Of a DNA stretch of 64,000 nt, positions 1 through 64,000 are shown in pieces. The DNA is taken from the NCBI RefSeq assembly GCF_001613465.1, contig NZ_BDCK01000044.1, positions 1 to 64,000 on the forward strand. Direction: 5' to 3'. The position numbers and the translations under genes are program-made. Position 1 is the stretch's first letter. The number at the start of each line of letters is the position of its first letter. This DNA comes from Nocardia niwae NBRC 108934 = DSM 45340. Lineage in GTDB: Bacteria > Actinomycetota > Actinomycetes > Mycobacteriales > Mycobacteriaceae. Under the pieces are notes generated by a model. The model saw nothing but the letters and a program-made list of their open reading frames with translations. It was not told the DNA's origin and searched no databases.

Positions 1-215
1 TGTCACACAATCTTTCTCGTGACCGCCTCCGGGGATCTGCCGCCTCGATCCGCCCAGTACTCGGGTCGGCTCATGCGCTGGTCACTCCGAACTCGAGGCG
101 GTCAGGACCACGAAAGTGCCTGCGCACGAGGCACAGCGGGATGGGGTGGGCGGCGACTCGTGCCGCGAACCCGCCGCCCCATTCCGCGATCGACGGCACA
201 CGCCGGCAGCACACG
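1..215. other. window start, no supported gene
   Basis: I see no convincing gene in this stretch. A minus-strand reading frame across roughly 71-190 has an ordinary-looking amino-acid mix but no start or recognisable motif. It could be the tail of a decayed gene. Confidence 0.4.
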
Positions 216-860
216 TCACCGTCGCCAGAAGAAGTGATGCACCACCCCGCTGGGACTTGGAATCCGCTCCAGATGAAAACGGTCGACGAGTTCCTCCGGA
301 CTCTCCCACAACCTCTCGCCGCGACCGAGTTCGGCCGGTGCAACGGCTATATGCATCGTGTCGATCAGATCGGCGTCGAGGAATTCCCGGACCGTGGCGA
401 CACCGCCGCCGATGCGCACGTCCTTGCCGTCGGCGGCATCGAATGCCTGCGCCAGCGCCTTCTCAGGTGCCGCATCGAGGAAATGGAACGTGGTGTCTCC
501 CAGCGTGAACGAGGGACGCACGTGGTGGGTCAGGACGAACACGGGTGTGTGGAACGGGGGTTCGTCTCCCCACCAGCCCTGCCATTCGTAGTCCTCCCAC
601 GGCCCCCGCTGCGGACCGAACTTGTTGCGTCCCATGATCTCGGCGCCGATGTTGTTGGTGAAGTCGCGAGTGCAGTAGTCGTCCAGGCCGTAGGTTCCGC
701 CCGGTTCCGTCCGGGTGGGCCAGTGCGCGGTGGCGCCCGTCCAGAAGAACAGCGCACTGGGATCGGCGTGGCCGAATGGGCGCTCGAAGCTCTGTCCCTC
801 CCCCGAACCGTATCCATCGCTGGAGACGTTGAAGTTCTGCACGCGGACCAACTGTGTCAT
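216..860 (-). CDS. dihydrofolate reductase family protein (RibD C-terminal fold)
   Basis: A 214-residue cytosolic protein of the DHFR/RibD-C type (YwjB/YyaP-like), a family of NAD(P)H-dependent reductases of usually unknown substrate. The start TQLVRVQNFNVSSDGYGSGE and the late segment GKDVRIGGGVATVREFLDAD, followed by a DLIDTMHIAVAPAELGRGERL stretch, match the usual order of first strand, nucleotide-binding Gly motif and final sheet. I chose ATG 860 over GTG 866, because AAGGAG at 872-867 leaves proper spacing to 860 but would overlap the GTG. The ribosome site lies inside the palindrome 868-898, so a bound regulator would block both transcription and translation. The substrate is unknown. 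Confidence 0.85.
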   Translation of the reverse strand: MTQLVRVQNFNVSSDGYGSGEGQSFERPFGHADPSALFFWTGATAHWPTRTEPGGTYGLDDYCTRDFTNNIGAEIMGRNKFGPQRGPWEDYEWQGWWGDEPPFHTPVFVLTHHVRPSFTLGDTTFHFLDAAPEKALAQAFDAADGKDVRIGGGVATVREFLDADLIDTMHIAVAPAELGRGERLWESPEELVDRFHLERIPSPSGVVHHFFWRR

Positions 861-867
861 CGTCACT

Positions 868-898
868 CCTTACTGGTTGCAATATGCAATCAGTAAGG
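868..898. promoter_or_regulatory. palindromic operator over the DHFR-like gene's RBS
   Basis: CCTTACTGGTTGCA (868-881) and TGCAATCAGTAAGG (885-898) form a 14-bp inverted repeat with a 3-bp spacer and one mismatch. It lies immediately upstream of the start at 860 and overlaps its Shine-Dalgarno sequence. The word GGTTGCAATA inside it recurs in the operator before the HxlR gene at 2413, so that HxlR protein is a candidate ligand (inference). Confidence 0.7.
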
Positions 899-918
899 AA
901 TCTACGCAGAGTGATCTC

Positions 919-1065
919 ATGATGCAACCGGTTGCTCGCGACAAGTTGCCGCATCCGCCGGGCCGTGGGAACACTATGCCGATCGCGCTCCCTGGGGTCC
1001 GCTGGAGCCGGATCGTTCTGCGCGACATCATGTTCGGCGGCTACACCCATCTGGAGCGTGCGCAG
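919..1065 (+). pseudogene. N-terminal remnant of an HxlR-type regulator
   Basis: Reading from ATG 919 or 922, the translation contains PGVRWSRIVLRDIMFGGYTH followed by LERAQ. This resembles the first helix and turn of HxlR winged-helix proteins (VGDRWSLLILRD.(x)G..RF..LQ). After that the frame leaves the family, with no second helix, wing or tail. It sits divergent to the DHFR-like gene, where a regulator would be expected. I read it as a 5' fragment left by deletion of the rest of the gene. The match is short, so confidence is moderate. Confidence 0.45.
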
Positions 1066-1093
1066 ACATCGCCGCCACCAGGACGGGAGTCTG

Positions 1094-2329
1094 TCAGCAG
1101 CGTGACTCGCAGGGCTGATGAGCGACATTCGTCGCGTCCGCCACAGACCGTGTGACGGCCGGACCTCCGCCGAGCCGAGCCAGTCCCCACACAACCAGCG
1201 CCGACAGTGCGTAGAGAGCGCCGGCCCAGCAGGAGCCCCGCCATCCCCACGAGCTGTATGCCCACGTGGTCGTGATCGCTCCGAGAGCGGATCCCAGCGA
1301 GTAGAAGGCCATGTAGACACCGATGACGCTGCTGGCGCGGTTCGGATGCGCGGTGGTCAGCAGATGCTGGCCGCTCACGTGCACGGCTTGGACCGCGAAG
1401 TCGAGCAGGACGATGCCCGCGACAAGTAGCCACAGGGCCGATCGGGCCTGGGCGATGAGCACCCAGGAACCGGTGAGCACCACCAGCGACCAGCCGGTGA
1501 TCGCCTGGGCATGACCAGTGTCGGCCCATCGTCCCGCACGGGCGGCCCCGAGCGCCCCGGCCAGGCCGGCCAGCCCGAACAGGCCGATCGCGGTGGTGCC
1601 GAGATTCCAGGGCTGGGCGCCGAGGGGCAGCGCGAGCCCGCTCCAGAGTGTCCCGAACGACGCGAACAGGAACAGCGCGATCAGGCCCCGGCTCAGGAAC
1701 AGTCGATCTGCGCGCACAAGCCCCGCCATGGACACCAGCACGTGCGCGTATCGCCCGTCGCCGATCCTCTCGTCCGGAGACAGCCCCACCCGGGCGGTGA
1801 CGGCGAGAACCGCGCAGAGCGCGGCGAGCAGTGCGTAGACCGCACGCCAGCCGACCGTGTCGCCCAGCGCACCAGCGAGGACGCGGACGCCGAGAATGCC
1901 GATCACCACGCCCGAGGTGACGGCGCCGATCGCGCGGCCCCGCTCGCCCGGTTCGGAGACGGCGGCGGCGTAGGCGACCGCCACCTGCACCACGACGGCG
2001 AACACCCCGGCGATCGCCAGTCCCGCCAGGACGAAGACACCGGAGGGCGCGGCGGCCGCGATGGCGGCCCCCACCGCGGTGAGCGCCAGATGCACGGCGA
2101 TGAGCCGGCGGCGATTCACCAGGTCGCCGAGCGGTACCAGCACGATCAGACCGGCGAAGTAGCCGATCTGCCCGGCGGCGACCAGCCGGCCCAGCGACTC
2201 CGGCGCCATGCCCAGATCGCACCCCGCCGCTGCCAATACCGGCTGAATCGCGTAGATCGTCGACACTGCCACGGCGCATATCAGGGCCAGCAGCCATCGC
2301 TGCGATCGGGTCACTCCCGTCGACACCAC
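1094..2329 (-). CDS. MFS transporter
   Basis: A 411-residue major facilitator superfamily permease with about 12 hydrophobic segments in two bundles. The segment between helices 2 and 3 reads GDLVNRRRLIAVHL, the usual MFS loop-2 motif. The C-terminal half contains GRWADTGHAQ at the equivalent place. Family members export drugs or small metabolites by proton antiport across the cytoplasmic membrane; the substrate is not readable here. Start codons GTG 2329 and GTG 2326 both follow GGGAGG at 2336-2331. The gene is divergent from the HxlR regulator at 2413, and the palindrome 2342-2395 lies between them, so regulation by that protein is likely. Confidence 0.85.
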   Translation of the reverse strand: MVSTGVTRSQRWLLALICAVAVSTIYAIQPVLAAAGCDLGMAPESLGRLVAAGQIGYFAGLIVLVPLGDLVNRRRLIAVHLALTAVGAAIAAAAPSGVFVLAGLAIAGVFAVVVQVAVAYAAAVSEPGERGRAIGAVTSGVVIGILGVRVLAGALGDTVGWRAVYALLAALCAVLAVTARVGLSPDERIGDGRYAHVLVSMAGLVRADRLFLSRGLIALFLFASFGTLWSGLALPLGAQPWNLGTTAIGLFGLAGLAGALGAARAGRWADTGHAQAITGWSLVVLTGSWVLIAQARSALWLLVAGIVLLDFAVQAVHVSGQHLLTTAHPNRASSVIGVYMAFYSLGSALGAITTTWAYSSWGWRGSCWAGALYALSALVVWGLARLGGGPAVTRSVADATNVAHQPCESRC

Positions 2330-2341
2330 ACCTCCCGCATC

Positions 2342-2395
2342 GGTAGCAAATTGAAACCATTTGAGCGTAGGCCATAATGGTTTCGTATTGCAACC
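2342..2395. promoter_or_regulatory. inverted repeat between the MFS and HxlR genes
   Basis: Arms 2342-2361 and 2376-2395 match at 16 of 20 positions when one is reverse-complemented. The inner 9 bp GAAACCATT / AATGGTTTC (2353-2361 and 2376-2384) are perfect, with a 14-bp spacer. The right arm carries GGTTGCAATA on the minus strand, the same word as in the operator at 868-898. It is a likely binding site for the adjacent HxlR protein and would control the MFS gene and the regulator itself. Confidence 0.65.
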
Positions 2396-2412
2396 GATTA
2401 GCAGGAGGGTGT

Positions 2413-2865
2413 ATGGCGCCCGCGCTCGGCTCGCCCCGCGAGTGGACCGATCCCACTTGCCCAGTTGCTCGAACGATCGACCTGGTGGGCGATCGGTGGA
2501 GCCTGTTGATCGTGCGCGACGCGATGGACGGCGCGGCCGCGTTCACCGAGTTCCGGCAGCGCTTGGGGATCGCCCGCAACATTCTCGCCGACCGACTCCG
2601 CCGACTCGTCGACCACGGCATCCTGGCCGTCAGCCCGGCCCCCGGAGGCAAGCGGCACGTCTACGAACTCACCGAGGCCGGGCAGGACCTCTTCACAACC
2701 ATCGTCGCGTTGCGGCAATGGGGAGAACGCCACGCGTTCGCCGACAACGAGCCGCACTCGACACTCATGGGCCTCGACGGCAGCCCCGTCGCCGAACTGC
2801 GCCCCGAAACCCCCGCGGGAAAACCCCTCTCAGCGGCAACGGCACGAGTCGTCGAAGTCGGCTGA
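2413..2865 (+). CDS. HxlR-family transcriptional regulator
   Basis: A 150-residue winged-helix regulator. CPVARTIDLVGDRWSLLIVR is the family's N-terminal signature with the conserved early Cys (here within DPTCP). FTEFRQRLGIARNILADRLR is the recognition region and PAPGGKRHVYELTEAG is the wing. HxlR proteins act as dimers and often repress a divergent or adjacent transporter or oxidoreductase gene. An upstream in-frame ATG at 2377 lies inside the operator palindrome. AGGAGG at 2403-2408, 4 bases before ATG 2413, decides the later start. Its targets are probably itself, the MFS gene and possibly the DHFR-like gene. Confidence 0.88.
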   Translation: MAPALGSPREWTDPTCPVARTIDLVGDRWSLLIVRDAMDGAAAFTEFRQRLGIARNILADRLRRLVDHGILAVSPAPGGKRHVYELTEAGQDLFTTIVALRQWGERHAFADNEPHSTLMGLDGSPVAELRPETPAGKPLSAATARVVEVG

Positions 2866-2892
2866 CCCGTGGAGTCGGGCGACCCACGCGCG

Positions 2893-3882
2893 TCATTGCC
2901 CCAGGCGGCTGAGCGCCTGCATGGCCTCGCGCTCGATGCGGGAGAGATCGCGGAGAATGGCGCCCGCTCGGCTGAGGGACTGGGTGTCGCCTGATTCACC
3001 GGCTTGTGCGACCAGTGCCGCGACTTCCGTCCACAGGGCGGCTGCCTCGGTGTACAACTCGTGGCCGGTGCGCAGGTGGGGGCTGTCGAGCGTCCGCGTG
3101 CATTCGGCGAGGAAGTCGCGATAGAAGTTACGGAACAGGGCGCCGCCGGTCCCCGCCTCCTCCATCAAGAGGGCAGCCTGCGTCAAATCCCGCCGCGGGT
3201 CGTCGGTCCGCCGGAACCAGGTGGGCACCAGCTTGCCCGCCTTCTCGATGCCCCGATAGCCGAGGTTGGCGATGGGCGGGTCGAGGAAGGCGCGGGCGCA
3301 GGCGGTGATGGCCGGGATGATCCGGCTGCGGGCGGACGGCGGGTTCCTCGGGGCGGTGAGGGTGAAGGAACGATGTTTGGCGGTCATCGGGCCGCGCGCG
3401 GCTCTGGCCTGGGCGAGGCTGGTCAGGCTGGTGGACACCGTTCCGCCTTGCTGATCGGTGTCCACCAGGTAGGCGTCGTGATCGTCGTAGCCGTACAGCG
3501 CGACGACATGACCACCGAAGTGCACCTTCGACCCGAAATAGTCCAGGTGGTAACTGTCGAGCTGCAGTCCGACGGGGTGACCTGCGTCGACGGGACCGAC
3601 TACGTTCTCCCACGCTCGGCGGGGGGAGGTGGTCTCCTGGACCGAGAGCTCCAGGCCGAGTCGGGCGGCCAGATTCCGGGTGAGATCGAAAGGCTTGACC
3701 CGTCCCCCGAGGAAGGGAAAGCCCATGGACTTGCTGTCCCAGTAGACGAAGGACAGGCCGGAGCCGAGACCGAAGAGCATCGGCTCGGACAGGTGGATTC
3801 CCTGGTGCCGCAGCAGCACTCCCAGTGTTGTCGTCTCGCAATGCTGGGCGCCGCGGGCATCGATGTCTCGCACAGCGGTCAT
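2893..3882 (-). CDS. BtrH N-terminal domain / DUF4872 protein
   Basis: A 329-residue protein opening with a BtrH-type domain (about residues 10-150; QHCETTTLGVLLRHQGIHLS with Cys15) and continuing into a DUF4872-like second half (about 170-320). BtrH in butirosin biosynthesis moves an acyl chain from an acyl carrier protein to an aminoglycoside; the early Cys is the conserved candidate nucleophile of this papain-like fold. Longer starts at 3987 and 3930 are in frame, but AGGAGAAAGGA upstream of ATG 3882 fits best. It is divergent from the PLP decarboxylase at 4130. No carrier protein or sugar genes lie nearby, so the substrate is unknown. Confidence 0.75.
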   Translation of the reverse strand: MTAVRDIDARGAQHCETTTLGVLLRHQGIHLSEPMLFGLGSGLSFVYWDSKSMGFPFLGGRVKPFDLTRNLAARLGLELSVQETTSPRRAWENVVGPVDAGHPVGLQLDSYHLDYFGSKVHFGGHVVALYGYDDHDAYLVDTDQQGGTVSTSLTSLAQARAARGPMTAKHRSFTLTAPRNPPSARSRIIPAITACARAFLDPPIANLGYRGIEKAGKLVPTWFRRTDDPRRDLTQAALLMEEAGTGGALFRNFYRDFLAECTRTLDSPHLRTGHELYTEAAALWTEVAALVAQAGESGDTQSLSRAGAILRDLSRIEREAMQALSRLGQ

Positions 3883-4129
3883 TCCATTCCTTTCTCCTGG
3901 CGCAGAATCGTCGAAGAGCGTTGCCACCATGGTGGGCTCTCCCGTGGCGGGAGAGTCCACCGGCCGGACTCGGGATGCCGGGCTCATCGGCGCGGCAGCA
4001 GTGGGGCCGCCGCGACTTCCGGCACCGGCTAGGAATTCGATCTACGGCGGGGCACAATGATCGCAGGGATGAATGTTCGAGGGTGATCTGTCGTGAGCGA
4101 CTGGTCATTTCGCCCACCGATGGAGGGGC

Positions 4130-6979
4130 GTGACTAACGACATGCATCGAGACGGCGAACGCCCGAAAGGGCTTTCTGTTTCCGCGTTGGCGGCGGTGGC
4201 GAACCCGTCGTACTCGCGAATCGACACTTGGAATCTGCTGGACGACGCGTGCCGCCGGCTCGCCGATGTCAACAGTGCCGGGCTGGACACCACCCACGAA
4301 GCCGCCCGGGTGCGCCGCCTCCTCGACCGCCTCGGCGCCTACGAGCGGTACTGGCTGTACCCGGGCGCGGGGCGGCTGGCGGCGTTTCGCGGATATCTCG
4401 CCGATCTCGCGACGGTGCGGCTCACCGACGAAGTGTCGCTGGCCGTGCGCCTGCTCTCCGAGTACGGCGACCGCGCGGCGTTGTTCGACACCTCGGCCCA
4501 GCTGGCCGAACAGGAACTCGTGGCCCGGGCCAAGCAGCAGCAGTTCTACACCGTCTTGCTCGGCGACGATTCCCCGCCCGAGGCGCCCGAGAGCCTGGCG
4601 GAGAGCCTCCGGGCCCTGCGCGAACCGTCGGACGACGTGCAATTCGAGTTGCTCGTCGTGGCCAGCATCGAGGACGCCATCACCGCCGTCGCCCTGAACG
4701 GCGAGATCCAGGCGGCGATCATCCGGCACGATCTCCCGCTCCGCTCGCGCGACCGGGTGCCGTTGATGACCACGTTGCTCGGCGCCAACGACGGCGTGGT
4801 CGTGACCGACCGCGCCCACGACTGGGTCGAATGCGGCGAGTGGATCAGAAAGCTGCGGCCCCATATCGACCTGTATCTGCTCACCGACGAGTCGATCGCG
4901 GCGGAGACCGAAGCCGAGCCGGACGTCTACGATCGCACGTTCTATCGGCTCAACGACGCCACCGACCTGCACAGCACAGTGCTCGCAGGCATCCGGAGCC
5001 GATACGCCACGCCGTTTTTCGACGCGCTGCGCGCCTACGCGGCCGCGCCGGTCGGCCAGTTCCACGCCCTTCCCGTCGCGCGGGGCGCCAGCATCTTCAA
5101 CTCCAAGTCGCTGCAGGACATGGGCGAGTTCTACGGCCGGAACATCTTCATGGCCGAGACGTCGTCCACCTCCGGCGGGCTGGACTCCCTGCTGGACCCG
5201 CACGGCAACATCAGGGTGGCGATGGACAAAGCCGCCGAGACGTGGTGTGCCGACCAGACGTACTTCGTGACCAATGGGACGTCCACCGCGAACAAGATCG
5301 TCGTGCAGGCCCTGACCCGGCCGGGCGACATCGTTCTGATCGACCGCAACTGCCATAAGTCGCACCACTACGGCCTGGTGCTCGCCGGGGCGTACCCGCT
5401 GTATCTGGACGCCTACCCGCTCGAACAGTTCGCGATCTACGGAGCCGTGTCCCTGCACACCATCAAGAAGGCGCTGCTGGATCTCGAGGCGGCCGGTCAA
5501 CTGGACCGGGTGCGCATGCTTCTGCTGACCAACTGCACGTTCGACGGCATCGTCTACAACCCGCGGCGCGTGATGGAGGAGGTCCTGGCGATCAAGCCGG
5601 ACATCTGCTTCCTGTGGGACGAGGCGTGGTACGCGTTCGCGACCGCGGTGCCGTGGGCACGCCAGCGAACCGCGATGGTTGCCGCCGAGCAACTGGCCTC
5701 GTCGCTGGCCGCGCCAGGGTACGCCGAGGAATACCGCCGGTGGCATGCGTCGATGCGGGGCGTCGACCGCGCGGAGTGGAGCAACCACCGGCTGCTTCCC
5801 GATCCCGAGCGGGCGCGCGTCCGCGTGTACGCGACGCACTCCACCCACAAATCGCTGTCCGCGCTCCGGCAGGCGTCGATGATCCACGTCCGCGACCAGG
5901 ATTTCAAAGCTCTCGCCCGCGAGGCGTTCGCCGAGGCGTTCTTGACCCACACCTCGACCTCGCCGAACCAGCAACTGCTGGCGTCGCTGGACTTGGCCCG
6001 CAGGCAGGTCGACATCGAGGGCTTCCAGCTGGTCCGGCACGCCTACGACATGGCGCTGGTGTTCCGCCACCGCGTCCGCAAAGACCGGCTGATCGGCAAG
6101 TGGTTCCGCATCCTCGACGAGGACGACCTGGTGCCCGACGAGTTCCGGCCGTCGGAAGTCAGCTCGTACCGTCAGGTCAGGCAGGGCGGCCTGGCCGAGT
6201 GGAACGAGGCTTGGCGCTCGGATCAGTTCGTGCTCGACCCGACCCGGGTCACCCTGTTCATCGGCAATACCGGCATGAACGGGTTCGATTTCCGCGAGAA
6301 GATCTTGATGGACCGATTCGGCATCCAGATCAACAAGACCTCGATCAACAGCGTGCTGTTGATCTTCACCATCGGCGTCACCTGGTCGAGTGTGCATTAC
6401 CTGCTCGACGTACTGCGTCGGATCGCGGCCGATTTCGAGAGCAGCCGCAGCGCGGCGGGCAAGGCCGATCGCGCCCTGCAACAGCGCCGGATCGACGAGA
6501 TCACCAAGGAATTGCCCGCACTCCCCGACTTCAGCGAGTTCGACAGCGCGTTTCGTCCCGAGAGGGCCAGCTCCTTCGGTGACATGCGAGCGGCCTTCTA
6601 CGCCGGATACGAGGAGTCCGACCGCGAACATGTCCTGCTCGGCGACGCCGGGCGACGGCTCGCCAAGGGGATGCCCCTGGTGTCCGCCACCTTCGTCGTC
6701 CCTTACCCGCCCGGCTTCCCGGTGCTGGTTCCTGGGCAGGTGGTTTCGACGGAGATCCTGTATTTCCTGGCCGAGCTCGACGTCAAGGAGATTCACGGAT
6801 ACAACCCAGACCTCGGGTTGTCGGTCTTCACCGAGGCCGCGCTCGCGCGGTTGGCCGCGGCCCGGCACGCGAGCACCGTGAGATCCGATGGGATGCCGGA
6901 CACAGCTCTGCCGCCCGCGAACCACCGTCCGGCATCGCGCGAGCTGTCCGGCACACTTTCCGCGACCGATCGGCGCTGA
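4130..6979 (+). CDS. PLP-dependent Orn/Lys/Arg decarboxylase-family protein
   Basis: A 949-residue fold-type-I PLP enzyme related to ornithine/lysine/arginine decarboxylases. Residues about 170-300 resemble the N-terminal wing domain. The catalytic core (about 310-740) carries TNGTSTANKIV near 381, DRNCHKSHH near 405, the PLP-nitrogen Asp in DEAWYAFA (Asp497) and the Schiff-base lysine in THSTHKS (Lys574). The C-terminal domain has VPYPPGFPVLVPGQVV and KEIHGYNP. The protein is about 200 residues longer than typical inducible decarboxylases. GTG 4130 follows GGAGGGG closely; ATG 4142 is an alternative. It probably decarboxylates a basic or gamma-glutamyl-type amino acid, but the substrate is not determined. 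Confidence 0.8.
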   Translation: MTNDMHRDGERPKGLSVSALAAVANPSYSRIDTWNLLDDACRRLADVNSAGLDTTHEAARVRRLLDRLGAYERYWLYPGAGRLAAFRGYLADLATVRLTDEVSLAVRLLSEYGDRAALFDTSAQLAEQELVARAKQQQFYTVLLGDDSPPEAPESLAESLRALREPSDDVQFELLVVASIEDAITAVALNGEIQAAIIRHDLPLRSRDRVPLMTTLLGANDGVVVTDRAHDWVECGEWIRKLRPHIDLYLLTDESIAAETEAEPDVYDRTFYRLNDATDLHSTVLAGIRSRYATPFFDALRAYAAAPVGQFHALPVARGASIFNSKSLQDMGEFYGRNIFMAETSSTSGGLDSLLDPHGNIRVAMDKAAETWCADQTYFVTNGTSTANKIVVQALTRPGDIVLIDRNCHKSHHYGLVLAGAYPLYLDAYPLEQFAIYGAVSLHTIKKALLDLEAAGQLDRVRMLLLTNCTFDGIVYNPRRVMEEVLAIKPDICFLWDEAWYAFATAVPWARQRTAMVAAEQLASSLAAPGYAEEYRRWHASMRGVDRAEWSNHRLLPDPERARVRVYATHSTHKSLSALRQASMIHVRDQDFKALAREAFAEAFLTHTSTSPNQQLLASLDLARRQVDIEGFQLVRHAYDMALVFRHRVRKDRLIGKWFRILDEDDLVPDEFRPSEVSSYRQVRQGGLAEWNEAWRSDQFVLDPTRVTLFIGNTGMNGFDFREKILMDRFGIQINKTSINSVLLIFTIGVTWSSVHYLLDVLRRIAADFESSRSAAGKADRALQQRRIDEITKELPALPDFSEFDSAFRPERASSFGDMRAAFYAGYEESDREHVLLGDAGRRLAKGMPLVSATFVVPYPPGFPVLVPGQVVSTEILYFLAELDVKEIHGYNPDLGLSVFTEAALARLAAARHASTVRSDGMPDTALPPANHRPASRELSGTLSATDRR

Positions 6980-7187
6980 CGATGCGGGGCAGGCGCGCCC
7001 CGCCCCATGGATTGCTCAACGCCGCCGACGAACTCGGCACGGACGCTGGTGGAGCCGTGCTGGGCGCTGCTGACGGCGCACCGATGCCTGGTCGAAGACG
7101 AGCGCATCGGTGGGCCGCGCGGCGTAACGGCGGGCTCCGCCGTTCGCGTCCCGGGCGCGACGAGCGATCATGCCGCACACTGCTCCC

Positions 7188-8504
7188 ATGACTACGCCCG
7201 AACCGCGAACAGGATCGATGTTCCGCTGGACCGAGGTCGGCACCGGCGGTGTGATCGCCCCGGGCGAGCGATTGACCTGGCCGCGCACGATCGGGATCGG
7301 GCTGCAGCATGTGGTGGCGATGTTCGGCGCCACCTTCCTCGTGCCGGTCCTCACCGGGTTTCCGCCGTCGGCGACATTGCTCTTCTCCGGGATCGGCACC
7401 CTGCTGTTCCTGGTGATCACCCGCAACCGGCTGCCGAGCTACCTCGGCTCGAGCTTCGCGATCATCGCTCCGGTTCTCGCGGCGACCGCCTCGCAGGGAA
7501 TGGATGCGGCGCTCGGCGGGATCGTCGTGGTGGGCGCGCTGCTGATCGTCATCGGCGTGGTGGTGCACTTCGCCGGCACCCACTGGATCGAGGCGTTGAT
7601 GCCGCCGGTGGTCACCGGCACCATCGTCGCTCTCATCGGGCTGAACCTGGCGCCGACCGCCGAAGCGAATTTCGAGAAGGACGCGATCACGGCAACCGTC
7701 GTGCTCATACTGCTGATCCTGTGCCTCGTGCTCTTCCGCGGATTGCTCGGCAGGCTGGCGATCGTCACCAGTGTCGTGCTCGGTTATCTGCTCGCGCTCG
7801 CGCGCGGTGAGGTCGACACCGCGGCGATCGGCGACGCCTCCTGGGTGGGGCTGCCCGACTTCCACGCACCGAGCTTCCAGCTCTCGGTGATCCCGATGTT
7901 CCTGCCGGTGGTGCTGGTGCTCGTGGTGGAGAACATCGGCCACGTCAAGTCGATCACCACGATGACCGGAATCGACTATGACCGGCGCATCGGCCGCGCG
8001 CTGGCGGCCGACGGCGTGGCGACGGTGCTGGCCGGCAGTGGCGGCGGCTCGGCGACCACCACATACGCGGAGAACATCGGCGTGATGGCCGCGACGAAGG
8101 TGTACTCGACCGCCGCCTATTGGGTAGCCGGTGCCGCGGCGATCGCACTCAGCCTGTCACCGAAGGTGGGAGCGGTGATCGCCGCCATCCCGGCCGGGGT
8201 GCTCGGCGGTGTGACGACCGCGCTCTACGGCTTGGTCGGGATCCTCGGCGTGCACATCTGGGTGAGCAATCGGGTGGACTTCGGCACGCCGATCAACCAG
8301 TTCACCGCCGCCATCCCGCTGATCATCGGCATCGCCGATTTCACGTGGGTGATCGGCGATCTCGACTTCGGCGGCATCGCCCTCGGCGCCCTGGCCGCGC
8401 TGGTGATCTATCACGCGATGCGGCTGATCGGGGGGTGGCGCGGGACGGTCGTGGCCCACCCGGCGGACGACCTGCGGAAGTCGGAGAAACCGACGGACCG
8501 GTGA
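7188..8504 (+). CDS. uracil/xanthine permease family (NCS2) transporter
   Basis: A 438-residue inner-membrane permease with 12-14 hydrophobic segments. Typical nucleobase-cation symporter-2 features are GLQHVVAMFGATFLVPVLTG at the first helix, the signature Glu in VVENIGHVKS and GGSATTTYAENIGVMAATK in the second half. Members import uracil, xanthine or uric acid with protons. ATG 7170 is an in-frame alternative; neither has a strong Shine-Dalgarno sequence. No catabolic or salvage genes adjoin it, so uracil versus purine specificity cannot be settled. Confidence 0.88.
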   Translation: MTTPEPRTGSMFRWTEVGTGGVIAPGERLTWPRTIGIGLQHVVAMFGATFLVPVLTGFPPSATLLFSGIGTLLFLVITRNRLPSYLGSSFAIIAPVLAATASQGMDAALGGIVVVGALLIVIGVVVHFAGTHWIEALMPPVVTGTIVALIGLNLAPTAEANFEKDAITATVVLILLILCLVLFRGLLGRLAIVTSVVLGYLLALARGEVDTAAIGDASWVGLPDFHAPSFQLSVIPMFLPVVLVLVVENIGHVKSITTMTGIDYDRRIGRALAADGVATVLAGSGGGSATTTYAENIGVMAATKVYSTAAYWVAGAAAIALSLSPKVGAVIAAIPAGVLGGVTTALYGLVGILGVHIWVSNRVDFGTPINQFTAAIPLIIGIADFTWVIGDLDFGGIALGALAALVIYHAMRLIGGWRGTVVAHPADDLRKSEKPTDR

Positions 8505-8595
8505 CGCTGAGGCGTGCAGGGCATGGGTGATTGAAGACCGCCGATCCGGGTAGGCAGCAGTCGAACACCTGTTCTGTCGAGTGTGAGGAGTGGCT

Positions 8596-8787
8596 ATGGT
8601 GCAGCCGAAGCCGGAGAAGGATCCGGATCAGTGGACCACCGGCGAGGAGCCGATGACCGGCCCACAGGACTCCTACCTGCACACCCTGGCCCAGGAGGCG
8701 GGTGAGGAGGTCCCGGAGGAGCTGACCAAGGCAGAGGCGTCGCAGCTGATCGACGAACTACAGCGGCGCACCGGCCGCGGCGCCTGA
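8596..8787 (+). CDS. DUF3072 small protein
   Basis: A 63-residue acidic cytosolic protein. The segment MTGPQDSYLHTLAQEAGEEV and the following LTKAEASQLIDELQ form the DUF3072 pattern, a short helical domain of unknown role common in actinobacteria. GAGGAG at 8585-8590 supports ATG 8596 rather than the in-frame GTG 8590. It is followed after about 80 bases by another small acidic protein. Confidence 0.8.
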   Translation: MVQPKPEKDPDQWTTGEEPMTGPQDSYLHTLAQEAGEEVPEELTKAEASQLIDELQRRTGRGA

Positions 8788-8869
8788 CCGGCCCGGCTCG
8801 GCCGGAAGGCGGACCGAGGCAACGACTTGCTCGAGCGACGAGCATCCACGCCGCTGAGGAGAATCACTG

Positions 8870-9022
8870 ATGAACCACCCTGACGACGCCGCGAACGACG
8901 AACGCGCACGCGAAACCCCGGACACTCGAGAAAAGGACATCCTCGAGGGCGGAGGCGAGGCTTCCGGAGACCTGGCGGGCCCCGGCCCTGAACACGACCA
9001 GCGCGAAGACCCGGACACGTAG
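8870..9022 (+). CDS. small acidic hydrophilic protein
   Basis: A 50-residue reading frame from ATG 8870 to TAG 9020-9022, preceded by AGGAGA at 8857-8862 with good spacing. The product starts MNHPDDAANDERARETPDTR and is dominated by Asp, Glu, Gly and Pro, with no Cys, Trp or hydrophobic core. It is probably intrinsically disordered. Such short acidic proteins are common in actinobacteria and some are stress-linked, but I do not recognise a family. Confidence 0.6.
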   Translation: MNHPDDAANDERARETPDTREKDILEGGGEASGDLAGPGPEHDQREDPDT

Positions 9023-9147
9023 GTTCGGTCCCGGGCGGCGACGCGGCCGGGGCCTGGCTGCTGGTGCACGCGGATCACGTGCCCGTGGCCTCTTCGACCA
9101 GCGCGAGTGCGTCGGTGAGTGGCGATCACCGGAAGTGCCGGTGGCCC

Positions 9148-10527
9148 TCAGCGGGCCCGGACGAACAATCGACCGGCGAGATCGATGCCGGTCACGACGC
9201 CGGATCGGTCCCGGGTGAAGAATCCGCGTTGCCCCTGCAGACCGCCCTCGGTGACGATGTACTCGTCCGCGTCGCCGGGCAGCAGGCCCAGGGAAGCGGG
9301 CGGGAGGTCGGGTGGCAGGTCGGTTTCCACGGCCGTGCGGGTCTCGGGTTTGACCGAGCATCCGATCGTCAGCCCGGCCCCATCGGTGGCGAGGGTGAGC
9401 CGCATCATCTCGTTCTCGTAGTGCCCGGCGATCTCCGCTGCCCGTGCCCCGTCGTAGGGCAGCGGTTCCGGGTCGTGCTCGACCACACCGAGGTAGCGCT
9501 CGAGCACCCGATTCACCACGGCGCGATTGAAGGCCAGGCCCGCGTCCGGGCCCGCGTTCGACATCACGGCGACGGCGAAATTCCGCTCCGGCACGATGAG
9601 CAGGTCGGCGAACTGGCCATTGCCCGAACCGCCGTGCCCGATGGTCGCGACACCGTCCACGGTGCGCAGGAACCAGCAGATGCCGAAGGCGTCGCCCAGT
9701 GTGCTCCCCCGCAATTCCACGGTCCGCTCCCGCATGCGGTGCAGCAGGCCGGTGGGCAGTATGCGCTCGCCGCGCTCGGTGCGGCCGTCGCCGAGATGGA
9801 ACCGCGCCCACCGCAGCAAATCGCCGACAGAGGTCACCACACCGCCGCCGGGGTTGTTGGCGCGGTTGTCCTTCCACTGCCTCGCGACGGCGAGCACACC
9901 GTCGGCATCGAGATTGTGGCCCACGGCGAACCGCCGCGTCATGACGTCATTGACCGCATAGCAGCTGTGCGCAAGTCCGAGCGGTTCGAACAGCAGCGAC
10001 GCGACGGCCCGCTCGAAGGTCGATCCGGTGACGTTCTCCACGACCCGGCCGGCCAGGTTGAACCCAGCCTGGCTGTAGGACGCCCGCGTCCCCGGGTCCG
10101 CGATCGGCTTCGACTCGGCAAGTTTCACCGCGTGCCGCGCGAGGGCGTCGTTTCCTTCGCCGGTGTCGTCACCGACCCGCCATTCCAACCCGGCCGTATG
10201 GTTGAGCAACCGCAACACTGTGATCTCGTCGGTGGCCGTATCGGCCGGGGCGAATTCCGGAACATACCGCCGCACAGGCGCGTCCAGCTCCACCCGGCCC
10301 TCGGCGACCAGCCGCATCAACGCGGTCGCGGTGAACGTCTTGCTCACGGACCCGACCACGAACAACGTATCCCGGTCGACCGGAAGCGGATTGTCCACAC
10401 TCGTCACCCCGTGACACGCGATGTCTTCCCGATCCCCGATCGACACCCCGACGGCGGCACCGGGGACGCCCGCCTTCTGGGCCGCGGCCGCAACGAATTC
10501 CGTCAATTCCTGCGCTGTCTCGTTCAT
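9148..10527 (-). CDS. serine hydrolase of the class C beta-lactamase / esterase family
   Basis: A 459-residue penicillin-binding-protein-like hydrolase. The SxxK motif is SVSK (Ser60, Lys63), the tyrosine motif is YSQ (Tyr151, in place of YxN), and the third motif is HGGSGNG. A C-terminal lipocalin-like tail of about 110 residues follows. There is no signal peptide, so a cytosolic esterase or peptidase is likelier than a beta-lactamase. The reading frame extends to 10653, but the family start MNETAQELTEF lies at ATG 10527. Confidence 0.82.
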   Translation of the reverse strand: MNETAQELTEFVAAAAQKAGVPGAAVGVSIGDREDIACHGVTSVDNPLPVDRDTLFVVGSVSKTFTATALMRLVAEGRVELDAPVRRYVPEFAPADTATDEITVLRLLNHTAGLEWRVGDDTGEGNDALARHAVKLAESKPIADPGTRASYSQAGFNLAGRVVENVTGSTFERAVASLLFEPLGLAHSCYAVNDVMTRRFAVGHNLDADGVLAVARQWKDNRANNPGGGVVTSVGDLLRWARFHLGDGRTERGERILPTGLLHRMRERTVELRGSTLGDAFGICWFLRTVDGVATIGHGGSGNGQFADLLIVPERNFAVAVMSNAGPDAGLAFNRAVVNRVLERYLGVVEHDPEPLPYDGARAAEIAGHYENEMMRLTLATDGAGLTIGCSVKPETRTAVETDLPPDLPPASLGLLPGDADEYIVTEGGLQGQRGFFTRDRSGVVTGIDLAGRLFVRAR

Positions 10528-10607
10528 GCCACCATGCTCGAACCCTGCCCTAGGGGCAAGGTCAAGTGCTGGACAGAATTCGACGGCGCGCACCCGGCCG
10601 GCGCGGG

Positions 10608-11036
10608 TCAGGTCGTCCGCCGGTGATGCCGGCAGCGATAGCCGGATCGACATGACGGTCGCCCTGAGTCCGTGCGCATTCGGGACCGGAAGACCGCGAT
10701 TGCGATGCTGTCGGGGCGTCTCGCCAGCAAGTAGTACGGGCGGCGCGCGTGGCCGGGGAATCGCAGTCCGACCAGGGTCGGCTCGGTGGGCAGTCGATCC
10801 GCGACGACGCGGCGCCGGATGTCCCAGACCAGGGCATCCGGATCCAGGTGTTCGGAGCGCAAGCCGCGGCGATCCCAGCGCGCGGTCCAGCCCGCGAGTT
10901 CGACCAGCACTGGGGCCGGCGCCGTGCCGGCCTCGGTGAGCCGGTAGCCCTCGCCGTCGCGGACGACGATGTCCGCGCGTTCGAGATCCTTCAGCCGGGT
11001 CGACAGCATGGTCTTCGAGATGCGGGGAATGCCACG
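10608..11036 (-). pseudogene. truncated HxlR-type winged-helix regulator
   Basis: Read leftward from about 11036, the translation is RGIPRISKTMLSTRLKDLER followed by VVRDGEGYRLTEAG. This is the recognition helix, wing and following strand of an HxlR regulator. The preceding N-terminal third (the VGDRW.LLILRD region) is absent, because the sequence turns directly into the oppositely oriented thioesterase remnant. The C-terminal domain runs normally to PYYLLARRPDSIAIAVF, then loses family character before the stop. It is a 5'-truncated, probably non-functional gene, once the likely repressor of the thioesterase. Confidence 0.7.
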
Positions 11037-11278
11037 GCCGACTCCGCCATGGGTTCGGCCGTGCTGAGCAAGATGCCCGCCTCGCCTACACCACCGCCCA
11101 GCTGAACGTCCATCTTCCGCGCCCGGGCACCGCCCGCACCGGCACGCTGCGCGCCACCGGGCACGCTATTCACGTCGGTCGCAGCATCGGGACCGCCGAA
11201 GCCCAACTCGTCGGCATCGAGGACGGCAAACTCTACGCCCACGCCACAACGACCTGCGCCATCTTCCCGATCCCCTGA
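11037..11278 (+). pseudogene. truncated, frameshifted PaaI-type thioesterase
   Basis: The frame at 11037 reads GNATADSAMGSAVLSKMP, which matches the DSAMG..V central-helix motif of hotdog-fold acyl-CoA thioesterases. Near 11073 the frame shifts, and LAYTTAQLNVHLPRPGT, ATGHAIHVGRSIGTAEAQ and GKLYAHATTTCAIF follow to the stop at 11276-11278. Together these cover the second half of a PaaI domain. The first half, with start codon and promoter, is missing, and the sequence abuts the truncated HxlR remnant. Confidence 0.75.
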
Positions 11279-11527
11279 CAGGCCGCTGCCGCGGCGAGTG
11301 GCTGCGCTCGCCGCGGCGCGGACGGCGTGATCAGGTCAGCACGTCACCGCTTCGACAACGTTGCTGCGGCCGCCGACGTCCTCCGGGCGGCCGTGGTGGT
11401 TTCGCCGCGGACCGACTCGAGGGGCCGAGCCCCATCGGCATGGGGGCGGCGGGCAAGCAAGTGGGCCGGGTTCGCCTATGTGCCCACGGTCGGGTGATTG
11501 TGACCTCCGGCAGCGCTCGGAGGGAGC

Positions 11528-12205
11528 ATGATGAGACAGGTGAGCCACGCCGATGGGCCGGACGCTGGGCACGACGCCGGGCCGGGGGCCGGAGGTCCCG
11601 ACCGGGTCGGTAGCTTCCGGTTCTGGTTCGACGATCAGCGCTGGGAATGGTCCGACGAGGTCGCCGCACTGTACGGCTATATCCCCGGCCAGGTACAGCC
11701 GACCACCGAGCTGGTGCTGTCGCACAAACACCCCGCCGACCGCGCGGCCGTCGCCGACGCCCTCGCTACCGCGGTCCGCGACCACGGCGCGTTCTGCAGC
11801 CGCCACCGCATCATCGACACCGCGGGCCACGTCCGGCACGTGCTCGTGGTCGCCGACCACATCTTCGACGGCACCGGCGCGGTCGTGGGCACGTCGGGCT
11901 ACTTCATCGATCTGACCGCCACCGTCGACCAGCAACGGCGGGAAGCCATCGACGAGGCCCTGCCGGAAGTGGTCGAGGCCCGCGCGGCGATCGAACAGGC
12001 CAAAGGGATGCTGATGCTCGCCTACGGCCTGACCGCCGAGCAAGCCTTCCAAGTGTTGCGGTGGCGGTCCCAGGAAACCAACACCAAACTGCGGATGCTG
12101 GCGACCAAGTTGGTCACCGTCGCCGCGGCGGCCGGCGGCGGTCCCGTCGAGCAACGCACCAAGCTGGACCATCTCCTGCTGACCATCCACGAATACCCCG
12201 ACTAG
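11528..12205 (+). CDS. PAS and ANTAR domain protein
   Basis: A 225-residue cytosolic signalling protein. Residues about 25-135 form a PAS fold (FRFWFDDQRWEWSDEVAALY, then HRIIDTAGHVRHVLVVADHI). Residues about 150-205 form an ANTAR domain (EARAAIEQAKGMLMLAYGLT, then AEQAFQVLRWRSQETNTKLR). ANTAR domains bind paired RNA hairpins and prevent transcription termination; the PAS domain would sense a ligand or redox state. GGAGGGAG upstream suits either ATG 11528 or ATG 11531. No target hairpin pair is obvious beside it, so it probably acts elsewhere. Confidence 0.88.
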   Translation: MMRQVSHADGPDAGHDAGPGAGGPDRVGSFRFWFDDQRWEWSDEVAALYGYIPGQVQPTTELVLSHKHPADRAAVADALATAVRDHGAFCSRHRIIDTAGHVRHVLVVADHIFDGTGAVVGTSGYFIDLTATVDQQRREAIDEALPEVVEARAAIEQAKGMLMLAYGLTAEQAFQVLRWRSQETNTKLRMLATKLVTVAAAAGGGPVEQRTKLDHLLLTIHEYPD

Positions 12206-12429
12206 AACATCGTCCTGCCCCGGCTTCGACGCGCTCGACGACGTCGAAAGCCCTTCCGGCTCATCGGTGGCGCCCCTGACCCGTGCTGGGAGCGGGTTCC
12301 GTTTCCGCCTCGCCGGTGTGGGTAGCCAGCAGTCGCAACGTAGGAAAATTCGCGCCGACCACGGACGTCGATGGCGGGAGACGCCGAGGCCGGGTGGTGG
12401 CAAGCAGGTTCGGTCCGGTGGGAGGAACA

Positions 12430-13101
12430 ATGACTCGTTCGCTGATGAAGGTTGTCGCCGCGGCGGCACTTGCGTGCGGCCCCGTCTCGATCGGCGCAGG
12501 CGCAGCGGCCGGTGTCCCCCAATTGCCACCGCCGCCGATGGGCGGGGGTTCGGGCATCACGATCGATGACCGAGCCGATTGCACGCTCACCACCATCGGC
12601 TACGACGCGGCGGGCAGGTTGGTGGGCTTGACGGCGGGACATTGCGGCGAGCCGGGGGCACCGGTCACATCGGTGACCTATCCGAGCTACGGCGTGTTGG
12701 GGCGATTCGTCTACGCGGATCACGAATTGGACTACGGGATAATCGAATTCGATGCCGCACGGGTGGCTCCGACCCGCGAGGTCGGGGGGTTCTTCATCGA
12801 CGGCCTCGGCGGTCCCGCGCAATTTCCCGACGTCGTGTGCAAGAAAGGCCGGACCACCGGCCGGACCTGCGGTGTCGCCTGGGGCGACATGATGGGCGAC
12901 AGCAGCGACACCTGGACCCAGATGTGCGTGCTCAAAGGCGATTCCGGCGCGCCGGTGGTGCTCGGCTCGACCTTGGTCGGCATGGTCAACGCCTACTTGG
13001 GCATGGGCTGCCTCGGCCCCGAGGTGGGCACCGACATCAACGCCATCCTCAGCGACATCGACTCGCGCAACGACGTCGGCGCCGGATTCCGGCCGATCTG
13101 A
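12430..13101 (+). CDS. secreted trypsin-like serine protease (S1)
   Basis: A 223-residue exported protease. A signal peptide of about 28 residues (KVVAAAALACGPVSIGAGAA) is followed by a Pro/Gly stretch and a chymotrypsin fold. The catalytic triad is visible: His71 in TAGHC, Asp101 in ELDYGIIE and Ser172 in GDSGAP. Four cysteines (72, 137, 147, 166) could pair as two disulfides. GGAGGA at 12420-12425 sets ATG 12430 against the longer frame from 12283. Actinobacterial S1 peptidases of this short type act outside the cell or at the envelope; the substrate is unknown. Confidence 0.85.
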   Translation: MTRSLMKVVAAAALACGPVSIGAGAAAGVPQLPPPPMGGGSGITIDDRADCTLTTIGYDAAGRLVGLTAGHCGEPGAPVTSVTYPSYGVLGRFVYADHELDYGIIEFDAARVAPTREVGGFFIDGLGGPAQFPDVVCKKGRTTGRTCGVAWGDMMGDSSDTWTQMCVLKGDSGAPVVLGSTLVGMVNAYLGMGCLGPEVGTDINAILSDIDSRNDVGAGFRPI

Positions 13102-13292
13102 GCTCCGCCCGTCGATCCACGGCCGCCACACCGAGTGACGAGCGGTCGAGCCGAACTGTGGCGCGCCCTCCTGGGGAGCGCTCGGACCATGGGGCAGCAC
13201 AGTCGAATTCGGGTCCGGTGACGGCCATTCGGGAGGCGACTATCGCTTGCGCGGGCGCATCCGAGGTAGTCTGCCCGAGAGGGAGGGGCCCA

Positions 13293-14153
13293 ATGCTGAT
13301 CGATTTCGTTCCGGACAGAAGTCTGTACCCCTTCGAGTCGCGTTGGTTCGACTCGTCGGTGGGCCGGGTTCACTACATCGACGAGGGCGCCGGGCCACCG
13401 CTGCTGTTCCTTCACGGCGCTCCGACGTGGAGTTTCCTCTACCGCAACATCGTGGCGGACCTGCGCGACCGGTACCGGTGTCTCGCTGTCGACAATCCGG
13501 GCTTCGGTTTGTCCGAACGTCCCTCGGGTTTCGGCTACACGATCGCCGAGCACACCGCAGTCCTCGGCGAGCTGATCGATCACCTGCAGCTCGATGGCTT
13601 CGTCCTGATGGGTCAAGACTGGGGCGGCCCCATCGGCCTCGGCGCGGTCACCGCGCGCGCGGATCGGGTGCGAGGGATCGTGCTGGGCAACACCTCGTTC
13701 TGGCCGACCGAGGCCTGGGCGAATCGAGCGTTCAGCGTGATCATGGGCAGCCGTCCGATGCAGCGACGGATCCTCGAACAGAATTTCCTCGTCGAGCGCG
13801 TCCTGCTCGCAGAACTGGGGCACAAGCTCACCGCGGCCGAGGCCGACCACTATCGCGCGGTGCAGCCCACCGTGGAAGCCCGGCGCGGACTCGCCGCGAC
13901 GCCGAAAGAAATCCGCGCCGCGGGACCGCTGCTGGACCAACTCGCCCGAGACGTTCCCCTCCTGCTCGGCGACAAGCCGGCGCTGTTGGTGTGGGGAATG
14001 CGGGACATGGTGTTTCGTCCGAACGCGTGTATCCCGCGGATGCGAGCCGCCTTCACCGATCTCGATGTGGTCGAGCTGCCGCGCGCGCGGCATTTCATTC
14101 AGGAACACGCACCGGACGCGATCGCGGCGGCGATCGCGAAGCGGTTCCCGTGA
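13293..14153 (+). CDS. haloalkane dehalogenase-like alpha/beta hydrolase
   Basis: A 286-residue cytosolic hydrolase. Motifs are HGAPTWSFLYRNI (oxyanion region), GQDWGGP with nucleophile Asp109 and adjacent Trp110, Asp238 in VWGMRDMVF and His267 in RHFIQEHAP. An Asp nucleophile followed by Trp, with the acid late in the chain, is the pattern of haloalkane dehalogenases of the DhlA/HLD-III arrangement; DhaA/LinB types instead use an earlier Glu. A haloacetate dehalogenase-like or epoxide hydrolase activity cannot be excluded. GGGAGGGG at 13281-13288 supports the start. Confidence 0.78.
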   Translation: MLIDFVPDRSLYPFESRWFDSSVGRVHYIDEGAGPPLLFLHGAPTWSFLYRNIVADLRDRYRCLAVDNPGFGLSERPSGFGYTIAEHTAVLGELIDHLQLDGFVLMGQDWGGPIGLGAVTARADRVRGIVLGNTSFWPTEAWANRAFSVIMGSRPMQRRILEQNFLVERVLLAELGHKLTAAEADHYRAVQPTVEARRGLAATPKEIRAAGPLLDQLARDVPLLLGDKPALLVWGMRDMVFRPNACIPRMRAAFTDLDVVELPRARHFIQEHAPDAIAAAIAKRFP

Positions 14154-14223
14154 GGACGCGGACCGACGAACGCCCCCTTCGTCACGGTCGCGACGGTATG
14201 CCCGCGGCGTGCCACGCTGCCGG

Positions 14224-14412
14224 TCAATCGGCCGACGCGGCCGATTCGACGGCGCTGTCATACACCTGGGACGCGTCGCGAACCTTGGTCGCGAGGAATC
14301 GCATCCGCTCGGAGGTGAGATAGCCACCGCGATAAGCGGTCTGGTCCAGTTCAGCGGCCACCTGCTCCAATGCCAGGCGCGCGTGCCTAATTGTCGGTGT
14401 CTGCCGGGTCAT
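14224..14412 (-). CDS. small helical hypothetical protein
   Basis: A 62-residue frame (MTRQTPTIRHARLALEQVAA, continuing ELDQTAYRGGYLTSERMRFL) with a balanced, helix-prone composition and actinobacterial codon use. There is no strong Shine-Dalgarno sequence. It lies tail to tail with the dehalogenase-like gene. I do not recognise a family. Confidence 0.45.
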   Translation of the reverse strand: MTRQTPTIRHARLALEQVAAELDQTAYRGGYLTSERMRFLATKVRDASQVYDSAVESAASAD

Positions 14413-15063
14413 GAACGGGTTTTACCAGTGACCATCGAGAGGAACGCCGCAACGCGCCGATCCGTATACGAAGTCGTATTCGATGGACAGGTTCGATCAC
14501 CTATTTTTACAGCGTCGGCGGGACACCAAGTGAACGACGTGCGTTCTTTCCACCGTGTGGCCCCACAGTTCGAAAACGGACCCTGGTTTATTCGAGTGAA
14601 ACGCCGGCGCGTGACCCGCTGGGGTTCGGCGGCAGCCACCAGCGTGACGTAGTGCAAGTAACCACGCGTCGGACCGGCACTCGGAGCGCTGCACGCGGGC
14701 GGTGAATGCCCCGTCCCGCACTTCGGCGCGCCAACCGGCTCCCGGTGGCGGGGGGCCACGCGTTCCAGGGTGCCAGCATCGGTGACCACCGCAGCGCGAT
14801 CGACGACGAGGGCGAGACCGTCGAGGACGGCGGCGACGGCCCACGAAGAATCGGCCGCGAGATTGCGGAATTTGCCGCTGGATAGCGACCGGCGCGGCGC
14901 TCGGGATTCAATCGTGGGAGGGAGACAATTTCCGACTTCAGGTATGTAAATACCCGATAGCGGATACCTATCGACACCGAACGGAAGGGGGTGAAAGATC
15001 ATAGCTGACGGTCGACGTCGCCCGTCCGGGGGAAACCATACAGGTCCCATGATTGGACGCCCA
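14413..15063. other. gene-poor 650-base stretch
   Basis: No gene can be supported here. Base composition is more AT-rich in parts (around 14485-14530 and 14930-14990) than in the flanks, which suits a promoter region for the gene at 15064. Minus-strand frames cross it but have no family resemblance and would overlap the next gene. Confidence 0.5.
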
Positions 15064-15615
15064 ATGTTTATCAAGAAATTGGTGGCGACCGCCCTGTTGG
15101 CCATAGCGTCGACAGGAATAGCCATGGCCACAGCGCACGGTGAGGGCACTCTGGCAAACCTCACGATGAACGGGGTGGACGGGCCTATCGCCTACACCAC
15201 CACCCTGGCCGCGGATCACAGCAGCGCAGTCGTCGATCTCGCCTCCGGCAGATTCGAGGTGACGCCGACGGCGGTCAACGTGATCGCCGACGACGGCGCG
15301 ATCGTCGGCGCGATACCGACGACACTGCGTATGGAGACCGGCCAGAACTTCAGCGTCACACCGTCGCTCGACCCGTCGGCTAGGACGCTGACGCTGACCC
15401 CGGCGGCCGGTGTGCCGTCACCCGGCGCGGTCGCACCCGAACTGCAGGGCCTGATGCACGACGCCCTGTTCGGCGGCGCCATCCTCGGTGCGGCGATCGG
15501 CTGCGCGATCGGCATTGCCATCGGCATCTGGTTCTTCATCGTCGGTGCCGTCATCGGTTGCGCGGTCGGCGCTGCCGTCGGTGCCTGGTTCGGCTTCTTC
15601 TTCACGCCGTTCTGA
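15064..15615 (+). CDS. secreted protein with Gly-zipper C-terminus
   Basis: A 183-residue exported protein. Residues 1-27 are a signal peptide (KKLVATALLAIASTGIAMAT). Residues about 30-115 form a beta-rich domain (SSAVVDLASGRFEVTPTAVN, then a TLRMETGQNFSVTPSL stretch). Residues about 135-183 are two Gly/Ala zipper hydrophobic helices (GAILGAAIGCAIGIAIGIWF). The layout resembles secreted proteins that recur in many copies in Nocardia and whose role is unknown; a membrane-inserting tail is plausible. ATG 15049 is also in frame, but the signal sequence fits ATG 15064. It is followed by the hairpin at 15650. Confidence 0.7.
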   Translation: MFIKKLVATALLAIASTGIAMATAHGEGTLANLTMNGVDGPIAYTTTLAADHSSAVVDLASGRFEVTPTAVNVIADDGAIVGAIPTTLRMETGQNFSVTPSLDPSARTLTLTPAAGVPSPGAVAPELQGLMHDALFGGAILGAAIGCAIGIAIGIWFFIVGAVIGCAVGAAVGAWFGFFFTPF

Positions 15616-15649
15616 TCCTTCGGAAGAACCGAATCGAGGTGGTCCCCAC

Positions 15650-15678
15650 GGCCGGGCGGATCACCGATCCGCCCGGCC
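15650..15678 (+). terminator. hairpin terminator after the Gly-zipper gene
   Basis: GGCCGGGCGGATC (15650-15662) pairs perfectly over 13 bp with 15666-15678 around an ACC loop. It lies 35 bases after the stop at 15615. There is no T-tract, as is usual for actinobacterial terminators. Confidence 0.75.
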
Positions 15679-16131
15679 TCACACTGCGTGAAATCGCCGC
15701 CGGCTCGGTCGTCGCCATTCGGCAGCGCAATGGTTCGCAGGTCCGAGTACGGGCACCGGCAGACCAGGAGCTGCGATCGAGGGACCGCAGCTCGAATCCC
15801 CCGCTCACCGCCGCGAAACGGCTCGAACCACCACGTCCGGGGAGCAACCGCTGGGCACCGCCTCGGCCGCACGGAGGCGCAGGAACAGGACAAGTAAGCC
15901 CGGGTAGGCCCCGGCGCGCGCGCCAACTCCGAGCGCACCGGATCACCGAGCGCGCGCAGCACCGGCGCGAAGGTCGGGCGCGGTGCTCGGCGCCATCGTC
16001 CGGGCCCGGGAAGCCGGTGGCGCGTCGTTCGAGGACTGCCTCGACTGCGCCTTCGCCATGGCCCGGGGCCGTCACCTCGGCGCGCGCCGCGTGCAGCGGC
16101 CTGTGGCTGACGGAATCCGAACGGCCCTGCG
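15679..16131. other. gene-poor stretch
   Basis: No complete gene is seen. On the minus strand, 15977-15918 reads PTFAPVLRALGDPVRSELAR, which looks like the first helix of an ArsR-family DNA-binding domain. The rest of the domain does not follow in any frame, so at most this is an eroded fragment. Confidence 0.35.
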
Positions 16132-16839
16132 CTACCGGGACACGGTGCTCTTGGCACCCACCATGCGCACCAAGCTGAAGATGGGCAGACCGATCACCAG
16201 ATGTTCGATGCCGGTGGAGATACCCACCCAGAGGTGGCTGGACAGCGCCAGTGGAATGATCACCGCCGCGGCCGTGAGGATTCCGACGATCCAGCCGAAG
16301 AACAGCTCCGGTGACGGAGTGCCCAGTCGAAGCAGGTACCACAGCACCCCGGCCAGCAGTGCGCAGATGAAGGCCACTACGGCGAACCAGTACGCGTCCT
16401 GGGACATCGGACTCCACACCCCGAACTCACCGCTCTCGGTGACCCGGGTGGCGATGATCTCGATGATCCAGGCGCACAACCACGCCGCCAACGCCGTCAC
16501 CACGGCCGCCGCGATCACACCGCCGACGAACATGCCGATGTTGACGTCCGGCCCTTGCCGCGGACGCGACTGCCGGTCCGGGCGATCGGCTTCATATGCG
16601 CTGTATCCGGGATCTCGGCCGTACCCGGAGCCGTGGCCGTAGTCGGCATCTTGGCTGTATCGGGGATCCTGGCCGTAGCCGGGATCTTGGCCGTATCCGG
16701 CGTCCTGGTTGTATCCGGAATCTTGGCTGTACCCGCGATCTCGGCCGTACCCTCGATCTCGGTTGTACCCGGGATCACGGTAGTTCCCCGGCTGATATCC
16801 GGGTTCATAACGTGCGGTGTGCTGGTCGCGCGGATCCAT
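16132..16839 (-). CDS. membrane protein with Tyr-Gly-Asp repeat N-terminus
   Basis: A 235-residue protein in two parts. Residues about 10-85 are a soluble, disordered-looking region built of roughly six-residue repeats of the form x-x-D-x-G-Y (RDPGYNRDRGYGRDRGY and so on, about ten copies). The remainder has four hydrophobic helices (MFVGGVIAAAVVTALAAWLC, YWFAVVAFICALLAGVLWYL, LFFGWIVGILTAAAVIIPLA and IEHLVIGLPIFSLVRMV). ATG 16839 is given. TTG 16848 is in frame and better spaced from the strong GGAGGTGAT at about 16867-16859, so it may be the true start. I do not recognise a function. Confidence 0.75.
   Translation of the reverse strand: MDPRDQHTARYEPGYQPGNYRDPGYNRDRGYGRDRGYSQDSGYNQDAGYGQDPGYGQDPRYSQDADYGHGSGYGRDPGYSAYEADRPDRQSRPRQGPDVNIGMFVGGVIAAAVVTALAAWLCAWIIEIIATRVTESGEFGVWSPMSQDAYWFAVVAFICALLAGVLWYLLRLGTPSPELFFGWIVGILTAAAVIIPLALSSHLWVGISTGIEHLVIGLPIFSLVRMVGAKSTVSR
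16603..16782 (-). repeat. tandem 18-bp coding repeats (xxDxGY)
   Basis: Within the preceding gene, about ten near-tandem units of 18 bp encode six-residue repeats ending in Gly-Tyr. On the plus strand each unit carries words such as GTATCC and CGGGATC. The number may vary between strains through slippage. Confidence 0.7.
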
Positions 16840-17199
16840 GGGATTCAACCGCCGATCACCTCCGTCCGAAGCATGCGTGTGCGTCGAGTGTAGGGCCGCG
16901 CCGAACCGGCTGCCGACCGCCTCCCAACTCCTTTCGGCCGTGCCCGCACCGCTTCGGCGGAACACGCTGCCTCGCAACACACTTATGTCCGCTCGAATCC
17001 GAGGCCGCGGAAACCACCGCTTTCCTCCCCGCACCGCTATTACCCGAAGAACTCGTGAAATCGCTTCGTACCGCGCTCGATCGGACAAGCGCGGTGCGGC
17101 AACTCGAGATGTGACGTGCGCCACTGCGCCACGGTGTTACGAGACGGCCAGGCCCGGCATCTGGTGGGTGACACAGTCACTGAGAACAGGAGCCACTCC

Positions 17200-18135
17200 A
17201 TGGCCGGTACATCGCAGAGCGTGCCCGGCGACCGCGAGACCAGCGGTCGCGATACCCGCCCCGCCGCGGCGACCGAAGCGTTCGTCACCCACCGCAACCT
17301 GCTGTTCACCGTCGCCTACGAGATGCTCGGCTCGGCCGCCGACGCCGAGGACGTCCTGCAGGAGACCTGGCTGCGGTGGGCGGGCGTCGAACTCGGCGCG
17401 ATCCAGGATCAACGCGCCTACCTGGTCCGGATCACCACCCGCCAAGCGCTCGACCGGCTGCGCACGCTCGGCAGGCGCAAGGAGTCCTATGTCGGCCCCT
17501 GGCTGCCCGAGCCGCTGCTCACCGCACCCGACGTGGCCGAGGACGTCGCGCTGGCCGACAGCGTGTCGATGGCGATGCTGCTGGTGATGGAGACTCTGTC
17601 GCCGATCGAACGGGCGGTGTTCGTGCTGCGCGAGGTGTTCGATCTGGCCTACGAGGAGATCGCCGAAGCCGTCGGCAAGAGCCCGGCCGCGGTCCGCCAG
17701 CTCGCCTATCGCGCACGATCGCACGTGGCCGCCCGCAGGCCACGCGGAATCGTCTCCGCGGCCGAGACCCGTGAGGCGCTCGAGGCGTTCCAGCGCGCGA
17801 TCGAAACGGGCGATCTGCAGAACCTGCTCGACATCCTCGCGCCGGACGTGGTCCTGCTCGGTGACGGTGGCGGCGTCGTCCAGGCCACCCTGGCGCCCGT
17901 GGTGGGCGCCGAGAGCGTGGCCCGTGTGCTGGCCGCCGGGCTGGGCAGGCTCGCCGCGGCGGAGAGGCAGCCGGCGCAGGTCAACGGCTATCCCGCGTTG
18001 ATCCTGCGACAGGACGGCGAGATCGACACCGTGGTGGCGCTGCGCATCGACGACGGACTCGTCACCGGGCTCTATGCCGTGCGCAATCCGGAGAAGCTGT
18101 CCCGTATGCAGCGCGAGACCATCCTCAGCCGCTGA
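17200..18135 (+). CDS. sigJ: ECF41 (SigJ-type) RNA polymerase sigma factor
   Basis: A 311-residue extracytoplasmic-function sigma factor. Region 2 lies near residues 30-95 (LLFTVAYEMLGSAADAEDVL, then QETWLRWA) and region 4 near 125-180 (LSPIERAVFVLREVFDLAYE, then EIAEAVGKSPAAVRQLAYRA). A C-terminal SnoaL-like extension of about 110 residues includes VNGYPALILRQDGEIDTVVA. This extension defines the ECF41 group and modulates activity in place of an anti-sigma factor. AGGAG at 17188-17192 sets ATG 17200. ECF41 genes commonly sit beside a carboxymuconolactone decarboxylase, oxidoreductase or epimerase gene that they transcribe; here the NAD(P)-binding protein at 18571 fits. Confidence 0.85.
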   Translation: MAGTSQSVPGDRETSGRDTRPAAATEAFVTHRNLLFTVAYEMLGSAADAEDVLQETWLRWAGVELGAIQDQRAYLVRITTRQALDRLRTLGRRKESYVGPWLPEPLLTAPDVAEDVALADSVSMAMLLVMETLSPIERAVFVLREVFDLAYEEIAEAVGKSPAAVRQLAYRARSHVAARRPRGIVSAAETREALEAFQRAIETGDLQNLLDILAPDVVLLGDGGGVVQATLAPVVGAESVARVLAAGLGRLAAAERQPAQVNGYPALILRQDGEIDTVVALRIDDGLVTGLYAVRNPEKLSRMQRETILSR

Positions 18136-18570
18136 CGATAGGAGTCGCACTCGAGCGGCGGCCACATCCGCCATGATCAGCTGGAGGTAGGCGTCTTCGT
18201 TGTCCCACTCGCCGATACCTCGGCGAGCGTGGCACGTTCGACCATTCCGCGCTCGGCGGCGCGCACCGGGCCGAGTGCCGTATCTCGGCATCCGGCGCTC
18301 GGCTCGTCTTCGATCGGCGCGGGCCACGACGGTGGCGGCGCTCTTCGCGCTCCACACCCCATCGCGCGGGCAGACGTGGTTCCAGGACCGGAACGAACCG
18401 ATAACGTTTCTGCGGTGCAGGTCCGCGAACTCGTCACGCCGCCGATTCGCCAGTGGGATGCTGGCTCGGCCGCAGGAGCCGCACCGCGGTGATCACAACC
18501 TCGGCGTCACTGCGATCGCCCGCCATGCACCGCCGGCTGCCCGGTGGCCCACCGCGAAAGGCGAGAAACC
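18136..18570. other. intergenic stretch between sigma factor and NmrA-like gene
   Basis: 435 bases without a supported gene. It should hold the promoter of the gene at 18571. I could not point to a convincing ECF41-type promoter by eye. A minus-strand frame includes GEWDNEDAYLQLIMADVAAA at about 18205-18146, which looks protein-like but has no recognisable family or start. Confidence 0.4.
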
Positions 18571-19311
18571 ATGAAGCTCACAGTCATCGGCGGTACCGGA
18601 CGGATCGGCTCGCAGGTGGTCCGGAAGCTGAACGCGGCCGGGCACGAGGCCGTCCCCGCCGCCGTGTCCACCGGTGTCGACCTGATCAGCGGTGAAGGGC
18701 TGGACCAGGCGCTGGATGGCGCGCAGGTCGTGATCGACCTGGCGAACTCGCCGACCTTCGACGAGGCGTCGCTGGAGTTCTTCCGTACCTCCATGCGCAA
18801 CCTGCTCGCCGCTGGGCGCAACGCCGGTGTCGGGCACCAGGTCGTGCTGTCGATCGTGGGCGTGGATCAGGTGCCCCAGCTGGACTACTACCGGGCCAAG
18901 ACCTTGCAGGAGGACCTGCTGCGGCAGGGACCGACGCCGTACTCCATCGTGCGCGTCACCCAGTTCTTCGAGTTCATGGACGCGGTGATGTCCTGGACCT
19001 CCGACGGTGACACGGTCCGACTGCCCGCCACCCCGATCCAGCCGATCGCCGCCGCGGACGTCGTCGACGCGGTTGTGGAGGTCGCCACCGGCGCCCCGCT
19101 GGGTGGGATCCGCAACGTCGCGGGCCCGGACGTGTTCGCCCTCGATGAACTCGGCAGGCTCACCCTCGCCGCGCGGCACGACGACCGCACCGTCGTCACC
19201 GATGACACGGCGGGCATGTTCGCCGCCGTCACCGGCGCCGCGCTCACCGCTGGACCGGACGCGTACCTGGCGCCCACGCACTACCGCGAGTGGCTCCGGA
19301 ACGCGCACTGA
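18571..19311 (+). CDS. NAD(P)-binding NmrA-like oxidoreductase
   Basis: A 246-residue atypical short-chain dehydrogenase. The N-terminus MKLTVIGGTGRIGSQVVRKL holds the GxxGxxG dinucleotide motif. LDYYRAKTLQEDLL carries the YxxxK pair. TPYSIVRVTQFFEFMD is typical of NmrA/YwnB proteins, which bind NAD(P) and serve as quinone reductases, epimerases or sensors. ATG 18571 is chosen over 18544 because it begins the Rossmann strand directly. As the nearest downstream gene to an ECF41 sigma factor, it matches the oxidoreductase/epimerase class expected to be that factor's target. Confidence 0.85.
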   Translation: MKLTVIGGTGRIGSQVVRKLNAAGHEAVPAAVSTGVDLISGEGLDQALDGAQVVIDLANSPTFDEASLEFFRTSMRNLLAAGRNAGVGHQVVLSIVGVDQVPQLDYYRAKTLQEDLLRQGPTPYSIVRVTQFFEFMDAVMSWTSDGDTVRLPATPIQPIAAADVVDAVVEVATGAPLGGIRNVAGPDVFALDELGRLTLAARHDDRTVVTDDTAGMFAAVTGAALTAGPDAYLAPTHYREWLRNAH

Positions 19312-19334
19312 ACCACCGGCCGAGCGGGCCGGCG

Positions 19335-19589
19335 TCATTCCTCGCGCGGCGAATCCGCGACGGCAGCCGCGGGTTTCGGCACCCCGACGAGCTTGGTGAG
19401 GAAGCGTTCCACCTGTTCTTCCACCGGCGGCCACGGCCGGTCCGGCTGGTGTAGTCGCATCGATACCGCGCCGTGCACCGCGGCGCGCAGATCCAGCGCG
19501 ACCGCTGCCGCATCACCGACCGGGACGGCGCCCGCGTCCATGCAGCGCCGCACCGCCGCGACGGTGCCGTCGGCCAGTTCCTGCCGGAA
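19335..19589 (-). pseudogene. C-terminal remnant of a TetR regulator
   Basis: Leftward from about 19589 the frame reads SFRQELADGTVAAVRRCMDA, then VALDLRAAVHGAVSMRLHQP and PWPPVEEQVERFLTKLVG. This is the ligand-binding half of a TetR protein, ending at a stop near 19335. The helix-turn-helix half is absent; instead the sequence runs into the SnoaL-like remnant on the other strand. The frame is otherwise intact, which suggests a recent deletion. Confidence 0.7.
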
Positions 19590-19783
19590 GGATTTCGACG
19601 CCGCCCGCCGCTATCTGTCCGAGCGCTACATCCAGCACAATCCCCAGATCGCCGATGGCGTGGCCGGTCTGCGTGAGCGGCCGGCGTTTCCGAAGGGGGC
19701 GTTCCCGGAGCTGTCCGTTGAGGTCAAACGCCTGTGGCGGAGGACATTCCCGAGCTGGCATTGCATGCGAACGGAATGTTCTA
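19590..19783 (+). pseudogene. remnant of a SnoaL-like ester cyclase family gene
   Basis: The plus-strand frame reads KDFDAARRYLSERYIQHNPQ then IADGVAGLRERPAFPKGAFP and ELSVEVKRL. This is the central helix and active-site stretch (YIQHNP, DG..G) of SnoaL-like polyketide-cyclase-fold proteins. The first helix with the start codon and the C-terminal strands are missing, and the frame degrades after about 19735. It abuts the TetR remnant, so the pair was once divergent. Confidence 0.65.
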
Positions 19784-19816
19784 GCGCGGATCACCCTGCC
19801 GCCGCGAGTATCGCGC

Positions 19817-22800
19817 TCAGGCGAACGGCCATCGGGTCAGGCGGTCCTCGGCCCGTGACTCGTATGGCCGTGCGCCGAGTGCGCGCGCACGGTGGCGGGC
19901 CGCGGCCACCTCCTCGCGTGCGCCCGGAAGACCGAGGATTCCGCGGGCCGTGCCGCGGTAGAGTCCGGACGGCCCCAGACACACCAGCCCCGGCCATTGC
20001 ACGAGCAGCGTCTCGCCCCAGCCCTGGGTCAGCGGTTCGAGTTCGGCGGTGAGCTCGACGACTCGGTCGCGCAGCCCCGGCGCGCGCTGGCCGACCGCGA
20101 GCAGCGCCTCGAGCAGCAGCGGCACCCGCACGACGACGCGCGGGCCGTGCCAGCTCCCCGGCAGCGCGACGATCGACTCGATCGACGCCATCGCCCGGTC
20201 GTGGTCTCCGAGTTCCGCCGCGGCCATCGCGACCACGAGCGCGAAATCCTCGTCGAAGTCCTCGGCCATGCGGTCGGCCTCGGCCGAGGCCTCCCCGAGG
20301 CGTCCGCGGTGCCACAGCTCGATCGAACTGCTGGTCAGCACCGAGGCCTCGGCGAGCAACCGGGCAGAATCGTCGACCGCCCCCAGATCCGCGGCGAAGC
20401 GCGTCATCAGCGCCCGGGACCGCTGGTAGTCGCCGCGCAGCACCGCGAGCATCACCTGCCACCACAGCTGGGTGGCCGCGAGGTCGGTGCCACCGTCGGT
20501 GGCGAGCCGGGCGAATTCGGCCGACAACCGGCGGACCAGCCGCAGGTCGCCCGCCTCGAGGGCGCAGACCCGGCGCAGATGGACCGCCGTCGCCCGCGCC
20601 GTACGGTCGTGTCCGGCGAGGTCCTCGAGTTCCTCGGCGATCTTGCGCCGGTCGGCCACCGTCGCCGGATCCCAGGTGCACACGAACTCGGCCAGCAGCA
20701 CCTGCGGCCACGACCGGCTGCCCGGTGCGCTGCGCGCCCGCGCTTCGGCCAAGGCGTCGAGATCGCCCGCGAGGCCGTGGATCGCGCGATCGGCGGCCTC
20801 GATCGCCTCCACTTCGGCGACCAGATCGGCGTCGAGATCGAGGCGGTGAGCCAGCGCCTGCGCCCGCAACCCCGGCGAACCCGTCTGCACCACACCGTAT
20901 CCGGAGAAATACCCGGCCGCGCCGCGCGGCGCGGCCAGCAGCGCGGTCCGCGCCAGCCCGGACCAGTCGCCGCGTTCACCGCAGCGCCGCCCCGCCCGGT
21001 CGAAACACGCGGCGGCCGCGTCGTAGCGGCCGAGCCGGTTGTGCGCTTGTCCCGCGAGCCAATCGAACTCGATCGCCGATTCCGCGTCATCGGGGTGCGC
21101 GTGCCGTAGCCCGCGCGCGGCGAGTGCGGCGCACTCGCCGGCCGCGTCCCGGCGCAGGGCGTCCCGCGCCGCGGCCGCACAGGCGGCGGCCGCGGTGGAA
21201 TCCAGCGAATCGAGCGCGGCCGCGCTGCGATGCACCGCCTGCGCCACCAGCGCACCGGGTCGCAGATCCGCCAGCGCGTCGGCGATCCGCCGGTGCAGCT
21301 GTGCCGTTCGCATGGCGCCGATGGTGGCCAGCACGGCGGCGCGCACGAGTTCGTGCCCGAAGGCGACGACGCCGTCCTCGACCGAGACGACCCGCGCGGC
21401 GACGAGTTCGCCGAGCCGGTCGTCGAACCGGGGCGCGCCGTCGGCGGCGGCGACCAAGCCCATCGGAGCGTGCGGCCCGATGACGGCCAGCACCTCGGCC
21501 AGCGCCCGCGCCGACGCAGAGACGGCGCCCAGCTTCGCCGCCGTGATCTCGGTGGCGGCGCCTCCCACGTCCAGCGGGCGACCGGCCCGGGCGAGATCGC
21601 ACAGTTGCGCCGCGACGAAGGGGCTGCCGCCGCTCAACGCGACGATCCGGTCGCGCGCCTCGGAACCGGCCGAGCCCGCGCCTGCGCGCACCAGCTCGCC
21701 GACGGCCGCGTCGGACAACGGCGAAAGGTCGACCGCGACAGCGGAACCCGCGGATCGCAGCAACCGCACCGCGGCGTCCACCTCGGGTGGGAGCGGCTCG
21801 GGCCGCACGGTGAGCAACAGCAGGACGGGATGGGCGCGCAGCACCCGCATGGCCGCGGCGATCATCCGCACCGAGTCCGGGTCGGCCCACTGCACGTCGT
21901 CGATGACCGCGACCACCCGGCCGGTCTCCCGCACCACCTCCGCGAACAGCGCGGCGAGCGAACGCGGCGTCGGGATACCGGGAACGGCGCGCCCGGCCAG
22001 CGCCGCCTGATCCAGCCACGGCGTCAACGTCGTCGAGGCCGAGGAACCCACGCCGCTGCTGCCCGCGGTGAAGAACGCCGTGTCGCCGTGGCGGCGCACG
22101 AGGTCCTCGACGACGGCCGTCTTGCCGATGCCGGGCGCGCCGCGCACGGTGACGACGACCAGTCCGCGCTGCGACCGGTCTCGGGCGCGGTCGAGAACGG
22201 CGGCGACGTCGTCGCGTCCGACCAGGGCCGAGCGCCCGGCCGACGACGGCCTCGGCGGATTGCGGATCTCGTTCTCGACCCGGGCGGTGTCGGGCGCGGG
22301 ATCGAGACCGAACTCCTCGCGCAGCGAGCGCCGCAGCCGGGTGAGCACGTCGAGTGCCTCGGAGACCCTCCCGCAGTCGCGCAGCGCCAGCGCGAGCAAC
22401 CGCGCCGCGCCTTCCCGATGCGGATGCCGCTCGCGTTCGTCGGTGAGCAGCGTGACCGCGTGCCGGGCCCGGCCCAGCACGATCAGGCCCTCCGCGCACA
22501 GTTCGACCAGTTCCGATCGCAGCTCGTCCAGACGCGCCCGCTCGGGCGCGAGTTCGGCGATGTCACCGACATCCGGCAGCGCATCGCCGCGCCACAACCG
22601 CAGAGCGCGTTCGAGCAGATCGACGGCGCGTGCGACGTCCCCGTCGGCGTGCGCCGCGCGGGCATCCCTGGACAGTACGTCGAGCAGGTCGAGGTCGGTG
22701 CCCGAGCCGCCGCACCGCAGCACGTAGCCGTTCGGGCCCGTCTCGATCCGCACGCCGGGCAGGGGCGCCAGCGCCTTGCGCAACCGCGACACATAACCCT

Positions 22801-23023
22801 GCAGGGTGACCAGGGCGCTCCCGGGCGGCCTTCCACGCCAGAGCAATTCGCACAGATAGTGCGCGCTGCGAGCGGTGCGCTCGGCCGCCAGGATGACCAG
22901 GAGATCGGCGTGTTTGCGCGCCGGGATGGTGATCGGGGCGCCGTCCGGGCCGCGCACCTCCAGCGGCCCGAGCACCGCGATGGCGGGCGGGTCGTCACCG
23001 GACCGGCCGCGCACCAGCGTCAC
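19817..23023 (-). CDS. SARP-type transcriptional activator with AAA ATPase and TPR-like C-terminus
   Basis: A 1,068-residue regulator. Residues about 10-90 are an OmpR-like winged helix (AIAVLGPLEVRGPDGAPITI, then YVSRLRKAL). About 95-245 is the bacterial transcriptional activation domain (BTAD). About 260-560 is a STAND-type ATPase with Walker A GAPGIGKTAVVE and Walker B VVAVIDDVQWADPDS. The rest is helical, TPR-like and rich in Ala and Leu. This is the AfsR/EmbR architecture, usually controlling secondary metabolism or envelope genes. GTG 23023 is chosen because the domain begins just after it; GTG 23014 is possible. The divergent membrane-protein gene starts only 27 bases away and is the likeliest target. 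Confidence 0.85.
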   Translation of the reverse strand: MTLVRGRSGDDPPAIAVLGPLEVRGPDGAPITIPARKHADLLVILAAERTARSAHYLCELLWRGRPPGSALVTLQGYVSRLRKALAPLPGVRIETGPNGYVLRCGGSGTDLDLLDVLSRDARAAHADGDVARAVDLLERALRLWRGDALPDVGDIAELAPERARLDELRSELVELCAEGLIVLGRARHAVTLLTDERERHPHREGAARLLALALRDCGRVSEALDVLTRLRRSLREEFGLDPAPDTARVENEIRNPPRPSSAGRSALVGRDDVAAVLDRARDRSQRGLVVVTVRGAPGIGKTAVVEDLVRRHGDTAFFTAGSSGVGSSASTTLTPWLDQAALAGRAVPGIPTPRSLAALFAEVVRETGRVVAVIDDVQWADPDSVRMIAAAMRVLRAHPVLLLLTVRPEPLPPEVDAAVRLLRSAGSAVAVDLSPLSDAAVGELVRAGAGSAGSEARDRIVALSGGSPFVAAQLCDLARAGRPLDVGGAATEITAAKLGAVSASARALAEVLAVIGPHAPMGLVAAADGAPRFDDRLGELVAARVVSVEDGVVAFGHELVRAAVLATIGAMRTAQLHRRIADALADLRPGALVAQAVHRSAAALDSLDSTAAAACAAAARDALRRDAAGECAALAARGLRHAHPDDAESAIEFDWLAGQAHNRLGRYDAAAACFDRAGRRCGERGDWSGLARTALLAAPRGAAGYFSGYGVVQTGSPGLRAQALAHRLDLDADLVAEVEAIEAADRAIHGLAGDLDALAEARARSAPGSRSWPQVLLAEFVCTWDPATVADRRKIAEELEDLAGHDRTARATAVHLRRVCALEAGDLRLVRRLSAEFARLATDGGTDLAATQLWWQVMLAVLRGDYQRSRALMTRFAADLGAVDDSARLLAEASVLTSSSIELWHRGRLGEASAEADRMAEDFDEDFALVVAMAAAELGDHDRAMASIESIVALPGSWHGPRVVVRVPLLLEALLAVGQRAPGLRDRVVELTAELEPLTQGWGETLLVQWPGLVCLGPSGLYRGTARGILGLPGAREEVAAARHRARALGARPYESRAEDRLTRWPFA

Positions 23024-23050
23024 ACCAGCGCCCTCGTCGACTCTTGGCTC

Positions 23051-23803
23051 ATGACACACACGCAAGCACTCCTGCCAACCCCGGCCACCGGCGACGAGCG
23101 GACCGTCGGCGGTCCCTCTCGCGAGACTGTACTGCGGATGTGCGGCGCCGCGCTGACCATCGGCGGCGTCCTGTGCATCGCGGGCGGCACACTGCATCCG
23201 ATCGTCGCGCGCGAGGGCCATTCGGTCGAGGCGCTGACCAGCCCGGGCACACCGATCGCCCAGACGCTGCTCGGCATCGGAACCGTTGCGCTCGTGCTCG
23301 GCCTGCCCGGCATGTACGCGTGGCTGCGGCCGCGACTCGGCACGGCCGGGTTCATCGGCACGGTCTGCTACCTGCTCGGCAATATCGTCACCGCGACCGG
23401 GCATCTCACCGTCGAACTGTTCGTCGCCTACCCGTTCGCGCACGATCCCGAGACCGCGCATCTGATCGCGGACAACGACAACATGATCGACACGACCGCG
23501 TTCGCGCTGTTCAACTCGATCGGCGGTGTGGTCATGCTCGCCGGTATGGGCCTGCTGGGCGCGAGCCTGCTGCGCCACGACACCATTCCCCGCTGGATCG
23601 CGGTGCTCACGCTGCTCGGCATGGTCGGCTTCTTCCTCCCGATTCCCGCCACGCAGGGGTTGTCCGGATTCATCTACGAGGCGCCACGCGGCATCGCCGT
23701 CGCCGCCATCGGTGTGCTGATGCTGCGCAGTCCGGCCGGATTACGCCGCTGGACGAAGCACACACGCGGCGCGTCGTCGCCGGACCTCGAGCGGACCGCG
23801 TGA
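23051..23803 (+). CDS. multi-pass membrane protein, unknown function
   Basis: A 250-residue integral membrane protein with six to seven hydrophobic segments: CGAALTIGGVLCIAGGTLHP, IAQTLLGIGTVALVLGLPGM, TAGFIGTVCYLLGNIVTATG, ALFNSIGGVVMLAGMGLLGA, RWIAVLTLLGMVGFFLPIPA and GIAVAAIGVLMLRS. The start MTHTQALLPTP is divergent from the SARP gene with a 27-base gap, so both promoters must overlap or lie partly within coding sequence. I do not recognise a family; co-location suggests SARP control. Confidence 0.75.
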   Translation: MTHTQALLPTPATGDERTVGGPSRETVLRMCGAALTIGGVLCIAGGTLHPIVAREGHSVEALTSPGTPIAQTLLGIGTVALVLGLPGMYAWLRPRLGTAGFIGTVCYLLGNIVTATGHLTVELFVAYPFAHDPETAHLIADNDNMIDTTAFALFNSIGGVVMLAGMGLLGASLLRHDTIPRWIAVLTLLGMVGFFLPIPATQGLSGFIYEAPRGIAVAAIGVLMLRSPAGLRRWTKHTRGASSPDLERTA

Positions 23804-23871
23804 CCGCGCCGCTTGGAGACGAGCCGAGACGTCGGCACCGCGGCCGGGACAGCCCCGGTGCCGACCTCGGC

Positions 23872-25587
23872 TCATTCGCTCGCTACCGCCGCGGTGGACA
23901 TCGCCCAGAAGTCGGCGTAGCGGCCACCGCGGCGCAGCAGCTGGTCGTGACTGCCCGATTCGACGATCCGGCCGCTGTCGAGGAAGACGATGTGATCGGC
24001 GCGGCGAACGGTCCGCAGCCGGTGCGCGACCATCACCACCGTGCGCCCCGCCATCAGCCGCTCGATCCCGTCGTGCACGGCCGCCTCGTTCACCGGGTCC
24101 AGCGCGGAGGTGACCTCGTCGAGCAGCACCACAGGCGCGTTCTTCAGCAGCGCCCGCGCGATCGACACCCGCTGGCGCTCACCGCCGGACAACAGCGCGC
24201 CGCCCTCGCCGACATTCGTCGCCCACCCGCCGGGCAGCCGCTCGATCACCTCGTCCAACCGGGCCGCGCTCGCCGCGGCCCGCACGTCGGCTTCGTCCGC
24301 GTCGGGACGGCCGAGGCGGACGTTCTCCTCGATGGTGCCGTCGAAGAGGTAGACGTCCTGGAAGACGATCGCGATCCGCTCCATCAGCACATCGGTGCTG
24401 ATCGCGCGCACGTCCACCCCGCCAAGGCGCACCGTGCCGCCGTCCACGTCGTAGAACCGTGCGAGCACTTGCAGCAGGGTGCTCTTGCCCGCTCCGGACG
24501 GCCCGACGATGGCGACCCGCTGTCCCTCGGGCACGCACAACGACACCTCGTCGAGCACGACACGACCACCGTGCCCGAACGTGACGGACTCGAACGCCAG
24601 ATCGTGTCCGGCCGGCCGGATGGGCCGGTCGGGTTCCGGCAGCGGCTCGGTGCGCAACAGTCCATCAAGCCTCGCCAGCACGGAACGGGCACTACGCAGT
24701 TTGCCCCCGATCTCCGCCAGCGACAGCAGCGGATCCGCACAGCGAGCGGCCAGCACCAGGATCGTCAAGATCTCCGCCGCGCCGACGTCACCGCCCAGCG
24801 CCAGGTAGGCGCCCAGCGCCAGCAGGGCGGTGAACACCGCCTGGACCGTGAGCGCCGAACCCACGATGCCGGGCAACGCCGACAGCATGGCGCGGCGGGA
24901 GGCGCGTTCCAGGCCCGCCAGCGAATCGTCCAGCAGCCGGAATCGTTCGGCGGTCCGGCCGCCCGCCCGCAACACCGGCTGCGCCTGGAGGTACTCGATA
25001 ACTCGCCCCGTGGCCTCCTCGGCGCGTTCGGCGCGTTCCGCGTCGGCGGCGGCCATCGAACGTCCCGTCCAGATCTGGACCGCCGCCACGACCGGTACCG
25101 CGGCCAGCGCGGCCAGCCCCATGCGCCAGTCGTAGGCGAGCATGACGGCGACGATCGTCAGCGGAGTCACCGCCGCGTTGATCATCGGTGCGAGCAGATG
25201 CGCGATGACGCTCATCGCCTGCAGCACACCCTCGCTGGCCAGCACCGATACCTCTCCGACGCGGCGCGCGGTGAACCAGCCGAGCGGCAATCGGGCCAGG
25301 TGATCGCCGAAGCGGCGATAGACACCGCGCAACAGCGTGGTCCCCACGAGGAAGCCGGACAGATCGCTGCGATAGCGCAACGCCGCGTAACCCGCGATCG
25401 CCGCCGCGAAGCCGATCAGCCAGGGCCACGCGTCCGTGGGCGTGCTCCCGAACAGCGCCCGCAGCACCGGGACCAGAAGCGCGTAGGACAGACCTTCGGC
25501 GATCGAGGCGGCCGTCATCAGGACCACCGTGCGACGGACCGGCCGGGCGTACTCGTTTCCCAGCACGCGCAGCAGAATGGGGATCAT
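23872..25587 (-). CDS. ABC half-transporter (ATPase fused to membrane domain), IrtB/YbtQ-like
   Basis: A 571-residue half-transporter: a six-helix membrane domain (about 1-310) followed by an ATPase (about 335-560) with Walker A GPSGAGKST, signature LSGGERQRVS and Walker B VVLLDEVTSALD. It probably pairs with the upstream half-transporter, whose stop overlaps this start (ATGA, 25587-25584). The pairing and domain order resemble IrtAB and YbtPQ, which import ferric siderophores despite having an exporter fold. Here no siderophore-reductase (SIP) domain is fused and no IdeR box is visible before the operon, so peptide or drug export remains possible. Confidence 0.85.
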   Translation of the reverse strand: MIPILLRVLGNEYARPVRRTVVLMTAASIAEGLSYALLVPVLRALFGSTPTDAWPWLIGFAAAIAGYAALRYRSDLSGFLVGTTLLRGVYRRFGDHLARLPLGWFTARRVGEVSVLASEGVLQAMSVIAHLLAPMINAAVTPLTIVAVMLAYDWRMGLAALAAVPVVAAVQIWTGRSMAAADAERAERAEEATGRVIEYLQAQPVLRAGGRTAERFRLLDDSLAGLERASRRAMLSALPGIVGSALTVQAVFTALLALGAYLALGGDVGAAEILTILVLAARCADPLLSLAEIGGKLRSARSVLARLDGLLRTEPLPEPDRPIRPAGHDLAFESVTFGHGGRVVLDEVSLCVPEGQRVAIVGPSGAGKSTLLQVLARFYDVDGGTVRLGGVDVRAISTDVLMERIAIVFQDVYLFDGTIEENVRLGRPDADEADVRAAASAARLDEVIERLPGGWATNVGEGGALLSGGERQRVSIARALLKNAPVVLLDEVTSALDPVNEAAVHDGIERLMAGRTVVMVAHRLRTVRRADHIVFLDSGRIVESGSHDQLLRRGGRYADFWAMSTAAVASE

Positions 25588-27503
25588 CGGGACTCGCCTC
25601 CTCGTGAGGTCTGGTCGACGGTGGGTGCGGGCAGTCGCGTGGTCGCGTTCCGCTGCCTGCCCCACACTCCGAACTCGCGCCGCAGCACGCCGCCGAGGGT
25701 TTCGCCGTCATCGGTTCGCGCGGATCGCTGGGACCGCCAGAAGGCGGCGAATTTCCCGTTCTGTGCCAGCAATTCGGCGGGATCGCCGCGTTCGACGATT
25801 GTTCCGTTCTCCAGCAGAACGACCACGTCGGCCTCGGCGATCGTCTCGAGCCGATGCGCGATCACCACGATCGTCCGATCGCCCTTCAGCGCCGTGAGGG
25901 CTCGGCGCACCGCCTGCTCGGTCTGCGGATCGGCGAACGCGGTCGCCTCGTCCAGCACCAGAACGGGCGCGTCGGCCAGCAACGCACGCGCGATCGCGAT
26001 CCGCTGCGCCTCACCACCGGACAATCCGGCCTCGACGCCGATGACCGTCTCGTATCCACGGGGCAACTGGAGAATCCGGTCGTGGATGTTCGCCAGCCGA
26101 GCCGCGCGCACCACCGCATCGAGACCAGCACGCGGCACCGCCAGCGCGATATTGTCCGCGACCGAGGCACGCAGCAGCCGAACATCCTGGAAGACGAAGG
26201 AAACCTTCCGGTAGAGCGCCCGGCTGCCGAGTTCACGCAGATCGACACCGCCCAGCCGCACCGAACCGTGGGTGGGATCGTAGAACCGGGGCAACAACTG
26301 CACCAAGGTCGACTTCCCACTGCCCGACGGCCCGGCGATCGCGGTGACCGTTCCCGGCTCGAGCACCAGATCGACCCCGCGCAGCACCTCGTGACCGGCT
26401 TCGTAACCGAACCGGACATCACGCAGTTCCACCCGATGCCCCCGCGGTGCGACCGGGTGCGCGGGCTCCGGTAGCGCCGGCACCGCGAGCACATCCCTGA
26501 TCCGGCCGACCGCGCGCCGGGCTGCCTGCAGATCGTCGAAGCCGTGCCCGAGCGCCGCGACCGGGGCGGTCAAGCCGAGCCCCAGCAGCAGGAACGGCAA
26601 CAGATCCGCTGCGACCATCCCACCACCCGAGATCCGAACCGCGCCCCCGAACAACACGACCAGCAGCACGAACGGCGGCGACAGCACCACCTGCATCGCC
26701 GCGCCGATCCCGGCGAGACCGTGCACCATGCGGAGGAAGGAGTCCGCGAAATCGTTGGTGGCCGTGCGGAACCGGCGGTGGGCGCGCTCGCCGGAGCCGA
26801 ACGCCTTGACCACCGCGATGCCCTGGACGAACTCGATCGTCGCGCTCGCGATCCGGCCCATTCCCGCGTCGAATTCCCTCTGCGACCGCAACCGGGCCGG
26901 GGTCATCATGAGGGGTACCAGCGCGACGGCCAGCGCCACGGGGATCAGCGTGATCAGCGTGAGCCGCCAGTCGACGGTGAACAGATAGATCAGCGACACC
27001 AGCGGCACGACGAAGGCGGCGACGAGTTCACCGGGCGTGTGGGCGATCAGCGGGTGCACGGTGCTGACGTCCTTGCCCACGATCTTCGCCAGCTCGCCGC
27101 TGCGACGCCCGGAGAACCAGCCGATCGGCACCCGGCCGAGGCGCGCGGCCAGTTGCCTGCGCAACGACAGTTGCACGCGGCTGTCGAGCAGATGCCCGAG
27201 TCCGGACGACGCGGCCGTGCACACCAGCCGGACGAACAACCCGGCCGCACCCGCGAGCACGATCATCCGGACATGATCGTGATCGATAACGTTGGGCGAC
27301 AACAGAGTTCGTCCCAGTTCGGCAACCGCGAGCAGTGGCGCCAAGCCGGCGACCGCGCCGACGATCTGCAGGACGACGACGGCGGCGAAACCGCCCGCGT
27401 AGGGGCGCAGCAATGTCGCCACGCTCGGTTGCGCCGGGGCATCGCCGTCCGATCCGACCGGTGTGGTCTGCTTCCTCGCCTCGGCGAGGTCGATGGTGGT
27501 CAT
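25584..27503 (-). CDS. ABC half-transporter (membrane domain plus ATPase), IrtA/YbtP-like
   Basis: A 639-residue half-transporter. The membrane domain spans about 25-345, including LGRVPIGWFSGRRSGELAKI, a segment typical of this exporter-fold subfamily. The ATPase (about 365-590) has GPSGSGKST, LSGGEAQRIA and VLVLDEATAFADP. GGGAGA precedes ATG 27503. It lies 16 bases after the esterase gene and overlaps the second half-transporter by four bases, so the three form one operon. The tail after the ATPase (GVWGRQRNATTRLPAPTVDQ) is unusual and of unknown role. Confidence 0.85.
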   Translation of the reverse strand: MTTIDLAEARKQTTPVGSDGDAPAQPSVATLLRPYAGGFAAVVVLQIVGAVAGLAPLLAVAELGRTLLSPNVIDHDHVRMIVLAGAAGLFVRLVCTAASSGLGHLLDSRVQLSLRRQLAARLGRVPIGWFSGRRSGELAKIVGKDVSTVHPLIAHTPGELVAAFVVPLVSLIYLFTVDWRLTLITLIPVALAVALVPLMMTPARLRSQREFDAGMGRIASATIEFVQGIAVVKAFGSGERAHRRFRTATNDFADSFLRMVHGLAGIGAAMQVVLSPPFVLLVVLFGGAVRISGGGMVAADLLPFLLLGLGLTAPVAALGHGFDDLQAARRAVGRIRDVLAVPALPEPAHPVAPRGHRVELRDVRFGYEAGHEVLRGVDLVLEPGTVTAIAGPSGSGKSTLVQLLPRFYDPTHGSVRLGGVDLRELGSRALYRKVSFVFQDVRLLRASVADNIALAVPRAGLDAVVRAARLANIHDRILQLPRGYETVIGVEAGLSGGEAQRIAIARALLADAPVLVLDEATAFADPQTEQAVRRALTALKGDRTIVVIAHRLETIAEADVVVLLENGTIVERGDPAELLAQNGKFAAFWRSQRSARTDDGETLGGVLRREFGVWGRQRNATTRLPAPTVDQTSRGGESR

Positions 27504-27519
27504 CGTTCTCCCGCCTTGG

Positions 27520-28461
27520 TCAGGCGCTCTGCGGGAGAGCTGTTTTCGAGCCGGTCGCTTCGGCGGACAACGCGCGGCGCAGGACGGCGGCGAACTCGGC
27601 GCTCTGGCGCCGGGACACCTCGGCGGACGTGATCGCCTGTGACCCGTGAAAGGTGCCCGGCCACTGGTGCAGTTCGACCGGCACGCCCGCTTGCAGCAGG
27701 CGCAACGCGTAGTCGATGTCTTCGTCGCGGTTCGGGCAGAACTCGGCAGTGGCGATGTAGGCGGGCGGCAGACCGGACAGATCGGCGGCCCGCGCGGGCG
27801 CGGCGTACTGCGTCGCGGGCGTGGAACCCAGGTAGTGCTGCCACATCTGGGCGACCTTCGCACGAGTCACGAAGGGCGTGTCGGTGAAGGTGCGCGCCGA
27901 CCAGGCCTGCTGCCGGTCGTCGAGAACGGGTTGATTGAGCAGCTGGAAACGGATCGGCGGCCCTTGCCGGTCACGTGCGCGCAAGGCGACCGCGGTCGCG
28001 AGGCCCGCACCGGCGCTGTGGCCGCCGATGGCGATCCGCGCCGGGTCGATGCCCAGCTCGGCCGCGTGCTCGGCGGTCCAGGTCAGCACCGCGTAGGCGT
28101 CGTCGTGGGCGGCGGGGAACGGATGTTCGGGGGCCAAGCGGTAGCCCACCGAGATCACCGTCGCGCCGGAGTTGTCGGCGAGCATCGTGGCCCACGGGTG
28201 TTCGGTGTCCAGATCGCCCATGACGAATCCGCCGCCGTGCAGCCAGATGATCGCGCCCCGCGCCCCGTGTGGCCGATAGATTCGTACCGGCACCCCGACA
28301 TCGCCGGGCACCGTGCGGTTTTCGATCGTCAAGTGCGCGGTGGGTGGCGCCGGAATCGCGGCGACCAACGCGGCGAGGTTCTGCCGGGCGGTGAGTGGGT
28401 CGGACAGGTCGGCCGGGGGGAAGAAGGGGACAGCCGCTTCGAGTTCGGGATCCAGGATCAT
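27520..28461 (-). CDS. alpha/beta hydrolase of the hormone-sensitive lipase family
   Basis: A 313-residue cytosolic esterase. The oxyanion motif is WLHGGGF, the nucleophile elbow GHSAGAG, the Asp is in CPNRDEDIDYA, and the His is in GTFHGSQA. These features place it with HSL/BDHCT-type carboxylesterases. An in-frame start at 28515 exists; ATG 28461 (MILDPELEAAVPFFPP) matches the family N-terminus. As first gene of an operon with two ABC half-transporters, it may process the transported compound, for instance by cleaving an ester (inference). The inverted-repeat copy at 28517-28569 lies just upstream. Confidence 0.85.
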   Translation of the reverse strand: MILDPELEAAVPFFPPADLSDPLTARQNLAALVAAIPAPPTAHLTIENRTVPGDVGVPVRIYRPHGARGAIIWLHGGGFVMGDLDTEHPWATMLADNSGATVISVGYRLAPEHPFPAAHDDAYAVLTWTAEHAAELGIDPARIAIGGHSAGAGLATAVALRARDRQGPPIRFQLLNQPVLDDRQQAWSARTFTDTPFVTRAKVAQMWQHYLGSTPATQYAAPARAADLSGLPPAYIATAEFCPNRDEDIDYALRLLQAGVPVELHQWPGTFHGSQAITSAEVSRRQSAEFAAVLRRALSAEATGSKTALPQSA

Positions 28462-28516
28462 GCCGTCGATCGTCGCGTCCGCCGGGCATGTTCGGCTTCC
28501 GGCGACGGGAGTCACC

Positions 28517-28569
28517 GTCTACGTGAATACGCGTACGACCATCGCGCTCGGCTGCGTCGATCGTCGTAG
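28517..28569 (+). repeat. 53-bp inverted repeat, copy A (esterase-ABC promoter region)
   Basis: This sequence matches the reverse complement of 30624-30676 at 41 of 53 positions. Bases 28548-28569 form a perfect 22-base match, and GTCTACG opens both copies with identical 31-base spacing to that block. It lies between the end of the response regulator gene and the start of the esterase operon. It is probably a regulatory site set, for example for the response regulator it flanks. Confidence 0.7.
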
Positions 28570-28672
28570 TCCATCGCGCACGGGTCAGCGAAATCGGCAG
28601 GATTCTGGTGCTGTTCGCGACGCGGATCCGGGATGCCGCGAATCCTGGGGCCGGACAACACGGATGTACCTG

Positions 28673-29350
28673 TTACTGCGTGGGTTCGCTCAGCCCGGTC
28701 TGATAGGCGATCACGACCAGCTGCGCTCGGTCGCGCGCACCCAGTTTCACCATCGCGCGGCTGACATGGGTACGCGCGGTGGCCGGGCTGAGAAACAGTG
28801 CGGCGCCGATCTCGTCGTTGCTCAGGCCCTGCCCCACCAAGGCCAGCACTTCACGCTCGCGGTCGGTCAGCACGGCGAGCCGCTCCTGCGCGGACTTGGC
28901 GGCCCTGCGCTGCGCGGTGAACTGGCTGATGAGGCGGCGGGTGACCCGCGGTGCGAGCAGCGCGTCACCGGCGGCGACCACCCGGATGGCGTGCAACAGC
29001 TCGGCGGGTCCGGCGTCCTTGAGCAGGAATCCGCTCGCGCCCGCCTGCAAGGCGTCGAAGACGTTCTCGTCGGTGTCGTAGGTGGTGAGGATGAGCACCT
29101 TGACCTGCTCCATCCCGGTGGCCGCCGCGATCTGCGCGGTGGCGCGTATCCCGTCCAGCCGTGGCATGCGGATGTCCATGAGGACGACGTCGGGGCGAGT
29201 GGCACGGGCGAGTTCGACGGCTTCCGCGCCGGTGGTGGCTTCGCCGACCACCGTGATGTCGTCCTCCAGGTCGAGCAGGACTTTGAAGCCGGAACGGACC
29301 AGGCGTTCGTCGTCGGCGAGCAGGACCTTGATCGGTGGCGTGGAGTTCAC
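28673..29350 (-). CDS. NarL/LuxR-type response regulator
   Basis: A 225-residue response regulator. The receiver domain (1-125) has the acidic pair in LADDERLV, the phospho-acceptor Asp59 in VVLMDIRMPR and Lys in GFLLKDAG. A LuxR-type helix-turn-helix (about 155-215) contains LTDREREVLALVGQGLSNDE and ATARTHVSRAMVKLGARDR. The GTG start at 29350 overlaps the kinase stop (GTGA), so the two are translationally coupled. Its DNA sites are plausibly the paired repeats at 28517-28569 and 30624-30676 that bracket the operon. Confidence 0.9.
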   Translation of the reverse strand: MNSTPPIKVLLADDERLVRSGFKVLLDLEDDITVVGEATTGAEAVELARATRPDVVLMDIRMPRLDGIRATAQIAAATGMEQVKVLILTTYDTDENVFDALQAGASGFLLKDAGPAELLHAIRVVAAGDALLAPRVTRRLISQFTAQRRAAKSAQERLAVLTDREREVLALVGQGLSNDEIGAALFLSPATARTHVSRAMVKLGARDRAQLVVIAYQTGLSEPTQ

Positions 29351-30567
29351 AAGCGCGATCCGACCGGGGCCAGGGGCAGACGAGCGGTGACCTCGAATCC
29401 GCCGCCGGGACGCGCGACCGCATCGAGTTCACCACCGAGCAGCCGGCAGCGTTCGCGCATTCCGACGATGCCGCGGCCGGTCGCGGAGGAGCCGTCGGCG
29501 CGCGCCGGGCCGTGCGCGCAGTCGCGGCGGCCCTCGTCGGCCACCCGGATCCGCAAGGCGTCGAGACCGGGTTCGAGCGCCACCGTCACTCGGGTCGGGC
29601 CCACGTGCCGGATCACGTTCGTGATCGATTCCTGCACGATGCGGTACGCGGCGCTGCCCACCGCACTCGGTAACGGCGTCACCGGGGAGGCCTGCTCGAA
29701 AGCGATATCGAGCCCGGCGTCGCGCGCCTTGCCGATGAGTTCGTCGATCTGACCGAGACCCGGATAGGGCTCGCGTTCGTCGCCGTCGCGCAGGACCCCG
29801 AGGATCGCGCGCATCTCCCGCAGTGCCCGTGAACTGGTCTGCTCGATGGTGCGCAGCGCTTCACGAGCCTGTTCCGGTCGTTTGTCGAGCACGTGCGCGG
29901 TGACGCCGGACTGCACGTTGATGATGGCGATCGCGTGGGCGACGGTGTCGTGGACTTCGCGGGCGATGCGCAGCCGTTCGGCGTCGACGCGCGCCCTGGC
30001 CTCCTCGTCGCGGGACCGTTCGGCCAGCTCCGCCCGTTCCTGCGCGTCGGCGGCGATGACCCGGCGGGATCGGACGGACTCGCCGAGGATCGTGCTGATC
30101 ACCGACGCGCCGATCCGGAAGAACACCCAGCCGATGGCCACCAGCGGCCGGATGTCCGCCGCGGCGATCAGCCAGCCGAGGGCGAGCACCGTGATGCCCC
30201 CACCGGCGATCAGCAGCGAGCGCCGCCCGTCGCCGTAGGCGGCGAGGGTGTACAGGGCGACGAAGAGCCCGAGATAGGACAGCCGGTCGGGGAACCCGAG
30301 GCCGAAATAGATCAGGCTGGCCAGCGCCGTGACCGCGAACACCGCCACCGGTTGCCTGCGGCGCGCGGCCACCGCCAAGCCGCTGACGATCAGCAGGACA
30401 TATCCGAAACCCGACACCGGTGTGTAGGCGGGCTCGAGCGGGACTGGGATCGCGGCGCTCTGCACTTGGATCACGGTGACGAACAGCGCCAGCAGGACAT
30501 CCGGGAACCAGGCGGGCCTACGCGAGAACCAGGCGGACAGCCGTCGCGACGCCGCCCGTTGAATCAT
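29347..30567 (-). CDS. two-component sensor histidine kinase (HisKA_3 type)
   Basis: A 406-residue membrane kinase. Five to six hydrophobic helices in residues about 15-170 form the sensor, without a large extracellular loop. The dimerisation box is LRIAREVHDTVAHAIAI with the phospho-acceptor His in REVHD. The ATPase domain contains RIVQESITNVIRHV (N box) and GRGIVGMRERCRLLGGEL. This is the NarX/DesK-like type typical of actinobacterial systems that sense membrane-active compounds and often control adjacent ABC transporters. The start may be ATG 30567 or 30585. The second repeat copy lies 57 bases upstream. Confidence 0.88.
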   Translation of the reverse strand: MIQRAASRRLSAWFSRRPAWFPDVLLALFVTVIQVQSAAIPVPLEPAYTPVSGFGYVLLIVSGLAVAARRRQPVAVFAVTALASLIYFGLGFPDRLSYLGLFVALYTLAAYGDGRRSLLIAGGGITVLALGWLIAAADIRPLVAIGWVFFRIGASVISTILGESVRSRRVIAADAQERAELAERSRDEEARARVDAERLRIAREVHDTVAHAIAIINVQSGVTAHVLDKRPEQAREALRTIEQTSSRALREMRAILGVLRDGDEREPYPGLGQIDELIGKARDAGLDIAFEQASPVTPLPSAVGSAAYRIVQESITNVIRHVGPTRVTVALEPGLDALRIRVADEGRRDCAHGPARADGSSATGRGIVGMRERCRLLGGELDAVARPGGGFEVTARLPLAPVGSRL

Positions 30568-30623
30568 GCCGTGAGCGTACGGCATCCGCGAGTGCTCGCG
30601 CTGCCGCGCGGGCGCACGACCGG

Positions 30624-30676
30624 CTACGACGATCGACGCAGCCGACCCCGGCTTGTCTACGCGCATGCGCGTAGAC
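30624..30676 (-). repeat. 53-bp inverted repeat, copy B (kinase promoter region)
   Basis: This copy pairs with 28517-28569. Its 30655-30676 part is itself a perfect 22-bp palindrome (half-site GTCTACGCGCA), and 30624-30645 is the perfect 22-base match to copy A. It sits immediately upstream of the kinase gene and is a strong operator candidate. Confidence 0.72.
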
Positions 30677-30714
30677 AGCCGCCGATCCCCTCGCTTCCGT
30701 CCGAGAAGCGGGAC

Positions 30715-30909
30715 TCACCGCCAGAGATCGCCGCAGGGCAACTCGGGCAGCTCGACGTGGACGTCGTCGTCGATCGTGACGATCAACTCCGGATGACTGC
30801 GCGCCAAACCGGCGGCCACGCTCCTGGCCTGTTCCGCACAAGCTCGGTAGTCCAGGATCAAGGCGCCGGATTCGATATGGATATGCCGGATGTGCTGCGG
30901 ATTCGTCAT
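30715..30909 (-). CDS. small hypothetical protein
   Basis: A 64-residue frame starting MTNPQHIRHIHIESGALILD and ending PELIVTIDDDVHVELPELPC before GDLWR. The alternating beta/alpha pattern and conserved-looking acidic run IDDDVH suggest a folded protein rather than a shadow frame. No clear Shine-Dalgarno sequence is present, so a leaderless mRNA is possible. I do not recognise the family. Confidence 0.5.
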   Translation of the reverse strand: MTNPQHIRHIHIESGALILDYRACAEQARSVAAGLARSHPELIVTIDDDVHVELPELPCGDLWR

Positions 30910-31139
30910 GTTCGCAGCACTGTTCGACGGGTCGGTACCGATACTGCGCGTCCCGCTCCACCTCCGGGCATCGATCGCATCGCGGTCGAGCCATGCAGCG
31001 GACCGAGCTTCCGATGGCTCATTGATCGACGTATTCCTTTCTCGAGCGACCCTTCGAGGGCAGTTCGCCCGCCGGCTGACCTGCGGCTGCGCGCTGCCGC
31101 CCGGAAACCGTCGGTCAGCTTTGCGCAGCCGCCTCGGGA

Positions 31140-32381
31140 TCAGCGCGGCGGCCGGTTCATGTCCCGGTTCATCGTCGGGATCTCGATGCTGATCGGCATC
31201 TCCAATTCGGCCAGATAGACCAGGGCCGCCTGACGGAGGAATTCGTCGAACAACCAGTAGGCATCCGGCGCCAACGGCACCACCGGCAGCAGACCTTCGC
31301 GCACGGCGATGAACGGACCCCAGCTCACCCGCAGCAGCGGATCCCAGACCGGCTCCCTGGGGATGGCCAGCCCGTCGGCGATCTTGTCGCCGAGCAGGAA
31401 GCGGGTGAACGCACCGAGCACCGGCTTGGTGAGGATGGCCAGATCGAGATTGGCGCCCAGACGCAGCAGGCGGTCGGCGAGCTTCGCGCCCTCGGGTGTC
31501 GCCGCCAGGATCGGGTCGAGCACCTGGGCGGCCTGGGAATCGGCCTCGGCCCAGGAGTTGGGGATGTACTCGTCCCGGATGCCGAGCATGTGCGCGCACA
31601 CCTGCCACGAGTGCAGGAATGCCTCGGACTCGGCGGCGGGGATCGGCACCTTCCACGCGGTCAGATGCTTCATGACGGTCGTGGGCAGGCTGTGCCAGGT
31701 GACCATCATGTCGTTCTGGCTGATCGGGATGTCCTCGTCGGCCGAGTGCACCCAGTGCGGCGACTGCGGCAGCAGGTGGCGCACCGCGGCGTGCACCAAC
31801 CGGGTTTTCAGGCAGGTCACGACCATCTCGCCCTGCGGGCCATAGGCGTTCGCGGTGCCGATGTCGTAACCGAGTTTGGCGGTCTTGGAGATGCGGTCCT
31901 TCAGATCGTGGCCGCCCTTGGAGTAGTAGACCGCGCGGGCCTCCTTGGGAATTACCGTGCTCATCATGCCGCTGGCCAGCCCGTACAGCACACCGAGATA
32001 CAGGCCGCGCTTCTTGTTGAACTCGACCGCGGTGGCCAGCTTGCCCTGATCCGCCCAGGGCGGCAGCTGACGGGCGTATTCCATGAAGTCGCGCAGATCC
32101 GTCGGCAACCCGGCAGGCAGCGGCTGGCCGTTCCTGGTCCAGGTGCGCAACAACTCGTTGACCCTCGGCACCTCCCCTCGGTCCAACAGCGAGGCGACCA
32201 ACTGGTCCACCTCCGGATCCCACACGGTGAGCGGGTCGGCCCCTTCTCCCGTGCCCGCCACCGAACCCTGCGGTGACCACGTCCACGGCTCCGCGCGCGC
32301 CGGGGTCACCATGGCCAGCGCGCCGAACGCGCCCAGTACGCCCCCGGCCTTCAAAGCGTTACGCCTGCTGAGTCCATCCAT
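31140..32381 (-). CDS. Tat-exported Lcp-type oxygenase (latex-clearing protein family, DUF2236)
   Basis: A 413-residue protein with a Tat signal (LSRRNALKAGG, cleavage near ALAMVTPARA). It belongs to the MpaB/Lcp haem b oxygenase family. Residues Glu147, Arg163, Lys166, Thr167 and His197 (in KTRLVHAAVRHLLP) have the same spacing as Glu148, Arg164, Lys167, Thr168 and His198 of the Streptomyces K30 latex-clearing protein, where His198 binds haem. Lcp cleaves poly(cis-1,4-isoprene) outside the cell. ATG 32381 follows GAGGAG; longer starts lack a ribosome site. It stands alone, with a KstR-like palindrome at 32520-32531 upstream. The true substrate may be another isoprenoid. Confidence 0.78.
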   Translation of the reverse strand: MDGLSRRNALKAGGVLGAFGALAMVTPARAEPWTWSPQGSVAGTGEGADPLTVWDPEVDQLVASLLDRGEVPRVNELLRTWTRNGQPLPAGLPTDLRDFMEYARQLPPWADQGKLATAVEFNKKRGLYLGVLYGLASGMMSTVIPKEARAVYYSKGGHDLKDRISKTAKLGYDIGTANAYGPQGEMVVTCLKTRLVHAAVRHLLPQSPHWVHSADEDIPISQNDMMVTWHSLPTTVMKHLTAWKVPIPAAESEAFLHSWQVCAHMLGIRDEYIPNSWAEADSQAAQVLDPILAATPEGAKLADRLLRLGANLDLAILTKPVLGAFTRFLLGDKIADGLAIPREPVWDPLLRVSWGPFIAVREGLLPVVPLAPDAYWLFDEFLRQAALVYLAELEMPISIEIPTMNRDMNRPPR

Positions 32382-32783
32382 GTCTGCGCCACTCCTCATT
32401 GAGCACGGGGCGTCACCGTGATGATGCGACGTAGGCGTCGACGCCCGCTCCTCGCCGTCGCAAGAGATAAGAACAGTGATTAACTTAGCAAGCCACACCA
32501 GGTGTTGTCTGCACTTTTCAGAACTTGTTCTCCTCCGCTCGCACCACACGAGAGAGCCACCGGAGACGGTGTGATCACTGGGTATGAACAGCACATTAGC
32601 AGCATTCGGACACAGGTTTCACAATCGGCCACCGCCTCAAAGCCAGTGGAGACGATAGCGAAAACACCCCACCCCACGCCTGAGTCGACTGCTAATAAAC
32701 AGTCACATAGATCGCTGCGCGAACGATCGCCTCCGATCCCGTGCACAGCGGGGCCCTCTGAAACCAGCACCTGGAGACACGAA
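32382..32783. other. 402-base upstream region, no gene
   Basis: A noticeably AT-richer stretch (32460-32720) without a supported reading frame. It contains the palindrome AGAACTTGTTCT at 32520-32531. It probably holds the promoter of the Lcp-like gene, with a long leader or several regulatory sites. Confidence 0.55.
32520..32531. promoter_or_regulatory. KstR-like palindrome upstream of the Lcp-like gene
   Basis: AGAACTTGTTCT is a perfect 12-bp palindrome. It matches the AGAAC-nn-GTTCT core of KstR operators, which control sterol-catabolism genes in Mycobacteriales. It lies 139 bases before ATG 32381. The assignment is by resemblance only. Confidence 0.4.
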
Positions 32784-32814
32784 ACGGGCCGGGCGGTTAT
32801 ACCGCCCGGCCCGT
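32784..32814 (-). terminator. hairpin terminator after the KGG-type gene
   Basis: ACGGGCCGGGCGGT (32784-32797) pairs perfectly over 14 bp with 32801-32814 around a three-base loop. In the minus direction it follows the stop of the small gene ending at 32830 and is followed by TTTCGTGTC. Confidence 0.8.
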
Positions 32815-32829
32815 GTTGTCCGATCGACG

Positions 32830-33030
32830 TCAGCGACCGGCGTGGCTGTGCTGGCCGCCACGCGCCTTGGCCTCGGTGGGCTGGGCTTGCGCGCCCTTAC
32901 GCCCGGCCGCGCTCGGATCGGCGGAGTTGCGGTCGCCGAAGCTGCCGGTGCTGGCCTGGCCGCCGCGGCGCGCCTGCTCCTCGGTGTCGGAGCGGTTGCC
33001 GAACTGCCCGGGGTTGTTCTGGTCTGCCAT
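32830..33030 (-). CDS. KGG-motif stress protein-like small protein
   Basis: A 66-residue, very hydrophilic protein (GQFGNRSDTEEQARRGGQAS, then DPSAAGRKGAQAQ and EAKARGGQHSHAGR). Repeated R/K-G-G and Gln/Gly-rich segments resemble KGG (con-10/GsiB-like) proteins, which accumulate in stress or desiccation and are intrinsically disordered. AAAGGAG before ATG 33030 is a strong ribosome site; the longer frame from 33081 is rejected. A perfect hairpin terminator follows. Confidence 0.7.
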   Translation of the reverse strand: MADQNNPGQFGNRSDTEEQARRGGQASTGSFGDRNSADPSAAGRKGAQAQPTEAKARGGQHSHAGR

Positions 33031-33247
33031 CACTTGCTCCTTTCGGTAGCGGATGAAACCGACTGTGGCTCTGTGCGCCACGTCTTCGTGCTACCCGGCA
33101 CTCGCCACCCCAATCAACGTCGGCGCATCGTCACACGATCGAAAAGAACTGCCGCACAATGAACCAGGCGAACACCCGTCATCGGTTGTCCGAACGCCCG
33201 CGATGAGCCCAGGTCAGAACCCGGCCGGGGAGAGCGGCCTTCACGGG

Positions 33248-33796
33248 TCACGAACGCGGCGCGTCGAGTTTGTCGATATCGGCGAGTACCTTTTCGTGCC
33301 AATCGATTTCGACCTGGATTCGCATGGTGGCGTGCTCGACGACGAGGTCGTCGGCGGTGTTCTGATCGGGCCAGCGCCGGTCGAGCTGATGGTCGACGCG
33401 GGAACGGCGCGCACGCAGTGCGGCCAGCCGCTCTTCGAGGTATCCGCGCAGCACCTCGCGGTCGAGATCGGCGCTGACGGCCAGCGCGAGATCCACCGGG
33501 TCGGGCCGGATGTCCACTTCGGTGAACGCTTCGTCGCGCAGGGCCCGCAGCTCCCGGCGCCCTTCATCGGTGATCTCGTAGACGGTGCGGGCGGGCAGCG
33601 CGCCGTCCTGTTCGGTGCGCAGCGGCCGGATCAACCCTTCGCCCGCCATCCGGTGCAAAGCGCCGTAGAGCGACCCGGGCTTCACCCGCGACCACAGGTC
33701 GGCGCGATCCAGGCGAGCGTCGCGGCGCAGCTGATGGCCGTGCATGGGGCCACGTTTGGCCAGCGCGGCGAGGACGAACAACCTGGTTTCGTTCAC
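33248..33796 (-). CDS. PadR-family transcriptional regulator
   Basis: A 182-residue winged-helix regulator. [40 protein letters not shown] and [18 protein letters not shown] are the PadR helix-turn-helix and wing. The C-terminal half (about 95-180) is the helical Vir_act_alpha_C dimerisation domain. It is divergent from the peptide deformylase gene, 45 bases apart, with the GTACTC-N6-GAGTAC repeat between them. It therefore probably represses itself and that gene. Confidence 0.88.
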
Positions 33797-33814
33797 TCGC
33801 CTAGTCTGTCACGA

Positions 33815-33832
33815 GTACTCGCATTTGAGTAC
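33815..33832. promoter_or_regulatory. PadR operator candidate
   Basis: GTACTC (33815-33820) and GAGTAC (33827-33832) form a perfect 6-bp inverted repeat with a 6-bp spacer. It lies in the 45-base gap between padR and the deformylase gene. Its size and location suit a PadR dimer. Confidence 0.6.
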
Positions 33833-33841
33833 CCTGCCAGT

Positions 33842-34396
33842 ATGGCTGTCCGACCGATCCTCATCGCCGGCGATCCCCGGCTGACCACGCCCGCCGTTCC
33901 CGTCACCGTTTTCGACGACGATCTCGCCGCTTTCGTCGACGACCTGTTCGAGACCAACACCGCCGCCAACGGGGCGGGCCTGGCCGCCAACCAAATCGGG
34001 GACCCACGCGCGGTATTCGTCTACGACCTGGTCGACGCGGGTCGGCGGCACCGGGGCCACGTGATCAATCCGGTCCTGCGCACCTCGCCGCTTCCCGAGA
34101 CGATGCCGGACCCCGACGACTTGGAGGGGTGCCTGTCGGTACCGGGCGAGTGGTTTCCGACCGGGCGGGCGCGGTGGGCCGAGGTCACCGGCGTCGATCG
34201 CACCGGACGCCCGGTCACCGTGGAAGCCACCGGCTATCTCGCCCGCTGCCTCCAGCACGAGACCGACCACCTCACCGGCCGCCTGTATCTGGAACGTCTG
34301 CTCGGCAGAAACAAGCGAGCCGCCCGCCGCATGATCAGAGACCGGCGCTGGACCCACCCGGGCAACAGTTGGCTGCCCGGCACGGATAACCCGTGA
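33842..34396 (+). CDS. def: peptide deformylase
   Basis: A 184-residue metalloenzyme that removes the formyl group from the initiator methionine of new proteins. All three motifs are present: GAGLAANQ (45-51), EGCLSVPG with metal ligand Cys97, and QHETDH with His139, catalytic Glu140 and His143. The length is normal. Unlike a housekeeping def next to fmt, it sits alone opposite a PadR repressor, so it is probably a second, inducible deformylase. The start is 9 bases downstream of the PadR-site repeat, with no Shine-Dalgarno sequence. Confidence 0.9.
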
Positions 34397-34606
34397 TCAC
34401 AAGGGGCCCTCGAGTTCCGAGTCGGCACCCGGGCACTTCGCACCCGGCCTGAATCGCCGCCGTAGCGGGCGATGCGTTGCGAACGATGCCGCGACGGATA
34501 CGGCACCGCGGACCCGGACACCCGCGTCGGGGGATGTCGCCGCGGCGAACCACATCGACGTCCCCGGCGCGGTCTTCACCCGCCAGGTGATCCAGTCGTC
34601 GCCCAC
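34397..34606 (-). CDS. possible small protein downstream of the PepSY gene
   Basis: A 69-residue frame beginning at GTG 34606, two bases after the PepSY stop (34611-34609), reading GDDWITWRVKTAPGTSMWFA followed by AATSPDAGVRVRGAVSVAAS. The tight spacing suggests translational coupling, and the first 45 residues look protein-like. The end is basic and low in structure. No family is recognised, so this may be spurious. Confidence 0.3.
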   Translation of the reverse strand: MGDDWITWRVKTAPGTSMWFAAATSPDAGVRVRGAVSVAASFATHRPLRRRFRPGAKCPGADSELEGPL

Positions 34607-34608
34607 GG

Positions 34609-35850
34609 TTACGCCGCCGCACGGTGGCGTCGGTGGCGGGCCGGGCGCCGCACCAGCCAGGTGGACAGACCGGTGACGGCGAGGGCGAGCGGAGTCAGGC
34701 CGAAAGCCAGCCAGATCAGCCGCCACCACCCGTTCACCAGCCAGCCGAAGTGGGCGGGTTCGAAGACCTTGGCGTAGAAGGTGTTCGCCAGCGGACGGTC
34801 GTGGCTCGCGTCCACCACCTTGATGTCGGAGCCGTCGTAGGCGTTCACATAGACCAGTACGTCGCCGCTGTAGAGCAGGCGGTGCTCGCGCGGGGAATAG
34901 GCCCCGGCGACCGCGGCGCGGTAGTAGGGGGCGTTGTTCGTGGGCAGTACGAGGTAGGCGAGCCTGCCCGGGGCGGCTCGGTGCGCGATCGCACCGGCCT
35001 CGCCGATGGAGAGCGGGGCCCGGCCCGCACCGCCCGATCGCGGCAAGAAGGACCTTTCGGTGCGTTCGAGGGTGGTGTTGCCTCCGGTCGCGACGAGCCA
35101 GGCGCGTTGCACGGCAGGCCATTCGATGGTGATGCCGGTGATGCCCCACACCAGCAGGAACGGCACGGCGATGATGCCGATGACGTCGTGCAGGTCGCGG
35201 TCCCGGGCGAAGCGCCCCTTCCGCAGCCGGACCCGGAACCCATGGCGCAGCCGCGCGAGCGTCGGCCACCAGATCACCGCACCGGACACCGCCAGCGATA
35301 CCAGCAGCAGCCCGAGCGAGCCCACGATCACCGCACCCCACTTGATGTGGACGAACGGCGCCTGGTTCTCCAGAAGCGGGATCGCGCCGGAGTAACGCGG
35401 ACAGCCGAAGGCGCAGTTGTGCAGATTGGCCAGCCAGCCCAAGAGTCCGTCGGTCAGCTGCACCCGCTGGTTGATCGAGCCGGTGCCGGGATCGACGGAG
35501 TAGGCGGCGGTGTACTCGATGTTCCCGATTACGAGCACACCGCCGTCCGTACCGACCCAGCCGACGTCGAAATCGGGATCGGTGGCGCGAACCAGCGCGA
35601 CGGCCTGCTCGCCGTCGAGCACCGGCGGCCCGTCGGTGTGCCGATAGAACGAGGCGTGCTGGGCCCGGAACAGTTCGGCGTGATAGAGCAGGATCGCGCC
35701 CGAGGTCGACTGGATCACCAGGACCAGGCCGAGCAGCAACGCCGACCAGCGGTGGATCACGATCAGTCTGCGGCGCACCGGCTTTCGGGCTCGCTTGCGC
35801 GCTCGGACGGTCCGCTTGCCGGGCTCGTGCACCACCGCGAGAGCGTTCAT
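34609..35850 (-). CDS. PepSY-associated membrane protein, iron-regulated
   Basis: A 413-residue protein with four to five membrane helices and PepSY domains. Features are HRWSALLLGLVLVIQSTSGA (helix 1), LHNCAFGC with two Cys outside, VSLAVSGAVIWWP, DLHDVIGIIAVPFLLVWGIT with a haem-ligand-like His, and WWRLIWLAFGLTPLALAVTG. The family includes putative ferric-siderophore reductases (FsqB/PiuB-like). The IdeR-box match at 35850-35868 abuts the start codon, so transcription is probably shut off by iron and the mRNA may be leaderless. It likely reduces imported ferric chelates at the membrane (inference). Confidence 0.82.
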   Translation of the reverse strand: MNALAVVHEPGKRTVRARKRARKPVRRRLIVIHRWSALLLGLVLVIQSTSGAILLYHAELFRAQHASFYRHTDGPPVLDGEQAVALVRATDPDFDVGWVGTDGGVLVIGNIEYTAAYSVDPGTGSINQRVQLTDGLLGWLANLHNCAFGCPRYSGAIPLLENQAPFVHIKWGAVIVGSLGLLLVSLAVSGAVIWWPTLARLRHGFRVRLRKGRFARDRDLHDVIGIIAVPFLLVWGITGITIEWPAVQRAWLVATGGNTTLERTERSFLPRSGGAGRAPLSIGEAGAIAHRAAPGRLAYLVLPTNNAPYYRAAVAGAYSPREHRLLYSGDVLVYVNAYDGSDIKVVDASHDRPLANTFYAKVFEPAHFGWLVNGWWRLIWLAFGLTPLALAVTGLSTWLVRRPARHRRHRAAA

Positions 35851-35868
35851 AAGGGTAGGCTAACTTAA
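35850..35868 (-). promoter_or_regulatory. IdeR/DtxR iron box
   Basis: On the minus strand the 19 bases read TTAAGTTAGCCTACCCTTA. They match 16 of 19 positions of the DtxR/IdeR consensus TTAGGTTAGCCTAACCTAA. The box ends at the first base of the PepSY start codon, so Fe-IdeR would block initiation of transcription. Confidence 0.75.
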
Positions 35869-36014
35869 AAAGTCGGCCTTCCCAGCGCAGGCAGGACGCC
35901 CCGTTCAGCATCCGGCATCGCTTGGCGAGCCTCACACCCTCGGGCGCGCCGGTCCGCCCGCTGCCCGGGCACCCGCGCAGGCTCGCCCTCCTGCTGCGCT
36001 GCTGCATCGGACAC

Positions 36015-36347
36015 ATGGCGATCGCCGCCGAGATCGCGCAGATCCACGATCTGATCGGGCTCGCCGACGAGCTCGTCGAACTGGTCGACATCATCACCGA
36101 CTCCGCCGCACACACCGCTGAAAGCGTTGTCACCGTGCACGATTCGGAACAGCGACAAACACATGCCGTCGCGGTGCGATTGCGCACCCGCGGCGCCGAC
36201 GCCACGGTAAACCGGTTGCTCGCCCGCTGGTCCTCGGAAACCGGAATAGACGTCGGGCAACGCGAATTCACCAACGGCCTGCTGCACATCATCCGCTCGT
36301 TCCAGCGCGTGGCAGACGCGCTGACATCGATCGATCGCGCGTGCTGA
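36015..36347 (+). CDS. hypothetical protein
   Basis: A 110-residue protein with two amphipathic helices (IAAEIAQIHDLIGLADELVE, then FTNGLLHIIRSFQRVADALT) around a short beta region (THAVAVRLRTRGADATVNRL). No signal peptide or metal motif is seen. The longer frame from 35922 begins in low-complexity sequence, so ATG 36015 is preferred, though its ribosome site is weak. The family is not recognised. It lies between the PepSY and TetR genes on the opposite strand. Confidence 0.55.
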   Translation: MAIAAEIAQIHDLIGLADELVELVDIITDSAAHTAESVVTVHDSEQRQTHAVAVRLRTRGADATVNRLLARWSSETGIDVGQREFTNGLLHIIRSFQRVADALTSIDRAC

Positions 36348-36376
36348 ACGCGGGCCCTCGGCCCGCTCCCCCGCCG

Positions 36377-36934
36377 TCAGCCACGCAGCGCGCGGTCCAG
36401 CAGCGCCCACGCCTGCCGAGCGGTCTCCTTCTTCGACTGCGCGTCGGTCTTCGACAGCACGGCCGCGAGCATCGCCAGGGCCAGGACCACGTCCGCGGTG
36501 GTGATGTCCGCACTGATCGTGCCGCGCTGAGCCGGGTCCTCGAGCTTCTCCGCGATGAGGGTGATCAGCCGGCGCGCCACCTCGAACAGGCGCATGTCCT
36601 CGGTGTTGGTGGGATGGATCATCGCGATGAAGGCCGCCGAGGTGGTGATCTGGTCGACCATGATCGCGAGCAGGTCGTCCACGGTGACCGCGGGATCGGC
36701 TGCCAGCGCCTCGATACCATCGATGTTCTCCTCGAACACCGCCAGCGCGATGCTCTCCCGGGTCGGGAAGTGCCGGTAGAGCACGCCCTGCCCGACTCCG
36801 GCGGCCCGCGCGATGGAGCTGAACGGCGCGTCGAATCCGCTGTCGGCGAAGACATCTCGCGCCGCCTGGATCAAGGCCGCCCGGTTGTCGGCCGCCGCCT
36901 TCGGCCCCCTGTTCACACGGCGTGGCGAGGTCAT
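36377..36934 (-). CDS. TetR-family regulator
   Basis: A 185-residue regulator. The helix-turn-helix is at about 18-65 (NRAALIQAARDVFADSGFDA, then IARAAGVGQGVLYRHFPTRE). The C-terminal ligand domain is of the SbtR-like type (AAFIAMIHPTNTEDMRLFEV). A conserved feature of this type is its repression of an adjacent oxidoreductase or exporter. Here the divergent neighbour is the broken LVIVD gene, so the target is not evident. ATG 36934 begins the basic arm TSPRRVNRGPK; the longer frame to 37312 is not family-like. Confidence 0.87.
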   Translation of the reverse strand: MTSPRRVNRGPKAAADNRAALIQAARDVFADSGFDAPFSSIARAAGVGQGVLYRHFPTRESIALAVFEENIDGIEALAADPAVTVDDLLAIMVDQITTSAAFIAMIHPTNTEDMRLFEVARRLITLIAEKLEDPAQRGTISADITTADVVLALAMLAAVLSKTDAQSKKETARQAWALLDRALRG

Positions 36935-37314
36935 TCGGGCCACGTTACCGGACCCGAGCGGGGCCACCGCACACGCCGGAAAGCCCCCGCGGCGCCCGAA
37001 GGTGAGCCGCACCCCATTGACGCGGCGCCGTGACCTCACGCACACTACCAGGTAACCGGACAATAGTGTCCGGCATGGCGATGGGCCCGATCGGCCCGGC
37101 TCGGCGGATAGCACGCCGTCGCGCCACGCCGGATCCGGCGCTCGCTCGACGCCACCACGCCCCACCGGGTCGTTCGGATACACCACGACGCTGCCGCCAC
37201 CCCGACGGCCGCACCAGCGACGCTCGGAACCGACCATCAGCCGTCCGAGCTCGCAGGGGACCGGTAACCGAGCACACGGGAAAGGCGCCCTCACCGCCGA
37301 GGGCCGGTACATCC

Positions 37315-38145
37315 ATGACTTCGTCCATCACCAGCTGGGTCCGGCGCTCCGGAGCGACCGTCGTCGCCGCAGCGGTTCTCCTGCCCATCGGCATCGTGGC
37401 CGCCCAACCGGCGCCCGTCCCCTCAGGGCAGATCCAGGAGATCGGCGCCATAGCCCGGACCGGGAACCGATCTGGCGATGCCGTTGCCGATCACCGCCCA
37501 TGAGGGCGGGTTCTCGCCCGACGGCAACACCTACTGGAGTTCGGGCGTCGCGCCCGGGCTGGTCAGCGCCATCGACCTCACCGACCCCGCCGCTCCGCGG
37601 GTGGTCTGGCAGGGCCTCCCCGGTCTGTCCATGCACGGCTTCGGGCTCAGTCCCGACGGCGGCCTCCTGTACCTGGCGAACAACATGGGCGGGCTGATGA
37701 TCCTGGACGTCAGTGCCGTGCAGCGCCGCGATCCCAGCCCGCAGGTGCGCGAGCTCGCCCACCTCACCTGGACCGATGGCTGGGCCAGCCAGCACAATAT
37801 CCCGGTCACCTATGCCGGCAGGCCCTATGTGTTCGCCACCGACGAAGCGGGATCCGGGGGTGTCAAACTCATCGACGTCGCCGACCCGACGAATCCGCGC
37901 ATCGTCGAAACCGTCGAACTCGAGATCAACCTGCCCGAGAATCAGGACACCGCAATGGCTTCCGCCGCGGGCGGCTCGCTGTTCGCCTACGACGCGCACT
38001 ACTGCGCCGCGGACCGGGCGGCCGACCCGACGGCGCTGGCGTGCAGCTGGACGTCCTCGGGCATCCGTGTCTTCGATGTCCGGGACCCGTCGGCCATCCG
38101 AGAGATCGCCTGCTGCTGGCCCGAGACGCCGCCCCACGCTGACGG
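37315..38145 (+). pseudogene. broken LVIVD-repeat secreted protein gene
   Basis: ATG 37315 opens a signal peptide (RRSGATVVAAAVLLPIGIVA, then AQPAPVPSGQIQEIG), whose frame stops at 37503. From about 37478 another frame carries AHEGGFSPDGNTYWSSG, LTDPAAPRVVWQ, LSPDGGLLYLANNMGGLMIL, FATDEAGSGGVKLIDVADPT and SGIRVFDVRDPSAIREIACC. These are the C-terminal LVIVD repeats of secreted actinobacterial proteins of about 450-500 residues. The first half is missing, a frameshift separates the parts, and the 3' end is cut by the next gene. Confidence 0.7.
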
Positions 38146-38616
38146 TTACGACGAAACCGCTTGCTGCTCGGCGAGTCCCGCGAGACGGTCGAGCGAGGCC
38201 GACAGCTTGTCCGCGGTGGTCGCGCGGGCGCGGACCTGGCGCTTCTCGTCGGTGAGCGACGTCCAGTCATAGGTGTGGGTGACCCGGGTGCGGCCCTCGC
38301 CCACCGGCTCCAGCTCCCAGCGCCAGAGGTGGCCGGGCGGCTGCTTGCCGGGCTCCGACGGGCGCCACGCGATGCGGCTGCCCTCGGCGAACTCCACCAC
38401 GTGGTTGTCGCGCACGGCTCCGTTGGTCAGGGTGGTGCTGAACACCGCCCCCGCTTGGCGCACCCGCTGCCCCGTCGCGGCCTCGGCCAGGTTGTCGTTG
38501 CCGTCCCAGCGCGGCTGCTCGGCGGGATCGGCGATGAGTTCGAAGATTTCCGCCGGGCCCGCGTTGATCTCGCGGCTGGCGCTGACGATACGGGGAACCT
38601 CGTTCTGGTCGGTCAC
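38146..38616 (-). CDS. SRPBCC (START-like) family protein
   Basis: A 156-residue helix-grip protein. IVSASREINAGPAEIFELIA, DPAEQPRWDG and WRWELEPVGEGRTRVTHTYD are the standard polyketide-cyclase/Bet v1-like signatures. Such proteins bind a hydrophobic ligand in a central cavity. GTG 38616 (TDQNEVPRIV) begins the domain; a longer frame to 38724 does not fit the family. It overlaps the 3' end of the decayed LVIVD gene. Confidence 0.8.
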   Translation of the reverse strand: MTDQNEVPRIVSASREINAGPAEIFELIADPAEQPRWDGNDNLAEAATGQRVRQAGAVFSTTLTNGAVRDNHVVEFAEGSRIAWRPSEPGKQPPGHLWRWELEPVGEGRTRVTHTYDWTSLTDEKRQVRARATTADKLSASLDRLAGLAEQQAVSS

Positions 38617-38783
38617 GTGCCGATCGAAACATCGGGCCGGGAACTGGACAACCCTTCTGCTCGAGACCGGTGAAAATCCCCGCCTACGATCCGGGCCGAG
38701 TGATCGACGGCCGGTCCCGGCCACGGCGGCGGGACGGTGCGGTATGACTGATCCGACATCCGACCGACGAAAGGGACGCGCTC

Positions 38784-39536
38784 ATGGGCGAGCGAGTAGC
38801 AGTAGTGTCCGGCGCCGCACGAGGGATCGGCGCGGCGATCGCCAAGCGCCTGGCGGCGGACGGGCTTCGTGTCGGTGTGCTCGACCTGGAGGCGGCGGCC
38901 TGCGCCGATACGGTCCGCGCGATCACCGAGGCGGGCGGGCAGGCCGTCGCGCTGGGCGCGGACGTGTCGGACGAGGAGTCGGTCGCCGCCGCCGTACAGC
39001 AGCTGGAGAACGAACTCGGCGCACCGACCGTGGTAGTGAACAATGCCGGCATCCTGCGCGACAACCTGCTGTTCAAGATGAGCGTCGCGGACTGGGACGC
39101 GGTGCTGGGCGTGCACCTGCGCGGCGCTTTCCTGCTCACCCGGGCGGTGCAGAAGTACATGGTCGAGCAGAAGTGGGGTCGGATCGTGAACATGTCCAGC
39201 ACCTCCGCGCTCGGCAATCGCGGCCAGGTCAACTACTCGGCGGCGAAGGCAGGCCTGCAAGGCTTCACCAAGACCCTGGCCTTCGAACTGGGCAAGTTCG
39301 GCGTTACGGCCAATGCCATCGCGCCCGGATTCATCGTCACCGACATGACCGCCGCCACCGCCGAGCGCGTCGGCGTCTCGTTCGAGGACTTCCAGAAAGC
39401 CGCAGCCACGCAGATTCCCGTGCAGCGCGTGGGAGCTCCGGAGGACATCGCGCACACCGCCTCGTTTCTCGTCAGCGAGGGCGCGGGCTTCGTATCCGGC
39501 CAGGTGATCTACGTGGCGGGCGGTCCGACCAACTGA
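38784..39536 (+). CDS. 3-oxoacyl-ACP reductase-like SDR
   Basis: A 250-residue classical short-chain dehydrogenase. SGAARGIGAAIA is the cofactor motif. NNAG appears in VVVNNAGILRD. The catalytic triad is Ser in NMSSTSALG, Tyr and Lys in VNYSAAK. The C-terminus VYVAGGPTN resembles actinobacterial FabG4-like enzymes. It probably oxidises or reduces a hydroxy-/ketoacyl substrate in the cytosol. It has no fatty-acid synthesis neighbours, so a house-keeping FabG role is unlikely. Confidence 0.85.
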   Translation: MGERVAVVSGAARGIGAAIAKRLAADGLRVGVLDLEAAACADTVRAITEAGGQAVALGADVSDEESVAAAVQQLENELGAPTVVVNNAGILRDNLLFKMSVADWDAVLGVHLRGAFLLTRAVQKYMVEQKWGRIVNMSSTSALGNRGQVNYSAAKAGLQGFTKTLAFELGKFGVTANAIAPGFIVTDMTAATAERVGVSFEDFQKAAATQIPVQRVGAPEDIAHTASFLVSEGAGFVSGQVIYVAGGPTN

Positions 39537-39591
39537 CAGCGCAGCCCCGCCCGCCGGGTAGCGGCCGACGGGGACGGTAACGTCGCAGCAC

Positions 39592-40458
39592 ATGAACCGG
39601 CGTGGGGCTCGTCGTAGCGTGACGAGCTATGTTCTGCTGCTGCCGAGCCTCTTCGGCGTCGGCGCGTTCCTGATCGGGCCGATCCTGGTGGTGGCCTGGC
39701 TCAGTCTGCACAGCTGGAACCTGTTGGGACCGGCGGAATTCGTGGGCCTGCGCAACTGGCGCTCGGTGCTCACCGACGCGGCGTTCGGCCACGCCCTGCT
39801 GGTAACGCTCGCGCTGACCGCGATCGTGGTGCCCGCGCAGACCGTGCTGGGCTTCACGGTCGCGGCGCTGCTGGCGCGACGGCGCGGCGCGACGAGCCTG
39901 CGGGTCATGTACGCGCTGCCGTGGATGTGCGCACCGGTGGCGGTCGGTGTGGTGTGGCAGTGGATGTTCGCGCCCACCGGAGGCGCCGTCAACGCCGTAC
40001 TCGGCCGCCGCGTCGAGTGGTTGTCGGATCCGGCGCTGGCGCTGCCCTCGGTGGCCGCGGTGAGCGTGTGGGCGAACTTCGGATACGTGGCGCTGTTCTT
40101 CGTGGCAGGGATCCGCGCGATACCGGACGAGATCCTCGACGCGGGAGCGCTGGACGGGGCCACCGGCTGGCGGCGGATCCGCTGGCTGATCCTGCCGCTG
40201 CTGCGTCCCACCATGTTCTTCGTCCTGGTCACCGGCGTGCTGAGCGCGTTCCAGACCTTCGACACCGTGTACGCGCTGACCAAGGGCGGGCCGGGCGATC
40301 GCACGGACGTCCTCGCGATGCGGATTTTCACCGAGGCTTTCGACGCGGCGCGTCCGGGCCGCGCCGCGGTCATGGCGCTCGTGGTGTTCGCGGTGATGTT
40401 CGCGATCACCGTGGCGCAGCACCGCTACTTCCGGAATCGGACCACCTATGAGCTCTGA
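39592..40458 (+). CDS. sugar ABC transporter permease (CUT1 family)
   Basis: A 288-residue permease with six helices. The cytoplasmic EAA loop is EILDAGALDGATGWRRIRWL followed by ILPLLRP, which contacts the ATPase. The pattern matches MalF/UgpA-like sugar permeases. It overlaps the next permease gene by 11 bases (ATG 40448), and the solute-binding protein overlaps that one, so the three are one operon. The sugar is unknown. Confidence 0.87.
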   Translation: MNRRGARRSVTSYVLLLPSLFGVGAFLIGPILVVAWLSLHSWNLLGPAEFVGLRNWRSVLTDAAFGHALLVTLALTAIVVPAQTVLGFTVAALLARRRGATSLRVMYALPWMCAPVAVGVVWQWMFAPTGGAVNAVLGRRVEWLSDPALALPSVAAVSVWANFGYVALFFVAGIRAIPDEILDAGALDGATGWRRIRWLILPLLRPTMFFVLVTGVLSAFQTFDTVYALTKGGPGDRTDVLAMRIFTEAFDAARPGRAAVMALVVFAVMFAITVAQHRYFRNRTTYEL

Positions 40459-41269
40459 TCGCCTCCGTTCGGCCGCGGCTTACGCGGTACTCACCGTCGG
40501 CGCGCTGCTGACCGTCGCTCCCCTGCTGCTCAGCGCGCTCACCGCGGTCAAGACGCCCGAGCAGTTCGCCACCGGGTCGCCGTTGGCCCTTCCGCATCCG
40601 GCCACCGCGGAGAACTTCCGGACCGTGCTGGACTACGGGTTCGGGCGCGCGGTGCTGGTGACCGCGCTGATGACGCTGCTGGTCACCGGCGGCCAGCTGG
40701 TCACCTCGGTGCTGGCGGCCTACGCGTTCGCCCGCACCGAATTCCCGGGCCGCGACGCGTTGTTCTGGGTGTACCTGGCCACCGTGATGGTGCCGCCGAT
40801 GGTGACGCTCATCCCCCTCTATCTGATGTTCGCGCGCCTGGATCTGCTGAACACGTTCTGGGCGCTGGTGCTGCCGTTCGTGTTCGGCTCGCCCTACGCG
40901 ATATTCCTGCTGCGCCAGTACTTCCGGGCGATCCCGCAGGAGTTGATCGGCGCGGCGCGGCTCGACGGCGCGAACACCCTCGACATCGTCGTACACGTGA
41001 TGGTGCCGATGAGCAGGCCGGTGCTGGCGACCTTGACGCTCATCACGATCGTCTCGCAGTGGAACAATTTCATGTGGCCGCTGGTCGCGAGCAGCGGCCG
41101 CTCGTGGCAGGTGCTGACCGTGGCGACGGCGAATCTGCAAACCCGGTACAACGCGCAGTGGACGCTGGTGCTGGCGGCCACGACGCTGGCCATCGCGCCA
41201 CTGGTGGTGCTGTTCGTGATCTTCCAGCGACAGGTGCTGCGCTCGATCGCGTGGACGGGAGTGAAATGA
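40448..41269 (+). CDS. sugar ABC transporter permease (CUT1 family, second subunit)
   Basis: A 273-residue MalG/UgpE-like permease with six helices. Its EAA loop is ELIGAARLDGANTLDIVVHV. YAFARTEFPGRDALFWVYLA is the typical helix 3-4 segment. It ends in a four-base overlap (ATGA) with the solute-binding gene. It forms the membrane channel with the preceding permease. Confidence 0.87.
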   Translation: MSSDRLRSAAAYAVLTVGALLTVAPLLLSALTAVKTPEQFATGSPLALPHPATAENFRTVLDYGFGRAVLVTALMTLLVTGGQLVTSVLAAYAFARTEFPGRDALFWVYLATVMVPPMVTLIPLYLMFARLDLLNTFWALVLPFVFGSPYAIFLLRQYFRAIPQELIGAARLDGANTLDIVVHVMVPMSRPVLATLTLITIVSQWNNFMWPLVASSGRSWQVLTVATANLQTRYNAQWTLVLAATTLAIAPLVVLFVIFQRQVLRSIAWTGVK

Positions 41270-42540
41270 GGACCTCGACACGCGTGGTGGTCGCCCTCGC
41301 GCTCGCCGCGGTGCTGCTGATCGCGGCCGTCTTGTGGCTCGGCCGCGACGGCGACGGGTCCGGCCGCACCGTGCTGGGGCTGCGGATCTGGGACGAGAGT
41401 CTCGTCCCCGCTTATCGCGCCTCGCTCGCGGAATTCGAACGGGCGAATCCGGACATCGAAGTGCGGATCACGGTGGTGCCGTGGTCGTCGTATCAGCAGA
41501 AGCTGCGGTTGGACGTGGCCGGGGGCACCGCCGAGGATCTGTTCTGGACCAACCTGTACGAGGACTACGCCGACGCCGGACGCTTGATCGACATCGGGGC
41601 GGCACTCGGCCCCGGGGCGGCGACAGCCTGGGATCCGTCGGCGGTAGCGCAATACACGCGCGGCGGAAAACTCTGGGCCGTGCCGCAATTCGTCGATGCC
41701 GGGACGGCGGTCTACTACAACCGGGACCTGCTCGCCACCGCGCACGTGGATCCAGGGGAACTGAACGCGCTGCGGTGGAATCCGAATGGGGACGACTCGT
41801 TCCGACCACTGCTGCGCAGACTGGCGGCGGTCGCCCCGTACGCCTACAACGCGGGCCACGACTTCCAGTCCGTCGAGCTGCCCTATCTGGGCTCGGCGGG
41901 CGGGCGCTTCCAGGACGAGCGCGATCACTTCGCCTTCGACAGCCCGCAGGGCGTGGCGGCGTTCGACTATCTGGTGCGGTTGATCGCCGAGGGACTCACG
42001 CCCTCGGCCGCGGACACCAACACCAATCCCGACTTCGCGAAGAACGCTTTCCTGCAAGGCAAGCTGGCGCTGTTGCAGTCCGGAACGTTCAATCTCGCGC
42101 AGATCTCCGAGCAGGCCCGCTTCGGCTGGGGCGTCGCGTTGCTGCCCGAGGGCCCGGCCGGGCGGGTGAGCACGAACAACGCGATCGGCGTCGCCGGCAA
42201 CGCGGCCACCCGGCATCCCGAGGCGGTGCGCCGGATTCTGGCCTGGCTCGGCAGCGGCGCGGGCAATCGCTACCTGGCCGAGGGCGGCGCCACCGTCCCG
42301 GCAGTCGTCGCCGAACAGCAGCGCTATCGCGACTACTGGGCCGGGCGGGGAGTCGACGTCTCGCCCTTCTTCGACGTGCTGCGCGGCCCGCGCAGCAGCT
42401 CCGGTGGCGGGCCGGGGTTCCCGGCCGCGCTGCGCGCCGTCGACCCGATCCTCGCCGAAATGTATCTGGGCCGGATTCCGGTACCGGAGGCGCTGTCCCG
42501 TGCCCGTTCCGCGGCCGAGGAGGCGGTCGCGGAGAACTGA
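41266..42540 (+). CDS. ABC transporter extracellular solute-binding protein (family 1)
   Basis: A 424-residue sugar-binding protein: LRIWDESLVPAYRASLAEFE, ANPDIEVRITVVPWSSYQQK, AVPQFVDAGTAVYYNRDLLA and AFLQGKLALLQSGTFNLAQI are the usual lobe motifs. The N-terminus (VVVALALAAVLLIAAVLWLG) has no Cys and so no lipobox. The protein is probably held by an uncleaved helix or released, which is unusual for a Gram-positive binding protein. The gene comes last in the operon, and no ATPase gene is present, so a shared MsmK-like ATPase is presumably used. Confidence 0.85.
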   Translation: MRTSTRVVVALALAAVLLIAAVLWLGRDGDGSGRTVLGLRIWDESLVPAYRASLAEFERANPDIEVRITVVPWSSYQQKLRLDVAGGTAEDLFWTNLYEDYADAGRLIDIGAALGPGAATAWDPSAVAQYTRGGKLWAVPQFVDAGTAVYYNRDLLATAHVDPGELNALRWNPNGDDSFRPLLRRLAAVAPYAYNAGHDFQSVELPYLGSAGGRFQDERDHFAFDSPQGVAAFDYLVRLIAEGLTPSAADTNTNPDFAKNAFLQGKLALLQSGTFNLAQISEQARFGWGVALLPEGPAGRVSTNNAIGVAGNAATRHPEAVRRILAWLGSGAGNRYLAEGGATVPAVVAEQQRYRDYWAGRGVDVSPFFDVLRGPRSSSGGGPGFPAALRAVDPILAEMYLGRIPVPEALSRARSAAEEAVAEN

Positions 42541-42561
42541 GCGGTGCGGCGCGCCATCGGA

Positions 42562-43851
42562 TCAGTTCGTGGCTTCCCGGCCGCGATCCGCGGTGCGCGA
42601 CAATCCTTTCCGGTCGTAGAACGCCGTCACCGCCGCACCGGAGCACAGTCCGATGACCAGGCCGAGCAGTGCCATCCAGACGCCCCGCTCCAGGCCCGCC
42701 GGGCCGCTGGCCTCGAAGTACAGGATGGCGCGGACACCGAGGAACACCTGGTGCATCGGCTCGAAGGTGGACAGCCAGGCGAAGTAGGTCGGCGTCGCTT
42801 CGATAGGCACGGTTCCGCCTGCCGAGGGCAGCCCGAGCACGATGAACAGGATCAGGTTGACGAGCATGCCCGCGGCGCCGAAGGCGGCGAGTATCGACAA
42901 CGCGGTGACGCCCACGGCGAGGATGGCGAACGTGGAGTAGAGGAACAGCAGTAGCGCTTTGTCGATAGGCATGTCCAGAGCCGTGGCGACCGCGAGGAAC
43001 ACGGCGGACACGATCGGCGCGGCGACGGCGAGAACGCCCCATTTCAGCAGCAGCGTGCGCAGCCGGGAGATGGGGGTGGGCGGATAGTGCACATACCAGG
43101 GTCCGTACTCGGTCGGAGTGAAGCCGAGCGAGGCGTCCACCATGGTGTGGATGATCATGGCGCCGGTGAATCCCGCCAGCAGGACCAGCAGCGTGTAGAA
43201 GAACGCCGACAGCCCGCCGCCGGTGCCTTCCGGCAGTGGCCGATACGGCGCGACCACCACGTCGATCGGTTCGGCGAGCTGCAATTGGCTGGCACCGGCC
43301 AGCTGCGGCGCCGGTCCGCCCGAGGAACGGAGCTGTTCGTCGACGGCCGCGGTGAGCTGTCGTCCGACGGTGGCGTTCACCTCGTCCAGCGCCTGTTCGG
43401 CGATGCGGAGCGTGATCTGGGTCGCGTACGTGCCGGTGCGCGGATTGGTCTCGACGGTGATCACCGGCCGGTCGACCTTCCCGGCGACCACTCCCGCGGC
43501 GCCCAGGATCGCGAGCCGCTTCGTGAAATCGCTCGGGATGACGATCGCACCGTAGATCTTGCCGTCACGCAGCTGTCGCTGCGCTTCGGTGATCGAGATG
43601 ACGCGCAGGTCGACCTTGTCGGCCGGGACCTGCGCGGTGAGCGCCTCGGTGATCTGTCTGCCGACATCGGCCTGCTTCCCGCCGAGCGTGTCGCCGACGT
43701 CCTGGTTCACGACCGCCAGCGGCAGGTCGTGCAGGTTCTTCTCGGGGTTGACGACGTAGCCGAGGTACATCACCGACAGCAACGCCATGAGCAGCGTGAC
43801 GACGACGATGGGCCGGGTCCAGGTACGGACCGGCGTGGGTTTCGCTGCCAT
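42562..43851 (-). CDS. DUF3533 / YhgE-Pip-like membrane protein
   Basis: A 429-residue protein. One N-terminal helix (IVVVTLLMALLSVMYLGYVV) is followed by a soluble extracytoplasmic region of about 190 residues (LPLAVVNQDVGDTLGGKQAD, then DGKIYGAIVIPSDFTKRL). At least five C-terminal helices follow. This matches the ABC-2-like permease shape of DUF3533/YhgE proteins, linked to export or type VII-like secretion in Gram-positives. It has no ATPase partner here, and the function is unknown. Confidence 0.78.
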   Translation of the reverse strand: MAAKPTPVRTWTRPIVVVTLLMALLSVMYLGYVVNPEKNLHDLPLAVVNQDVGDTLGGKQADVGRQITEALTAQVPADKVDLRVISITEAQRQLRDGKIYGAIVIPSDFTKRLAILGAAGVVAGKVDRPVITVETNPRTGTYATQITLRIAEQALDEVNATVGRQLTAAVDEQLRSSGGPAPQLAGASQLQLAEPIDVVVAPYRPLPEGTGGGLSAFFYTLLVLLAGFTGAMIIHTMVDASLGFTPTEYGPWYVHYPPTPISRLRTLLLKWGVLAVAAPIVSAVFLAVATALDMPIDKALLLFLYSTFAILAVGVTALSILAAFGAAGMLVNLILFIVLGLPSAGGTVPIEATPTYFAWLSTFEPMHQVFLGVRAILYFEASGPAGLERGVWMALLGLVIGLCSGAAVTAFYDRKGLSRTADRGREATN

Positions 43852-44006
43852 GGGACGGCTCCTCTCGCGGCGGTGACAAGTACTACTCGGCGGCGCGGAT
43901 ACGTTCGGCGAACTCTTGGTTATCCTTCACCGTGCACGCGGGCATCGGGGCACCGCGGCGCGGAGTTTCGCCGGGCAACCGGCGGACCCGATGAGGCAGG
44001 GCGCGC

Positions 44007-44582
44007 TCACGCATCGACCGCCGCCGCCAGCCGGGGCAACTGCCGCAGCGGGTTGATCCGCTCGACCTCCATCCGCTGATCGGCGTCGAAGACGTCGCTG
44101 AGCCCGGGAGCCGGATCACTGCTACCCGATTGCGGGAGAGTGAGCGCGCTGAACGGCCAGTCCGAGCCGAAGACGATGTGGTCGCGCGAGCTGACCGCGA
44201 GCACGCCCGCCATCGCTGCGGCCGACCCGCTCAGCGCGGTGTCGTAGTAGAAGTTCGCGATCTGTCGTTGGGTGTCGAGGATCGACGGCCGGATGCCGTA
44301 GTAGTCCATGAACGCCAGGGCCTGTTCCGGCGACCAGTCCGGCGTCGGGTATCCGCCGATGGTGACGTGACCGTGGTCGAGCAACGCCGCGCGGTAGTCC
44401 GGCGGGAGGAAGTGCGCGTGCAGGTCGATCCGGTAGGTGCCCGACGGCGCGGGTTGCCGGGCGCGAGCCGGGTTCGCATGAGCGATCGCCGCCGTCGCGG
44501 CGGCGGCGGCGAGCGTTCCCGCGACCGCGCCACCCAGGGCGCGACGCCTGCTCATCTTCCTGCGGAATCGGGGATGGGTCAT
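44007..44582 (-). pseudogene. amidohydrolase with large in-frame internal deletion
   Basis: A 191-residue open frame with a Tat signal (MSRRRALGGAVAGTLAAAAA). It begins like a metal-dependent amidohydrolase-2/decarboxylase (YRIDLHAHFLPPDYRAALLD with the HxH ligands), then after FMDYYGI jumps to the C-terminal part (SILDTQRQIANFYYDTALSG, then HIVFGSDWPFSALTL with the Asp ligand). Family members are about 330-370 residues; roughly 150-180 central residues with two His ligands are missing, yet the frame is kept. GAGGA before ATG 44582 is intact. The product should be inactive. Confidence 0.7.
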
Positions 44583-44853
44583 GGAGGTCCTCACTTGTCC
44601 GGACGGGGCGCGGGCCGAGCGGTCGATGCGCGAGGACATCACCGCCGACCATTCGGAGTAGATCATCAGTTACGACGAAATCATCGTCAAGCTTTGGTGA
44701 TGAAATAATCAAATCCGCGGATACCATCAACTATTGGCATGCCGGGGCGGCGGCACGGCAAACCGCCTCGAAGGCGGTCGTGATACGCCAGTCCGTTGAG
44801 GTGTTCGGCCCGGTCATCAGCGGTCGAGCGGCGGCAGGCCCGGCGAGTGCGGT

Positions 44854-46689
44854 TCAGTTGTCGTAGGAAGCCACACCCACCGGACCCACGCCGATGCACA
44901 GCTCGAGCCCCGCGGTCGCGGAGGCGATTCGAAGTGCCGAGCCGCTGCCGATGACGCGAACGAACACGGTGTTCGGGCCTTTCCGTACCGGCGCGGTCAC
45001 CGCTTGCCCGTGTTCGAGCGCGACGGTGATCCGCCCGTCGCCGCCGGCGAGGTAGTTGAGTTGCGCGGTCCACTTGTTGTCGAGCATCGGGCCGTCGAGC
45101 GGCAAGCGCACCGGGGCGGAGCCGTGGATCCGGTGCCCGCAACCCGGCTCCGGGCCGGGGAGGATGATCCGGTTCCACCAGACCGCCGCGTCGACGATCG
45201 CGCCGTTGTCGGTGATCATCCGCAGGTGCGGCGTCGAGTCGGCGAACGCGCCGGGAGCGGCGATCGGCGCCAGCACGTTCTTGGTCAGATTCTGGGGGTA
45301 GGCCAGCGGGTTCAGCACGTTCCACGGCACTTCCTGCTCGAGCAGGGGCGCGCCGTCCCATGCGCTCAAACCGGATTTCACGGTGGTGATATAGGTTTCG
45401 GTCGGGCCGACGCGCCATGAGCGCACGAACGTCGCGGTGGACCAGAGACTGCTGACGACGAACACGACCGTCACCGCGACGGTCACGGACCGGGCCGCGC
45501 GCGCAGGCACCCGGGACGGCTGGGGACGCGCCCGCAGCATGAGCGCACCCGCGGCCGCCAGGACCACCGCCGTGTCGGCGAAGTAGCGCAGCGACTGCAT
45601 CAACTCCCCCGCGGTGTTCGGTCCGCCGCGGGCCAGCGCCACCGCCAGCTGTGCGATCAGGACGTAAGCCGCGGCCGTCAGCCAGACCGCCCCGATCCGC
45701 TTCCGGGCGCGCATTGTCAGCGCCGCCACCGCGACCAGCGCGAGCCAGGCCGACAGCACAGCCCACCCCGGCGGATCCGCCCACGGCGTCGACGGTAGCC
45801 ACCGTTCCCACACCCAGGGCCCGCCGAACAGGGCGGGCACGATCCCCAGGGACGCGGCGCCGGGCAGCAGATCGCGCAACTCGTTCCATCGGTCGGGCAA
45901 GCCGGGACCGTCGACCACCACCAGATAGACGATCGACCAACAGACCAGGACCGCGCTCGAACCGGCCCACAGCGCCGCGCCCCGCCGCGCCACCACCCGA
46001 ATCGGCGCCTGGCCACCGTCGACGTGCCGGGCCAGTGCCGTGACGGCGAACGCGACGAACGGAACGACCGCGGACTTCTCGAAGAACAGCAGCGCCGCCG
46101 CCAGCACCGCGATTGCGGACAGTGCGTATCGGCGGCGCCCGGTCCGGACCAGCAGTACCGCGTCACCGGTCACCCAGGCGAGGGCGAACTGCAGCGGCAG
46201 TGCGTTCAAAGCGGCGGCCCACCAGGCGAACGCTGGGATGGTCAGGGGGCAGAACAGGTAGAACACCAGCGGAAACAGGATCGGCCACCGGGGACCCAGG
46301 AGAAGCAGCAGCATGCGCACCACGGCTACCGACGCGCCGAGTTGCATGAGCAGCAGCACCGTCACCGGCCCCGCCCAGACCAGCGGCGCGACGGCGTTCA
46401 CCGCCCAGGCCGTCACGAAGGCCAGCGGCATGAAGTGCCCGTCGTGGTCGTAGAGCAGCAGGTCCGCCGACCAGAGTCCGTAGCGGGCGGCCCGGCCCAC
46501 CAGGATGAAGTCGTCCCAGTAGAAGAAGCCGCTGTCGGCCACCCACCAGCGGATCATCAGCTGCGCCACGATCAGGCACCCGGCCACGACGACCACCGGC
46601 CGCGCGTGCCGAAGCCCCCGGAACCGGCCCCGCGTGGTCGCCCGAGGGACGCGCGGCGACTCCGGCACGGCGAGCACAGCGGTGTCCAT
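44854..46689 (-). CDS. large multi-pass membrane protein, GT-C-like
   Basis: A 611-residue protein with about 11-12 hydrophobic helices in residues 35-420, followed by a soluble C-terminal domain of about 170 residues. The first extracytoplasmic loop has acidic WWVADSGFFYWDDFILVGRA and YDHDGHFMPLAF. An acidic motif right after helix 1 is typical of GT-C glycosyltransferases that use polyprenyl-phosphate sugars. The C-terminal beta-rich part (HGSAPVRLPLDGPMLDNKWT) could bind carbohydrate. The assignment as a glycosyltransferase is inference; no cell-wall genes adjoin it. Confidence 0.7.
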   Translation of the reverse strand: MDTAVLAVPESPRVPRATTRGRFRGLRHARPVVVVAGCLIVAQLMIRWWVADSGFFYWDDFILVGRAARYGLWSADLLLYDHDGHFMPLAFVTAWAVNAVAPLVWAGPVTVLLLMQLGASVAVVRMLLLLLGPRWPILFPLVFYLFCPLTIPAFAWWAAALNALPLQFALAWVTGDAVLLVRTGRRRYALSAIAVLAAALLFFEKSAVVPFVAFAVTALARHVDGGQAPIRVVARRGAALWAGSSAVLVCWSIVYLVVVDGPGLPDRWNELRDLLPGAASLGIVPALFGGPWVWERWLPSTPWADPPGWAVLSAWLALVAVAALTMRARKRIGAVWLTAAAYVLIAQLAVALARGGPNTAGELMQSLRYFADTAVVLAAAGALMLRARPQPSRVPARAARSVTVAVTVVFVVSSLWSTATFVRSWRVGPTETYITTVKSGLSAWDGAPLLEQEVPWNVLNPLAYPQNLTKNVLAPIAAPGAFADSTPHLRMITDNGAIVDAAVWWNRIILPGPEPGCGHRIHGSAPVRLPLDGPMLDNKWTAQLNYLAGGDGRITVALEHGQAVTAPVRKGPNTVFVRVIGSGSALRIASATAGLELCIGVGPVGVASYDN

Positions 46690-46736
46690 GCCATCCCACC
46701 GTAGCGGCGGCCGGCCGGGGATTCGTCCCTTCGCGG

Positions 46737-47423
46737 CTAGGGGAACTGCCGGTCCCGCCAATACGACAGGTCGCTCGACGGCTGGACTTCCTCTGTATCC
46801 AGTGCCGCGTCGGCTCGCAAGGCCTCGATCAGCGCGGCGCTGCCCGCGACGCCGGTCCAGGGCAGGTCGATCTCGGTCGCCACGAACCACGCCTGGTCCG
46901 CGGGCCAGATGAGATTCGGGCTGTTGATCGTCCGTGGCCAGTCCGGCAGCAGGTCCGCGGCGCCCCACTGCCCGGCCTCGCCGAGCGGCCCGCGGAACAG
47001 CAGGTAGTCCCGCGCCGGAATCCGCAGGCGCGGCCCCTCGAGCACGTGCGGGGGGAAGGCCGGTGCGACGGTGGGCGCGGCGGTGAGATCCACCGGCTCG
47101 CCGACGCTGAACGCCACGGCCACCGAGGAGCCGCCGTGGATGTCGCCGAAGCCGTCCCAGAGCCCGAAATAGCACTCCTCCGGCGTGCCGGTGTGTCCGG
47201 CGAGAATGGCGACCAGCCGCTGCAGCACCTCGGAGTCGAGGTCGCCTTCGAGATTCAGCAAGATGGCGGGATCGGACGGATCGTCGCGGGGTGCGACCGG
47301 GTGGAACAGCCGGGCATATCGCGCGAATCCACTGGGTCCGATCGAACACAACTGCATCCAGGGATCGCCACGCTCGGTGAACCACGCGGCCTTGGAGACG
47401 TCCGGCTCGTGTCGCAGCGGCAT
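46737..47423 (-). CDS. hypothetical protein
   Basis: A 228-residue cytosolic protein rich in Trp and Pro (GTPEECYFGLWDGFGDIHGG, RLRIPARDYLLFRGPLGEAG, INSPNLIWPADQAWFVATEI and DLPWTGVAGSAALIEALRAD). This pattern recurs in actinobacterial proteins annotated only as hypothetical. There is no signal or helix-turn-helix. It follows the membrane protein gene's start on the same strand, with 47 bases between them. Confidence 0.7.
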   Translation of the reverse strand: MPLRHEPDVSKAAWFTERGDPWMQLCSIGPSGFARYARLFHPVAPRDDPSDPAILLNLEGDLDSEVLQRLVAILAGHTGTPEECYFGLWDGFGDIHGGSSVAVAFSVGEPVDLTAAPTVAPAFPPHVLEGPRLRIPARDYLLFRGPLGEAGQWGAADLLPDWPRTINSPNLIWPADQAWFVATEIDLPWTGVAGSAALIEALRADAALDTEEVQPSSDLSYWRDRQFP

Positions 47424-47459
47424 TCCGCCAACTTAGCCCGCGCGGCGATGATCTTCCCG

Positions 47460-48368
47460 CTAGGTGAGAGTGTCCACGACGTACGCGGCGGCCTCGGCGA
47501 GGAGAGCTTGGTCGTAGGCGGCATCTCGGGCGGCCTTGCTGGACATGACGGCGACGATGAGCGGCGCGGAAGCAGGGGGCCACACGATCGCGATGTCGTT
47601 GAGCGTGCCGTAGTCACCGGTCCCGGTCTTGTCGGCCACCGTCCAGCCCTGCGGTGTGCCGGCCCGGATCCGCTGAGCCCCGGCCGTGGTCGCGTTGCGT
47701 TCCATCAGATCGCGCAGGAAGTCACGTTTGTCCGACGGCAGCGCGTCGCCCACCACGATGCGGTGGTACAGCTCGCCGAACGCTCTCGGCGACGTCGTGT
47801 CGCGCGGGTCTCCCGGGGTGGCTTCGGTGATCGCGGGCTCGATCCGGTCCATCCGGGTGACCGTGTCATCCAGACTGCGCGCGAACGCCGTCAACTCGGC
47901 GGGGCCACCGAGATCGCGCAGCAGGAGGTTGCCCGCGGTGCCGTCGCTGTAGCGGATCGCGGCGTCACACAACTGACGGATCGTCATACCCGTATCCAGG
48001 TGGCGCGGGGTGACGGAGGCGTTCTTCAGCAGGTCGTCCCGGGTGTAGGTGACGACGGTATCCAAGTGCGACCGCGGATTGCGCTGCAAGACCGCCGCCG
48101 CGGCCACGCCCTTGAACGTCGAGCAGAACGCGAATCGTTCGTCCGCGCGGTGGGCGACGATGACGCCTGTCCCCGTGGCGCGGGCATAGACGCCCAGACG
48201 GGCATCGTACTTTCGCTCCAGCTCGAGCAGGCGATCGTGGCGCTCGTCCCCCTGCACCGTGGGAGCGGAGGAGGACGGCGTCCCGGCCCTGGCGCACGCG
48301 GCCAGCGGTACGAGCGCCGCCGCGGTCAGCAGCGCACGGCGGCCGATTGCCGAGGGCGGCAATGTCAT
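47460..48368 (-). CDS. bla: class A beta-lactamase
   Basis: A 302-residue serine beta-lactamase that hydrolyses penicillins and some cephalosporins outside the membrane. The signal peptide combines a twin-arginine stretch with a lipobox (IGRRALLTAAALVPLAAC, Cys25), so it is probably lipid-anchored. Catalytic motifs are STFK (Ser83, Lys86 = Ambler 70/73), SDG (141-143 = 130-132; Gly replaces the usual Asn as in M. tuberculosis BlaC), Glu177 (= 166) in IEPAITEATPGD, and KTG in VADKTGTGDYG. Thr stands at the Ambler 170 position, usually Asn. AAAGGA sets ATG 48368. No regulator adjoins it. Confidence 0.9.
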   Translation of the reverse strand: MTLPPSAIGRRALLTAAALVPLAACARAGTPSSSAPTVQGDERHDRLLELERKYDARLGVYARATGTGVIVAHRADERFAFCSTFKGVAAAAVLQRNPRSHLDTVVTYTRDDLLKNASVTPRHLDTGMTIRQLCDAAIRYSDGTAGNLLLRDLGGPAELTAFARSLDDTVTRMDRIEPAITEATPGDPRDTTSPRAFGELYHRIVVGDALPSDKRDFLRDLMERNATTAGAQRIRAGTPQGWTVADKTGTGDYGTLNDIAIVWPPASAPLIVAVMSSKAARDAAYDQALLAEAAAYVVDTLT

Positions 48369-48459
48369 ACGCATCCTTTCACGCGGAGCGCCGGCGCGGG
48401 GGTGAGCACCTGGCAGGCCACGGTGATTATCCTGCGTCCCCACCGACGAGAGCCCGGCG

Positions 48460-49626
48460 TCAGTGCCCGATCACGCCGCTCACTTCGTTCGGTGTGTTCG
48501 GCAGCGTGACGCTCGCCGTCTTCGCTCCGGTGGCCAGGTCGACACGGTGGACCTGTTTCGCGGCGGGGTCCGAGACGTAGGCGGTGCCGCCGCGGACGAA
48601 CAGCGCGGGCCGCGGCTTCTGCCACTCCAGCGGTTCTTGCCACGAGCCCGTGACCGGGATCGTGCGCACGACGACGCCCGCGACGGGATCGATCACATGG
48701 ATGCGGCCGTCGGTGCCCAGCACCAGCGCTTCGCCGTGTGGGCCGCGGGCCAGCGAGCGGAAGGTGTAGCTGGTGCCGAGATCGACCAGGCGCAGCGCGC
48801 CGGTGACCGTATCGATCAGCGAGACACGCTGGGGGCGTTCGAGTTCGGCGTCCTTGTCCTGCTTGTAGTCGCCGAGGACGACGGGCGAGGCCGGGCTGCC
48901 CGCCTGGTTGCCGATCCGGCCGTACTCGGTCGGACTGGCTATTTTGCCGATGACGCCGTTGCGGTAGACCAGCACGCCGTTCTCGCAGCCGATCACCACG
49001 GCCTCGCCCGCGGCCGTCGCCTCCCCGTGCACGCCGGGGCAGTCCTCGTTGCGCGCTTTCTCGGCGCGGTTCTTGTCCAGCACCACGATTCCGGTCCGCT
49101 TCTCCTCGGTGCCGAGGGTGAGGACGAGTTCGCCGTCGGCGAGTTCGATCGCGACGCCGTGGTGCGGAGCGGCGGCACGGTAGGTGGAGGTCCGCGGCTG
49201 CCCGCCGGCGAGATCGGCGGAGTCGAACGCGACGACTTCGCCGGTGCCGTCGCTGAACAGCACCGTCCGCCCGGCATGCCGGACCACGTGCCCGGGGTGG
49301 GGTCCGGGGAAGTCGGTGCCGGTGAATTCGGCGGTGGCGGCGTCGAAGACGCGGAAGCCCTCTTTGGTCGAGACGATCAGATGACGGTCGTCGCCCGCGG
49401 GGTTGAGCCGGTTGAAGCCGTCGAGTTCGACCGTGGCCGCGAGTTCGAGACCGGTTCCGTCCAGTACGTGGATCCCGCCGTCGTAGGTGATCGCGACGGG
49501 ATCGGCGATCGGTGTCGTGCGCCGGTCGTCCCGCTCCGGGGAAGCGTCGGCGCCGCAACCCGCGAGCACTACGGTCAGCAGGCCGATGAGGGCGGATGAG
49601 GTCGTGGTTCGTGATCGAACGGGCAT
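48460..49626 (-). CDS. aztD: AztD-like zinc metallochaperone lipoprotein
   Basis: A 388-residue beta-propeller lipoprotein (lipobox LAGC, Cys24). Blade-like repeats include HLIVSTKEGFRVFDAATAEF, HGVAIELADGELVLTLGTEE and EDCPGVHGEATAAGEAVVIG. The repeats and the CPGxHGEA motif resemble AztD, which stores zinc outside the membrane and passes it to AztC. It is the last gene of the divergent zinc operon, 31 bases after aztC. A second, divergent AztD-like domain is fused to the permease in the same operon. Confidence 0.8.
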   Translation of the reverse strand: MPVRSRTTTSSALIGLLTVVLAGCGADASPERDDRRTTPIADPVAITYDGGIHVLDGTGLELAATVELDGFNRLNPAGDDRHLIVSTKEGFRVFDAATAEFTGTDFPGPHPGHVVRHAGRTVLFSDGTGEVVAFDSADLAGGQPRTSTYRAAAPHHGVAIELADGELVLTLGTEEKRTGIVVLDKNRAEKARNEDCPGVHGEATAAGEAVVIGCENGVLVYRNGVIGKIASPTEYGRIGNQAGSPASPVVLGDYKQDKDAELERPQRVSLIDTVTGALRLVDLGTSYTFRSLARGPHGEALVLGTDGRIHVIDPVAGVVVRTIPVTGSWQEPLEWQKPRPALFVRGGTAYVSDPAAKQVHRVDLATGAKTASVTLPNTPNEVSGVIGH

Positions 49627-49657
49627 GGGTTACTCCGTCTTTCGTTGGTGTTCGGTG

Positions 49658-50575
49658 CTAGGGAGCAGCGAGGCCGCGCACGATCGCCTCGGTGTTGGCC
49701 CGCATCATTTCCAGGTAGGTGCCCGCACCCCCGCCCGGTTCGGTGAGCGATTCGGAGTGCAGGGAGATCACCTGCACGCGCACACCGGCTTGCTCGGCCA
49801 GCACGCGGGCCAAGCGGTCGGGTTGGGAGGAGTCGGCGAAGATCGCGCCCACCCCGGCGGCCCGGATGGTCCCGGCGAGGGCGGAGAGATCCGACGGGCT
49901 CGGTGAGGCGAGCGTGGTTCCGCCCGGGATCACGGCGCCGACCACCTCGAAGCCGAATCGCCGTGCCAGGTAACCGAAAACATGGTGGTTGGTGACCAGC
50001 TTCCGCCGCTCGGCGGGGATCGTCGCGAACCGCTCGGTCATCCAGCGCTCGAGCCGATCGAGTTCGGCCAGGTAGCGATCGGCGCCGGCCCGGACGGCCG
50101 CGGCGTCCGCGCCGGGCACCCGGCCGACGATCCGGTCCCGGATGACCTCCACCGCCGTGCGTACGCGGCCCGGGTCGGTCCAGAAGTGCGGGTCCGGCCT
50201 CCCGTCCGCGTCCTCCGCCGTATAGCTGATCGGGTCGATCGCCGCGCCGACGGACACGCTCGCCACTCCGGCCCGCTCGGCCGCCTCGACATTGCGCAGC
50301 ACGCTCTCCTCGAGGCCCAGACCGTTGTAGACGATCAGGCTCGCGCGTTCGAGTTCGGCCGCCTGCTGGGCGGAGACGGCGAAGAAGTGCGGGTCCGCGT
50401 TCGCCGGCATGAGCACCGTGACCTCGATCGCGTCCCCGGCGACGGCGCGGGTGAGGTCGCCGAGGATGTTCGTGGTGACGACGACCCGGTCGCGGTCCGC
50501 GCCGGCGATCGAGCATCCGGTCAGCGCGAGCAGCGCGACGACGACCGGCGCGAACCATCGGGCAGCGTGTCTCAT
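49658..50575 (-). CDS. aztC: zinc ABC transporter substrate-binding lipoprotein
   Basis: A 305-residue cluster A-I binding protein (ZnuA/AztC family). The lipobox is LTGC (Cys21). Metal ligands are visible as His63 (ADPHFF), His130 (RPDPHFW), His197 or His198 (TNHHVFGY) and Asp248 (IFADSSQPD). There is no long His-rich loop as in ZnuA; that loop is short and acidic (YTAEDADGRPDPH), as in AztC, which instead receives zinc from AztD. ATG 50575 overlaps the stop of the permease fusion by four bases. Confidence 0.88.
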   Translation of the reverse strand: MRHAARWFAPVVVALLALTGCSIAGADRDRVVVTTNILGDLTRAVAGDAIEVTVLMPANADPHFFAVSAQQAAELERASLIVYNGLGLEESVLRNVEAAERAGVASVSVGAAIDPISYTAEDADGRPDPHFWTDPGRVRTAVEVIRDRIVGRVPGADAAAVRAGADRYLAELDRLERWMTERFATIPAERRKLVTNHHVFGYLARRFGFEVVGAVIPGGTTLASPSPSDLSALAGTIRAAGVGAIFADSSQPDRLARVLAEQAGVRVQVISLHSESLTEPGGGAGTYLEMMRANTEAIVRGLAAP

Positions 50576-52575
50576 CGGCCGGTCTCCGCGATCGAGGTGG
50601 GCGCGATATCGAGGCGGAAGGTGCGGGCCGTGCGCAGGTTGTCGATGTAGTCGATCTCGTGGATCGCCCGTCCGGCGGGATCGTTGAGGTAGGCACGGTG
50701 TTCGTCGACCAGGATCAGCGGCGCGGGGGTGCCCTCGGGCACCGGCGCGACGAGCTGGCGCGCCGCCGCGGACTCGCGGCCGGACGCGACGTCGTAGCCG
50801 TGCAGAAAACCGTCCGCGGTGAGGGTCAGCACAGCGGCGCCCTCCCCCGCCGTGTTCGCCGCGACCACCGGCCCGGTGTCCACCAGGGTCCAGGTCTTGC
50901 TCCTGACGTCGAGCACCCACACGCCCCGGCGGCCGGCCTTGGCAACCAGCGTGGCGCTACCGGGGCGATGGAAGAACTCGACCGCGCGGTCGTCGTCCGC
51001 GGTGCCCTGCGGGTAGGGGATCTTCTCGCCGGTGAACACCGCGTTCCGCGCCGTCACCAGCAAGGCGCCGTCGGCGCAGCCGAAGACGACGCCCCGCCTG
51101 GTCACCGCCGAGCCGCGCGGATGCGGACACGGCGGCGCGAGGACCTCCGCTGGCGCGCCGTCCCGAGCCCGGACCTCGATCCGCCCACGAGCGGGCACGG
51201 CCACGAGCAGGCGCTCGGCGTACGGCACGGCGGCTCCGTCCGCGATCGCGCCGCGCTCCGTCCGCGACCCGGCGCCGAGCGCGGACCGGTCCAGCAGCGT
51301 AGTGGCACCCGTCTCGAAAACCACTGCCGTGACGGCACTGTCGGCCCGCACGGCGGATACCGGCCCACCGGTGAGTTCACCCAGATCGCGGGCGGGTGCG
51401 CGGTAATAGTGCACGTGGTCTCCGTGGTCGACCGTCCACGTGCCCGCGTCCACGATTCGCACCGCGTCGCGGGCGGACAGGAACGCGAAACGCCCGTCGG
51501 CGGTCACCCGGTGGACACCGGTCATCCGGCCGAGTTCCTGGATCTCCTCGGTGACGAGGTCGATCACCCGCACGGCGCCGGTCGCGGTGTCGGCGACGAC
51601 GAGACGCGGTTGCGCCTCGCCGGTCTCCTCCGCGCCCGCCACATACCCGTGCGACACCGGTGCGGCGGGCGCGGATTCACCTGTACCGCAGCCGATCAGG
51701 GGCATCAGTGCAACGAGCACCAGGGCGAGGGCCTGCGGTTTCGGGGTCATCCGGAGGGAGCGGATCCGGTCTCGTAGCCAGGACGACAGCGCCGACACGA
51801 AGAACAGGGCGACGGCGGTCGCCGCGATGGTCGCCCCCGCGGCGGTGCGCGCGTGCCACGAGATCAGCAGCCCGGCGAAGGTGGCCAGCGCGCCGAGCGC
51901 CGCGGCGGTGAGCATGATGAGCGGGATGCGGTGGACCCAGTAGACAGCGGCCGCGGGCGGGGCGATGAGCAGGCCGAAGACCAGCAGCGTGCCGACGATG
52001 TGGAACGACGCGACGATCGCCAGCGTCACCAGGCCGATCAGCGCCGCGTTCGCCACGCGGGGGCGCAGTCCGAGGGTGTGCGCCGTGCGCGGGTCGAAGG
52101 TCGACGCGACGAACGCCCGGTAGCCCAGCAGCGAGATCGCCGCCGCGAGCACCGAAGCCGCCGCCAGATACCACAGGTCCCGGGCGCCGACGGCGAGGAC
52201 GTCACCGAAGAGGAAGCCGGTCAGGTCGACCGCGAACGAGGGTGAACGCGACACGATGATCACACCCGTCGACAGCATCCCGACGAACAGCAATCCGATG
52301 CCGGTGTCCGCGGCGAACCTGGTCCCCCGCCCGAGCACCGAGACCCCTACCGCCATCGCCGCGGCGCTGAAGGCCGCGCCCAGCAACAGGTTTCCGCCGA
52401 GCAGCGCGGCGATCGCGACTCCGGGCAGCATGCCGTGCGCCATCGCGTCGCTGAGAAACGCCATGCCGCGCACCACCACCCAGGTGCCCGCCAGCGCGCA
52501 CAGGCACGAGACGAGCAATCCGCCCCACAACGCCCGCTGCACGAACGACACCTCGAACGGGGCCAACCACTCCAT
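50572..52575 (-). CDS. aztB: zinc ABC permease fused to an AztD-like domain
   Basis: One uninterrupted 667-residue frame. Residues 1-275 are a ZnuB/AztB-type permease with eight to nine helices (VVVRGMAFLSDAMAHGMLPG, SFHIVGTLLVFGLLIAPPAA). Met276 then begins what looks like a lipoprotein signal (TPKPQALALVLVALMPLIGC, Cys296). It is followed by an AztD-like propeller with His-rich DHGDHVHYYRAP and CPHPRGSAVTRRGVVFGCAD. No ribosome site precedes Met276, so fusion is likelier than two genes. The former signal helix would put the propeller outside the membrane. Expression should be Zur-controlled from 52591-52609. Confidence 0.82.
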   Translation of the reverse strand: MEWLAPFEVSFVQRALWGGLLVSCLCALAGTWVVVRGMAFLSDAMAHGMLPGVAIAALLGGNLLLGAAFSAAAMAVGVSVLGRGTRFAADTGIGLLFVGMLSTGVIIVSRSPSFAVDLTGFLFGDVLAVGARDLWYLAAASVLAAAISLLGYRAFVASTFDPRTAHTLGLRPRVANAALIGLVTLAIVASFHIVGTLLVFGLLIAPPAAAVYWVHRIPLIMLTAAALGALATFAGLLISWHARTAAGATIAATAVALFFVSALSSWLRDRIRSLRMTPKPQALALVLVALMPLIGCGTGESAPAAPVSHGYVAGAEETGEAQPRLVVADTATGAVRVIDLVTEEIQELGRMTGVHRVTADGRFAFLSARDAVRIVDAGTWTVDHGDHVHYYRAPARDLGELTGGPVSAVRADSAVTAVVFETGATTLLDRSALGAGSRTERGAIADGAAVPYAERLLVAVPARGRIEVRARDGAPAEVLAPPCPHPRGSAVTRRGVVFGCADGALLVTARNAVFTGEKIPYPQGTADDDRAVEFFHRPGSATLVAKAGRRGVWVLDVRSKTWTLVDTGPVVAANTAGEGAAVLTLTADGFLHGYDVASGRESAAARQLVAPVPEGTPAPLILVDEHRAYLNDPAGRAIHEIDYIDNLRTARTFRLDIAPTSIAETGR

Positions 52576-52590
52576 GACGCAGCACTCTAC

Positions 52591-52609
52591 AATGATAACG
52601 GTTTTCATT
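52591..52609. promoter_or_regulatory. Zur box between aztA and aztB
   Basis: AATGATAACGGTTTTCATT is a 19-bp near-palindrome (one mismatch between arms). It closely resembles actinobacterial Zur sites (TGaAAAtCatTTTCA type). It lies in the 58-base gap between the divergent aztB and aztA starts, so Zn-Zur would repress both directions. Confidence 0.75.
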
Positions 52610-52633
52610 TCAATGAGATGATCGGAGCTTGCC

Positions 52634-53320
52634 ATGCCGCCGCCCGCTGTCCACGTCGCCGAAGTGACGGCCGGTTACCGAGGACGTCCGGTGCTGCGCG
52701 AGTTCACCGCCGCGATCCCGGCCGGGCAGGTGACCGCACTCGTCGGCCCCAACGGTTCGGGCAAGTCCACCCTGCTCGGCGTCCTTGCCGGGGTCATCAC
52801 GCCCACCGGGGGAACCGTGCGCCGGGAACATCTGCGCCGCCCGGCATTCGTCGTGCAACACAGCACCGTTCCCGCGACCCTGCCGATCACCGTCCGCGAG
52901 ACGGTCGCCATGGGACGCTGGGCACACCGCGGCGCGTGGCGGCGGCTCACCCGGCAGGATCGCGCCGTCGTGGTCGCATGCCTGGACCGGATGGCCATCG
53001 CCGACCTGGCCGAGCGGCGGCTCGACACCCTCTCCGGAGGTCAGCGTCAACGTGCGCTGCTGGCACAGGCTCTCGCCCACGAGTCCGACTTGCTCCTGCT
53101 CGACGAACCGGCCACCGGCCTGGACTCGGCCGCACGGCAGGAGATCAACGACGCGATCCACCTCATTCGGGCGCAGGGCGTGACGGTTGTCCACGCGACG
53201 CACAGCTACGAGGACGCCCTGCGCGCCGACCACTGCCTGCTGCTGCGGGACGGCCGCAGCGCAGGCGAGGGCGATCCGCGCACCGTCCTGCGCGGGCAGC
53301 TCCCCTCAGTGTCGGACTAG
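52634..53320 (+). CDS. aztA: zinc ABC transporter ATPase
   Basis: A 228-residue ATPase of the ZnuC/AztA type. Walker A is GPNGSGKST, the Q-loop lies in FVVQHSTVPATLPITVRETV, the signature is LSGGQRQRAL, Walker B is LLLLDEPATGLD and the H-loop is HATHSYEDAL. It energises the AztB channel at the cytoplasmic face. CGGAGC precedes ATG 52634. It is divergent from the permease-fusion operon and shares the Zur box with it. Confidence 0.9.
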   Translation: MPPPAVHVAEVTAGYRGRPVLREFTAAIPAGQVTALVGPNGSGKSTLLGVLAGVITPTGGTVRREHLRRPAFVVQHSTVPATLPITVRETVAMGRWAHRGAWRRLTRQDRAVVVACLDRMAIADLAERRLDTLSGGQRQRALLAQALAHESDLLLLDEPATGLDSAARQEINDAIHLIRAQGVTVVHATHSYEDALRADHCLLLRDGRSAGEGDPRTVLRGQLPSVSD

Positions 53321-54516
53321 CGCGGTACGCCGGGCATTCCGGCGAAAAGGATCTGAAAGACCTTGGGCGAGTTGGGCGTGACCGTGGTGGACGGAGTGAA
53401 CGGCGCGCCCTCGGCGGTATCGGTGACCACGTAGTCGGCGTGGCTATCGGGAACTCGGTCGAGGATTCCGCCACAGCGCGGCCCTCCGGTCGCGTTCACC
53501 TTGGGCAGGTCCTCCGGGTAACTGTAAGGTCGCGCCCCATACATGAAGCTCGCGTTGAAGATGGCGCCGGGCTTGTTGCCTCCGATGATGGCCTCGGCCG
53601 CGGGAAGCGCTCTCGCGATGCCGACGACGACGCAGTACAGCACGGGTGAATATGTGTCGAGCAGCGAAGCGGTCGGTCGCAGGGTCGCCGGCAGCGCGGT
53701 GAGGTCCGGCTCGTTGTCCGTGAGCGTCGACCGGGTGGTGTCGGCCAGGCCGATGAGGGTGAGCAGCACGGCGTCCAGGTCTGCCGCGCCCTGGGCGATC
53801 GTCCCGCCGGTCGCGGTCGCGTTGTCCGCCGTGCGCAGCAGATCGGGGGCGGTGTCGGCGTAGAGCCCGGTGACCTGCCCTGCGGAGGAGAGATCGCGCC
53901 GCAGCGCGGGCAGGCTCGGGTTGATCTGGCGCAGGTAGTCGTCGGCACGCGCGAGCAGATCGCCGAGCCGGTCGCCGCGTCCCTGCAGCGCGGCGCCCAA
54001 CGCGGCCAGTGTGGCGTTGAGCTTGCCCGGTTCGACCTGCGCCAGGATGTCGCTCAAGCGCTGGAACAGCGTATTGAACTCCACCGTCACCGATTCCGCG
54101 TGGATCGTCGATCCTGGGCGCATGGGAGTCGGCGAGGGATTGCCCGGTACGACGAAATTCACATACTTCGCGCCGAATACGGTGGTGGAGCGGATATCCA
54201 CCGTCGCATTGGCCGGCACCAACCGCAGCAGTTCGGGATCGAGTGCCAGACGCAGACGGGCCCGGTCGCCCTGGAATTCGACGGCGCGCACCCGGCCGAG
54301 TTCGACGCCCCGCATCCGCACCTTGACATCGGCGTCGAGCACCAGTCCCGTACGCGGGGTCTCGACGGTGAGCGGTACCGTCGGACGGAAACGCCCGGCG
54401 TACATCGCCACGGCGACCACGACGACCGCGGTGACGAGCAGGATCAGCACCGCGCCCGCGATCTTCAACCGCAGCAGCCGCCACGTCACCAGCATCGTCT
54501 GCCTGCCGAAATTCAT
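53317..54516 (-). CDS. orphan MCE-family protein
   Basis: A 399-residue Mce protein. A single N-terminal helix (KIAGAVLILLVTAVVVVAVA) is followed by the MlaD/MCE domain (about 45-130: TGLVLDADVKVRMRGVELGR, then VFGAKYVNFVVP) and the helical Cholesterol_uptake1 region (FQRLSDILAQVEPGKLNATL, and so on). Mce proteins form hexameric tubes that carry sterols or lipids across the envelope, normally encoded as six mce genes with two yrbE permeases. Here a single copy stands without yrbE, beside the sterol-related CYP51 gene, so it may work with another operon's permease. GTG 54528 is an alternative start. Confidence 0.82.
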   Translation of the reverse strand: MNFGRQTMLVTWRLLRLKIAGAVLILLVTAVVVVAVAMYAGRFRPTVPLTVETPRTGLVLDADVKVRMRGVELGRVRAVEFQGDRARLRLALDPELLRLVPANATVDIRSTTVFGAKYVNFVVPGNPSPTPMRPGSTIHAESVTVEFNTLFQRLSDILAQVEPGKLNATLAALGAALQGRGDRLGDLLARADDYLRQINPSLPALRRDLSSAGQVTGLYADTAPDLLRTADNATATGGTIAQGAADLDAVLLTLIGLADTTRSTLTDNEPDLTALPATLRPTASLLDTYSPVLYCVVVGIARALPAAEAIIGGNKPGAIFNASFMYGARPYSYPEDLPKVNATGGPRCGGILDRVPDSHADYVVTDTAEGAPFTPSTTVTPNSPKVFQILFAGMPGVPR

Positions 54517-54649
54517 CTTCGAATCCACCGATCACTTCGTGCAGCGGGCTGCGCGGAGACGGCGGCATCCCGCAGCCACCGCGTCCGGCGTACGCGACGG
54601 CGGCCGTCGGCCGCGCCTTGCCGGACGCTCGCTATCCGTAGTACTGTCC

Positions 54650-54661
54650 AGACACGTGTCC
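54650..54661. promoter_or_regulatory. shared 12-bp operator, CYP51 copy
   Basis: AGACACGTGTCC lies 40 bases before the CYP51 start and contains the perfect palindrome GACACGTGTC. It differs by one base from 63728-63739 and from the reverse complement of 63437-63448. With the copy at 63437-63448 it shares the longer word GTCCAGACACRTGTCCA. Confidence 0.65.
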
Positions 54662-54700
54662 ATCATAAAACTTGGACACTTATCTGGGGAAGGATTTCCA

Positions 54701-56065
54701 ATGACTCTGGTGAAACCACAGCGGGTATCCGGAGGCGACCACGAGCACGGTCATCTGGAGGAGTTCCGCGTCGACCCGATCGGGCTGATGCGCCGGGTCC
54801 GCGCGGAGTGCGGCGACGTGGGCTCGTTCGACCTGGCCGGGCGCCAGGTCATCCTGCTGTCCGGCGCGGAGGCCAACGAATTCTTCTTCCGCTCCGGCGA
54901 CGACGACCTCGACCAGGCCGCCGCCTACCCCTTCATGAAGCCCATCTTCGGCGAGGGCGTCGTCTTCGACGCCAGCCCGGAACGCCGCAAGGAGATGCTG
55001 CACAACCAGGCGCTACGCGCCGAGCACATGCGCGGGCACGCGGCGACCATCGCCCGCGAGGTCGAGCGGATGCTGGCGCGATGGGGCGACGAGGGCGAGA
55101 TCGACCTGCTGGACTTCTTCGCCGAATTGACCATCTATACCTCCTCGGCCTGCCTGATCGGCGTGAAATTCCGCAACGACCTCGACGACCGCTTCGCGCA
55201 TCTGTACCACGACCTGGAACGCGGCACCGACGCGCTGGCCTACGTCGACCCGTACGCCCCGATCGAGAGCTTCCGCCGCCGCGACCAGGCACGAGCCGAG
55301 CTGGTCGAGCTGGTCCAGGCGATCATGGATCGCCGGGCCGCCGACCCGCCGACCGGCAAGGACGACCGGGACATGCTCGACGTGCTCATCTCGATCCCGG
55401 GCGACGACGGCACACCGCGCTTCAGCGCCAGCGAGATCACCGGCATCTTCATCTCCATGATGTTCGCCGGCCACCACACCACCTCCGGCACGGCGGCCTG
55501 GACGATCATCGAACTGCTGCGTCATCCCGAGGTGCTCGGCCAGGTGGTCGCCGAGCTCGACGAGCTGTACGCCGACGGCTCGGACATCAGTTTCGGCGCG
55601 CTGCGCCAGATACCGATGCTGGAATCCGTGCTCAAGGAGACGCTGCGCCTGCACCCGCCGCTGATCATCCTGATGCGGGTGGCGCGAGGCGAATTCGACG
55701 TCTGCGGACATCGGATCGAGCCGGGCGACCACGTCGCCGCCACGCCCGCGATCTCGAACCGGATCCCGGAGGACTTCCCCGATCCGGACGCGTTCGATCC
55801 GGGCCGCTACCTCGATCCCGATCAGGCCGACCTGGTCAACCGCTGGACCTGGATTCCGTTCGGCGCGGGCCGCCACCGCTGCGTCGGCTCGGCGTTCGCG
55901 CTGATGCAGCTGAAGGCGATCTTCTCGTTGCTGCTGCGGGACTGGGAGTTCGAGATGACCCAGCCGTCGGACAGCTACCGTAACGATCACTCCAAGATGG
56001 TCGTGCAGCTCGCGCAGCCCTGCACCGTCCGCTACCGCAGGCGCCGCAGGGACGACATCGGCTGA
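54701..56065 (+). CDS. cyp51: sterol 14-alpha-demethylase, CYP51
   Basis: A 454-residue P450, close to the 451 of M. tuberculosis CYP51. The I-helix is FAGHHTTSGTAAW (His-Thr in place of the usual acid-Thr, a CYP51 hallmark). The ExxR motif is ETLR, and haem-ligand Cys394 lies in FGAGRHRCVGSAF, at the same residue number as in the M. tuberculosis enzyme. The B'-helix region AAAYPFMKPIFGEGVVFDA is conserved. It removes the 14-alpha-methyl group of lanosterol-type sterols; the physiological substrate in these bacteria is uncertain. GGGGAAGGA precedes the start. A TetR-type operator lies 40 bases upstream. Confidence 0.9.
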   Translation: MTLVKPQRVSGGDHEHGHLEEFRVDPIGLMRRVRAECGDVGSFDLAGRQVILLSGAEANEFFFRSGDDDLDQAAAYPFMKPIFGEGVVFDASPERRKEMLHNQALRAEHMRGHAATIAREVERMLARWGDEGEIDLLDFFAELTIYTSSACLIGVKFRNDLDDRFAHLYHDLERGTDALAYVDPYAPIESFRRRDQARAELVELVQAIMDRRAADPPTGKDDRDMLDVLISIPGDDGTPRFSASEITGIFISMMFAGHHTTSGTAAWTIIELLRHPEVLGQVVAELDELYADGSDISFGALRQIPMLESVLKETLRLHPPLIILMRVARGEFDVCGHRIEPGDHVAATPAISNRIPEDFPDPDAFDPGRYLDPDQADLVNRWTWIPFGAGRHRCVGSAFALMQLKAIFSLLLRDWEFEMTQPSDSYRNDHSKMVVQLAQPCTVRYRRRRRDDIG

Positions 56066-56087
56066 CGGCGCGACCGGGCGCGCGAAA

Positions 56088-56110
56088 GCTCCCCGCCGCC
56101 GACGGGGAGC
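56088..56110. terminator. bidirectional hairpin between CYP51 and the CYP125-like gene
   Basis: GCTCCCCG (56088-56095) pairs with CGGGGAGC (56103-56110) around a seven-base loop. It lies in the 55-base gap between two convergent stops, so it can serve both transcripts. Confidence 0.65.
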
Positions 56111-56120
56111 CCGCCCGGAT

Positions 56121-57347
56121 CTATTCGTATCGCACGCGCCAGCTCTTGATGCCGTTGATCCACCCTGACCGCAATCGCACGGGATCGGCGACCTCACGCA
56201 GATCGGGCATCGCGTCGGCGATGGCGTTGAACATGAGATCGATCTCCAGTCGCGCCAGGTTCGCGCCCACGCAGTAGTGCGCACCGGTGCCCCCGAAACC
56301 CACGTGCGGGTTCGGATCGCGCAGCACATCGAACGTGAACGGGTCCGCGAAGCCCTCCTCGTCGAAATTCGCCGAGCTGTAGAACAATCCGAGCCGCTGA
56401 CCCTGCCGAATGTGCTGACCGCCCAGCTCCAGGTCTTGCGTCGCGGTGCGCTGGAAGGCGGTCACCGGCGTGGCCCACCGGACGATCTCGTCGGGCGCGG
56501 TGCGCGGACGCCGCTGCCGGTAGATCTCCCACTGCTCGGGATGGTCGACGAACGCCTTCATCCCATGTGTGATGGCGTTGCGCGTGGTCTCGTTGCCCGC
56601 CACGGCGAGCAGGATGACGAAGAAGCCGAATTCGTCGGAGCCGAGCGCCTCGCCGTCGACGTCGGCGTGCACCAACTCGCTCACGATGTCGCCCACCGGG
56701 CAGGCGCGGCGCTGCTCGGCCATGTTCCAGGCGTAGCCGAGGATTTCCGTGGAGGCCATGGCGGGATCGCCGTACTCGGGGTCGTCGTAGTTGAGCATCT
56801 GGTTGGACCAGTCGAACAGCTTGCGCCGATCCGACTGCGGCACGCCGATCAGCTCGGCGATCGCCTGCAATGGCAGCTCGCAGGCCACCTGCTCGACGAA
56901 GTCGCCGCCGCCGCGCTCCTTCGCCTCGTGCACGATCCGCTCGGCGCGTTCGGTGAGCGCCGCGCGCAGGCTCTCCACGGCCCGCGGGGTGAAACCCTTG
57001 GAGATGATCCGCCGGATCTTGGAGTGCTTGGGCGGGTCCATGTTCACCAGCAGAGCGCCGGTGAGCGACATCTGCTCCGGTGTGATGTCGCCGGGCAGGC
57101 GGATGATGGCCCCTTTGCGCTCCGAGGAGAACAGCTCCGGGTGCTTCGAGATCTCCTTGATGTCGGCGAGCTTGCTGACCACCCAGTAGCCGCCGTCCCG
57201 GAAACCACCGGAGGACTCGTCGGACTGCGCGTTCCACCACACCGGAGCGGTCCGGCGCAGCTGCGCGAATTCTTCGACCGGACTCCGGTCCTCCCACAGC
57301 GCCGGGTCGGTGAAGTCCCATCCGACCGGTAATGCCGGTGCTGCCAT
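56121..57347 (-). CDS. CYP125-like cytochrome P450
   Basis: A 408-residue P450 very similar in pattern to M. tuberculosis CYP125, the steroid C26 hydroxylase. Shared segments are FTDPALWEDRSPVEEFAQLR, ISKGFTPRAVESL, DFVEQVACELPLQAIAELIG, AVAGNETTRNAITHGM (I-helix), DEIVRWATPVTAFQRTA and haem loop NPHVGFGGTGAHYCVGANLA. It probably oxidises a sterol side chain with electrons from the operon's ferredoxin. AGGAGG overlapping the preceding gene's stop (57350) sets the start. It is the last gene of the seven-gene operon. Confidence 0.88.
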   Translation of the reverse strand: MAAPALPVGWDFTDPALWEDRSPVEEFAQLRRTAPVWWNAQSDESSGGFRDGGYWVVSKLADIKEISKHPELFSSERKGAIIRLPGDITPEQMSLTGALLVNMDPPKHSKIRRIISKGFTPRAVESLRAALTERAERIVHEAKERGGGDFVEQVACELPLQAIAELIGVPQSDRRKLFDWSNQMLNYDDPEYGDPAMASTEILGYAWNMAEQRRACPVGDIVSELVHADVDGEALGSDEFGFFVILLAVAGNETTRNAITHGMKAFVDHPEQWEIYRQRRPRTAPDEIVRWATPVTAFQRTATQDLELGGQHIRQGQRLGLFYSSANFDEEGFADPFTFDVLRDPNPHVGFGGTGAHYCVGANLARLEIDLMFNAIADAMPDLREVADPVRLRSGWINGIKSWRVRYE

Positions 57348-57349
57348 TG

Positions 57350-58426
57350 CTACCTCCTAGATGAAACGGGCAAGCCGGTCAGCGCGGCGGCGGCGCGCCC
57401 CGCCACGAGCGGCAGCTCGAGATAGGTCCGCACGCCCGGCGGGGCGGCGACCACGTAGGGAATCGAGTTCACGCAGTGCATGGCCGTGGCGACGATGCCG
57501 GGGTTGCGAGCCAGGCCCGCGGCCGCGCTGTGCGCGTGCATGCCGGTGAACGTCACCGTCGCGCCGGGATCACCGACGATCTCGACCTCGTATCGCTCGC
57601 CCGCCGGTCCGAACGTCCAGGCCGGATAAAGGTTCTCGGTACCCATGAACCAGTTCACCGCGGCCGTGATCACCGGCGCGCCACGAACGGTCCCCTGCCA
57701 GCGGAAGCGCTGGGCGGCGACGCGTCCCGGCGCGATCGGGCCGATGGGCGACTCGATCGGCGCGGTGGCCACCGCCGTTTCGTGCGTCACCCGCAATCGC
57801 TCGTCGAGCGCGATGCCAAGCGCATCGGCGATCATCCACACCGACTGGCTGTAGCCGCCCGCGAGCACATCCGCCATCACGCTGCTCGCGGCCTGCTCCG
57901 GCGTCGCGCCGAACAGCATCCAGTCGCGGACCACCTCGGGCGCGCCGTAGGTGCGGATGTCGGAGAACTCTTCGGCGCGGACCGCGGTGATCTGCCCCGA
58001 CAGCGCCGACACCACCAGCGGGATCTTCTCGGTGATGCCGCCGGGGTGTATTCCGGTGCCGTGCAGGGTGACTCCGGCGGCACGGCACAGCTCGTCGTAT
58101 CGCTGCCGCTCCGCGCGGCGCGGATGGAACCAGCCCAGCGGCGTGACGACGTTCTTGCCGGACCGCAAGATCGCGCGCACCGTCTCGGTGTGGGCCACGA
58201 AAGGGCTGTACAGCACACAGTCGGCCGGTGTGGCGAGCAGACGATCGGCGTCGGCGGTCGCGAACACCCCGATCGGCGGGCGTCCGACCAGCTCACCCAA
58301 GTCGATGCCGTCTTTGTCCGGGCTGTGCACCCACGCTCCGGCCAATTCCAGCTCCGGATGGTCGAGAATGCCCTCGATGGCGGCCCGCCCGACCCCGCCG
58401 GTCGCCCATTGGATCACCCGGATCAC
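57350..58426 (-). CDS. NAD(P)H-dependent reductase with DapB-like N-terminus
   Basis: A 358-residue Rossmann-fold protein: MIRVIQWATGGVGRAAIEGI with the cofactor motif, then ELELAGAWVHSPDKDGIDLG, SGKNVVTPLGW and LHGTGIHPGGITEKIPLVVS. This matches the dihydrodipicolinate-reductase-like group found in actinobacterial sterol and lipid loci, not true DapB (too long and lacking its His motif). GTG 58426 lies one base after the ligase stop. It probably reduces an intermediate of the same pathway; the reaction is unknown. Confidence 0.78.
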   Translation of the reverse strand: MIRVIQWATGGVGRAAIEGILDHPELELAGAWVHSPDKDGIDLGELVGRPPIGVFATADADRLLATPADCVLYSPFVAHTETVRAILRSGKNVVTPLGWFHPRRAERQRYDELCRAAGVTLHGTGIHPGGITEKIPLVVSALSGQITAVRAEEFSDIRTYGAPEVVRDWMLFGATPEQAASSVMADVLAGGYSQSVWMIADALGIALDERLRVTHETAVATAPIESPIGPIAPGRVAAQRFRWQGTVRGAPVITAAVNWFMGTENLYPAWTFGPAGERYEVEIVGDPGATVTFTGMHAHSAAAGLARNPGIVATAMHCVNSIPYVVAAPPGVRTYLELPLVAGRAAAALTGLPVSSRR

Positions 58427-58427
58427 G

Positions 58428-60038
58428 TCAGTCCGCCTTGTGGTCGGGCCCGCGACCGGCTACGTACTGTGCGGCCCACCGGTAGTCGGGTTTGCCGCTG
58501 GGCGCGCGCACGATGGTGTCCGCGACCCAGATCTGTTTGGGCACCTTGTATCCGGCCAGGAACGTGCGCACGTGCGCGTGCAAGCCTGCGAACTCGAGCG
58601 GCCCGGGACCCGACAGCGACACCACGGCCGCGACCTGATGACCCCAGCGTTCGTGCGGCACGCCGACCACGACGGCGTCGTAGATCGCGCCGTGCGACTT
58701 CACCACGCTTTCGACCTCTTCGACGAACACCTTCTCGCCGCCGGTGTTGATCACCATGTTGCCGCGGCCGATCAGCGTGATCGATCCGTCGGTCTCGGCG
58801 CGGGCCCGGTCGTCGGTGACGACCATGCGCACGCCGTCGACGGTCTTGAACAGCTTCTCCGTCTTTCCGGGATCCTTGTAGTAGCCGATCGGCACGTTGC
58901 CGGTCTTGGCCAGCCAGCCCTCCGATCCGGGGGCCACAGGGTGGCCGTCGTCGTCCACGACGACCGCGCCGCGACCGGTCTGCACGCGGGGGCCGCGGGT
59001 GGGATCGTCGTCTTTCCCGGCGAAACCGATACCGCCGAAACCGGTCTCGGACGATCCGATCGAATCCGAGACGACCGCCCAGGAGAACTGCTCCAGCAGC
59101 GCGTTCTTCACCGGTTGTGACAGCAGCGCGGCCCCGGAGGCGATCGCCAGCAAGGACGAGGCGTCCACCGGTTCGCGCTGGTAGGCCTCGATCAGCGGTC
59201 TGGCCATGGCGTCGCCGGTGATCACCATGACCTGGGGGCGCTGTTCGGCGACGGTCCGCCAGACGCGCCCGGGGTCGAAGCGGGACTCGAAGATCACGGT
59301 GTTGCCCGACCACAGCGCGGTGAAGGTGGGCATCATGGCGGCGGCGTGGATCAGCGGTGGCAGCACCAGCCACCGGCTCGGATCGGTCCGGGCGCCGGTG
59401 CGGGACTGCTGGAACTCGTCGGCGACCGGTTCGCCGGTGTAGAAATCGATGCCGCCGCCGAGGACCCGCCACATGTCCTCTTGCCGCCACATGACGCCTT
59501 TCGGCATGCCGGTCGTCCCACCGGTGTACATCATGAACAGGTCGTCGGCGCTGCGTCGGACCGCCGGACGGCCGGTGGGCGCGGCGGCGAGGGCGGCTTC
59601 GTACGACGTCGCCCCCGCGTCGTCCGTGCCGGTGCCCCATTCGTCGGCGACGCAGATCGCGTGCCGCAACGCGGGGGTCCGCGCCCGGGCTTCCCGTACG
59701 GCGTCGGCGTAACAGGAGTGGTGCACGAGCACCTCGAGATCCGCGTTGGCGTACACGTAGGTCAGCTCCGTCACGCCGTACCGGTAGTTGATGTTGATCG
59801 GGACGGCGGCGAGTTTGAAGCACGCGATGAGCGTCTCCATCGTCTCGATGCTGTTGTGCATCTGGAAACCCACGTGCGTTCCCGCTCCCGCACCGACGCT
59901 CGCCAGGTGGTGCGCGAGCCGATTGGCGCGGGCGTCGAGTTCACCGAAGGTCACCCGGCGGCCGGCCTGGATCAGCGCCACCCGCTCGGGCATGGCGTCC
60001 ACGGAGTGCTCGAAGAGGTCGGCGAAGTTGTTGGCCAT
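58428..60038 (-). CDS. FadD19-like acyl-CoA ligase
   Basis: A 536-residue ANL-family ligase. The P-loop is MMYTGGTTGMPKGVMWRQED, the A5 motif SDSIGSSETGFGG, and the A8/A10 parts are GRGNMVINTGGEKVFVEEVE and RAPSGKPDYRWA with the catalytic Lys. The alignment pattern is that of M. tuberculosis FadD19/FadD17, which make CoA thioesters of steroid C26 side chains. Together with a CYP125-like P450 this gives oxidation then activation of a sterol side chain. Its start is 26 bases beyond the unknown protein's stop at 60064. Confidence 0.85.
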   Translation of the reverse strand: MANNFADLFEHSVDAMPERVALIQAGRRVTFGELDARANRLAHHLASVGAGAGTHVGFQMHNSIETMETLIACFKLAAVPININYRYGVTELTYVYANADLEVLVHHSCYADAVREARARTPALRHAICVADEWGTGTDDAGATSYEAALAAAPTGRPAVRRSADDLFMMYTGGTTGMPKGVMWRQEDMWRVLGGGIDFYTGEPVADEFQQSRTGARTDPSRWLVLPPLIHAAAMMPTFTALWSGNTVIFESRFDPGRVWRTVAEQRPQVMVITGDAMARPLIEAYQREPVDASSLLAIASGAALLSQPVKNALLEQFSWAVVSDSIGSSETGFGGIGFAGKDDDPTRGPRVQTGRGAVVVDDDGHPVAPGSEGWLAKTGNVPIGYYKDPGKTEKLFKTVDGVRMVVTDDRARAETDGSITLIGRGNMVINTGGEKVFVEEVESVVKSHGAIYDAVVVGVPHERWGHQVAAVVSLSGPGPLEFAGLHAHVRTFLAGYKVPKQIWVADTIVRAPSGKPDYRWAAQYVAGRGPDHKAD

Positions 60039-60063
60039 GTCGTTCCATCTCTGGGTGGGGCGG

Positions 60064-61314
60064 TCACACGACGGTGAGCGGAAGGGGTATCCCCCGGTCG
60101 GTGAAGGTGAAGGCGGCGCCGGTGCTGAACCGGGTCAGCGCGACCTCCGTCGCCTCCCGGAACGGTTTGTCGCCGAGCGTGACGGCGGCGCACCACCCGT
60201 CCTGGCCCGCCGCGACGACCTCCGCGGAGAAACGCGGGTTCACGCCGCGGGCCAGGGCGTTCAGCGGCTGCAGGTGTTCGGGGTCGAGCATCGACGGCCA
60301 CGTTCCGTCGGTGTGCGCGCCGCTCGCGGCCGGGAACGTCACCGTGACCGTGTGGCCGGTGTCCTCGATGTCGATGCCGGTGTAGGGCAGCGGATTCAGC
60401 GCCGGATGCAGCCGCAGCACCGTCGCGAGCGCGGCGGTGTCGTCGCCGAGGCCGAGGCAATTGCGCAGGCGTTCGCTGGTCAGCCCGGCGATGCCGGCGA
60501 ACTGTTTGCGCCCGATCTCCAGCGCCGCCGCGGCGTCCGCCCGAGCGCGCACCGCGATCATGAAACCGAGGGTGAGCAGATGATGTTGCAGGCACACCTC
60601 GTCGGCGAGCCGGACCAGCGCGGAGCGGGAGAAGTCCGCGAAGCGCACATCGCTGAGCAGGGGGCCGGAGTAGTCCGGCCGCCCTTCGTCGTCGCGGTCG
60701 ATCGAGGCCAGCTCCAGTCCGGCCGCCGCCGACCCGGCGACCAGGCCGGCGTTGCGCGGCACCGGCGGCGGCACGTGAGCGGGATCGATGACGACCGTCC
60801 ACGCGCACACCGGCTTGCGGTCGGCCGGACGGCGCGGTGGGCGGTGGATCGGCCGGACCTGTGCGTGCGGGTTGGTGGCCAGCGCGGTCGCGTCGAAGGT
60901 GGGGTCTTCGATGTCGTGGCACATCGACACGACGAAGTCCTCGCCCATCGGTTCCACGTCGGCCAGCGCACCGCAGTGGTCGAGCCAGAACTCGCCGCGG
61001 TGGTGGTCCTCGACCCGGAATCGGAAGTCCATGAACTGCGGTGGGGCGCCGATGTCGAGTTGCAGGCCTTTGAAGATGGTCTCCACGCCGTCGCCGGTGA
61101 AACCGAGCGCCCGCTGCATGCGCCGGGTGTAGACCGGGCTGGCCACCTGCCACTCCTCGATGGCGATAGCGGTCATGCCCTCGCGGCCGAACGCGGCGAT
61201 CGAGTGGGCCATGCCGGAGCGGTCGATGAGGTGCCCGCACAGGAGCAGTTCGGGGACCAGCGCCGCCAGGGTGTCCCGGTCCAGGTCGGTGAATCGGCTG
61301 GGTGATGCGGCCAT
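60064..61314 (-). CDS. hypothetical protein in the sterol operon
   Basis: A 416-residue cytosolic protein with many His, Asp and Trp residues (ELLLCGHLIDRSGMAHSIAA, RVEDHHRGEFWLDHCGALAD, VSMCHDIEDPTFDATALATN and DEVCLQHHLLTLGFMIAVRA). HHRGEFWLDHCG and CHDIEDPTF look like a metal or active site, but I recognise no family. GTG 61323 overlaps the previous stop (GTGA) and is an alternative to ATG 61314. Its place between the SnoaL-like and ligase genes suggests a catalytic role in the same pathway. Confidence 0.7.
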   Translation of the reverse strand: MAASPSRFTDLDRDTLAALVPELLLCGHLIDRSGMAHSIAAFGREGMTAIAIEEWQVASPVYTRRMQRALGFTGDGVETIFKGLQLDIGAPPQFMDFRFRVEDHHRGEFWLDHCGALADVEPMGEDFVVSMCHDIEDPTFDATALATNPHAQVRPIHRPPRRPADRKPVCAWTVVIDPAHVPPPVPRNAGLVAGSAAAGLELASIDRDDEGRPDYSGPLLSDVRFADFSRSALVRLADEVCLQHHLLTLGFMIAVRARADAAAALEIGRKQFAGIAGLTSERLRNCLGLGDDTAALATVLRLHPALNPLPYTGIDIEDTGHTVTVTFPAASGAHTDGTWPSMLDPEHLQPLNALARGVNPRFSAEVVAAGQDGWCAAVTLGDKPFREATEVALTRFSTGAAFTFTDRGIPLPLTVV

Positions 61315-61319
61315 GTCGG

Positions 61320-61871
61320 TCACCACAGCGGGACGGGGGATTCGCCGATGCGATACCAGCCGGGCAGCGGCTGACCGGAGACCGAGCGCTCGATGCGCTT
61401 CTGCATGCCCGGCGTCAGCGCCTGGTTCGTGATCATCTCCAGGAACAGCGCCGAGACGTTGCCGAAGTCGAAGAAGTCGCGCTGCCAAGACCATTGGAAG
61501 TTGCCGGCGTAGCGAAACCAGCTGCCGCCGATGCCCTCTGGCGAGTAGTTGCGCCCGTCCGGACGGGTGGCCTCGCTGACCTGCTTCCAGAGTCCGATGA
61601 CGTTGCCGGTGCGGTCGTCGACCACGAACTCCTGGTAGGGGTAGGTCCAGCCCTCCAGTCCGGCCATCTCCTGGCCGAGGGCCAGCTCGCGGATCTCGTC
61701 GCGCCCGACGGCCATGAACTCCTGGGTGGGGCCGTAGTTCCAGCCGTAGGTGGCGTCCTCGGTGTACATCTGCGCGAGCGGCTTCCAGTCGCCCTTTTCC
61801 TCGCAGCGCTGGTTTTCCACGATCCAGCGCTGGATCATCTCGTCGAGCTCGGCGCGATCGAAACCTGGCAT
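61320..61871 (-). CDS. SnoaL-like (NTF2-fold) protein
   Basis: A 183-residue cone-fold protein: ELDEMIQRWIVENQRCEEKG, WKPLAQMYTEDATYGWNYGP and RDEIRELALGQEMAGLEGWT are the N-terminal helices and first strand of the ketosteroid-isomerase/SnoaL superfamily. Members isomerise, hydrate or just bind steroid-like ligands. The catalytic Asp pair of classic ketosteroid isomerase is not evident, so the reaction is open. ATG 61871 overlaps the ferredoxin stop by one base (TGATG). A comparable protein (Rv0760c) is encoded near cyp51 in M. tuberculosis. Confidence 0.8.
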   Translation of the reverse strand: MPGFDRAELDEMIQRWIVENQRCEEKGDWKPLAQMYTEDATYGWNYGPTQEFMAVGRDEIRELALGQEMAGLEGWTYPYQEFVVDDRTGNVIGLWKQVSEATRPDGRNYSPEGIGGSWFRYAGNFQWSWQRDFFDFGNVSALFLEMITNQALTPGMQKRIERSVSGQPLPGWYRIGESPVPLW

Positions 61872-62098
61872 CAGTCGGTACCTTTCGGGGAGGAGTCGGT
61901 CGCGCCTTCGTCGGCGATCGACAGGGCTTGGGTGGGGCAGTAACGGATCGCGTCCGCCACGGCGGGCCTCGCGCCTGCGTCCGGCCCGGCGTCGAGGATC
62001 TCGACCAGGCCGCGTTCGGGCACCCGGAACACCTCCGGCGCCTCGGCCTGACAGACCGCGTGGCCCTGGCACAGCTCCAAGTCGGCCCGGATTCTCAT
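61871..62098 (-). CDS. [3Fe-4S] ferredoxin
   Basis: A 75-residue ferredoxin. Cluster ligands are Cys10, Cys16 and Cys54 (LCQGHAVC ... RYCPTQAL), with His13 in place of the second Cys. CxxHxxC is the pattern of actinobacterial ferredoxins beside CYP51. It carries single electrons from a reductase to P450s, here probably the CYP123-like, CYP125-like and CYP51 enzymes. No ferredoxin reductase gene is in the window. Confidence 0.9.
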   Translation of the reverse strand: MRIRADLELCQGHAVCQAEAPEVFRVPERGLVEILDAGPDAGARPAVADAIRYCPTQALSIADEGATDSSPKGTD

Positions 62099-62159
62099 GA
62101 CCGGCTCCGCGCGGTCCCGCGCGGCGGCCCGGCCATGCGGATTCGTCCGGATCGGCGGC

Positions 62160-63362
62160 TCATCGGGTCTCCACGATGATGGGCAGGTGGGCGAAACCGC
62201 GCACGTTGGACGAATGCACGCGTTGGAAACCGTCGGGCACGATGTCGAAAGTCGCTACGCGAGAAACGAATTCCTGCAACGCGATGGTCGCTTCCAGTCG
62301 AGCCAGGTGCGCGCCGAGGCAGAAATGCACGCCCGCGCCGAAACTCGCCGAACCCGACTTGTCGGCGCGATCGATCCGGAAACTGTCACCGTCGTCGAAC
62401 ACATCCGGATCACGGTTGGCCGAACCGATCAGCAACAGCACCTTCGACCCCGCCGGGATCGTGCCGCCGTGATAGTCCAGGTCCTCCGCCGCGGTGCGCG
62501 CGACCATCTGGCTGGAGGTGTCGTAACGCAATGTCTCTTCCACCCAGTCGGAGACCAGATCCGGATCCGCGGCGACCTTCGCGTACTCCCCCGGATTGCG
62601 CGCCCCCCAATACAAGGCGTTACCGAGCAATTTCGTGGTGGTCTCGTTCCCCGCCACCACCATCAGGAACAAGAACCCGATGATCTCCTCATCCGACAAG
62701 CGGTCGCCCTCGATCTCCGCGTCCAGCAGAGCCGAAGTCAGATCCTCGCGCCGCGCGCGCCGACGCTCGGCCACCATCTCGGCGTAGTAGACCAGCAGCT
62801 TCATCGACGCCTCCGCCGCGGCCACCGGCACATCCAGCACGCCGTCCTCCCGGTGCACCACCAGATCGGCCAACCGGCGGATCTCCGCCCGATCCGCTGC
62901 GGGCACCCCCATCAGCTCCGAGATCACGTCCATCGGCAATTTGCCCGCGACCTCATCGATCCAGTCGAAACGACCACCGGCCACCGCGGGCTCCAGATAC
63001 GACAGCGTCAGCTCGCGGATCCGGTCCTCCATCTCCGCCACCCGCTTCGGGGTGAATCCCTTGAACACCAATCGCCGCATCCGCATATGCCGGGGATCGT
63101 CCATCGCCAGAAACGACATCACCCGATGCGCGTGCGGACCCCACGCCGCAGGATCCAGCGACACCCCGTTCGCACTCGACAACCGCACGCTGTCACGGAA
63201 CGCCCCGACGACATCCACATGCCGCGACAACGCCCAGAACCCAAGGTCCGGGTTGTGGTACAGCGGCGCCTCCTCCCGCAGCCGCCGATACGTCGGATAG
63301 GGATCCTCGTGAAACCCGTAGTCATACGGATCGAACACCAGCGGCTCCACCGCAGCGGTCAT
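62160..63362 (-). CDS. CYP123-like cytochrome P450
   Basis: A 400-residue P450 close to M. tuberculosis CYP123 (402 residues). Shared segments are FDPYDYGFHEDPYPTYRRLR, AGKLPMDVISELMGVPAADR, MVVAGNETTTKLLGNALYWG (I-helix), WVEETLRYDTSSQMVARTAA, haem loop SFGAGVHFCLGAHLARLEA and RVHSSNVRGFAHLPI. CYP123 is encoded next to cyp51 in M. tuberculosis, as here. The substrate is unknown. It is the first gene of the operon; the shared operator 63437-63448 lies 75 bases upstream. Confidence 0.88.
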   Translation of the reverse strand: MTAAVEPLVFDPYDYGFHEDPYPTYRRLREEAPLYHNPDLGFWALSRHVDVVGAFRDSVRLSSANGVSLDPAAWGPHAHRVMSFLAMDDPRHMRMRRLVFKGFTPKRVAEMEDRIRELTLSYLEPAVAGGRFDWIDEVAGKLPMDVISELMGVPAADRAEIRRLADLVVHREDGVLDVPVAAAEASMKLLVYYAEMVAERRRARREDLTSALLDAEIEGDRLSDEEIIGFLFLMVVAGNETTTKLLGNALYWGARNPGEYAKVAADPDLVSDWVEETLRYDTSSQMVARTAAEDLDYHGGTIPAGSKVLLLIGSANRDPDVFDDGDSFRIDRADKSGSASFGAGVHFCLGAHLARLEATIALQEFVSRVATFDIVPDGFQRVHSSNVRGFAHLPIIVETR

Positions 63363-63436
63363 CGCCCACACTCCGAAACCGAGAACACGTTCTCCACCGC
63401 GAGCAGCTGGGCCGCCCATCCGAGAGACACATAGCT

Positions 63437-63448
63437 GGACATGTGTCT
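63437..63448. promoter_or_regulatory. shared 12-bp operator, CYP operon copy
   Basis: GGACATGTGTCT is the exact reverse complement of the TetR-start copy AGACACATGTCC. It lies 75 bases upstream of the CYP123-like start. Its flanks extend the match to the CYP51 copy (GTCCAGACACRTGTCCA). Confidence 0.65.
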
Positions 63449-63547
63449 GGACGGTACCACTGACGCATTTACAGGACAATCCCGGACGAGAGATCTCTTC
63501 GGATTCGGCATCCACTACTCGCAGCCGGCCTCGCCGAGTCAGGAAAT

Positions 63548-63561
63548 AAGAACGCGTTCTT
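63548..63561. promoter_or_regulatory. KstR-like palindrome
   Basis: AAGAACGCGTTCTT is a perfect 14-bp palindrome with the AGAAC-nn-GTTCT core of KstR operators. It lies midway between the two divergent starts of a sterol-type locus. This fits the cholesterol-catabolism regulon, by resemblance only. Confidence 0.5.
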
Positions 63562-63727
63562 GAGCACACTCGCCGTGAAGCCAGAACAAGGACCGTTCAC
63601 GACGGCGAATACGTGCGCCCGGGGCCGAGCTGGGCGTGACCCGAGCCGGTGCGGCGCGCGGCGGCCGGACACACACAGCGATTTGCGCAGCGTGGAAGTT
63701 GCTCGAACAGAACCAGAACACTAATCT

Positions 63728-63739
63728 AGACACATGTCC
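63728..63739. promoter_or_regulatory. shared 12-bp operator, TetR copy
   Basis: AGACACATGTCC covers the ATG (63734-63736) of the TetR gene. Binding here would block the gene's own expression, as expected of an autorepressor. Confidence 0.65.
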
Positions 63740-64000
63740 GAAAGCAATTCCAGAACCGTCGAAGCCACGCGGCGGCGCTTGTCCGGAAAACAAGCCGACA
63801 CCGTCGAGAAGCTCACCAGATCGGCGCTGGAAGTGCTTTCCCGGGAGGGGTTCGCGGGCATGACCATCCGAATGGTCGCCGCCAACGCCAAAGTCGGCAC
63901 CGCCACCGCATACACCTATTTCTCCTCCAAGGAACACTTGGTCGCGGAGATCTTCTGGCGCCGGCTGCGTGCCACGCCTTCACCCGTCAGCGACGATCCG
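63734..64000 (+). CDS. TetR-family regulator (partial, cut by window end)
   Basis: The first 89 residues of a TetR protein. After a basic arm (SRTVEATRRRLSGKQADTVE), the helix-turn-helix reads ALEVLSREGFAGMTIRMVAA and VGTATAYTYFSSKEHLVAEI. The ligand domain lies beyond the window. It is divergent from the CYP operon, and its start codon sits in an operator word also present before that operon and CYP51. It probably represses all three and itself, perhaps relieved by a sterol or CoA ester (inference). Confidence 0.85.
   Translation, partial: MSESNSRTVEATRRRLSGKQADTVEKLTRSALEVLSREGFAGMTIRMVAANAKVGTATAYTYFSSKEHLVAEIFWRRLRATPSPVSDDP

Follow-up and report, generated by a model that had tools for sequence, protein, structure and literature searches.

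A latex-clearing protein gene of Nocardia niwae and an upstream element possibly shared with genes for other secreted proteins

In silico analysis of a 64,000-nt stretch of DNA from Nocardia niwae, hereafter called the window, indicates that the gene at positions 31140 to 32381 encodes a latex-clearing protein (Lcp). Our reading as a whole, to which we give a probability of roughly 0.85, is that the enzyme is an Lcp, that its haem, export and chemistry would follow those described for Streptomyces sp. K30 and N. farcinica, and that its gene would belong to a small regulon of secreted proteins. The enzyme itself is ordinary: it is one more Lcp of a known family that is common in Nocardia, and finding it is of low surprise. 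The interest, which is moderate, lies in an uncharacterised control element upstream of the gene and in the candidate partner proteins whose genes carry versions of it.

Results

The window gene encodes a latex-clearing protein

A minus-strand frame of 413 aa fills the interval exactly, with its ATG at 32381 and its stop at the low end; the plus-strand frame across the same interval is another one and is interrupted by a stop. The gene and its likely ribosome-binding site are as follows.

31140..32381, minus strand: lcp gene, encoding a 413-aa latex-clearing protein (rubber oxygenase); open frame, Pfam, PDB match, tree, residues
32392..32397, minus strand: likely ribosome-binding site GAGGAG; read from the sequence

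When the protein was compared by phmmer with all PDB chains (E up to 1), two LcpK30 sequences were matched (E 5.2e-148, 496.5 bits, and E 2.6e-137), and no chain beyond these two. The best alignment pairs residues 1-406 with residues 1-405 of LcpK30, and 227 of 403 positions (56.3%) are identical. The Pfam domain of the protein is MPAB_Lcp_cat (PF09995; E 1.6e-18, 68.1 bits, cut-off 23). The window genome contains one Lcp, the next two matches being 26% and 23% identical, and ten further PF09995 matches. The common domain and these ten matches would fit a remote member of the MpaB family, a haem protein that serves a different role. We consider such an identity extremely improbable and, as far as sequence goes, refuted by the full-length match to LcpK30, the place in the Lcp clade, and residues E147 and K166 (see below).

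Haem-pocket residues and predicted fold

The preliminary description had named five residues as reproducing the spacing of the functional residues of Lcp. All five occur at the numbers given, an agreement well beyond chance: E147, R163, K166, T167 and H197 align with E148, R164, K167, T168 and H198 of K30, and their codons are located as follows.

31941..31943, minus strand: Glu147 (K30 Glu148, charged residue of the substrate channel); alignment, role from PMC5522427
31881..31895, minus strand: codons 163-167, with Arg163, Lys166 (K30 distal haem ligand) and Thr167; alignment, roles from PMC5522427
31791..31793, minus strand: His197 (K30 proximal haem ligand); alignment, role from PMC5522427

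According to excerpts of that paper, the haem of K30 has His198 and Lys167 as its axial ligands, Glu148 is the sole charged residue in its substrate channel, activity was not detectable after the Arg164Ala exchange, and 2% was kept after Thr168Ala.

We then examined these positions in 120 distinct Lcps, the window's included, which fall into three identity bands of 74, 26 and 20 sequences, and in an outgroup of eight distant members of the same Pfam family, one of them from the window genome. All 120 Lcps have E at position 147; at position 166, 118 of them have K and two have R. All eight MpaB-like outgroup proteins have P, S, A or T at position 147 and E at position 166, yet they too possess R163, T167 and H197; E147 and K166 are therefore the telling residues. 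K166 is less diagnostic than 118 of 120 suggests, because Lys167 is given as present in only 59% of 495 Lcps (PMC5522427, same excerpts). The two sequences with R at position 166 are Lcp paralogues of N. takedensis NBRC 100417 (L084, from 5998, and L088, from 364).

Structure prediction, proposed beforehand as a check, recovered the Lcp fold, consisting of a globin core with extra N- and C-terminal helices. The AlphaFold model, built from 18 sequences, is of moderate confidence (mean pLDDT 66.3, pTM 0.73), with residues 142-158, Glu147 among them, below pLDDT 50. At E <0.001, Foldseek matched it only to three LcpK30 chains (E 1e-25 to 2e-24), with TM values of 0.75 by query and 0.82-0.83 by target.

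Phylogeny and distribution of lcp

One maximum-likelihood tree of 73 rows was calculated, eight of them outgroup. The eight outgroup rows form one side of a branch with support 89/92, and the phylogeny, which had been set as the refuting test, placed the window protein on the other side of this split, inside the Lcp clade. There it falls in a starred set of 13 Nocardia rows (100/99) that includes N. farcinica, and its nearest relatives among the Nocardia Lcps are those of Nocardia sp. CY41 and N. abscessus. The end-to-end match to LcpK30, E147 and K166, the clade and the moderate-confidence fold model thus bear out the earlier proposal of an Lcp-type rubber oxygenase. By sequence, residues, clade and predicted fold, the window protein is almost certainly a true latex-clearing protein.

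Full-length lcp genes were found in 125 of 148 Nocardia genomes (134 places), and lcp pieces in four more. In a sample of the order outside Nocardia, 18 of 244 genomes have a match below 1e-100 (counted by eye). The presence of lcp in pathogenic Nocardia species is also a subject of published work (PMC9070631, in excerpt).

Signal peptide

A Tat-like start, MDGLSRRNALKAGG...ARA, is visible by eye in the window protein.

32289..32381, minus strand: candidate Tat-type signal peptide, codons 1-31 (SRRNALK, hydrophobic stretch, ARA); by eye, weak profile matches

Both Tat profiles score below their cut-offs (PF10518, 17 bits, cut-off 22.7; TIGR01409, 15.5, cut-off 16.7). An RR pair lies within the first 40 residues of 141 of 143 extracted relatives, TatC is encoded in the window genome, and an excerpt of PMC6311187 lists LcpK30 with Tat.

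Genes around lcp in the window

Nine neighbours were queried, encoding an ABC transporter, an alpha/beta hydrolase, a LuxR-type response regulator, a histidine kinase, a 64-aa ORF, a PadR, a peptide deformylase, a PepSY protein and a TetR. Each was present in only 2 to 9 of 80 related loci, several of which are short, so that absence there means little; we rejected the possibility that lcp forms a conserved operon with these genes. The matches occur mostly together, in Nocardia sp. CY41 (L044), N. beijingensis (L046) and N. araoensis (L074). None of the queried neighbours was found within the 13-kb locus of N. abscessus NBRC 100374 (L045), the Lcp of which is 94% identical.

The LuxR-type response regulator and HisKA_3 histidine kinase genes lie behind lcp (28673-30666, minus strand). 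Either is present in only 5 of the 80 loci, and because of this scarcity the two-component system is no general partner of lcp. The 64-aa ORF, also behind lcp (30715-30909, minus strand), is present in four of the 80 loci; it has no Pfam match and no upstream element of its own in the window, and homologues in two other genomes are preceded by the lcp element described below. The TetR gene at 36377-37033 is likewise present in only four of the 80 loci. Rfam and tRNA scans of the window found none.

Two classes of lcp upstream regions

Comparison of the 200 nt upstream of lcp in related loci revealed two classes. The first is found in the N. nova group, Antrihabitans, Actinomadura, Actinoplanes and N. 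puris. These loci have a nearby TetR that is 57-93% identical to that of locus L099, and in many cases a palindrome preceded by a TTGTGA box; they resemble the LcpR systems of Gordonia, Actinoplanes and S. coelicolor (PMC7413915, in excerpt). The second class, to which the window belongs, has instead a conserved element of roughly 20 nt with the pattern TAAGTTAMTNNNNRTTC.

32470..32491, minus strand: conserved upstream element TTGCTAAGTTAATCACTGTTCT, possibly an extended -10 box (TGCTAAGTT) plus further fixed bases downstream; alignment, scoring

A looser pattern, in which the TG is not required, was run on 78 loci and the window. In these 79 rows, TAAGTTAMTNNNNRTTC occurs in 46, none of which has an LcpR-like TetR in the fetched stretch, versus 25 of the other 33. 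Among 36 non-redundant sites, the TG before TAAGTT is nearly fixed (T 89%, G 100%), although it lay outside the search pattern, and TGNTAAGTT may be an extended -10 box. When the window was scored for the element, the best value (37.3) was obtained at lcp and the next was 9.8.

We then screened the 148 Nocardia genomes with the stricter pattern TGNTAAGTTAHKNNNNRTTC, which gave 103 sites in 84 genomes; the reversed pattern, used as a control, gave none in the 148. Most of the sites (82 of 103) are located 29-127 nt upstream of an lcp match on the same strand. The exact element is present at 80 of the 134 full-length Nocardia lcp genes, and an LcpR-like TetR lies within 5 kb of 35; no gene combines the two, and 19 lack both. 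Because the strict pattern was used on these genomes, some of the 19 hold a variant element, as do all four that were scored (25.7 to 32.3). In the 7.3-Mb window genome, the exact element occurs at one place, before lcp, and a search with the L061 TetR at E 1e-60 detected no LcpR-like TetR. The TetRs at the compared window-genome loci reach at most 39% over about 185 aa among the matches listed.

Some loci deserve separate mention. In locus L008 of the window genome (G000:C37, plus strand), TetR and MpaB-like ORFs overlap (468-1157 and 1108-2331) and mimic an lcpR-lcp pair; the MpaB-like protein is 24.7% identical to the window Lcp and has Thr at position 147 and Glu at position 166. Nocardia genomes G128, G113, G046, G006 and G124 contain an additional and more distant lcp, with 53-54% identity to that of the window. 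In G128 and G113, this distant lcp has an LcpR-like TetR nearby and the other lcp copy has the element. Finally, in L175 (G128:C4:227200-229500), the element precedes a PucR-like gene, as read from its translation, just upstream of an lcp; its product is a possible regulator candidate, seen in one instance.

The element at other genes

Of the 21 exact sites away from lcp, 20 were fetched, two of which reach contig ends. The 18 readable sites precede seven genes for a small secreted protein, two homologues of the 64-aa ORF, two cutinase-like genes, and seven other or unclear frames. Genes seen at a single site and identified from translations only (flavohaemoglobin-like, PucR-like, MpaB-like, acyl-CoA-ligase-like, transposase-like and two unclear ones) were not taken as members of a shared set.

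For sensitive scoring, we used a weight matrix trained on 34 distinct lcp sites that included neither the window nor its 97% relative. The cut-off was the 1% level of 5000 random pieces from lcp loci with unmatched base composition, a limit that is partly answered by 400 block-shuffled sequences per case. Gene starts were placed by alignment and may be incorrect in some cases.

The small protein, about 100 aa in length, begins with a signal-peptide-like stretch, and its conserved core ends in CDLAT-SALP-PC (GDIIGIIVLLGVTPFQMLTGGVCDLAT-SALPNPC). No match was found for one member in Pfam or for another in NCBIfam, and the predicted structure was unusable (mean pLDDT 51, pTM 0.22). The gene was found at 74 places in 68 genomes, 67 of which contain a full-length lcp, the remaining one (G007) having lcp pieces at contig ends; a Fisher test of this association (p 5e-6) ignores kinship and is not counted as evidence. 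At 39 of the 74 places, the gene follows lcp in the same orientation at a distance of 19-565 nt.

We scored 29 of the 35 unlinked places and 16 of the 39 behind lcp. At the 1% level of the matrix, the element precedes 28 of the 29 genes away from lcp versus none of the 16 directly behind it, a contrast that is expected if the gene is co-transcribed behind lcp and needs its own switch elsewhere. The six other unlinked places comprise two with the exact element and four with weak matches. In 26 of the 27 non-redundant unlinked cases, the score was reached by at most 1 of 400 block shuffles; the exception, L247, was reached by 26. The best sites are located 23-44 nt before the gene, in diverged form, in 18 of the 29 cases. 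Five others lie about 195 nt before it and are followed, on our own reading, by codons resembling an lcp start; these five constitute no independent evidence, because they resemble former lcp promoters. In the window genome, the site of the small-protein gene (C30:153995-154297) is weak and diverged and lies 41 nt ahead of the gene; its score of 15.0 (p about 0.007) was matched by none of 400 shuffles.

The cutinase-like gene encodes a protein with a PF01083 match (E 4.2e-12) and PDB relatives 5w95 and 3aja. It lies 50-266 nt behind lcp in at least 12 genomes (best 81 of a longer list), and none of the four such places that were scored has the element. In the window genome, it is located away from lcp (C18:239070-239996). 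Its site departs from the strict pattern at one position of 15 and has three mismatches to the 22-mer, and up to and including the start codon its leader hardly differs from that of lcp. Alone, this site is weak evidence, as the reversed control also gave one site at three mismatches. A third site in this genome, in C19, also has three mismatches, the level of that control site, and no clear gene behind it, and was discarded. Elsewhere, the element was found at 4 of 26 distinct unlinked cutinase-like places (29 rows, three places twice), so that most of the family is not involved; one of the 26, L218, is near a contig end and may follow a broken lcp. Two further cutinase-like genes were found through exact element sites. 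The window genome thus has a version of the element at all three genes, diverged in the two partners of lcp.

Discussion

Function and substrate of the window Lcp

By analogy with K30 and N. farcinica, the window Lcp would be exported by the cell, probably by the Tat route, carrying one b-type haem. His197 would ligate the haem iron and Lys166 could cap it in a closed resting state, whereas Glu147, Arg163 and Thr167 would line the site where O2 and the polyisoprene chain meet. Cleavage of the chain would then release oligo-isoprenoids with aldehyde and ketone ends. For N. farcinica NBRC 15532, excerpts of PMC9782182 report that lcp is essential for growth on polyisoprene, that its RNA is up 21-fold on rubber or polyisoprene, and that the purified Lcp takes up O2 with latex and forms C20-C50 oligo-isoprene aldehydes.

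It is conceivable, though in our view unlikely, that Lcp naturally acts on another isoprenoid, such as squalene, carotenoids or plant-surface terpenoids, and that rubber merely fits its channel. Occurrence in 125 of 148 Nocardia genomes is wide for an enzyme that attacks a rare food, and the cutinase-like gene nearby or co-controlled in some genomes would suit plant surfaces. However, the induction by polyisoprene and the requirement for growth on it in N. farcinica NBRC 15532 (PMC9782182) argue for rubber, as does the fact that the residues separating Lcp from its cousins are those of K30.

A small regulon or a promoter box

We give about even odds to the proposal that in many Nocardia lcp has escaped LcpR control and joined a small regulon. 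This regulon, marked by a new DNA element and switched by some regulator, would comprise lcp, the secreted protein of about 100 aa and, in some lineages, the cutinase-like esterase, the latter two as helpers in rubber attack. The claim that these three genes are under shared control is slightly favoured. A small regulon of secreted proteins for rubber attack would be the simplest reading of a shared element. As to the roles of the helpers, our guesses are that the esterase would strip the lipid coat of latex particles and that the small protein would wet or deliver polyisoprene. In support of the regulon we count the mutual exclusivity of element and LcpR and the contrast between unlinked and lcp-linked small-protein genes. 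The proposal is weakened by shared ancestry, by the training of the matrix on lcp sites, by the diverged sites of the window genome, and by the 19 of 134 lcp genes with neither feature in the strict test. In titles and abstract beginnings of the open-access literature, we found no element shared by lcp, cutinase and small secreted protein genes.

Alternatively, the element may be a strong promoter box that was spread by copying or deletion around lcp, in which case its distribution would reflect history and no common regulator. To this explanation we assign somewhat less than an even chance. It would account for the resemblance of TGNTAAGTT to an extended -10 box (our own reading), for the near identity of the cutinase-like and lcp leaders in the window genome, and for the five small-protein sites followed by lcp-start-like codons. 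It accounts less well for conservation that continues from the -10-like box to RTTC, which the search pattern fixes, and in part further, and for the rarity of the exact pattern, with its single place in 7.3 Mb. The diverged sites close to small-protein genes, and their absence from such genes behind lcp, also speak against this explanation.

Should the shared element prove to be a genuine switch, the induction of Nocardia lcp in the absence of LcpR would be explained, and two secreted proteins would become candidate helpers in rubber degradation. Such helpers are relevant because a rubber enzyme must reach an insoluble, coated polymer.

Comparison with known lcp systems

The window Lcp resembles LcpK30 of Streptomyces sp. 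K30 (PDB 5O1L, 5O1M) in being alignable with it over the whole length, in the five functional residues and in its predicted fold, but it belongs to a different subclade of the tree. In K30, oxiAB genes are tied to lcp (excerpts of PMC7413915 and PMC9782182), whereas genes of this type were not found among the scanned window neighbours. The lcp genes controlled by LcpR or a similar TetR (Gordonia VH2, Actinoplanes OR16, S. coelicolor, N. nova group) encode the same enzyme family. However, these loci are equipped with a TetR gene and palindromic sites (PMC7413915, in excerpt, and the loci compared here), both of which the window lcp lacks. For N. farcinica, the comparison was made with strain L089, whereas the functional data are from NBRC 15532. 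The queried window neighbours are all absent from the 7-kb contig of L089, but the Lcp of L089 is 77.2% identical to that of the window, falls in the same starred group of the tree, and is encoded downstream of the same element.

Follow-up and report, generated by a model that had tools for sequence, protein, structure and literature searches.

The gene aztB-D2 of Nocardia niwae was found to be a genuine fusion of the permease AztB with an AztD-like β-propeller (D2) inside a zinc operon, and alignments showed that the two zinc sites of one chaperone are now split between D2 and a separate AztD (D1) of the same operon. The best explanation, with a probability of roughly 0.6, is that aztB-D2 carries two proteins in one gene, made as one chain, exported by an internal signal and most likely processed by Lgt and LspA, with D2 acting as the site-2 chaperone and D1 as the site-1 chaperone. 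Cleavage, topology, zinc binding and the direction of zinc transfer are the parts of this explanation that we infer. The components were already known; the zinc-site split and the permease-lipoprotein gene appear new. No description of an AztB-AztD fusion was found in the open full-text literature on AztD, AztB and AztABCD (open-licence papers), in line with the first-pass annotation, which knew of none. No site partition between AztDs was found in the same open-licence literature, which held the work on Paracoccus and Citrobacter and passing mentions.

The fused gene and its zinc operon

The reading frame of aztB-D2 (50572-52575, minus strand, within the window, that is, the whole 64,000-nucleotide stretch analysed) encoded 667 residues with no stop inside. 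The permease domain comprised residues 1-268 (51772-52575, minus strand), of which residues 4-254 matched the AztB model NF040871 with 360 bits (cut-off 280) as well as PF00950. Its matches in the PDB were PsaC (7kyp/7kyo) and ZnuB (9oko) by sequence and PsaC by fold. The permease was followed by an internal lipoprotein-type signal (51688-51777, minus strand), which consisted of the positive stretch WLRDRIRSLRMTPKP and a hydrophobic run to the lipobox L-I-G-C296; the codon of Cys296, the predicted site of lipidation and of signal peptidase II cleavage, occupied 51688-51690. The remaining 371 residues (297-667; 50575-51687, minus strand) formed the propeller D2. Residues 327-664 scored only 69.8 bits against the AztD model NF038015, below its cut-off of 400, and the score was rejected as a ground for naming D2 an AztD; D2 is therefore called AztD-like. 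An AlphaFold model of the fused protein was built from an input of 52 homologous fusions and had a modest overall confidence (pTM 0.59). The top PDB matches of its propeller part were the AztD structures 6cmk, 6n01 and 6ck1, with 6cmk and 6ck1 the closest, and D2 combined this predicted AztD fold with an invariant disulfide pair, Cys483/Cys500. The unbroken run from the AztB channel into an AztD-like propeller, as well as the positions of Met276, Cys296 and the motif DHGDHVHYY (residues 383-391), had been given in the first-pass annotation and proved accurate.

The neighbouring genes encoded the other Azt proteins, all above the model cut-offs. The gene aztC (49658-50575, minus strand; NF040870, 382 bits) encoded the zinc solute-binding lipoprotein, and its ATG overlapped the stop of the fused gene (ATGA). 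The separate aztD anticipated by the annotation was located at 48460-49626 (minus strand; NF038015, 493 bits) and encoded the lipoprotein D1, whose AlphaFold model was closest to structure 6cmk. The ATPase gene aztA (52634-53320, plus strand; NF040873, 268 bits) was divergent. A perfect palindrome-type match, AATGATAACGGTTTTCATT, lay between aztA and aztB-D2 (52591-52609, plus strand), and, judged by what actinobacterial Zur sites are known to look like, it is a putative Zur box. It was the sole match within the window, where 0 were expected, and a Zur-like palindrome was kept upstream of the fused genes in relatives. The rest of the genome held a single other near match with at most 2 mismatches (C1:87789-87807, locus L276), upstream of a gene for a CobW/COG0523-type GTPase, a usual kind of Zur target. 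The palindrome and its conservation fit a Zur-type promoter, and the operon is a predicted member of the Zur regulon. Beyond aztD, after 16 bases and in the same orientation, began a class A β-lactamase-like lipoprotein gene (47460-48443, minus strand) with STFK and KTG motifs in its translation; it may share the zinc operon transcript. The same genome also encoded two more ABC-3-type metal permeases (C17:5565-6329 and C32:84986-85741), which were 33% and 30% identical to AztB, respectively.

Conservation, translation and repeated origin of the fusion

Matches to the fused protein were found in 118 of 150 genomes of the genus, some of them solely through other metal permeases. The full-length matches in the genus were 59-92% identical, and most were one open frame carrying the fusion. 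The nearest genome was 92% identical across residues 1-667 without interruption; this unbroken frame, together with the approximately 106 distinct fused loci, ruled out a sequencing error or a missed stop. Homologous fusions are thus common, being present in about 106 distinct genomes, which comprised most Nocardia, every Lentzea and Saccharothrix match, Amycolatopsis thermalba, A. tucumanensis, Prauserella shujinwangii and some genomes of a second genus in the same family as Nocardia, where 13 of 148 matched over nearly the whole fused protein. The 106 are fused loci in distinct genomes; the 146 loci on which the lipobox statistics below are based count some of these genomes again, through about 40 Nocardia records entered under public names. 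The fusion was absent from the matches in A. rubida, other Prauserella, Streptomyces, Kribbella, Pseudonocardia and Microtetraspora. Two genomes filed in the genus Nocardia had the operon unfused: L033 (genome G139) encoded a single both-site AztD, and L034 (genome G025) a site-split pair of D2 and D1. One locus of the second genus (L123, genome G481; 3318-6242) had a 975-residue open frame running through AztB, D2 and AztC, with an abnormal D2 C-terminus; it is either a triple fusion or a frameshift or assembly error.

The start signals around the propeller were consistent with translation as one chain. No ATG with a Shine-Dalgarno-like site was found near the internal signal among 145 loci. 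Any start codon combined with a Shine-Dalgarno-like motif of at least 4 bases was found there in three of the 145, and 41 had no candidate start at all. Independent translation of D2 from Met276 is unlikely, because no Shine-Dalgarno-like motif lay upstream of it, as the annotation had noted, and the residue was Val, Ala, Gly or another amino acid in relatives. In the Nocardia carnea group (L043, L045 and L047-L052), the linker between permease and signal comprised about 100-200 low-complexity residues and was always in frame. Over 48-145 aligned codons of this linker, dN/dS was about 0.6-1.2, compared with about 0.05-0.15 in AztB and about 0.1-0.2 in D2 of the same pairs, the last showing purifying selection on D2. 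Since these linkers were near-neutral and yet always open, D2 appears to be translated through AztB.

The fusion arose more than once. The AztB tree of the first set required at least three changes between the fused and unfused states, and a single fused clade, and with it a single origin, was rejected by the AU test (p ~4e-37). At least five changes were required in the wider set, in which the events were placed in Nocardia with Lentzea/Saccharothrix, in A. thermalba/tucumanensis, in P. shujinwangii, and in the second genus, the last with either one reversal or a further gain. The exact number is uncertain, some deeper branches of the wider set being weakly supported, but that it exceeds one is firm. 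In the unfused relatives, aztB and aztD2 abutted in most operons, with a -4 overlap of the ATGA type or a gap of less than about 50 nt, so a small indel is enough to join them. All of this, together with the near-neutral linkers, suits a neutral view, in which small indels joined the frames of translationally coupled genes by accident and without consequence, as the products are separated by processing. On processing, this view and the best explanation coincide, and what divides them is whether the fusion is of benefit. The neutral view is a serious possibility, though the less probable one, because the frame was kept in nearly all Nocardia genomes, and a purely neutral state should revert more.

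The internal lipoprotein signal

The lipobox Cys was unchanged in 146 of 146 fused loci, an invariance that extended, in Nocardia alone, across a D2 tree measuring 18.5 substitutions per site. Position -1 of the lipobox was Gly, Ala or Ser, and position -3 was mostly Leu or Val. The uncharged hydrophobic run before the Cys measured 11-20 residues with a median of 16, equal to the median of the separate AztD signals, and the 31 residues ahead of the run were net positive in all 146 loci. The positive region, the short hydrophobic run and the lipobox Cys of an internal lipoprotein signal were thus all present, and these features point to a cleavable lipoprotein signal rather than a mere anchor. 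The positive charge of the permease tail and the permease fold place the permease C-terminus most likely in the cytoplasm, which agrees with the propeller lying outside, as had been suggested from the start.

The annotation had further proposed that the chaperone is tethered directly to its channel. In that case the fusion would stay intact, the internal helix would serve as a signal anchor, and the permanently tethered D2 would deliver zinc to AztC at the mouth of the channel. The chain is indeed continuous, the hydrophobic stretch could cross the membrane together with flanking residues, and ABC importers with a binding protein fused to the permease are known (PMC7731109). However, an anchor needs no Cys, whereas the Cys was never lost, the run was as short as those of cleavable AztD signals, and the true binding protein, AztC, is separate. 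A lasting tether is therefore rather doubtful. The invariant Cys and the signal-like length of the run favour cleavage of a two-protein precursor by LspA at Cys296 over a permanent tether, by about two to one.

We know of no described case of LspA cleaving a signal inside a polytopic protein, and a literature search for earlier cases of processing at an internal lipobox gave nothing useful. A comparable arrangement is the cytochrome b/c1 precursor encoded by fbcH of Bradyrhizobium, in which a polytopic membrane protein and an exported protein reportedly arise from a single chain by cleavage at an internal signal; a literature search on fbcH likewise found nothing useful. The fbcH product is a respiratory enzyme cut by signal peptidase I, whereas aztB-D2 has a lipobox and belongs to zinc uptake. 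In the permease-binding-protein fusions of ABC importers, as in aztB-D2, the permease gene also encodes a domain that handles the substrate outside the cytoplasm, but that domain is a solute-binding protein, whereas aztB-D2 carries an accessory chaperone after a conserved lipobox. Streptococcal AdcA, in which a ZnuA-like domain is fused to ZinT (PMC6689063), also joins a zinc chaperone domain to a core transporter component. Unlike in aztB-D2, however, the partner in AdcA is the binding protein and not the channel, and the chaperone fold is unrelated.

The split of the zinc sites and the proposed relay

The solved AztD structure has two zinc sites: site 1 is formed by His124, His167 and His218 in the pore, and site 2 by His99, His102 and Asp104 on a hairpin together with the C-terminal His408 (PMC6689063). 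Zinc passes from Paracoccus AztD to AztC from site 2 only, and the function of site 1 was left open by the authors (PMC6689063). When the two Nocardia propellers were aligned with CkAztD, the fused one had kept site 2 (HGDHVH) and lost all of site 1, whereas D1 had kept the site-1 triad and lacked the site-2 hairpin. The site-2 motif DHGDHVHYY of D2 (51403-51429, minus strand) contributed His384, His387 and His389, which aligned with His101, His104 and Asp106 of CkAztD; the third ligand was thus His instead of Asp, and the C-terminal His of site 2 was absent. Despite the lost hairpin, 58 of the 80 D1 proteins in the Nocardia set still had His as their final residue (own end 48463-48465).

The same split recurred in 165 two-chaperone operons (106 fused and 59 unfused), a set that includes related genomes, so that the counts are not independent events. 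The His-x-x-His-x-His of site 2 was present in D2 in 165/165 and a complete site 1 in 0/165; no site-1 His remained in 157 D2 proteins, one in seven and two in one. D1, by comparison, carried the full site-1 triad in 164 of 165 and site 2 in none. The disulfide Cys pair was kept in both kinds alike, and AztDs standing alone had both zinc sites. The D1 proteins of L164 and L165, which are of the site-1 type and lack the normal site-2 hairpin, carried HGDHFH/HDDHFD motifs; these were rejected as a retained site 2, since they lie elsewhere in the sequence, in another loop near residue 200, and may be a relocated zinc site. The divergence in role that the first-pass annotation had thought probable is therefore sharper than claimed. 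Its view that D2 had gained the His-rich loop was not borne out, because the ancestry is of both-site AztDs and the loop aligns with the AztD site-2 hairpin, making it the retained half.

A tree of 117 AztD-like proteins, the root of which is uncertain owing to a long outgroup branch, contained two deep groups, the permease-side proteins and the downstream proteins. The remaining members of the permease-side group were single both-site AztDs in B-D-C operons (e.g., L033, L146 and L160), and those of the downstream group were both-site AztDs without aztABC nearby (L152-L158). An origin of D1 and D2 by recent duplication inside the operon was rejected, since they fell into two separate deep clades and both-site relatives occurred in each; the two-chaperone operon instead combined two old AztD lineages. 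The losses were parallel: the downstream group lost site 2 on at least two occasions, and the permease-side group lost site 1 twice, L145/L147 having lost it apart from the main D2 group. L150 and L151 look intermediate, in that their permease-side protein has both sites and their downstream protein already lacks site 2. The fusion followed the split, because all unfused relatives with D2 were already split.

According to the preferred two-proteins-in-one-gene explanation, zinc shortage would cause AztB-D2, AztC, D1 and AztA to be made together. The internal signal would carry the propeller across the membrane, and Lgt and LspA would most likely lipidate and cut the chain at Cys296 to give the AztB channel and a lipid-anchored D2, made one-to-one. 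Zinc bound by D1 would sit at site 1, which is labile and of high affinity, and the role of D1 is probably the capture or storage of zinc or the loading of D2. AztC would receive its zinc from site 2 of D2 and feed AztB. The transfer from D2 to AztC can hardly be a direct copy of that in Paracoccus. Paracoccus AztC needs a D-loop with three His to take zinc from AztD (PMC7463823), whereas a His D-loop was absent from every actinobacterial AztC examined, including those beside both-site AztDs. The docking must therefore differ, and the Paracoccus scheme is not simply transferable to D2 and AztC; the missing D-loop does not track the loss of site 1 from D2, since it was missing also next to both-site AztDs. 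The replaced site-2 Asp and the missing C-terminal His of D2, while most D1 still end in His, likewise argue against a direct copy. A more tentative and, as a whole, unlikely elaboration is a two-step relay, in which site-1 zinc would pass from D1 to a D2 held at a fixed ratio to the channel by the LspA cut, and the C-terminal His of D1 may complete the site of D2 in a complex. The idea that D2 is a degenerate AztD that transfers no zinc and serves the permease as a lid, in a structural or regulatory role, with D1 as sole chaperone, draws on the divergence of D2, its lost site 1 and its missing C-terminal His. It is improbable, because the site-2 His residues and the disulfide pair of D2 are invariant, D2 is under purifying selection, and D1 lacks site 2, for which alone zinc transfer has been shown.

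AztABCD of Paracoccus denitrificans and Citrobacter koseri resembles the Nocardia system in its AztA, AztB, AztC and AztD families, its zinc-controlled zinc operon, the propeller fold and the disulfide. It has, however, one unfused AztD with both sites, whereas Nocardia has two single-site AztD-like proteins, one of them joined to AztB. The AztD metallochaperone (6ck1, 6cmk; NF038015) shares its fold with both Nocardia propellers, its HGDH hairpin with D2 and its site-1 His triad with D1, and differs in that neither of them has both sites and that D2 belongs to the permease gene. Through parallel losses, natural single-site versions of each AztD site stand side by side in one operon, so that the division of labour between the sites could be read from knockouts or purified proteins without engineered mutants, and the function of site 1 becomes directly testable. 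The aztB-D2 gene is, in addition, a candidate for encoding a precursor from which a permease and a lipoprotein are released by processing at the lipobox between them, which would be a simple way to fix the ratio of chaperone to channel.
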